Below are positions 1 to 24,966 of a stretch of 24,966 nucleotides of DNA, one piece after another. Positions within the stretch are counted from its first letter, which is position 1. Each line of letters begins with the position of its first letter. Origin of the DNA: a virus; the IMG/VR virus record IMGVR_UViG_3300027791_000124, positions 1 to 24,966 of that record; one strand, given 5' to 3'. The notes under the pieces are model-generated. The model was given only the letters and a program-made list of their open reading frames with translations. It was not told where the DNA came from and searched no databases. A program made the position numbers and the translations under genes.

Positions 1-2
1 AC

Positions 3-3000
3 GATGGATTAGTAGATATTACCGCATCTGAGCATGATGATAGTGCGTATGTCATAGTAGCAGAAGGCGGAGGCTATGGTATAGCGCCCGATCCTAACAC
101 TCCACCACTTGGTCGGCCAAATCCTCCTACCAACCTGGCAGCTTCCCAGGTTCAATTAGGCGAAATAATATTGGTTTGGAATAACACAGACGCTTTTTCA
201 GAGACTACACATGAGATTGAAATATGGCGCGGTAATAGTATTAATTTCTTGGGGGCTCCTGCTCCGTTTAACGCAAATAATACTACGATAGTTGAGGCAG
301 ATCGTGCTAAGCGTATAGGTAGCTGTAGAGTAGAAGAATTTCGGGACTCTTATACAGAAAATGAAAGTACTGACCCTACTCTAAGATACTATTGGATAAG
401 ATATCAAGTAAAAACCCCTTCAAATAGAGCAGGTAGTCGCTTCATTAATGTAGCATCTGTATATGAGCCTCGAAGTAATTTAGCGGGTGTGCCAGGTCTA
501 GCTCTTGGAATGAATACAAATAGATTAGTTAGTGTTAGTGCAGGTACAACGTTATTTCAATATAATACAGCTACAAGCAGGGTTACAAACCCTGCTACCG
601 GTCAGACGACAGTAACTGCACTGCCTGTAAATATAAGCGACGAAGCCAATGTAGAGTATACCTGGGTTTTGAAGGATGCAAGTGGGACTGCCCTGTCATA
701 TCCAGGAAGTGGACAAACTGGCTCGTCAGACACTTACATATATTCACCTCCAACGGAGGCACTTCAAAATAGCGGAGGTAGGGGTCAGGCTTCTGGTACA
801 TTAGCTAATTTACCCCAAACTCTAGATGTCAGTTTCACAGATACTATAAATTCAGGGCTGTCGAATCAACAAATTTTTACTTCCAACACAGCTTCTATTA
901 GTTTTGCAGGTGTAAGAACTGTTATAAATGGAAGTATTGGTGCAGATGGGCAGACCTATACACCTACAAATGGAACCCATAACTTTGCCGCAGACGCTAC
1001 CGGGGCTATAACAGACGTAGCTAGTTTTTCTTCTTTTATTAGAGTTTTTGACGGAACTGATGTACTCGTATATAAGCCGCAATCCACCGCCACTGATGGG
1101 TTTAGTCTAGGTCCTGGTTTTGATAGTATATTGCCGGCAGCTGTAGGTGGTCAAGCTAGTGTGTTGCCCGTACTTGACCAGAGTAATGGTAAAATTACTA
1201 TTAGTGCAGCAAGTGGTAGTGGTAGCTTTCTTACCAACCCGGCTGTTAATCAAGTCTCTTTTCAGATTGACGTTTTTGATAACAGTATAGGACATGCACT
1301 TGACACCAATCCTCCTGCTATACCAACTGCTGTATTTGAATTCAACCTTACTAAATCACTAGATGCAAGTGCAGTTCGTGGGGGTAGTATCTTTACTTTC
1401 GAAACGTCTAGTACAGCTCAGATTGATGCGACAAGCGCAGCAAAATGGGCCGGGACATTAGATAACGCCGCCGCCGCGGCCGTCGCAGGTGCAGTAATAG
1501 CCGCCTCACCTGATAATACTCTACGCCAGAATGATAGAATAACTGTTACGGATAATTCCAACGAGATAGCAGGTACACGTATTTATGCTGGAACAAGTGC
1601 AGTAACTAGTGCTGCGTCTGTTCAAGCTTCTAGCTTCAGCTCTTTAGTCGTAGAAACTTTTGACGGAAGTGTAATTGTAACAGGTACACTAAGCGGCAAC
1701 AGGCTTGCTGCAAATACAGTACTGACCAACGAGTTAGTTGTCGGCAATAAAATTAAACTTGGAACTTCTTCCTCTAACCTAAGTGGTATATTTCATACTG
1801 CAGGAAAGAATTATTATGCAGATACGGATAGCGGATTCTTTTTACAGAATGTCCCCACTACAGCCGCACAAACGGCGATAGGCCTCGACGATGCTGGGAA
1901 CCAGTTTCCTGTAGGCGTCCGACTCAATCTAGGAGGCGCACAAAACTTCGTTAAATGGGATGGCTTCGGTCTGGAAGTAGCAGGAACTATAAGCCTGAGC
2001 CCTTTAAGTACTTATGAGTCTCAGACTGGTAATAATACCATTACCACTCTGCCGATAGGTAACATTGTCGGACAGTTAGATAATCTCGCTGATGACGAAA
2101 AAATTACTCCGTCAGAAGCGGTGGCCGCTTATGCTCTCTGGGAGGCCGAACTTACTAGGCATACCCAAATTATAGATGACTGGGCGAATGCCGGAACACC
2201 ATACTTCTGGGACGATTACGATGCCTACGTGGATGTTAATGGGGTCTCCCAACCTGCCTATGATCACGACGTAGATGAAGATATCAGAACTCCTGCCGGC
2301 GCCGTTATAGCGTCGAATGGGGTTAGAAAGGCTGAAGAAAAATTATACCAACTACAAGTTTATCTTGGGATAAGGGTGGGCTTTGTCTGGTATAACGGGC
2401 CAGCGACAAACACAAACAGCACACCGGGCCAACCAGGCGGCTCTACGCCAGTGAATTTGGGTACTATAGGTACAACCTATGGCCCTTTGCAGAGCTTAAC
2501 GAATACATATGATCTTAGCTACAATAGTGGTGAAATTACTGTTGGACAGGGTGCTAACCCCGTAAACGGGGCTACTTATAAAATCTCTGAGGTTGGCACT
2601 ACTAACTGGGGTCAGCTCGGATTAAGTACTTCAGCCTTCGCAGGTGCTACATTTACTGCGAATTCAACAACAGCCACAGGTACAGGTAAAGCCTTTAAAA
2701 ATACCCCGCGCAACGGCAGCGATCTTATCAATACAGTCGGCGACACTGGCCGGACTCTTTGGAATAGAATGTGGGAAGAATGTTATCAAGCAAGAAAGGG
2801 CCTTAGAAATGCGCTGGAGTATCATCGACAAAACAAAATTGATGAAAATAATGCGTTAGTATCAGACATTTCTTCGGACAATAAAATCACTCCGTCAGAA
2901 AAGCAGCAGCTAAAGCTTCTGCAGAAAGAAATTATAGATATGCATTCAACAATACAAACAAATGCCACGGAAGCGATTGGCGACATTGGAGGCATCACGT

Positions 3001-3515
3001 TCGTAGATTACTTCATAACCCTAGCGCAACAGGCCATAAATGCCGGCACGGGAGGGGCCACCGGCGTCGCGACAAATCAAGCCTTGATCGCTGGCCTGAC
3101 TATCGAAGATGATAAATCTGCTTATGATACTGCTTACAACCTTTGGAATAGGTTTACTACTTTCCCGATCGGGGTAAGCATCGCACTTGACGCTTCACAA
3201 CTAAATCTGACCACTACTTTAGGAACTCCTATCAGTAATAACACGAGCGTTAACCCTCGTTTTAACCATTCTAGAGCCTCTTGGGATGCTCTTTGGGCAA
3301 ATCTTTATGAGGCAAGAGCTCAGCTTATAAAATCGACCCAGTATCTCAATAATTTTATAACTTCTATCGCAGACGGCAGAGCCATCGCCGCTGCTAAGAC
3401 CGCAGGAACGGCGCATGTCAATTTAGTAAGCAGCGCGGAGGTTAACCAGTACGGCATGGTAGTTTTTTCAGGTAATACAAAACGCGTTAAAATTGGTGAC
3501 CTGGTCAATCTTTAA
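3..3515 (+). CDS. Tail-tip / host-specificity (J-like) protein, 3' part (5' end outside window)
   Basis: The frame is open from base 3 to the stop at 3515 (1170 codons), so the gene begins upstream. The TTG at 171 is not a credible start: the codons before it read as ordinary protein (a Pro-rich linker, then TNLAASQVQLGEIILVW) and there is no ribosome binding site. The N-terminal visible part looks like a fibronectin-III/Ig-like beta domain, followed by several Ser/Thr/Gly-rich beta regions. A segment near 1690-1980 (LSGNRLAANTVLTNELVVG, then a GIFHTAGKNYYADTDSGFF-type beta strand) resembles the C-terminal part of phage lambda gpJ-type proteins. The last third is helical and duplicated (KITPSE motif at 2100 and 2883, LW motif at 2757 and 3291). 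It lies immediately upstream of fibre genes on the same strand. The likely role is the tail-tip protein that contacts the receptor or anchors the fibres. The family assignment rests on domain style and position, not on a catalytic motif. Confidence 0.7.
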   Translation, partial: DGLVDITASEHDDSAYVIVAEGGGYGIAPDPNTPPLGRPNPPTNLAASQVQLGEIILVWNNTDAFSETTHEIEIWRGNSINFLGAPAPFNANNTTIVEADRAKRIGSCRVEEFRDSYTENESTDPTLRYYWIRYQVKTPSNRAGSRFINVASVYEPRSNLAGVPGLALGMNTNRLVSVSAGTTLFQYNTATSRVTNPATGQTTVTALPVNISDEANVEYTWVLKDASGTALSYPGSGQTGSSDTYIYSPPTEALQNSGGRGQASGTLANLPQTLDVSFTDTINSGLSNQQIFTSNTASISFAGVRTVINGSIGADGQTYTPTNGTHNFAADATGAITDVASFSSFIRVFDGTDVLVYKPQSTATDGFSLGPGFDSILPAAVGGQASVLPVLDQSNGKITISAASGSGSFLTNPAVNQVSFQIDVFDNSIGHALDTNPPAIPTAVFEFNLTKSLDASAVRGGSIFTFETSSTAQIDATSAAKWAGTLDNAAAAAVAGAVIAASPDNTLRQNDRITVTDNSNEIAGTRIYAGTSAVTSAASVQASSFSSLVVETFDGSVIVTGTLSGNRLAANTVLTNELVVGNKIKLGTSSSNLSGIFHTAGKNYYADTDSGFFLQNVPTTAAQTAIGLDDAGNQFPVGVRLNLGGAQNFVKWDGFGLEVAGTISLSPLSTYESQTGNNTITTLPIGNIVGQLDNLADDEKITPSEAVAAYALWEAELTRHTQIIDDWANAGTPYFWDDYDAYVDVNGVSQPAYDHDVDEDIRTPAGAVIASNGVRKAEEKLYQLQVYLGIRVGFVWYNGPATNTNSTPGQPGGSTPVNLGTIGTTYGPLQSLTNTYDLSYNSGEITVGQGANPVNGATYKISEVGTTNWGQLGLSTSAFAGATFTANSTTATGTGKAFKNTPRNGSDLINTVGDTGRTLWNRMWEECYQARKGLRNALEYHRQNKIDENNALVSDISSDNKITPSEKQQLKLLQKEIIDMHSTIQTNATEAIGDIGGITFVDYFITLAQQAINAGTGGATGVATNQALIAGLTIEDDKSAYDTAYNLWNRFTTFPIGVSIALDASQLNLTTTLGTPISNNTSVNPRFNHSRASWDALWANLYEARAQLIKSTQYLNNFITSIADGRAIAAAKTAGTAHVNLVSSAEVNQYGMVVFSGNTKRVKIGDLVNL
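2076..3370 (+). repeat. Duplicated helical module inside the tail-tip gene
   Basis: Two copies of a mostly helical segment occur in the same frame. Copy 1 begins DDEKITPSEA (codons from 2091) and ends in LWNRMWEECYQARKGLRNAL (LW at 2757). Copy 2 begins SDNKITPSEK (KITPSE at 2883) and ends in LWANLYEARAQLIKSTQYL (LW at 3291). The DNA stays similar at the motif (ATTACTCCGTCAGAA versus ATCACTCCGTCAGAA). The KITPSE-to-LW distance is 657 bp in copy 1 and 408 bp in copy 2. The extra 249 bp corresponds to a beta module and linker placed only in copy 1. Confidence 0.7.
2547..2699 (+). repeat. Beta module (YKI-GTTNW-FTAN type), copy 1
   Basis: The encoded segment has the pattern NGATYKISEVGTTNW, then G-x-TFTAN, then a Thr/Gly-rich tail (TTATGTGKAF). 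A segment of the same pattern lies at about 6332-6502 in the tail fibre gene. Similar modules are, from memory, common in structural proteins of marine phages. It sits in the first copy of the helical duplication and is missing from the second, as expected for a modular insertion. Confidence 0.6.
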
Positions 3516-3538
3516 CGTAACCATGAAAAAAATAAATC

Positions 3539-3567
3539 TTGACAAGCTATCTGAATTTAGCTATAAT
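3539..3567 (+). promoter_or_regulatory. Consensus sigma70 promoter for the fibre operon
   Basis: TTGACA (3539-3544), a 17-bp spacer, then TATAAT (3562-3567): both hexamers are perfect. Transcription should start near 3574, leaving a leader of about 14 nt before the ATG at 3588. GGAG lies 8 nt before that ATG. The spacer holds a short inverted repeat, AGCTA/TAGCT, at 3545-3549 and 3558-3562. It is the only strong promoter seen on the + strand, in a 72-bp gap between the tail-tip gene and the next gene. Confidence 0.85.
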
Positions 3568-3587
3568 TCTGAAATGGAGAAAATCAA

Positions 3588-3926
3588 ATGAGTGCAGCCC
3601 GCTATAACTTAGTTATCGACCAAGGTTCCGACTTTGCTGTCGATTTTACAATATCCGAAGATGGAGCCGTCAAGAACTTGACAGGTTTCTCAGCGCGCGC
3701 TCAGATGAGGTCTACAAAGCTTTCATCAAGTATTGCTGCTACTTTTACCTGTACCATAGCGACTCCTAGTTCTGGAGTAATACGAATGGCATTACCTAAT
3801 GCAACTAGTTCAGCTTTGACTTCAGGCAGATTCTACTACGATTTAGAAATTTTTACAACAGGAGATACTGCGGTAAATCGACTTTTGCAAGGTGACGTTG
3901 ACGTGACTCAAGAGGTAACTCGCTAA
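3588..3926 (+). CDS. Small beta-rich virion protein between tail-tip and fibre genes
   Basis: A 112-aa protein with no signal peptide or membrane segment. Its pattern is an N-terminal DQGSDFAVDFTI strand, then NLTGFSARAQMR, a central strand region, GRFYYDLEIF, and an ending GDVDVTQEVTR. This architecture recalls small Ig-like or baseplate-upper-protein-like proteins encoded next to phage fibre genes, where an adaptor role is plausible. The start is ATG with GGAG 8 nt upstream and a consensus promoter just before. Its stop overlaps the ATG of the fibre gene (TAATG), so the two are probably translationally coupled. The function is inferred from position and fold style only. Confidence 0.75.
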   Translation: MSAARYNLVIDQGSDFAVDFTISEDGAVKNLTGFSARAQMRSTKLSSSIAATFTCTIATPSSGVIRMALPNATSSALTSGRFYYDLEIFTTGDTAVNRLLQGDVDVTQEVTR

Positions 3927-6900
3927 TGGCTATTTCTATACTAGCTACACCTATAATTAATGGAATTGCTGTAACAGCTAGCTCCACTACTATAACTACC
4001 TCTTCTTCTTATTTGTTTGTTGCCCTTCCTGCAAGTGCATCACAGCTAGGTGTAGTCCCTGCGGGTACTCTAACATCGACAAATGTGCAAGCAGCTCTAG
4101 AAGAACTTGATGGTGACTTCTTAACGACTGCCGAAGTCAATACTTTGGCTGACAATCGTATTGCAGCTGCCTCTGTTTTTGATATGTCCGATGTAGCGTC
4201 TGGTACTTTAGTCAGTGGACTCAATGCTGACAAATTAGATGGGCAGGAAGGTACTTACTATGCAACATCGTCAGCTCTTACTGCAACTACTACTACAGCC
4301 GATGCAGCTTTACCTAGAACTGGGGGAGCCTTAGAGGGTGCTGTAACTACCAATTCAACTTTTGATGGCGTAGATATTGCTGTTCGTGATGGTGTATTGA
4401 CTACAACTACTACTACAGCCAATGCAGCTTTACCTAGAACTGGAGGAAACTTAACGGGTGCTGTAACTGTTGACGCGGGTGTAACTATTGATGGTGTAGA
4501 TATCTCTACTCGTGATGGTGTATTGACTACAACAACTACTACAGCCAATGCAGCTTTACCTACAATTGGAGGACACTTAACGGGTCCTTTAACTACTGAC
4601 TCGACTATTGATGGTGTAGATATTGCTCTACTAGTTGGGTATGCCCAGGCCGCAGTTACCCTTGCTGTTGCAGCCTTACCCAAAACTGGGGGAGCCTTAG
4701 AGGGTGCTGTAACTACTAACTCAACTTTTGATGGTGTAGATATTGCTGTTCGTGACGGTGTATTGACTAATACTACTACTACAGCGAATACAGCTCACGG
4801 ATGGGGTGATCATAGTACATATAGTTACGCTACAGAGACTTATGTTGGGACAGCTGTATCTAATCTTGTTGATTCATCTCCAGCAACCCTAAACACGCTC
4901 AACGAGTTAGCCGCTGCTTTAGGTGATGACCCTAACTTTGCTACTACAGTCGCAACAAGTATAGGTACTAAACTCAATTCATCCGCTGTAAGTGCCTACG
5001 GGCTGGATTTGATTGACGATGCTAATGCTGCGGCTGCCAGAACTACATTAGAGCTGGGCACAGCAGCAACCACTGCGTCTAGTGATTATGCAACATCCAG
5101 CCAAGTTTTGACCAACGTGCCGACTAATGCTTTGTTCACGGATAACAATACCGAATATTCGGTAGGTGATGGTGGACTAACTCAAAAGAATTTTACTACG
5201 ACTTTAAACACAAAGTTAACTGGTATAGAAGAACTCGCAGATGTTACCGACACTGTTAATGTTGTAGCGGCACTTACTGCGGGAACCAATGTAGCTATAG
5301 CTGCTAATGGAACCATTAGTTCTACTGATACTAATACTGTTTATTCAGTAGGCGATGGTGGACTAACTCAAAAGAATTTTACTACGACTTTAAACACAAA
5401 GTTAACTGGTATAGAAGAACTCGCAGATGTTACCGACACTGTTAATGTTGTAGCGGCACTTACTGCGGGAACCAATGTAGCTATAGCTGCTAATGGAACC
5501 ATTAGTTCTACTGATTTTCTTGGCTCAGCTAATTCATTTACGGGTTTAAATACTTTTACAGGTGGACTAAAGTCTGAAGGTGCTGGAACTGATTCTGTAA
5601 GACTCGGCCTGGACGCAGGGTCGTCACTTCAGGAGCAGAGTGCAATAGCAGTTGGAAAAGAGGCTGGAAAAACAAGACAAGGCGTCTCATCTGTTGCTAT
5701 CGGGGCATCCGCGGGCGAGGCCGACCAAGACGAAAAAGCAGTAGCAATAGGAGTACAGGCTGGAAAGTCAAGCCAAGGACTGCATTCTATTGCGATTGGC
5801 AATAGCGCTGGAAAAACAGGACAAGGCGACAATGGAATTATAATATCTGCAACTGGGTCTGAACTCAATGATGAGACCGATGGGCATATACACATTGCAA
5901 GTGATGTAGCCTCCTTAGATTATACAGTAGCAGCAGGCTGGTCTATGGATGCTCCCTTAGGTGGAGTGGTAATTAGTACTAGTGAAAATACTGCTGGAGA
6001 ATTTATAAAACTCGGGGCTATGGATACTTACAATGGTTACATGCGCCACCCTATACGTGTGGTATCTGGAGGGGGTGCCAACAACACGGCTGGCGCCGTA
6101 GGACCTGTTGCAGAGTTATGGGGGGGCAATAATAACGCATCATATAAAAGATTAACAACTAGTCTCTATGGAGTTGATATTCAAGGTAAACTTATAGTTG
6201 ACCCGACCGCGGTATCCTCGTTACTCTCCGTGAATGGTTATGTTTCATTTGATCAAACAAGCCTATTTGCTTGCGAAAAATTTCCAGCAGCTTCAGTTTC
6301 TATTGGAACTCCGGTGGGGTCAGGCTTCACGCAGTCTGTCTTTGATACTGTAGAAGGTGTTAGTTATATAATCACTGTGCTTGGTGATACTAACTGGTCT
6401 GCTTTGTACGATGCCTCGACCACGCCAGTGGTAGGTCTTGAGTTTACTGCAAACGCCACTGCTGCTACAAGTACAACCGGAAACGCCGGAACCGCCAGAA
6501 GAGAAAACGGCGCCATTGGCATACAAAGCTATACATCCAGTACCGGTGTGTCCTGTGGTTCTCTTGCAATAAGACAGGATTTAGCACCTGCGTTTGTAGT
6601 CGGCTCGGATGTAAGGCTAAAAGAAAATATAGTAACTGTAGACCCTGCCGAGTCTATGGCTCTAATTGAAGCTGTACGTGTTGTTGATTTCGATAAGTAT
6701 GAGCATATTTGGAATCGTGAAACTACGGCTCCTATAGCTACAAATGTTCGTGGCGTTATAGCCCAAGAAATAAGAGACCCTTTTCCTGGTTCTGTAATAC
6801 AAATGGCTCCTGACGATCCTACAGGTTTGTTGTCTGTGACTCATAGTAATCATCAGTGGGATTTATTAAATGCTGTAAAGTTTTTAAAAGCAGAGGTAGA

Positions 6901-6961
6901 TGCACTAAAGGCAGAAACAGTTTTATTAAGAGCTGAAGTGACAGCTTTGTCGGGTGATTAA
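3926..6961 (+). CDS. Repeat-rich tail fibre with C-terminal S74 self-cleaving chaperone domain
   Basis: A 1011-aa fibre. From the N-terminus: a short head, four roughly 40-residue modules (AALPRTGGALEGAV / FDGVDIAVRDGVLT), the segment LVDSSPATLNTLNELAAALG, two nearly identical 62-residue modules (YSVGDGGLTQKNFTTTLNTK), a trimeric YadA-head-like region (repeats such as VAIGASAGEA and IAIGNSAGKT), beta regions, and a C-terminal Peptidase_S74 intramolecular chaperone. The chaperone shows the hallmark SDVRLKENI with Ser894 and Lys899, a five-residue spacing that matches the cleavage dyad known from endosialidase-type chaperones. The domain ends in a predicted coiled coil (LKAEVDALKAETVLLRAEV). 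Cleavage before Ser894 would release about 118 residues after trimerisation. The first 893 residues would form the mature trimeric fibre, likely the receptor-binding fibre. Its place beside the flap-endonuclease end of the replication block resembles the T5 L-shaped fibre locus. Confidence 0.9.
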   Translation: MAISILATPIINGIAVTASSTTITTSSSYLFVALPASASQLGVVPAGTLTSTNVQAALEELDGDFLTTAEVNTLADNRIAAASVFDMSDVASGTLVSGLNADKLDGQEGTYYATSSALTATTTTADAALPRTGGALEGAVTTNSTFDGVDIAVRDGVLTTTTTTANAALPRTGGNLTGAVTVDAGVTIDGVDISTRDGVLTTTTTTANAALPTIGGHLTGPLTTDSTIDGVDIALLVGYAQAAVTLAVAALPKTGGALEGAVTTNSTFDGVDIAVRDGVLTNTTTTANTAHGWGDHSTYSYATETYVGTAVSNLVDSSPATLNTLNELAAALGDDPNFATTVATSIGTKLNSSAVSAYGLDLIDDANAAAARTTLELGTAATTASSDYATSSQVLTNVPTNALFTDNNTEYSVGDGGLTQKNFTTTLNTKLTGIEELADVTDTVNVVAALTAGTNVAIAANGTISSTDTNTVYSVGDGGLTQKNFTTTLNTKLTGIEELADVTDTVNVVAALTAGTNVAIAANGTISSTDFLGSANSFTGLNTFTGGLKSEGAGTDSVRLGLDAGSSLQEQSAIAVGKEAGKTRQGVSSVAIGASAGEADQDEKAVAIGVQAGKSSQGLHSIAIGNSAGKTGQGDNGIIISATGSELNDETDGHIHIASDVASLDYTVAAGWSMDAPLGGVVISTSENTAGEFIKLGAMDTYNGYMRHPIRVVSGGGANNTAGAVGPVAELWGGNNNASYKRLTTSLYGVDIQGKLIVDPTAVSSLLSVNGYVSFDQTSLFACEKFPAASVSIGTPVGSGFTQSVFDTVEGVSYIITVLGDTNWSALYDASTTPVVGLEFTANATAATSTTGNAGTARRENGAIGIQSYTSSTGVSCGSLAIRQDLAPAFVVGSDVRLKENIVTVDPAESMALIEAVRVVDFDKYEHIWNRETTAPIATNVRGVIAQEIRDPFPGSVIQMAPDDPTGLLSVTHSNHQWDLLNAVKFLKAEVDALKAETVLLRAEVTALSGD
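4285..4797 (+). repeat. Four tandem ~120-bp modules in the fibre gene
   Basis: The anchor TTTACC/CTTACC recurs at 4309, 4429, 4555 and 4675, giving periods of 120, 126 and 120 bp (40, 42 and 40 codons). Each unit encodes ALP-x-x-GG-x-L-x-G followed by DGVDI. Units 1 and 4 are closest to each other (both encode GGALEGAVTTNSTFDGVDIA). They look like stacked shaft repeats of a trimeric fibre. Confidence 0.85.
5141..5512 (+). repeat. Tandem 186-bp duplication with a 162-bp perfectly identical core
   Basis: Unit 1 starts at 5141 (GATAACAATACC) and unit 2 at 5327 (GATACTAATACT). From 5168-5329 and 5354-5515 the two copies read the same base for base, including third codon positions. Only the first ~27 bp of each unit differ. 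The period is 62 codons, so the frame is kept. Confidence 0.92.
5642..5848 (+). repeat. YadA-head-like repeats in the fibre
   Basis: Four to five repeats of about 16-18 residues with the pattern [AV]AIG-x-x-AG (AIAVGKEAGK, VAIGASAGEA, VAIGVQAGKS, IAIGNSAGKT). The pattern is that of the left-handed beta-roll of trimeric autotransporter adhesin heads, also used in some phage fibres. Confidence 0.75.
6332..6502 (+). repeat. Beta module (YII-GDTNW-FTAN type), copy 2
   Basis: The encoded segment runs VEGVSYIITVLGDTNWSAL, then G-LEFTAN and a Thr/Ala/Gly-rich tail, matching the pattern of the module at 2547-2699 in the tail-tip gene. It sits between the beta region and the S74 domain of the fibre. 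Confidence 0.55.
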
Positions 6962-7346
6962 AAGATCAAACCAAAAACTTTTACAACAGCACGGGACTAG
7001 AGTTAAGGCATGGGTTGAAGATATTGTATCTAAAGACTCCATTGTGGATTTAAACCAACTAATTGCCTCTATAGATAACGGTCATCATGAACTCTATTTT
7101 TGCTATACAGAACAAGAGCGTTTAATTGGAATTGTTACTATAGTTCAAATTGGTGACGTAATGCATTTAGATGGTGCGGCTGGAGATGTTCTAGGAGAGT
7201 GGGGTATACTAGATAAATCTTTTGTAGAGTTGTGTAAGCAAAAAAATTGTACCAGTTATGAGTTTCGAGGTAGAAAAGGTTTTTTAAAAGTTTTTAAAAA
7301 GTTTGGTATGAAAGAAAAATATACTGTTATGTCCAGAACCATATAA
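6954..7346 (+). CDS. Fibre-associated small protein, GNAT-like
   Basis: A 130-aa soluble protein. The start is a GTG at 6954 that lies inside the end of the fibre gene (GTGATTAA, 8-nt overlap). No good Shine-Dalgarno sequence is present, so translation probably depends on coupling to the fibre. The middle (CYTEQERLIGIVTIVQIGD) and the end (YEFRGRKGFLKVFKKFGMKEKYTVMSRTI-type ending) resemble small GNAT-fold phage proteins often encoded near fibre or internal virion genes. I cannot point to a confirmed acetyl-CoA motif. It occupies the place that a fibre assembly protein holds in T5 (next to ltf), which is an alternative role. It is the last gene before the convergent terminator. Confidence 0.6.
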   Translation: MIKRSNQKLLQQHGTRVKAWVEDIVSKDSIVDLNQLIASIDNGHHELYFCYTEQERLIGIVTIVQIGDVMHLDGAAGDVLGEWGILDKSFVELCKQKNCTSYEFRGRKGFLKVFKKFGMKEKYTVMSRTI

Positions 7347-7348
7347 AA

Positions 7349-7374
7349 AAAAAGAGCCCGCAAAGGCTCTTTTT
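7349..7374. terminator. Bidirectional intrinsic terminator between virion and replication blocks
   Basis: Perfect 10-bp stem AAAAAGAGCC / GGCTCTTTTT with loop CGCAAA (7359-7364). The T tract works on the + strand (TTTTT at 7370-7374), and the A run at 7343-7353 gives a T tract on the - strand. It sits between the stop of the + strand gene at 7346 and the stop of the - strand gene at 7392. Confidence 0.9.
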
Positions 7375-7391
7375 AATACGTCAAAATACTA

Positions 7392-7610
7392 CTATTCAGT
7401 AGTATCTGTAACTTTCTCCATTTCCTCAGCAAGAGCAGCAGTATAACCCCTGCCCATCATTGTGTACCTTTGAGTTTCTAAAGCCGATTTGTCTGTTAAA
7501 ACTCTAATTTCTTCAATTTGCCTTATACAATGCTGCACAATTTCAGATAGCTCATCAAAAACGTACTCTTTGTCGTCAATAGTTACTGTATTTTTTTCTT
7601 TTTCTTCCAT
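7392..7610 (-). CDS. Small phage protein of unknown function
   Basis: A 72-aa acidic protein that begins MEEKEKNTVTIDDKEYVFDEL and ends in Glu/Thr-rich sequence. The opening (TVTI-D-x-KEY-x-x-DEL) is like that of widespread small phage proteins with a short beta hairpin followed by helices; I suspect the DUF6447 type but am not sure. The ATG has AGGA 6 nt upstream. It lies 9 nt after the RNR gene and is the last gene of the - strand block, so it is probably cotranscribed with RNR. No catalytic motif is visible. Confidence 0.7.
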   Translation of the reverse strand: MEEKEKNTVTIDDKEYVFDELSEIVQHCIRQIEEIRVLTDKSALETQRYTMMGRGYTAALAEEMEKVTDTTE

Positions 7611-7619
7611 TATCTTTCC

Positions 7620-9497
7620 TTATAGTATTTCACAACCACCGCCAGTACAGGCAAGCTCTTGTGACCCAGTTGTATTATCCTCTTTCTCAAATTGAGCGAG
7701 GTCTTCCCAATTAACGTTAGAAGGCATAGCAGCTTTTAATGCTTCATACTTTTCTTCTGAAATATCTTCATAGGGGGCTTGCTGATATACGTGGTCGCTC
7801 CTAGGCAACAGGCTGATGCCACTACATATCTCAAAATTGTCCCAAATCCACTGACATACTTGTAAATACTCACTATCTGTATAGTATACAGTTATACTAG
7901 GCTTATGCTCGCACCAGTTATTTTGATATGTCTTCCATAATGCCAGTTGTTCCATAGCTCCCACTTCGCTTACCGTTATACTATCTTCAGGCGCTTTTAC
8001 GGGAAAACTAAATACTACAGTACTATCGTTCATTACATCTTTTTCTACAGGGAATCCTGCTTGTTCCATATAGATTGCCAGTGGGTCTTTTCTATCCGAG
8101 CGCACTCTTCTAACATAATGCTTAGAAAAACGAGGATGGATACCGGAAGCACTATCAACAAGCTGACTAACAGTACCGCTTGGCTTAACGCATGTAATAG
8201 CCACAGACTGATGAACCCCAAGTTTCTCAGCCCACTCTTTATTTGTTGCAATCGAAACATCTCTCATCTCCTGTAACCATGAGGGTAACTCAGCAGAGTC
8301 TGTTCCTAACACAGCGTGGTCCATTATACCTGTTAAACTTACACCTAACAAAGCCTCTTCTTCCGTATTACGTTTCCAACGTACTCGTAAATATCTAAAA
8401 TCAGTAAGACTAGACTGAAGTGTTCCAATAATTGTTGCAAGTCGTACCTTACGCTTTAAAGTATCTAATGTATCATCTGCTCGTACTACTACTTCTGATA
8501 GGTTACAAAACTCATTACTTCTAAGAATAATCTCAGAACATGGGTTTGTACCGAAGTCTTGTTCGGCATCTCTACGCCCATTTCTAGCTGCAATTTTTTG
8601 TGCCGCTACTCGACTAAAGATGCCACGCTCACCTGCTTTAGACTCATAAAGGTTCTTCATTTCAGTTAAGAATGCTTCAAAATCTGGCTTCTCAGTATAA
8701 GCTACTGAGTTGTTAGCTAAACGACGTTGTCCTTCATTTCTCCACCAGTCGCCAGACTTAGCTTTTGACATACGTTGATCTGATAAGTTAGAGAGACTAA
8801 TAAGAGCAGAACGGCGTACACCACCTACTACTACAATATCTGCAATCTTGCAACATACATCATGACACTCAATACTGGTCAGCTTTCGGCCCCCTGCTTT
8901 AGTAAAAACTCCTACACAGAAGTTAAACAAGTCTATCAAAGGCTCTGGTCCGCTTGCGCGCCCACCGAATGTTTTAAGTCTAGCACCTGCAGGACGTACT
9001 CTGCCCATATCCCATTCAGGTATTTTTCCTGCATAAAGCATAGCAATCAGCTCACGAAAGGCACTAGCCCATCCTAGCTTACTATCGCTCACTACAATAG
9101 TAGAGCTTGTTTTATGAAAAGTCTCTGCTACTTCAGGTAGTTTAGCAATAAAATTACGTTCAACACTAAATCCTACCCCTGTACCACACATAAGAACATA
9201 CATTAGCTCATCAAAAGCTCTAGGATGGTCAATGTGCAGATAGCTGCAGTTAAAGCCTGCTACGTTATCTCTTTTAAGTGCTTCGCCTGCTGTCATCATA
9301 CAACGCATAGAAGGCATCACATCCATACTATGAATAGCTTTATATATTTCTAAGGCTTCTTCGTCGTTTAATTGTTCTCTTTCTTTCCAGAAATCTATAT
9401 ATCTTTGAATAGTCTCTTCCCAGGTCTCCCTACGGTTCTCTACATCTAGCCAACGAGCATATCGACTCTTGTGAATAAAACTTTGATACTGATCCAT
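7620..9497 (-). CDS. nrdJ: Adenosylcobalamin-dependent (class II, monomeric type) ribonucleotide reductase
   Basis: A 625-aa enzyme that reduces ribonucleoside triphosphates (or diphosphates) to deoxynucleotides in the cytoplasm. Radical and redox residues are all visible. Cys84 (GFNCSY) and Cys331 form the substrate-reducing pair. Cys320 in NPCSE is the thiyl position and Glu322 the general base. The Cys320-Cys331 gap of 11 equals that of the Lactobacillus RTPR (408/419). The C-terminal shuttle pair is Cys617/Cys622 (ACTGGGCEIL), with the same spacing as RTPR 731/736. The N-terminus (YARWLDVENRRETWEETI) is typical of phage class II enzymes. No small subunit gene is needed or seen. The start ATG overlaps the upstream stop (TAATG), and a strong GGGAGGAG lies 9 nt before it, inside the end of the flap endonuclease gene. 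T5 instead uses a class I NrdA/NrdB pair, so this is a replacement in an otherwise T5-like block. Confidence 0.95.
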   Translation of the reverse strand: MDQYQSFIHKSRYARWLDVENRRETWEETIQRYIDFWKEREQLNDEEALEIYKAIHSMDVMPSMRCMMTAGEALKRDNVAGFNCSYLHIDHPRAFDELMYVLMCGTGVGFSVERNFIAKLPEVAETFHKTSSTIVVSDSKLGWASAFRELIAMLYAGKIPEWDMGRVRPAGARLKTFGGRASGPEPLIDLFNFCVGVFTKAGGRKLTSIECHDVCCKIADIVVVGGVRRSALISLSNLSDQRMSKAKSGDWWRNEGQRRLANNSVAYTEKPDFEAFLTEMKNLYESKAGERGIFSRVAAQKIAARNGRRDAEQDFGTNPCSEIILRSNEFCNLSEVVVRADDTLDTLKRKVRLATIIGTLQSSLTDFRYLRVRWKRNTEEEALLGVSLTGIMDHAVLGTDSAELPSWLQEMRDVSIATNKEWAEKLGVHQSVAITCVKPSGTVSQLVDSASGIHPRFSKHYVRRVRSDRKDPLAIYMEQAGFPVEKDVMNDSTVVFSFPVKAPEDSITVSEVGAMEQLALWKTYQNNWCEHKPSITVYYTDSEYLQVCQWIWDNFEICSGISLLPRSDHVYQQAPYEDISEEKYEALKAAMPSNVNWEDLAQFEKEDNTTGSQELACTGGGCEIL

Positions 9498-10327
9498 TAT
9501 ACCATTCTCCTCCCTATTTCGGATACGTTATCCTTTCCTATTGCGTCATCGCAATATGTTACTAAGTCCATCAACTCATAGTTTTTCAATAATACTTCCG
9601 CATTTAAATTTAATTCAGTTATATACTTATAATGTCCCTCTATAGGAATATTATCATATATAGTCATTGCATCTCCATACTGATCTATAAGCTGCTCGGC
9701 TCTCTTTGGGCCTATACCTGCAATACCGGGAACGTTATCCCCTTTATCACCAGTTAAGCACTTAAAAGAAATATACTCTTCTGGAGTTACATTGTAATGC
9801 TCACTCCAATTATCTATTGTTACTTCTTTACGAGTAACGTATGAGAAACGGCTTACGCCTTCTTGTATTAGCAAGTCCCAATCTCTATCACTAGAAACTA
9901 GCCAAATCTCATCTAATCCGTACTTGTCTTTTTCTTTAACAAGGTGGGCAGCAAGATCATCTGCCTCTACACCTTGGTATCTTAGTACAGTGTAACTTTC
10001 GCTTAACAGCTCTAGTGTTCCTTCGTACTCGTCGAAGAAGTCTATAAATGCCTGTTTTTCTTGCTCTGTTTGTGTAGCATACTTATCTTTTCGATTCTGT
10101 TTATACTCTGGTAATATCGCTTTCCTATAAGAGGAGGAGCCCCAATCTGCTGTAATAATAATATTACCACAATTGTAAGACTGCGCTAGGGATTTTACGG
10201 TTTGTACATACTCATCTCTAAAATCTGTTCTATTTTGGTGTTTCCACCGAAAGGCTAAGTTCAAGGCATCAATTACAATTGTCTTACCTTTGGAGCCTTT
10301 TGTTCTCTCTTTAAAATTAAAAGCCAC
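9497..10327 (-). CDS. 5'-3' exonuclease / flap endonuclease (T5 D15 type)
   Basis: A 276-aa structure-specific nuclease that removes 5' flaps and RNA primers during lagging-strand synthesis. Metal-binding acids are in place: Asp20 (VIDALN), Asp61 (TADWG), Glu121/Asp123/Asp124 (VEADDLA), Asp147 and Asp149 (SSDRDWD), Asp194 and Asp197 (GDKGDN). A helix-hairpin-helix (GIAGIGPKRAEQLI) follows. The spacing matches what I recall for T5 FEN (E128/D130/D131 and D201/D204). The start is GTG with GGAG 7 nt upstream. It overlaps the upstream nuclease gene by 11 nt and the RNR start by 1 nt. There is no polymerase fusion: the polymerase in this window carries only the 3'-5' exonuclease, so this protein supplies the 5' nuclease in trans. 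Confidence 0.95.
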   Translation of the reverse strand: MAFNFKERTKGSKGKTIVIDALNLAFRWKHQNRTDFRDEYVQTVKSLAQSYNCGNIIITADWGSSSYRKAILPEYKQNRKDKYATQTEQEKQAFIDFFDEYEGTLELLSESYTVLRYQGVEADDLAAHLVKEKDKYGLDEIWLVSSDRDWDLLIQEGVSRFSYVTRKEVTIDNWSEHYNVTPEEYISFKCLTGDKGDNVPGIAGIGPKRAEQLIDQYGDAMTIYDNIPIEGHYKYITELNLNAEVLLKNYELMDLVTYCDDAIGKDNVSEIGRRMV

Positions 10328-10763
10328 TTATAAACTCCACTTCTTCTAGTTCTAACCAAACGTCTGCTAGTAGTATGTAACAATTTAAGAATGCTATATG
10401 TAAATACTGAATAGTATTAAGCGGCTTAAGTTCAGTTACTACAAAGACCTTTGATCTGTCATATTTAAAAAACAGCAGGGGCTTTTGATCTCCCCCCGCT
10501 GCTTGAAACACTACCTTTCTCCACCACCTTATTAGATTATTTGTTTTCTGTGCTGTAAATACTTTATCTGTCAGTGGCGAATCTTTATAGTTTTTTACTT
10601 CGATACAATAAAAGTTCCTGTTGTTAGGGACATATAAGTCTCCTTTCAGGTATTCAAGAGCTCCAGAGGCTGGTACTCTTTCAAACTTCAATCCCGTCGC
10701 TTCCCTCAGCATGTCCCTCACTAGGTACTCGCCCCTCGCTCCCTTCGCTCTTGAGTCTACCAT
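10317..10763 (-). CDS. PD-(D/E)XK nuclease, Holliday-junction-resolvase-like (T5 D14 position)
   Basis: A 148-aa protein with the Hjc-like order of motifs: KGARGEYLVRDML (Glu12), RVPASGA, GDLYVP (Asp42) and CIEVKNYK (Glu55-Val-Lys57), the E-x-K half of the PD-(D/E)XK active site. Archaeal Hjc and many phage resolvases share this pattern, so branch cleavage of recombination intermediates is likely. A VRR-type repair nuclease is the alternative. The ATG has GAGG 6 nt upstream, within a polypurine run that also codes for Lys/Glu in the overlapping small ORF. It sits between SbcC and the flap endonuclease exactly as D14 does in T5. Confidence 0.8.
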   Translation of the reverse strand: MVDSRAKGARGEYLVRDMLREATGLKFERVPASGALEYLKGDLYVPNNRNFYCIEVKNYKDSPLTDKVFTAQKTNNLIRWWRKVVFQAAGGDQKPLLFFKYDRSKVFVVTELKPLNTIQYLHIAFLNCYILLADVWLELEEVEFISGF

Positions 10764-10857
10764 CTTCTTCCTCTTCTTCCTTCTTCTTAGCTTCCGCTTC
10801 CGCTTCTGCTTCTTGTCTTGATTTGCTCCACCATATTCTTCGTCTATTTGCTAACAT
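10681..10857 (-). CDS. Small, highly charged ORF overlapping the D14-type gene
   Basis: 58 codons from the ATG at 10857. The SbcC stop (TAG at 10859-10861) is one base upstream and GGAG lies 5 nt before the ATG, so the translation signal is good. The product has a basic/aromatic start (MLANRRRIWWSKS), then a Glu/Ala/Lys run and a Glu/Gly/Ser tail. It overlaps the first 83 nt of the nuclease gene in another frame. Its purine-rich codons create the Shine-Dalgarno of that gene. It may be a real small protein or mainly a coupling leader that brings ribosomes to the nuclease start. The same DNA in the nuclease frame reads as a very basic tract without a start codon. Confidence 0.45.
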   Translation of the reverse strand: MLANRRRIWWSKSRQEAEAEAEAKKKEEEEEDGRLKSEGSEGRVPSEGHAEGSDGIEV

Positions 10858-10858
10858 A

Positions 10859-12652
10859 CTACTCCAGTATACTAATGTTTCCATTCTTAACGACTTCTAT
10901 CTTCTCAAGTAGTGGATGAGACCAGCCATGCGATACTATGTAAGTGTTCAAATCTTCTTTCAATAGAACCTCTACTAGCTTCTCCCTTCCTTGATCGTCT
11001 AGAACGTTGGTTACTTCATCCAAAAACAATATATTGATTTTGGACTTTGAAATACTACTCATTAGCTTACGAATAGCTATAAGAGTAGCGGTGTTAACAC
11101 GGGCTAATTCACCCGAAGATAAAGCTAAAATGTCTACAATATTACCATTATCGGTAATCTCAACGTTCAGTTTATCATTAGATACTACAAACTCAAGAGT
11201 GAAGCGACCATCTGAAAGCTCTGCTAAGTATTCATTTGCCATTTCTTCTAGTTCGCCTACAAGATTTTCTATCTTATAAGCCAACAATCCATTAGTACTA
11301 AAAGACTTCTTTAATACTTCAAGGTTTGATTCCAGACTTTGGTTCGTTATTAGTTTGTTTTTGTACTCCTCCTGTTGCTCGACAAACTCGCCTGTCTGCT
11401 CTTGTATTACCTGGATTCGTGTATTTCGACGAGTCCTTTCTTGATTTTCTTTCGATATTTTTGCAATTTCTAACTTTGCTGACTCTAGTTTTTCCTGCAA
11501 GTCAACAATTCCACTATCAAGAGCCTCGCGATCAACTTGAGCTACTTGTAGACTATTATCTACAGAGCGGTACAAGCTTTCCCAGTCCTGCCTTGCTTTT
11601 TCATTTATAGAAAATTGTGTATTATTTTCTTTAATCTGTTCTATCAAAGGCTTTAACCTATTAGTGTTAGTTACCGCCTCCGCGTGCTCTGCAGTGGAAT
11701 CTGCCACCATTTTTAACTCTGCGGAAATATCAATAGATTGCTTACAAGTAGGGCACTCTTCTTTAATTGATTCTAATTGTTTCAAAGTACGCGTTGCACC
11801 CGTAGCGACTGCTTGCCACGAGCCTAACTCTTTTTGCAACGTATCGTATGACTGTATACTATTAATAGGACAAGCCTGAATAGCACTAATATCTATACTT
11901 TGCAACAACGACTTATATTGGTTATTTGTTGTAATTTTTTTATTGATTTCCGAGATATTTTGAAGTTCTATCATTAGAGAACGCAATGCCTTCTCATCTT
12001 CTGATGTGTTAATATCTGAATCCAACAGAGGTAGTATGTTGGCCTCGGTCAATTTATTTGTTTCTAACCATCTTTCAACTGTCTCTAACTTCCCTGTTAT
12101 CGTAGATGATACTAAAGCCACCTCTTTTGTTGCGTTTTTAAAGACTTCGAATAACTCAACGTATTTCTCTAAGTGTAACAAGTCTATCAAAAACTTCTTC
12201 CTATTAGCATCGGTCGCAGTAAGAAACTGTAAACTTGCATTAGTATTCTGATAAACTAGCTGAGAGAATGTTTTAAAGTCAACTCCAAGAACTTCCTGCA
12301 ATGTTTTATAAGTATTCGTAGCCGTATGGCTAGAGATATCAGTACTGTTCTTTTCTAGTTTTACTTTAATATTTGTTTTACGGTTGATAGTAATTTCGTA
12401 AGTGTCTCCGTCTTTTACGAATGATAAATAAATATTATAACCATCCTTAATATAACGGTTTGGAATATCTGCTTTCTTTATGCCTTTAGAGTTCTTGTTG
12501 TACAATGCTTCTTCAATAATTAACGGTATGGAGGACTTCCCCATACCGTTAGTGCCAAGTATTTGTGTAACCGTATTGTCGTTTAATTGTAACTCATTAC
12601 CAGAACCATAGCTAAAGCAGTTATCCCATCTCAACGTTTGTAATGTAATCAT
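10859..12652 (-). CDS. SbcC/Rad50-like recombination ATPase (T5 D13, T4 gp46 type)
   Basis: 597 aa, the ATPase subunit of a DNA end-processing nuclease complex with the neighbouring SbcD. Walker A is GTNGMGKS at 33-40. A long coiled coil follows, carrying a CPTC zinc hook at Cys300/Cys303. The returning coil leads to the ABC signature LSSGE (511-515), Walker B ILFLDE (541-546) and an H-loop His575 (IVSHGW). The length is like T4 gp46 and much shorter than E. coli SbcC. The ATG has AGGAG 6 nt upstream, within the 32-nt overlap with SbcD. The expected role is resection of DNA ends for recombination-dependent replication and host DNA breakdown. Confidence 0.95.
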   Translation of the reverse strand: MITLQTLRWDNCFSYGSGNELQLNDNTVTQILGTNGMGKSSIPLIIEEALYNKNSKGIKKADIPNRYIKDGYNIYLSFVKDGDTYEITINRKTNIKVKLEKNSTDISSHTATNTYKTLQEVLGVDFKTFSQLVYQNTNASLQFLTATDANRKKFLIDLLHLEKYVELFEVFKNATKEVALVSSTITGKLETVERWLETNKLTEANILPLLDSDINTSEDEKALRSLMIELQNISEINKKITTNNQYKSLLQSIDISAIQACPINSIQSYDTLQKELGSWQAVATGATRTLKQLESIKEECPTCKQSIDISAELKMVADSTAEHAEAVTNTNRLKPLIEQIKENNTQFSINEKARQDWESLYRSVDNSLQVAQVDREALDSGIVDLQEKLESAKLEIAKISKENQERTRRNTRIQVIQEQTGEFVEQQEEYKNKLITNQSLESNLEVLKKSFSTNGLLAYKIENLVGELEEMANEYLAELSDGRFTLEFVVSNDKLNVEITDNGNIVDILALSSGELARVNTATLIAIRKLMSSISKSKINILFLDEVTNVLDDQGREKLVEVLLKEDLNTYIVSHGWSHPLLEKIEVVKNGNISILE

Positions 12653-13580
12653 TAAAAACTCCTAGTATATCTGGTACTTTATCAAGGTCTATTTCTAGTA
12701 TGTAAGTTAAGTACTCTACTAGCTCTTCTTGTACTGTCATTTCTTTATCTATAATTAACGCAGCCTCCGACTTTCGTTTTACTACTTTCTTATCCAGTAG
12801 TTCGGAGTTCTTTACTGAGGCAAGGTCTTGTATGTTACCTTCTACTTCATAAATAGTGTGATCAAAGGTAGTAGCTATCATATCTTTTTCACTACTAACT
12901 GTTTTACGGATAAGCTGTGGTAGATTAAACTCTTCCCATAGCCAAGTCCAGTTTGCTTCATTTATAAATAGATAGCCTGTCTTTACTTTGTTTCTGTGAA
13001 AGGAAGTAGTCATAGGGCTACCTGGGTATACAATATTACCTTGCGTATTGCTGTGGGCATGTAGATCACCTGCGAACACAACAGGAAAGTCATCAAAGAT
13101 AGACAAATCTACTTCTGGTTTAACGTGCGGAGGAATCTCTCCCCGAACGTGTGTGAATAAAGGCATACTGTTATCAAAATGATCTACTGCACCTTTTTTA
13201 TGTAGGTCTGCATAAGGTAGTATACCAAACCCTAAATCATAGTCTATGTATGATATATCTACTATGTGTATAAAAGGGTTTATATCTCTAGATACCTGCT
13301 TTAACTGAGAAAAGAATGTCTTATTCTTTTTAGTAGCTTCATGGTTTCCGTCATAGATAATAGTTGGAATCCCTACTCTCCGAATAAACGAAAAATAGAG
13401 TTCCAACTCTTCCATATTAGGAAGACGATCAAAAAGATCGCCTCCTATTATGTGCATACTACATTGCTTTTCTAGATCATAAACTTGGTCAAAGAACATT
13501 TGATAACGGTTTATAGCCCATTTTACTGGAACATTTTTCTGTCCCAGCTTAATATGCCAGTCTGCCGTGTACAATATCAC
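12621..13580 (-). CDS. SbcD/Mre11-like nuclease (T5 D12, T4 gp47 type)
   Basis: A 319-aa calcineurin-like metallophosphoesterase. Metal ligands are visible in order: Asp7 and His9 (TADWHIK), Asp48 (GGDLFD), Asn79-His80 (DGNHEAT), His144 (FTHVRG), and His174/His176 (GDLHAH). This is the nuclease partner of SbcC; the 32-nt gene overlap supports a fixed stoichiometry. The start is GTG, sharing GTGA with the stop of the upstream SSB gene. The C-terminal third is the partner-binding and capping region and is less conserved. Confidence 0.95.
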   Translation of the reverse strand: MILYTADWHIKLGQKNVPVKWAINRYQMFFDQVYDLEKQCSMHIIGGDLFDRLPNMEELELYFSFIRRVGIPTIIYDGNHEATKKNKTFFSQLKQVSRDINPFIHIVDISYIDYDLGFGILPYADLHKKGAVDHFDNSMPLFTHVRGEIPPHVKPEVDLSIFDDFPVVFAGDLHAHSNTQGNIVYPGSPMTTSFHRNKVKTGYLFINEANWTWLWEEFNLPQLIRKTVSSEKDMIATTFDHTIYEVEGNIQDLASVKNSELLDKKVVKRKSEAALIIDKEMTVQEELVEYLTYILEIDLDKVPDILGVFNDYITNVEMG

Positions 13581-14203
13581 TTTACAGCAAACTCTTGTTC
13601 CAGAGCTTCGTCATCTGTTTCTGCACCGTGATTGCGAGTGCGATCAAGCAGCTCTTTCTGGGCATCAGGTGTGGGGCGGGTCATAACGTCGTCCATAGAC
13701 TTCAACTCGCTAATAGCGGTAAGTTCGTCTGCAGTAAGAGCACGTGGCTTACACTTAAGTGCTTGCAGTTGGTACTCTACGTTATAAGGAAGGGGGCCAG
13801 TTTTTACTCGCTTGAAACAAATGTCCCAGCCAGTAGTATGGTCAGTTGGGTCGCCTAAATCTTCTGCAGCGGTAATAATTTGCTCCCACAGCTTCTTCTT
13901 TAGGTTTACTACTTTTACTTCTCCGTTGTCGATACATTGCGTAGCATAGCTCCAACCACATTTAAGGTCAGGGTAATACTCTCGAACCCAGTCTTTTTCC
14001 AGGTTATTAAAACGCTCAGCATCTCGATCAAACGATAGGCATTCCATAGGAATATTTTTGTCGTTCTCACCTTTAATCCAATATACATAGCGAGCAAGAA
14101 TGTCGCCTACGATACGCATTTTATTGTCGCCATCGGTGTACTGGTAAGCTGAGAGGGATGATTTTTGGGCAGAACCCTTTTGTTTGTTAAATGAAATAGC
14201 CAT
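13577..14203 (-). CDS. gp32-like single-stranded DNA-binding protein
   Basis: A 208-aa protein with a basic start (FNKQKGSAQKS), a beta-rich core (RIVGDILARYVYWIKG; KDWVREYYPDLKCGW; LGDPTDHTTGWDICFKRVKTG at roughly 116-136) and an acidic, flexible C-terminus (ETDDEALEQEF). This combination is typical of phage SSBs of the gp32 group, whose acidic tails recruit replication partners. No clear zinc site is seen, unlike T4 gp32. Codon use is richer in GC and favours CGT/CGC for Arg, unlike neighbours that use AGA/AGG, which fits high expression. The start overlaps the previous stop (TAATG). A recombination mediator is less likely. The assignment is by pattern memory and needs a profile search. Confidence 0.7.
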   Translation of the reverse strand: MAISFNKQKGSAQKSSLSAYQYTDGDNKMRIVGDILARYVYWIKGENDKNIPMECLSFDRDAERFNNLEKDWVREYYPDLKCGWSYATQCIDNGEVKVVNLKKKLWEQIITAAEDLGDPTDHTTGWDICFKRVKTGPLPYNVEYQLQALKCKPRALTADELTAISELKSMDDVMTRPTPDAQKELLDRTRNHGAETDDEALEQEFAVK

Positions 14204-14604
14204 TAGTGCATAGTCTCCAGTGTAACTTCTTCGTATATTAAAGTAATTTCATCCTCTAATACAATCAGTAGTCTGTTATCTTTTATAGTTTCTAAATCCA
14301 CAGGACAATGTAGTGGGTCTAGCGTGGTTTTGCCGGTTGCCATATATTCACTATAACTTCTAAGCGAAGCCATAGCATAATAAACACATAGTTCCCGAGG
14401 TGTGTACTTATAAGCATTGAAAAGCAGAAATTCAGGATGTAGTAAAAAACTAGTACCTGTAAAATTCTTTTGGGCATATTTATATATGTAATCGTATTTA
14501 TTGCGTGGAATCTTCTCTTTTATGAGCATTTCCATTATCATATTACATAGCGAAATATTGCCGTCCGCTGAATCAAAAACCTTCTTCCAATCAAATAAGA
14601 TCAT
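14203..14604 (-). CDS. Conserved phage protein of unknown function (T5 D11 position)
   Basis: A 133-aa soluble protein starting MILFDWKKVFDSADGNI. It has an internal region FTGTSFLLHPEFLLFNAYKY and a helix YTPRELCVYYAMASLRSYSEY. I recognise the type as recurring in phage replication blocks but know no function. No nuclease, ATPase or zinc motif is seen. A perfect promoter -10 box ends only one base before the ATG and there is no Shine-Dalgarno, so either the gene is translated from longer transcripts or the start is elsewhere. It shares TAATG with the SSB gene downstream. Confidence 0.75.
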   Translation of the reverse strand: MILFDWKKVFDSADGNISLCNMIMEMLIKEKIPRNKYDYIYKYAQKNFTGTSFLLHPEFLLFNAYKYTPRELCVYYAMASLRSYSEYMATGKTTLDPLHCPVDLETIKDNRLLIVLEDEITLIYEEVTLETMH

Positions 14605-14605
14605 T

Positions 14606-14634
14606 ATTATACTTTAAATTTACCATATTGTCAA
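14606..14634 (-). promoter_or_regulatory. Consensus sigma70 promoter before the D11-SSB-SbcDC group
   Basis: On the - strand TTGACA (14634-14629), a 17-bp spacer, then TATAAT (14611-14606), both perfect. The sequence before the -35 box (ATTCTTGACA) matches the other - strand promoters here. The expected transcription start (about 14599) falls inside the first codons of the 133-aa ORF, so this promoter cannot give an mRNA containing that ATG. Confidence 0.8.
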
Positions 14635-14645
14635 GAATTATTTTT

Positions 14646-15929
14646 TTAAAGGTATTTCATTTCCCAGCCCTGCTTCATATAGAACCCAACACGATTTGTG
14701 GCTTGTTTTCGAGCCGTATTTCCTTTCAGGTGTATATCAACTATAACAGGGCTTGTCTTACCTTCCTTTTTACGAATCACTCGACCTATTAGCTGTGTCA
14801 ATAGTGGTTCATTATTTACTGGTGTTGCTAGTATCAAACAGCTTAATGTATCTACTGAGATACCTTCTGAGAAAATTGCTTGAGTTCCATACAATACATT
14901 CTTGTCGCCTGTAAGTATTTCTTCTACTAGCGTTTCTCTATCTTCGTGCGCTACATCACCTGTAACACATATTGCTTTGTCTCCGGTCAGCTCCGCACAG
15001 GCTTTAAGAAAGCTAACCCTGTCACTTACTACTAGAACCTTATGCCCTTTTGCAGCGTAGGCTGCAGCAAGCATAGATATAGTATGTCTATACTCTTCAT
15101 CATTAGCTAATTTTGTTACTCTATTTGCCCAAGGTGTTTTATTGCCATCCATAAATCTAATATCAGATTGTACTAGATGAATGGTAGGGGTCATATAGTT
15201 TTCCTTCGGGGGCTTAAATAGCTTGCTTCCAAAATAGTCTCTGAATACGACGTGCTTTCCATCCTTTCTCTCTATGGTTCCAGATAAACCTATCTTATAT
15301 CTACAGTAGTTTGTATCTAGTATCTTAGAAAAGGTCGGACTACTAACGTGGTGCATCTCATCCAGTATGACAGTGCCAAACTCTTTACGAATCTTGTCTA
15401 CGTTTCGGTATAAAGTCTGCGTATTCCCTATCACGATGGGAGCATCAAGTTCAAATCTTCCACTGCCTATAATACCCGCGTCAATATCAAATACTTTTTT
15501 TACTTCTTTAGCCCACTGATTACGCAGAGGGACAGTGTGGGTAACCACAAGTGTTTTTTGACCTAACTTGCCTGCTATTGCGAGACCTGTAAAAGTCTTT
15601 CCCCAACTGACCCAAGCGTTAATTATGGAGTTATCTTCGAGTTCATCATAAACCTTCTGTTGGCTTTCTCGTAGCTCAAACTTGAAGTCTGGAAAGTCGA
15701 TAGGCTTTGTAACACGCTTATCGACTATTTCATAATGCTCTGGTATCAAATCCATCCTTCCAATAGGTAATGTAACCAAGCCGTTACGAATAATTCCCAT
15801 ATTCTTAATTACTTGAGGTGGATCAAGTGGATTGTACGAAGGTATTGTATAAGTAAGTTCCTTATCAATACTCTCCTGTAATTCAGGAGTGCAATCCATG
15901 TAAATCCTATGACTTATAACTGCCTTCAC
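14646..15929 (-). CDS. Superfamily 2 DNA helicase, UvsW / T5 D10 type
   Basis: A 427-aa helicase likely to remodel branched DNA (fork regression, D-loop and R-loop clearing). Motif order: an N-terminal DNA-binding region, ELRESQQKVYDEL (Q-motif-like), a Walker A variant AWVSWGKT (105-112), VVTHTVPLRNQW (Ia), DEMHH (190-194, motif II), GLSGTIER (III), then VLVVSDRVSF (IV) and QLIGRVIRKK (379-388, motif VI with two Arg). The P-loop has Trp where a Gly is usual (S-W-G-K-T), a pattern I associate with UvsW-type phage helicases. The GTG start shares GTGA with the PhoH stop. Its place upstream of D11-D15 matches T5 D10. Confidence 0.92.
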   Translation of the reverse strand: MKAVISHRIYMDCTPELQESIDKELTYTIPSYNPLDPPQVIKNMGIIRNGLVTLPIGRMDLIPEHYEIVDKRVTKPIDFPDFKFELRESQQKVYDELEDNSIINAWVSWGKTFTGLAIAGKLGQKTLVVTHTVPLRNQWAKEVKKVFDIDAGIIGSGRFELDAPIVIGNTQTLYRNVDKIRKEFGTVILDEMHHVSSPTFSKILDTNYCRYKIGLSGTIERKDGKHVVFRDYFGSKLFKPPKENYMTPTIHLVQSDIRFMDGNKTPWANRVTKLANDEEYRHTISMLAAAYAAKGHKVLVVSDRVSFLKACAELTGDKAICVTGDVAHEDRETLVEEILTGDKNVLYGTQAIFSEGISVDTLSCLILATPVNNEPLLTQLIGRVIRKKEGKTSPVIVDIHLKGNTARKQATNRVGFYMKQGWEMKYL

Positions 15930-16585
15930 AGATCAAGTTCATTTTTTGCAATAATATAAGATTTAACAAACTCAGAGCGTACAATATCCTCAACCTGAAA
16001 CTCTATCAGATCAAACAGTCCCATACGCTCTAAAACTCGTATAAAATTTTGCAGTCCATTGTCCTTTAAATCTGCTTGTCGAAAGTCTCCACAGAATATA
16101 ACTCTACAGTTTTCACCCATTCGGGTAATAATAGAATCTAATTCGTGAAACGACATATTTTGACACTCATCAATGAGTATAACAGCATTACGGAGTGTGA
16201 TACCTCTAATAAAAGATGTTGTCATAAAATGAACTAGACCTTTCTGTTTTAAGATATCGTAAGCATCTCCTCTGCCAAATAAATCTATAGCAACATCTTT
16301 ATAAGGCTCTTCGTATACTGCGGCTTTCTCTTTCTCAGTACCTGGCAAAAAGCCCATATCACGAGTAGGAACAGCACTTCTTATAATAACAAACTGATTT
16401 GCTGTTTGTTTTACCATATCATCGTATGCTAGGTATGATGATATAAAGGTTTTTCCTGTACCCGCTAATCCGTGCAACACTAAATGTTGTGAAGATTCAA
16501 AGGCTTTTAATTGGTTACGTGTCAAAGGTTCTATCTCTCGTAGTTCTAAGCTAGCACCTGCTAAGGTTTTCTTTCTTTTAGCCAT
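15926..16585 (-). CDS. phoH: PhoH-like P-loop ATPase
   Basis: 219 aa, a single PhoH domain. Walker A is GLAGTGKT (39-46), then the PhoH hallmark RSAVPTRDMGFLPGTEKEK (69-87), the Walker B region VILIDECQNMS (135-145) and VIFCGDFRQADL (162-173). PhoH is common in marine phages. Its biochemical job in phages is unsettled; an RNA/DNA helicase-like or nucleic-acid ATPase role is likely. As I recall, T5 lacks PhoH at this place, so it looks like an insertion into a T5-like gene order. The start ATG follows the previous stop by 2 nt. Confidence 0.93.
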   Translation of the reverse strand: MAKRKKTLAGASLELREIEPLTRNQLKAFESSQHLVLHGLAGTGKTFISSYLAYDDMVKQTANQFVIIRSAVPTRDMGFLPGTEKEKAAVYEEPYKDVAIDLFGRGDAYDILKQKGLVHFMTTSFIRGITLRNAVILIDECQNMSFHELDSIITRMGENCRVIFCGDFRQADLKDNGLQNFIRVLERMGLFDLIEFQVEDIVRSEFVKSYIIAKNELDL

Positions 16586-16587
16586 AA

Positions 16588-17082
16588 TTATACTTTCTTT
16601 CTCGCATCCTTGAGTTTCGTTTCCGAGTACTCATATATCATCCACGGAAATCCGTTAAGATGTAAAACCCCTGCCCACTCATATCCAGTAGTGGGAGGGC
16701 GTGGTACAGTGAAAGGTGCATTATACCCTTTCACCCGTATAAGTGCAGCTGTGTCTTTAAGTTGCACTTCTTTAATTTTTAGATACTTTAGTTTGGCAAA
16801 CTTAGTTTTTTCATAGATAAAAGGCATTCCCTTGTTATCTATGAAATATTTTGTGCTTTGCTTCAGTAGTCCGTTGTGCGACATAATCATATGTTTTAGT
16901 ATATAAAGGTTTTTATGAGGGGTTTGCATTCTACGAGCACCTAATGTACCCCCTATTTGGTTTTTATCATCTACTACTTCGCCATCCACCCATAATATAC
17001 CGTCTGCTTTATCCCAATTACCAGAATGTAACAAGAATACTGGGAATTTAATCTTATTTGTATTTCTGTACGTTATAATCAT
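16588..17082 (-). CDS. Unknown protein between DNA polymerase and PhoH
   Basis: A 164-aa soluble protein, basic at the C-terminus (KLKDARKKV). Features include GILWVDGEVVDDKNQIGGTLGARRMQTP near the N-terminus and GYEWAGVLHLNGFPWMIYEYSE near the end. It has no recognised motif. I may have seen relatives in other phage replication blocks but can name no function. The ATG shares TAATG with the polymerase stop, so it is coupled to the polymerase; a replisome accessory role is possible but unproven. Confidence 0.75.
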   Translation of the reverse strand: MIITYRNTNKIKFPVFLLHSGNWDKADGILWVDGEVVDDKNQIGGTLGARRMQTPHKNLYILKHMIMSHNGLLKQSTKYFIDNKGMPFIYEKTKFAKLKYLKIKEVQLKDTAALIRVKGYNAPFTVPRPPTTGYEWAGVLHLNGFPWMIYEYSETKLKDARKKV

Positions 17083-19352
17083 TAGTCGCCGTATGCTTTT
17101 TCAAACTTACCTCCTGAATAATCCTCATGAATAATCTCGAAGTCACAACCTACTGGTACGCCAGGAATTGAAAGTCCTCTATCCAATTGCACAAATTTTG
17201 TTAGCTGTTGCATATACTCGTCAATCTCATCATCCGGCACTTCAGCCAGAATGGAGTCATGAACAAGAGCAAAGATTCTAGCTTTCTTACTGTTAGCTTT
17301 TATCCAACTGCCCATGTCTATAGCACCTAATAGGTTAATATCAGAAGCAGCAGACTGCACCAGAAAATTAAGACCAGACCTAATGCTATGACTCTGGATG
17401 CCTTTGTCTGTCGAAGCGACATTTGGTAATCTCCTTTTTCTACCGAAGTAGCTGTAAATGAATCCATTCTGTTGGATAAATTTTTGATTATTCTCAATCC
17501 ATTGTTTAAGCATGAAGAACTCTTCAAAGTAATCATCAATAACCTCTTGAGCTTCATTCCTGCTAAAAGGTTTTCCACTATCCTTTGTTACTTGTTCGCT
17601 AATCTTATTAGCACCAGCTCCGTACATAATACCAAAAGTTACAGCTTTAGCTGCCTGTCTTTGCATCTTATATAAATTTGCTACTTCATCTGCCTCGCAA
17701 GGTAGTTTAAATACTTTCTTTGCAATCTGCGAGTGGAAGTTTCCACCTGCTCGAAACACTTCAATCAATGCTTTATCTTTTGCTAAGATAGCTGCAACAT
17801 ACACTTCTGCTGTTGTTAAATCCATTGCGACTATTTTATGCCCTGGGGCAGCTTTAATACAACCTTTTACAATAGGGTTATCCCTAGGTAGTTGCTGCAT
17901 ATTAAGTTTACCGCTAGAACTAAGCCTACCACTAGTAGTACTATGGAGGTTGAAACCCGTACGTAATCTACTATCTCTATCCAACTGCGGTATGATTTTG
18001 TCCAGATAAGTATTTTTAATCTTAGATTTTTGTCGAATTGCAAGTATGAGCTCGGGCACTTCAGATTGCGATGAGAGCTCTTGAAGTACTTCTGCATCTG
18101 TTGAATTCGCTCCTGTACCAGTCTTCTTTCCAGTAGGATTGAGACCCAGGAAATCGAAAAGTAAAGAGCGTAGCTGCATAGTACTATTAGGATTAAAATC
18201 TTTTCCATTCTTTTTCTCGAATTTACTAATAGCAGGATTCTTATACAGCTCTATAATAGCCAAGTCAATCTCATCTTGCATTAGTGCTTGGGACTTTATT
18301 AGTCTGCCCATATCAAACGGAACACCATTATCCTGAATATCTGTTAGGAACCTGCATCCGGGTATAAGTATGTTATCATATACTTTAGCTAAGCGTTTGT
18401 TTTGTTTAATTTTTACAAATTTCTCGTAAAGGAGAAAAGTTACTACAGCATCCAGCGCGGCATAGTCTTTCATCAAATCAAAAGGAATTACATCCCAAGT
18501 GAATTCGTTTTTAAGTACACCATGCTCTTTGCGATACTTCTGCATCCAATCATACATACCCTTTTCGTAATCACCATAGCTTGTGTACTTCATAGCTAGC
18601 TGTTTCAGGCCGTGAGTGCCTGGGTTCTCATCAATCAAGTAGTGTAAAAGCATTGTGTCCTCAAAGCGAGGAAACTTAAAGTTGAAATGGTACTCAAAGA
18701 AAGCCAAATCAAACTTTGCATTGTGAAAGATAACTACTTTTTCGTTAAACAACTGTTGAAGTAATTCTTCTGTGGTCTCATCAAAGCATTCCGTATCTAT
18801 GTAAACCCCATAATCTCTCTCATAGCTAATAGAACACCCTAGCATATGCCCATCACGAGGATACAACCCAGTAGTTTCTGAGTCAAGGGAAATGTATGGA
18901 GTATCTGATGCAATAGCTTTGCGAATCCAATCGTTGGCTACTTCTGTATCTTGTATCCCTATAGCCTGCTCGGGACGCACTGTTACATCTTCTTTATTAT
19001 CTGTGATATATTCCACGATAGATTTCATACTAGCATCCCAAGTACTCTGCGCTTCTGGCTTGAAAGCCAGCATAGCAGGGTTAATAATGGGAAGGAACTT
19101 CTCTTCTACTCGTTTACCAGAATACTCTGTAATAGAGTTAATCGGGGTGAAATATTTTAACGCATCACTACCTACTAGGATAACCCAGTCGTAGTTGTCT
19201 ATATTTATTTCTATGTCACAATCTCGTTTTAGTACTTTCTTGAGATGAGGGTCTGAACACAGTTGGTACTGGTCAAACTCAAACGCTCCATCGAAAGCAT
19301 CTTTAAAATTGGTCTTACTTGGTTTCGTTTCTACTAATGCAACTTTAGGCAT
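17082..19352 (-). CDS. Family A DNA polymerase with 3'-5' exonuclease (T5 D9 type)
   Basis: 756 aa, the replicative polymerase. The proofreading domain has Exo I SLDSETTG (Asp157, Glu159), Exo II FHNAKFDLAFF (Asp215) and Exo III DYAALDAVV (Tyr297, Asp301). The polymerase domain has motif A VAMDLTTAEVYVAA (Asp511, Glu516), motif B RQAAKAVTFGIMYG (Arg565, Lys569, Phe573, Tyr577) and motif C LVHDSILAEV (Asp699). Phe573 aligns with E. coli Phe762. Two departures from bacterial Pol I stand out: Tyr518 in place of the motif A Arg, and Ser700 in place of the motif C Glu. There is no 5' nuclease domain; that is a separate gene here. The 5' end overlaps the primase stop by 8 nt. Helicase, primase and polymerase are adjacent, as in the T5 D6-D7-D9 order. 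Confidence 0.95.
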   Translation of the reverse strand: MPKVALVETKPSKTNFKDAFDGAFEFDQYQLCSDPHLKKVLKRDCDIEINIDNYDWVILVGSDALKYFTPINSITEYSGKRVEEKFLPIINPAMLAFKPEAQSTWDASMKSIVEYITDNKEDVTVRPEQAIGIQDTEVANDWIRKAIASDTPYISLDSETTGLYPRDGHMLGCSISYERDYGVYIDTECFDETTEELLQQLFNEKVVIFHNAKFDLAFFEYHFNFKFPRFEDTMLLHYLIDENPGTHGLKQLAMKYTSYGDYEKGMYDWMQKYRKEHGVLKNEFTWDVIPFDLMKDYAALDAVVTFLLYEKFVKIKQNKRLAKVYDNILIPGCRFLTDIQDNGVPFDMGRLIKSQALMQDEIDLAIIELYKNPAISKFEKKNGKDFNPNSTMQLRSLLFDFLGLNPTGKKTGTGANSTDAEVLQELSSQSEVPELILAIRQKSKIKNTYLDKIIPQLDRDSRLRTGFNLHSTTSGRLSSSGKLNMQQLPRDNPIVKGCIKAAPGHKIVAMDLTTAEVYVAAILAKDKALIEVFRAGGNFHSQIAKKVFKLPCEADEVANLYKMQRQAAKAVTFGIMYGAGANKISEQVTKDSGKPFSRNEAQEVIDDYFEEFFMLKQWIENNQKFIQQNGFIYSYFGRKRRLPNVASTDKGIQSHSIRSGLNFLVQSAASDINLLGAIDMGSWIKANSKKARIFALVHDSILAEVPDDEIDEYMQQLTKFVQLDRGLSIPGVPVGCDFEIIHEDYSGGKFEKAYGD

Positions 19353-20172
19353 ATAATTTTCTCTTTAGTTTTAATACTGTTGATTCTGTTAGCCCACCTG
19401 GGTCTTTATCCTTAAAGCATATGTTTCTAGAGGTCATTCCTACTCTTTCGCACATCTCTTTTACTATTACGGCAGCATCTTGTCCTGCCGTGTCTCCATC
19501 GAAGAAGATATCTACTGACTCAACTCCTTGAATGGATAACATTCTTAGTTTATCTTCATTTATGTTCTTTGTACCAAAGCAACACACGGCATTATCTAGT
19601 CCTTTATCATGAAGGTTTATCATATCAAATATACCTTCTACTAGTATTACAGACCCTTGTTTGGGCTCTGCTACAGGGTACAAAGGCATCTTCGCACCCG
19701 CAGGCGAGATCATATACTTAGGTGTTCCACCTGTAGTATGACGGCCATTAAAGGCTGCTATTCTGCCTGATATGTTTCGTACAGGAAAAACAACTCTCCC
19801 AATATAATCTGGGTCGTGGTGTTGAAATGCTTCGAACTTTTTATACGTTTCTGGTTTAATATTTCGCCAGTCTCCCGTATAAGGCACACTACCTTGGGGA
19901 AACGCCAAACCAATACTTTCTGACCGCTTTTCTTTAATTATTTTTTTAAAAAGCTCCCTTCGTACTTGTAAATAGTTTGGCGTTTCCCCAAAGTGGGTGA
20001 ATATACTCCCCTTGTGTCCACAAGAGAAGCACTGAAAAATACCAGTAATGCGATCTATACGCATACTAGGATTACGATCAGCGTGTTCTGGGTTCAGGCA
20101 GCTTACAAGACAATCCCCTCCTTTCGGTATGAAGTATACTTGTCTAGAATTTAATAGTTCCTCTACTGTCAC
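19345..20172 (-). CDS. DnaG-type primase with zinc finger and TOPRIM domain (T5 D7 type)
   Basis: A 275-aa primase that makes RNA primers for lagging-strand synthesis. The N-terminal zinc-binding domain has Cys25/His30 (CLNPEHADRNPS) and Cys48/Cys51 (FQCFSCGHKG). The TOPRIM catalytic domain has ILVEGIFDMI (Glu179) and DIFFDGDTAGQDA (Asp225, Asp227). It is much shorter than bacterial DnaG and lacks a helicase-binding C-terminus; the helicase is encoded just upstream as a separate protein. The start is GTG with AAGGA 8 nt upstream, and a promoter lies about 30 bp before it. The last 8 nt overlap the polymerase start. Confidence 0.93.
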   Translation of the reverse strand: MTVEELLNSRQVYFIPKGGDCLVSCLNPEHADRNPSMRIDRITGIFQCFSCGHKGSIFTHFGETPNYLQVRRELFKKIIKEKRSESIGLAFPQGSVPYTGDWRNIKPETYKKFEAFQHHDPDYIGRVVFPVRNISGRIAAFNGRHTTGGTPKYMISPAGAKMPLYPVAEPKQGSVILVEGIFDMINLHDKGLDNAVCCFGTKNINEDKLRMLSIQGVESVDIFFDGDTAGQDAAVIVKEMCERVGMTSRNICFKDKDPGGLTESTVLKLKRKLYA

Positions 20173-20202
20173 TTGCCTATTCCTTATCGTAATTATTGTG
20201 AT

Positions 20203-20231
20203 ATTATACGGTATTTAACCTAAGAAATCAA
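20203..20231 (-). promoter_or_regulatory. Sigma70 promoter for primase-polymerase
   Basis: On the - strand TTGATT (20231-20226), a 17-bp spacer, then TATAAT (20208-20203). The spacer end (ATACCG) and the CTTGA before it match the ligase promoters. The predicted start is near 20196, giving a leader of about 24 nt before the primase GTG. It sits in the 67-bp gap after the helicase gene. Confidence 0.8.
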
Positions 20232-20239
20232 GAACTATT

Positions 20240-21580
20240 TTAAATATCGTTTATATCTTCGCCCGTTTTATGTGAGGAATCTTCTTTTTCTTTAGGAGTT
20301 AACGCAGACTCAGGGCCAATTTTTAAACTATCCCAGTCTACTACTGATGTGAAGGACTTCATAGAAGCTGAACGCATCTTGACACAGGTAAATGTCATAC
20401 AAGCATCTTCGTGGTCCCAGGTCTCCAAGGTATAGGCTGCATCTGCAGCGTCAAGAATACCTTTAGCGAACCTAGCCTCTCCTGTAGCGTCGGTTTGATA
20501 TGGAGAAATTACGGTACAATCATACTCTTGAGCCATTGATTTCAATGCTTTACTTACTTCGATCTGTTCTGTCCAGTCGTATTGTTTGCCTGGAACAGAA
20601 GACCGCTTGACTTGGTTAATATAATCCACTATGATAACTCCAATATTCAGAGACTTGACTTTTTTGTCAAGCTCGGCACGAATTTTAGAGAGTGTGAGAG
20701 AAGGATCATACACTACATCCAACTGATTAGTCGGGAGGAGCTCTCCAGTCTTCAGCTTGGCATGAAACTTATCAAAATCACGGTGGTCTTTATATTCAGT
20801 CAAGCGATCTTGTCCAACAACAAAACGATTTGCCCACCACGTAGCAACACTTTCCCACTCAGTTACACTAAGATTCTTAGTGCGAAGTCGTGAAAAAGGA
20901 ATTTCTGTAGCAATAGAACAACACCGTTGTAGTATAGAGCGACTATCCATCTCAATAGTGAAATAGATAGCCGACTTACCCAAAGCGTGTACGTTATTTG
21001 CGATATTAGCGCATATAACAGACTTACCTGACCCTCGTTTACCACCAATCATTACCAAGTCTCTTGGAGAGAATTGGATTTCCTGGTCGTACTCTTCATT
21101 AAGACCGAGAGGCACGTATTTAGCTAAATCTTCTTCTGGTTCAAACAGGTCAATACGTTGCATACTTTCCTGTGGGTCTTCGAGGTCAACCTTATCTTCA
21201 ATGTCCATGACAATTTGATGTAGGTGTTGTACTGACTCTTGTGCATCCTCAAATGCTACAGAGTTTTCTACATAATCCTCTAGTGAATCCAGAATTTCTT
21301 TTTGAGTATATTCGTTTTTAAGATACTGTAAAAGCATATCGGGGTCTGCATCGACCTCGACAGCTTCAATTGCGTAAAGTTTTTCACGGGTAGCAGAATC
21401 ACGAATTTCATACTGCAAATCTTCTATAGAGGGCATCTTATGGAACGTTTCGCAATGTTTATCAATAATCTTATAAAGACTGTGATATTCTGCTGGCAAA
21501 TAATGCTTGTGAGTAACACTCCAGGTCTGAAAGTCCTGCAAGGTTAGCACCTGCTTTATTAGAGCACTAGCGATGTTCAA
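20240..21580 (-). CDS. DnaB-type replicative helicase (T5 D6 / T4 gp41 type)
   Basis: A 446-aa hexameric RecA-fold helicase. The N-terminal 140 residues are helical, as in DnaB-like N domains. The motor has Walker A GGKRGSGKS (179-187), a Glu-containing IYFTIEMDSRS (motif H1a), Walker B IGVIIVDYINQ (313-323), and VISPYQTDATGE (motif H3-like, with Gln362). The C-terminus is acidic (EDSSHKTGEDINDI). The start is a TTG at 21580 with GGGAG 7 nt upstream; no better start exists in frame. A UUCG-loop terminator lies just upstream, and no consensus promoter is visible in the 84-bp gap, so expression may depend on read-through. Confidence 0.92.
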   Translation of the reverse strand: MNIASALIKQVLTLQDFQTWSVTHKHYLPAEYHSLYKIIDKHCETFHKMPSIEDLQYEIRDSATREKLYAIEAVEVDADPDMLLQYLKNEYTQKEILDSLEDYVENSVAFEDAQESVQHLHQIVMDIEDKVDLEDPQESMQRIDLFEPEEDLAKYVPLGLNEEYDQEIQFSPRDLVMIGGKRGSGKSVICANIANNVHALGKSAIYFTIEMDSRSILQRCCSIATEIPFSRLRTKNLSVTEWESVATWWANRFVVGQDRLTEYKDHRDFDKFHAKLKTGELLPTNQLDVVYDPSLTLSKIRAELDKKVKSLNIGVIIVDYINQVKRSSVPGKQYDWTEQIEVSKALKSMAQEYDCTVISPYQTDATGEARFAKGILDAADAAYTLETWDHEDACMTFTCVKMRSASMKSFTSVVDWDSLKIGPESALTPKEKEDSSHKTGEDINDI

Positions 21581-21602
21581 TGAGATTCTCCCGAAATCAT
21601 AT

Positions 21603-21633
21603 AAAAGTTGAGCAGACCCCGAAGAGCCTGCTC
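21603..21633 (-). terminator. UUCG-loop intrinsic terminator after the four-repeat DNA-binding gene
   Basis: In the - strand RNA a 10-bp stem (GAGCAGGCUC / GGGUCUGCUC, with two G-U pairs) is closed by a UUCG tetraloop (21610-21633) and followed by UUUU (21606-21603). A second perfect hairpin, GACTAC-TCAA-GTAGTC (21641-21656), lies between the gene stop and this terminator. The order stop, hairpin, terminator fits 3'-end protection and termination of an abundant mRNA. Confidence 0.8.
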
Positions 21634-21664
21634 AGGTTGTGACTACTTGAGTAGTCGTGAAAGA

Positions 21665-22390
21665 TTAAGCAGAAGCTTTTTCTTTCTTAGACGCGCCATC
21701 ATAGTCAGCGGCTGAAAGGCCACGACGAGTCAGCATAGTCTTGACACCGCGAGCTGTTTTGCCAATCGCTTCAGCAATTGTTTCTACAGTCAGGCTACCG
21801 ATATCAGAGATAGCAGCCAAAGGATCTACTTTAGAAGAACCTTTAGTGGTTTCTTGACGAGGGATAGCATCAATGTCACCTGAACGAAGAAGGCTGAGAG
21901 CCTTGCCGCGTACAGAGTTTACGGAACGGTCTAGCTCAGCTGCGATAGCTTCAACGAAAGCACCATTTTGTACCATAGTTACAAAAACTTCTTCTTCAGC
22001 AGGAGAGTACGTGCGTACAGCTTCTACTTTAGGAGCAGGTTTAACGTGGCTAGTAAGTTCCATAGAGAGGATCTTGCCTTGAATTGACTTAGGAGAGAAA
22101 GCACCATCTTCGAAAAGACCTGCAATTTCAGCGTAAGTGTATTCACCGCTATTGTCTTGGACAAAAGCGTCAAGAGTAGCTTCTTGTGCGTCTGAGAAAG
22201 CTCGAACAGCACTAGCAGAAGCCAGTTCAACGTCATGACCCATCTTTCGCAGTTTGCTTGAGATAGAACGAGTTGAGGTTTCAAGGTCAACAGCAGCTTC
22301 TGCTACAGTTGCTTGAGAAACGGGGCTTTCGCCACCGACAAATTCGGTTAACTGAGCAGTACGCTCGTCAGTCCATTTAGGTAAAGCCAT
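21665..22390 (-). CDS. DNA-binding protein of four helix-turn-helix-like repeats (T5 D5 position)
   Basis: 241 aa built of four related units at about 5-55, 64-117, 128-172 and 196-227. Each begins with an aromatic/acidic helix (KWTDERTAQL, FSDAQEATLD, YSPAEEEVFV) and ends in a recognition-helix-like segment (RSISSKLRKMG, KSIQGKILSME, NSVRGKALSLL, RGVKTMLTRRG). The repeats recall SANT/homeodomain-like or sigma-region-4-like folds. The C-terminal tail is basic (SKKEKASA). In T5 the gene between ligase and helicase is D5, an abundant DNA-binding regulator; this is a good positional match. The ATG has GGAG 7 nt upstream. GC-rich codon choice (CGT for Arg, GCT/GCA for Ala), a strong ribosome site and a UUCG terminator point to high expression. 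Confidence 0.75.
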   Translation of the reverse strand: MALPKWTDERTAQLTEFVGGESPVSQATVAEAAVDLETSTRSISSKLRKMGHDVELASASAVRAFSDAQEATLDAFVQDNSGEYTYAEIAGLFEDGAFSPKSIQGKILSMELTSHVKPAPKVEAVRTYSPAEEEVFVTMVQNGAFVEAIAAELDRSVNSVRGKALSLLRSGDIDAIPRQETTKGSSKVDPLAAISDIGSLTVETIAEAIGKTARGVKTMLTRRGLSAADYDGASKKEKASA

Positions 22391-22392
22391 TT

Positions 22393-23142
22393 TTATTCTC
22401 CAATAAAATTAAAAAGGTTAGTTATGATTTGAATGCCAGAAGCCCTGGCTTTCTTAGTTTTAGCGGACTCTATTCCGCTTTCGTTTACTAAGATGGTTAC
22501 ATCTTTTGTGAGGGTACTTTTGACAACATAACCAAGCTCTTCTAATACTTTGTGAGCCTCGGCTTTATTTGAATAAGAGGTAAGTTTACCACTAATACAA
22601 ACAACTCCTTGAGGTGTATTTGTTGCCTGAGACTTCTCAAACTTAAAACTAAACGGAAGTAAACTTACCTGATATAACTCGCGTTCGAGCCAATCACAAA
22701 GACTTTTAGTAGACTTCTCACCTAAACCTGCCTTGCGGCACAATTCGTAGTCTATTTCTTCTATATCAATGCAGACCTTGGAAAGTTTTTCCGAAGCAGT
22801 CTTACCGATAAGAGGTATGCTAAAAGCGGGGAGTAATACGTTTAGTGGAGCTTTCTTTGATCTTTCTAGCTCATCTACTAACTTCGCGGCAATACGAGAA
22901 GAGCTAATCGCATCGTCTATATCCTGTAAAGACAAAGAGTAAAGCTCCTCAAGTGAGACAATACCGAGTTTTACAAGTGTAGCTGGGCCTAAGCCTTTAA
23001 TCTTCAGCGTTTTGGCGAAGTGTTCGATAAGTTTAATAAGTTTAGAACCACAAGTTGGGTTCCTACAAAACAAAAGATAGTTTACCTCCTCTAACACCGA
23101 GCTGCACGAAGGGCAGTTTGTTGGAGCTTCGATTACGGTCAT
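22393..23142 (-). CDS. ligB: NAD-dependent DNA ligase, C-terminal half (zinc finger, HhH, BRCT)
   Basis: 249 aa equivalent to the C-terminal part of bacterial LigA. A four-Cys zinc finger (CPSC at 10-13, CRNPTC at 26-31) leads to helix-hairpin-helix repeats (LKIKGLGPATLVKLGI; IPLIGKTASEKL) and a BRCT domain (GVVCISGKLTSYSNKAEAHKVLE to the end). It lacks the adenylation domain, so it must act with the product of the upstream gene. T5 also encodes ligase in two subunits. It has its own consensus promoter and a GAGG site 7 nt before the ATG. It ends 2 nt before the four-repeat DNA-binding gene, with which it is surely cotranscribed. The symbol follows T5 usage, not bacterial LigB. Confidence 0.9.
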   Translation of the reverse strand: MTVIEAPTNCPSCSSVLEEVNYLLFCRNPTCGSKLIKLIEHFAKTLKIKGLGPATLVKLGIVSLEELYSLSLQDIDDAISSSRIAAKLVDELERSKKAPLNVLLPAFSIPLIGKTASEKLSKVCIDIEEIDYELCRKAGLGEKSTKSLCDWLERELYQVSLLPFSFKFEKSQATNTPQGVVCISGKLTSYSNKAEAHKVLEELGYVVKSTLTKDVTILVNESGIESAKTKKARASGIQIITNLFNFIGE

Positions 23143-23168
23143 TGCTATTCCTCTGAATTTGAATAAGT

Positions 23169-23197
23169 ATTATACGGCTTTTTAAGGTTTTTGTCAA
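23169..23197 (-). promoter_or_regulatory. Consensus sigma70 promoter for the ligase C-half gene
   Basis: On the - strand TTGACA (23197-23192), a 17-bp spacer, then TATAAT (23174-23169), both perfect. The spacer ends CCTTAAAAAGCCG, nearly identical to the spacer end of the promoter at 24181-24209. The predicted start near 23162 gives a leader of about 20 nt. It occupies the 79-bp gap between the two ligase genes. Confidence 0.88.
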
Positions 23198-23221
23198 GAA
23201 GTATTTTTCACAAGGTACCAA

Positions 23222-24154
23222 TCAATCTAAACGTCTTACAACGCGAGGTATGATTTCCCCTGAACGTATAATCTCTACTTGACAACCTATCTCAAGATTA
23301 AGGTCGCGTATATACTGAATATTGTGCAGCGTGGCTCTGGAAACAGTGGCATCGCCTATAAGGACGGGTTCCAGTATTGCTACTGGACTTACTACCCCAC
23401 TCTTTCCTAGCTGCCACACTACATCAACAAGCGTTGTCTCAACACCCTGTGCTCGGCTTTTAAGAGCGAAAGCACCCCTTGGGTGTTTGCTGGTGTGTCC
23501 TAGTCTATCGTGAGCTTTATTATTATCAAGACGATAAACAGTACCATCTGTAGGGTATTCACTAGAATCGAACCGAGTAACTACATTCAAACCTTCTTCG
23601 CTAAGACTTTCCAGTGTTTGCTGATAAGTCTCATGACTCATAGGAATTTGATCGTATGCTACAAATACAAGTGAACGAGTCTTAAACTCGGTTAAACCTT
23701 CTAAGCTATTCTTCAAGCCAAGAGAACCCGAAGCATAATTGCGTGAGTTAGGTACACTGCTTGGGGCGACAACTTCTCCAGTAATTTGAACAAGACCAAT
23801 AGCTTTAATACTATTAGGTACTAATTCTTTTATCTTGGCAGTAATGTCTCTACCTTGTATACCATCTCCACGAGTTAAAGCTAACTCAAGGTTTCCGTCT
23901 ACATACAGAATAGATATAGCAGCCCCGTCTAGCTTAGGAGAAACCACACAATTATTTATATCAATAGGAGCTTTAGCTATATCAAAACACTTTTGCAATG
24001 AATACATTTGATACGCGTGAGTCACTGCATCAGTAACCTCGTATCCAACAGTATTATAGTTGTGTTTGTGTGCTAAAAGATCGAACTCCTCGTCCGAAAG
24101 GAGAGGAGTACCTTCGTAGTATAATTTACTCGCTCTGTCTAAAAAATCGCGCAT
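23222..24154 (-). CDS. ligA: NAD-dependent DNA ligase, adenylation/OB half
   Basis: 310 aa. A short Ia-like part (LYYEGTPLLSDEEFDLL) binds NMN. The nucleotidyltransferase core has KLDGAA with the AMP-accepting Lys74, RGDGIQGRDIT, TGEVV, GAFALK, and VWQLGKSGVVSPVAILEPV. The OB fold ends in VEIIRSGEIIPRV. The protein stops there, where bacterial LigA would continue into the zinc finger; that remainder is the next gene. It is not a frameshift: there are 79 bp with a promoter and ribosome site between the halves. Compared with E. coli LigA (Lys115), the N-terminal domain is about 40 residues shorter. It seals nicks in phage DNA using NAD. Confidence 0.93.
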   Translation of the reverse strand: MRDFLDRASKLYYEGTPLLSDEEFDLLAHKHNYNTVGYEVTDAVTHAYQMYSLQKCFDIAKAPIDINNCVVSPKLDGAAISILYVDGNLELALTRGDGIQGRDITAKIKELVPNSIKAIGLVQITGEVVAPSSVPNSRNYASGSLGLKNSLEGLTEFKTRSLVFVAYDQIPMSHETYQQTLESLSEEGLNVVTRFDSSEYPTDGTVYRLDNNKAHDRLGHTSKHPRGAFALKSRAQGVETTLVDVVWQLGKSGVVSPVAILEPVLIGDATVSRATLHNIQYIRDLNLEIGCQVEIIRSGEIIPRVVRRLD

Positions 24155-24180
24155 AATAGTTTCTCTAAGTTAGAAAGGAT

Positions 24181-24209
24181 ATTATACGGCATTTTAAGGA
24201 AGCTGTCAA
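24181..24209 (-). promoter_or_regulatory. Consensus sigma70 promoter for the ligase N-half gene
   Basis: On the - strand TTGACA (24209-24204), a 17-bp spacer, then TATAAT (24186-24181), both perfect. It starts 3 bp after the stop of the PC4-like gene. The predicted start near 24174 gives a leader of about 20 nt. Confidence 0.88.
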
Positions 24210-24212
24210 GAA

Positions 24213-24512
24213 CTATTTATACAAATCCCTAATTAAATCCGAGAAGTGTTCTTCTATAATTTCTTTCGACTCCGCTAGCGATAGTATCTCTATTAAGCCT
24301 GAGAATAGTTCCCTGGAGTTGCTAAAATCTAAAGGCATGGCTATGCCCTCAGGAGTGGGTTTCCACTCTTCTTCGAAGTCCATGTAATATTTACGCAAAT
24401 GCATATACTCAACACCTCGAAAAGTGTTGATAGTAAGTCTTACTTGTACTTCTTTTACTTCGTCATAATGAATAACCCTAGAATAAGCCTCTGGAGCTTG
24501 ATATAAGTCCAT
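24213..24512 (-). CDS. PC4-like single-stranded DNA-binding protein
   Basis: 99 aa. Residues 22-80 follow the PC4/p15 pattern closely: a beta strand VRLTINTFRG, then the hallmark LRKYYMDFEEEWKPTPEGIAM (PC4 has I-REYWMD-x-EGEMKPGRKGI), and a final amphipathic helix (SRELFSGLIEILSLAE). PC4 folds dimerise and grip single-stranded DNA. A PC4-like protein has been described as the SSB of phage T5. The gene lies next to the ligase genes, in the same block as replisome genes. The ATG shares a tight junction (2-nt gap) with the upstream small gene. Together with the gp32-like gene at 13577 this gives two candidate SSBs. Confidence 0.82.
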   Translation of the reverse strand: MDLYQAPEAYSRVIHYDEVKEVQVRLTINTFRGVEYMHLRKYYMDFEEEWKPTPEGIAMPLDFSNSRELFSGLIEILSLAESKEIIEEHFSDLIRDLYK

Positions 24513-24514
24513 TA

Positions 24515-24784
24515 TTACCTGCCCCCGTTTTTAAGAATAGAGGACAACGGAAGTACACTAAAAATATTATCAGGACGCAGTAATCGGTAAGAGTCAGTAT
24601 CCCAACAAAAGAAAAGAAGTGTATCTTCAGTTTCCTTAGCACGATTCTTCTTTTTCTGTATGTAAGGGGTTGTGAAGTCTAAAGTACAGACATTATATTT
24701 TAGTTTTTTGGATTGCTCACTACGATAAGTAATGATTGCATCGCCATACTCGTGCACTAAATGTGCAAGTTCTTGCTTTTTCAC
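24515..24784 (-). CDS. Small protein, possible SH3/WYL_2-like fold
   Basis: 89 aa, starting with GTG at 24784 (AAGGA 7 nt upstream). It opens with a helix (MKKQELAHLVHEYGDAIITY) followed by beta strands (YNVCTLDFTTPYI; TLLFFCWDTDSYRLLRPDNI) and a short tail (LPLSSILKNGG). The pattern FxxWD-x-D-x-YR-x-L-x-x-x-xI recalls the small phage Sm-like/WYL_2 (formerly DUF2693) proteins, of unknown role. It is 2 nt upstream of the PC4-like gene, so the two probably form one unit. The assignment is tentative. Confidence 0.6.
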   Translation of the reverse strand: MKKQELAHLVHEYGDAIITYRSEQSKKLKYNVCTLDFTTPYIQKKKNRAKETEDTLLFFCWDTDSYRLLRPDNIFSVLPLSSILKNGGR

Positions 24785-24807
24785 TATGATTTCCTTCTGT
24801 AGTAGTT

Positions 24808-24823
24808 AGCAATTTTTATTGCT
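24808..24823 (-). other. Perfect hairpin in the leader of the small SH3-like gene
   Basis: AGCAAT-TTTT-ATTGCT, a 6-bp perfect inverted repeat. It lies between a possible -10 box (24849-24844) and the ribosome site of the gene starting at 24784. It could be an operator or an mRNA leader hairpin. Confidence 0.35.
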
Positions 24824-24843
24824 AGGTCACATACTTAAAGGTG

Positions 24844-24849
24844 ATTATA
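24844..24849 (-). promoter_or_regulatory. Possible -10 box (TATAAT) for the 24784 gene
   Basis: A perfect TATAAT on the - strand, but at 17 bp spacing the -35 position reads TAACGA, and no extended -10 TG is present. It is placed directly after the terminator, where a promoter for the next unit is expected. If real it is weak or activator-dependent. Confidence 0.35.
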
Positions 24850-24857
24850 GTAGATGC

Positions 24858-24895
24858 AAAAAAGCCTCGTTAGGTAAACCTAACAAGGCAGGTTT
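24858..24895 (-). terminator. Intrinsic terminator after the gene at the right edge
   Basis: In the - strand RNA an 11-bp stem GCCUUGUUAGG / CCUAACGAGGC (one G-U pair) with loop UUUA occupies 24889-24864, followed by UUUUUU. On the other strand the G-U becomes a C-A mismatch, so the - direction is favoured, although TTTTTT follows on both sides. Confidence 0.88.
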
Positions 24896-24900
24896 TTTAC

Positions 24901-24966
24901 TTAGTCTTCGTTAGATAGAAGAGTTGTAAAATACTGTGCAGCTTTTCCGGTCAACTTAGAGATAAT
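24901..24966 (-). CDS. C-terminal end of an unknown gene (continues beyond the window)
   Basis: The - strand frame is open from the window edge to a TAA at 24903-24901, coding for a 21-residue end (IISKLTGKAAQYFTTLLSNED). The stop is followed within about 12 bp by a strong terminator in the right orientation, which supports a real gene end. Too little is visible to name it. Confidence 0.6.
   Translation of the reverse strand: MISKLTGKAAQYFTTLLSNED

Follow-up and report, generated by a model that had tools for sequence, protein, structure and literature searches.

Two-Part Ligases of T5-Like Phages

The A and B ligase subunits of T5-like phages have been described as needed for the sealing of genome nicks (PMC4319617). 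In the annotation of phage T5 (AY543070), a promoter, ligA, P-K28b, P-K28a, ligB, D5 and D6 follow one another in that order; ligA and ligB are T5.116 and T5.117, and the same record gives D5 as a DNA-binding protein on which replication and late transcription depend. A promoter is also annotated before each ligase half in AKFV33, which shares the split and the gene order of T5. The split ligase arrangement, promoters included, is already known from phage T5 and is not new.

The ligase of phage PR1 is a two-chain NAD+ enzyme whose structure was solved on nicked DNA, in two PDB entries released in 2026 (9HU3 and 9I5I) and titled "PR1 phage heterodimeric DNA ligase in complex with 21-mer nicked DNA". 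The LigB of this structure is identical to the LigB of Providencia phage PSTCR5 over the aligned 233 amino acid residues. The LigA of Escherichia coli (2OWO), in contrast to the phage enzymes, is a single chain of 671 amino acid residues. A literature search found neither an open-access paper on the PR1 ligase structure nor T5 transcriptomics naming ligB or D5.

A T5-Type Ligase Pair in an Uncultured Marine Phage

The stretch of DNA analyzed here (the whole 24,966 nt, referred to as the window) is, judged from its sequence, a fragment of a T5-like phage genome from an uncultured marine relative of T5. A sequence-only reading of the window had described an NAD-dependent ligase divided into an adenylation/OB gene and a zinc-finger/HhH/BRCT gene, and this description was borne out by the ORF list of the window and by the domain matches: both ORFs are intact, lie on the minus strand and are separated by 79 bp (Table 1). 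The ligA product was assigned NAD ligase adenylation and OB domains by Pfam and PHROGs (PHROG 3359, 5e-102), and the ligB product matched PHROG 3498 (6e-59) and aligned to positions 388–648 of TIGR00575, which correspond to the C-terminal part of LigA. The split point is located between the OB fold and the zinc finger. With the domains spread over two ORFs, and not carried by a single polypeptide as in bacterial LigA, the TIGR00575 bit scores were 186 and 99 against a cut-off of 444 for single-chain LigA. An intron, an intein or a homing-endonuclease insert in the gap was considered and rejected, given that the 79 bp of the window contain only a promoter and a ribosome-binding site.

Table 1. 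Coordinates of the ligase genes and the associated features in the window.
Feature	Position	Strand	Description
ligA, N-terminal subunit, 310 aa	23222-24154	-	Partial domain Ia, nucleotidyltransferase, OB fold; catalytic Lys74
ligB, C-terminal subunit, 249 aa	22393-23142	-	Cys4 zinc finger C10/C13/C26/C31, HhH, BRCT
D5-like DNA-binding protein	21665-22390	-	PHROG 323 "transcriptional regulator, D5-like", 3e-42; same place in T5
ligA promoter, TTGACA-17-TATAAT, 12/12 sigma-70	24181-24209	-	Exact in 80/82 marine relatives with enough upstream sequence
Internal ligB-D5 promoter, TTGACA-17-TATAAT, 12/12	23169-23197	-	Exact in 93/93 marine relatives
ligB ribosome-binding site, AGAGGA	23149-23154	-	Read from sequence
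Intrinsic terminator-like hairpin after D5	21609-21634	-	Predicted end of ligB-D5 unit

The gene order of the window is that of T5: ligA, ligB and the D5-like gene are followed by ORFs read as a DnaB-like helicase (D6 in T5), a primase and a polymerase. The split, the promoter before ligA and the terminator-like hairpin after D5 are shared as well. The two loci differ in several respects. The identity between them is about 41% for LigA and about 38% for LigB, and the ligA-ligB gap of T5 measures 202 bp and holds two promoters (11/12 and 10/12 matches), whereas the shorter gap of the window holds one perfect promoter. In T5, the ligB start lies 30 nt beyond the end of the P-K28a site (TTGCTA-17-TATAAT). 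Furthermore, ligB and D5 overlap by 8 nt in T5 and are 2 nt apart in the window, and T5 has a homing endonuclease gene between the helicase and primase genes. Taken as a whole, the locus very probably represents the two-subunit NAD+ ligase of T5-like phages, with a second promoter that would mainly serve D5. It opens no new class of system and, as a two-subunit ligase of the T5 family found in a marine relative, is ordinary; what it adds is that the two-part ligase, already known as a hallmark of T5, is now also documented in uncultured marine phages, which form a large group.

Conservation of the Split and Selection on Both Halves

Two scans of viral contigs gave 95 loci. The 93 marine loci among the sequences compared (the window included, some contigs counted twice) represent 33 distinct gap sequences; their ligA-ligB gaps measure 57–80 bp, and in each of them lies an exact 12/12 promoter, with the end of its -10 box 25–27 nt before the ligB start (93/93 in both respects). 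Among the segments whose spacer is 17 nt long and whose flanks are complete (14 distinct ones), the 12 hexamer positions were invariant and many spacer positions were variable. The internal ligB-D5 promoter is, as this comparison of sequences shows, strongly conserved.

Both halves were present in 108 of the 112 sequences compared; of the four exceptions, two were contigs that end at ligB or shortly before it, and the other two were distant ligases. No fused ligase within the same clade was found among the relatives compared; the ligases of L111 (one chain of 652 aa), Lactococcus phage KSY1 and Xanthomonas phage phiXF1 were set aside, being distant and not pairs of the T5 type. In the 13 cultured relatives checked, the ligA-ligB-D5 order was present, and across the cultured relatives the ligA-ligB gaps measure 178–1144 bp (677 bp in PG07, by longest-match start), with promoters of 10–11/12 matches. 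A promoter stands before ligB in the marine loci, in T5 and in the cultured relatives, and is thus characteristic of the family. In four Vibrio T5-like phages (L045, L048, L057 and L058), two or three small hypothetical genes are located between ligA and ligB, with gaps of 443–1144 bp. The ligA and ligB pair also occurs in Vibrio, Aeromonas, Klebsiella, Providencia, Proteus and Pectobacterium phages and recurs across the Demerecviridae. Protein searches returned 1218 phage records for the N-half, distant single-chain ligases among them, and 925 for the C-half, mostly from Vibrio, Salmonella, Escherichia and Klebsiella phages.

That two ORFs jointly match one LigA model could also be explained by recent damage to a single-chain ligase, through a stop or a frameshift, or by a sequencing error. 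This explanation has a negligible probability and was ruled out because the split is conserved and both halves are under purifying selection: the search for phages sharing the split point, which the sequence-only reading had called for, found the identical split in at least 33 distinct relatives and in T5, each half has its own start, ribosome-binding site and promoter, and the zinc Cys4 pattern was found in 105/105 C-halves. The pairwise dN/dS values were 0.06–0.17 for ligA and 0.12–0.19 for ligB, similar to those of D5 (0.08–0.16). Given these low values, ligA and ligB are both functional genes under purifying selection, and the view that this is not a broken gene holds. The synonymous distances of ligA and ligB differed up to fourfold within the same genome pair (dS 0.17 vs 0.63 for L028/L029), which suggests recombination between the neighboring genes and thus their separate shuffling. 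Unequal synonymous distances of ligA and ligB were also seen for the window and L060 (a range of about two- to fourfold together with L028/L029).

Active-Site Residues and Similarity to the PR1 Heterodimer

The window pair has its domains in the order of E. coli LigA and retains most of the active-site residues of that enzyme. In E. coli LigA numbering, K115, D117, G118, R136, E173, R200, Y225, D285, K314 and R379 were kept in 69/69 distinct T5-type LigA sequences, and Y22 and D36 of domain Ia were also kept in the phage subunits. The claim that both halves keep their key residues held for the lysine of the KLDG motif, which is Lys74 of the N-half, and for the zinc cysteines 10, 13, 26 and 31 of the C-half; it did not hold for the equivalents of E113 and K290, which are Ser and Arg in the LigA of the window. 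In E. coli LigA these two residues contact the adenine ring (PMC5052709). E113 was replaced by Ser or Thr, and K290 by Arg, in 69/69 distinct T5-type LigA sequences; such a clade-wide change is a family feature and not decay. Adenine recognition may accordingly differ from that of E. coli LigA, and the replacement, as read from the alignment, was counted against the explanation preferred here. The columns around R208 and R277 differ too; they fall into loops, whose alignment is uncertain. With Lys74 and most motifs kept, NAD+-dependent nick sealing is predicted for the window pair.

The two proteins of the window were modeled with AlphaFold (mean pLDDT 84 and 81); the best matches of the models were the PR1 ligase chains (Foldseek E values of 1.4e-16 and 3.3e-31), and the zinc-finger/HhH part of the LigB model was superimposed on the PR1 chain with a VIA Z of 17.4 and an rmsd of 2.2 over 158 residues. 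The domains of the PR1 ligase are divided as in the window pair. The identity to the PR1 subunits is only about 37% for LigA and 32–36% for LigB, which was also counted against the preferred explanation, and the promoter context of the PR1 ligase differs from that of the window. By analogy with PR1, for which the heterodimer has been shown, LigA and LigB most likely assemble into one nick-sealing enzyme. LigA would bind NMN/NAD+, transfer the adenylate and contribute the OB fold, LigB would clamp the DNA through its zinc finger, HhH and BRCT domains, and the two would join on nicked DNA to form an enzyme equivalent to bacterial LigA. This two-part ligase is probably needed for sealing the nicks of T5-type genomes.

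Promoters and Predicted Transcription Units

The sequence-only reading had also proposed that each half has its own promoter, with similar spacers, and that the C-half shares its transcript with the DNA-binding protein gene. Both proposals agree with the present results. An exact TTGACA-17-TATAAT promoter precedes each half, and the 17-nt spacers of the two promoters match at 12/17 positions; the extended pattern that they share, TTGACA-5N-CTTnAAA-2N-CCGTATAAT, had two occurrences in the window, where shuffled sequences gave an expectation of 0.00. The -10 box of the internal promoter ends 26 nt before the ligB ATG. The ligB gene adjoins the D5-like gene, and the T-run hairpin after D5 was also found in T5 and, when a simple criterion was applied, in 35/47 distinct relatives. 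Between ligA and ligB, no terminator was predicted on the coding strand of the window, and it is therefore proposed that transcription from the ligA promoter yields a ligA(-ligB-D5) transcript. The adjacency of ligB and D5, combined with the hairpin, leads to a model of two units, in which the internal promoter would give an extra ligB-D5 transcript stopping at the hairpin.

The predicted energy of the ribosome-site duplex was -2.9 kcal/mol for ligA, -6.0 kcal/mol for ligB and -6.4 kcal/mol for D5. Since the ribosome-binding site of ligB is predicted to be stronger than that of ligA, an excess of LigB over LigA, and hence unequal amounts of the two subunits, is plausible. Such an excess could mean that the split is regulatory, with LigB deliberately overproduced for a second, ligase-independent role, for example together with D5 in replication or late transcription. 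The conserved internal promoter, the stronger ribosome-binding site and the fact that, throughout the family, D5 follows directly on ligB all fit this proposal, yet the same facts are expected if the promoter serves D5. Moreover, ligB occurred without ligA in no locus except contigs cut at their end, no split locus with sufficient flanking sequence lacked either half, and the homologous pair of PR1 forms a heterodimeric ligase on nicked DNA. A regulatory split of this kind is considered very unlikely, and it is just as improbable that LigB made in excess from the internal promoter also acts without LigA, for instance as a DNA-binding BRCT/HhH protein that partners D5 where phage DNA is replicating or nicked. 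The ligase-independent role put forward in the sequence-only reading, for which the promoter and the stronger ribosome-binding site of ligB are the sole support, was not upheld. The simplest purpose of the internal promoter would be the supply of D5. Under this preferred explanation, in which the internal promoter likely serves to make more D5, surplus LigB would be a by-product of D5 supply or would serve to saturate LigA.

Two further exact 12/12 promoters were found in the window. One of them (3539-3567, plus strand) lies in a 72-bp gap before a plus-strand ORF at 3588. The other (14606-14634, minus strand) has a -10 box that ends one base before the ATG of an ORF of 133 aa (14203-14604, minus strand), so that transcription from it would start inside the called ORF, as a leaderless transcript from a later start or because the start was mis-called.
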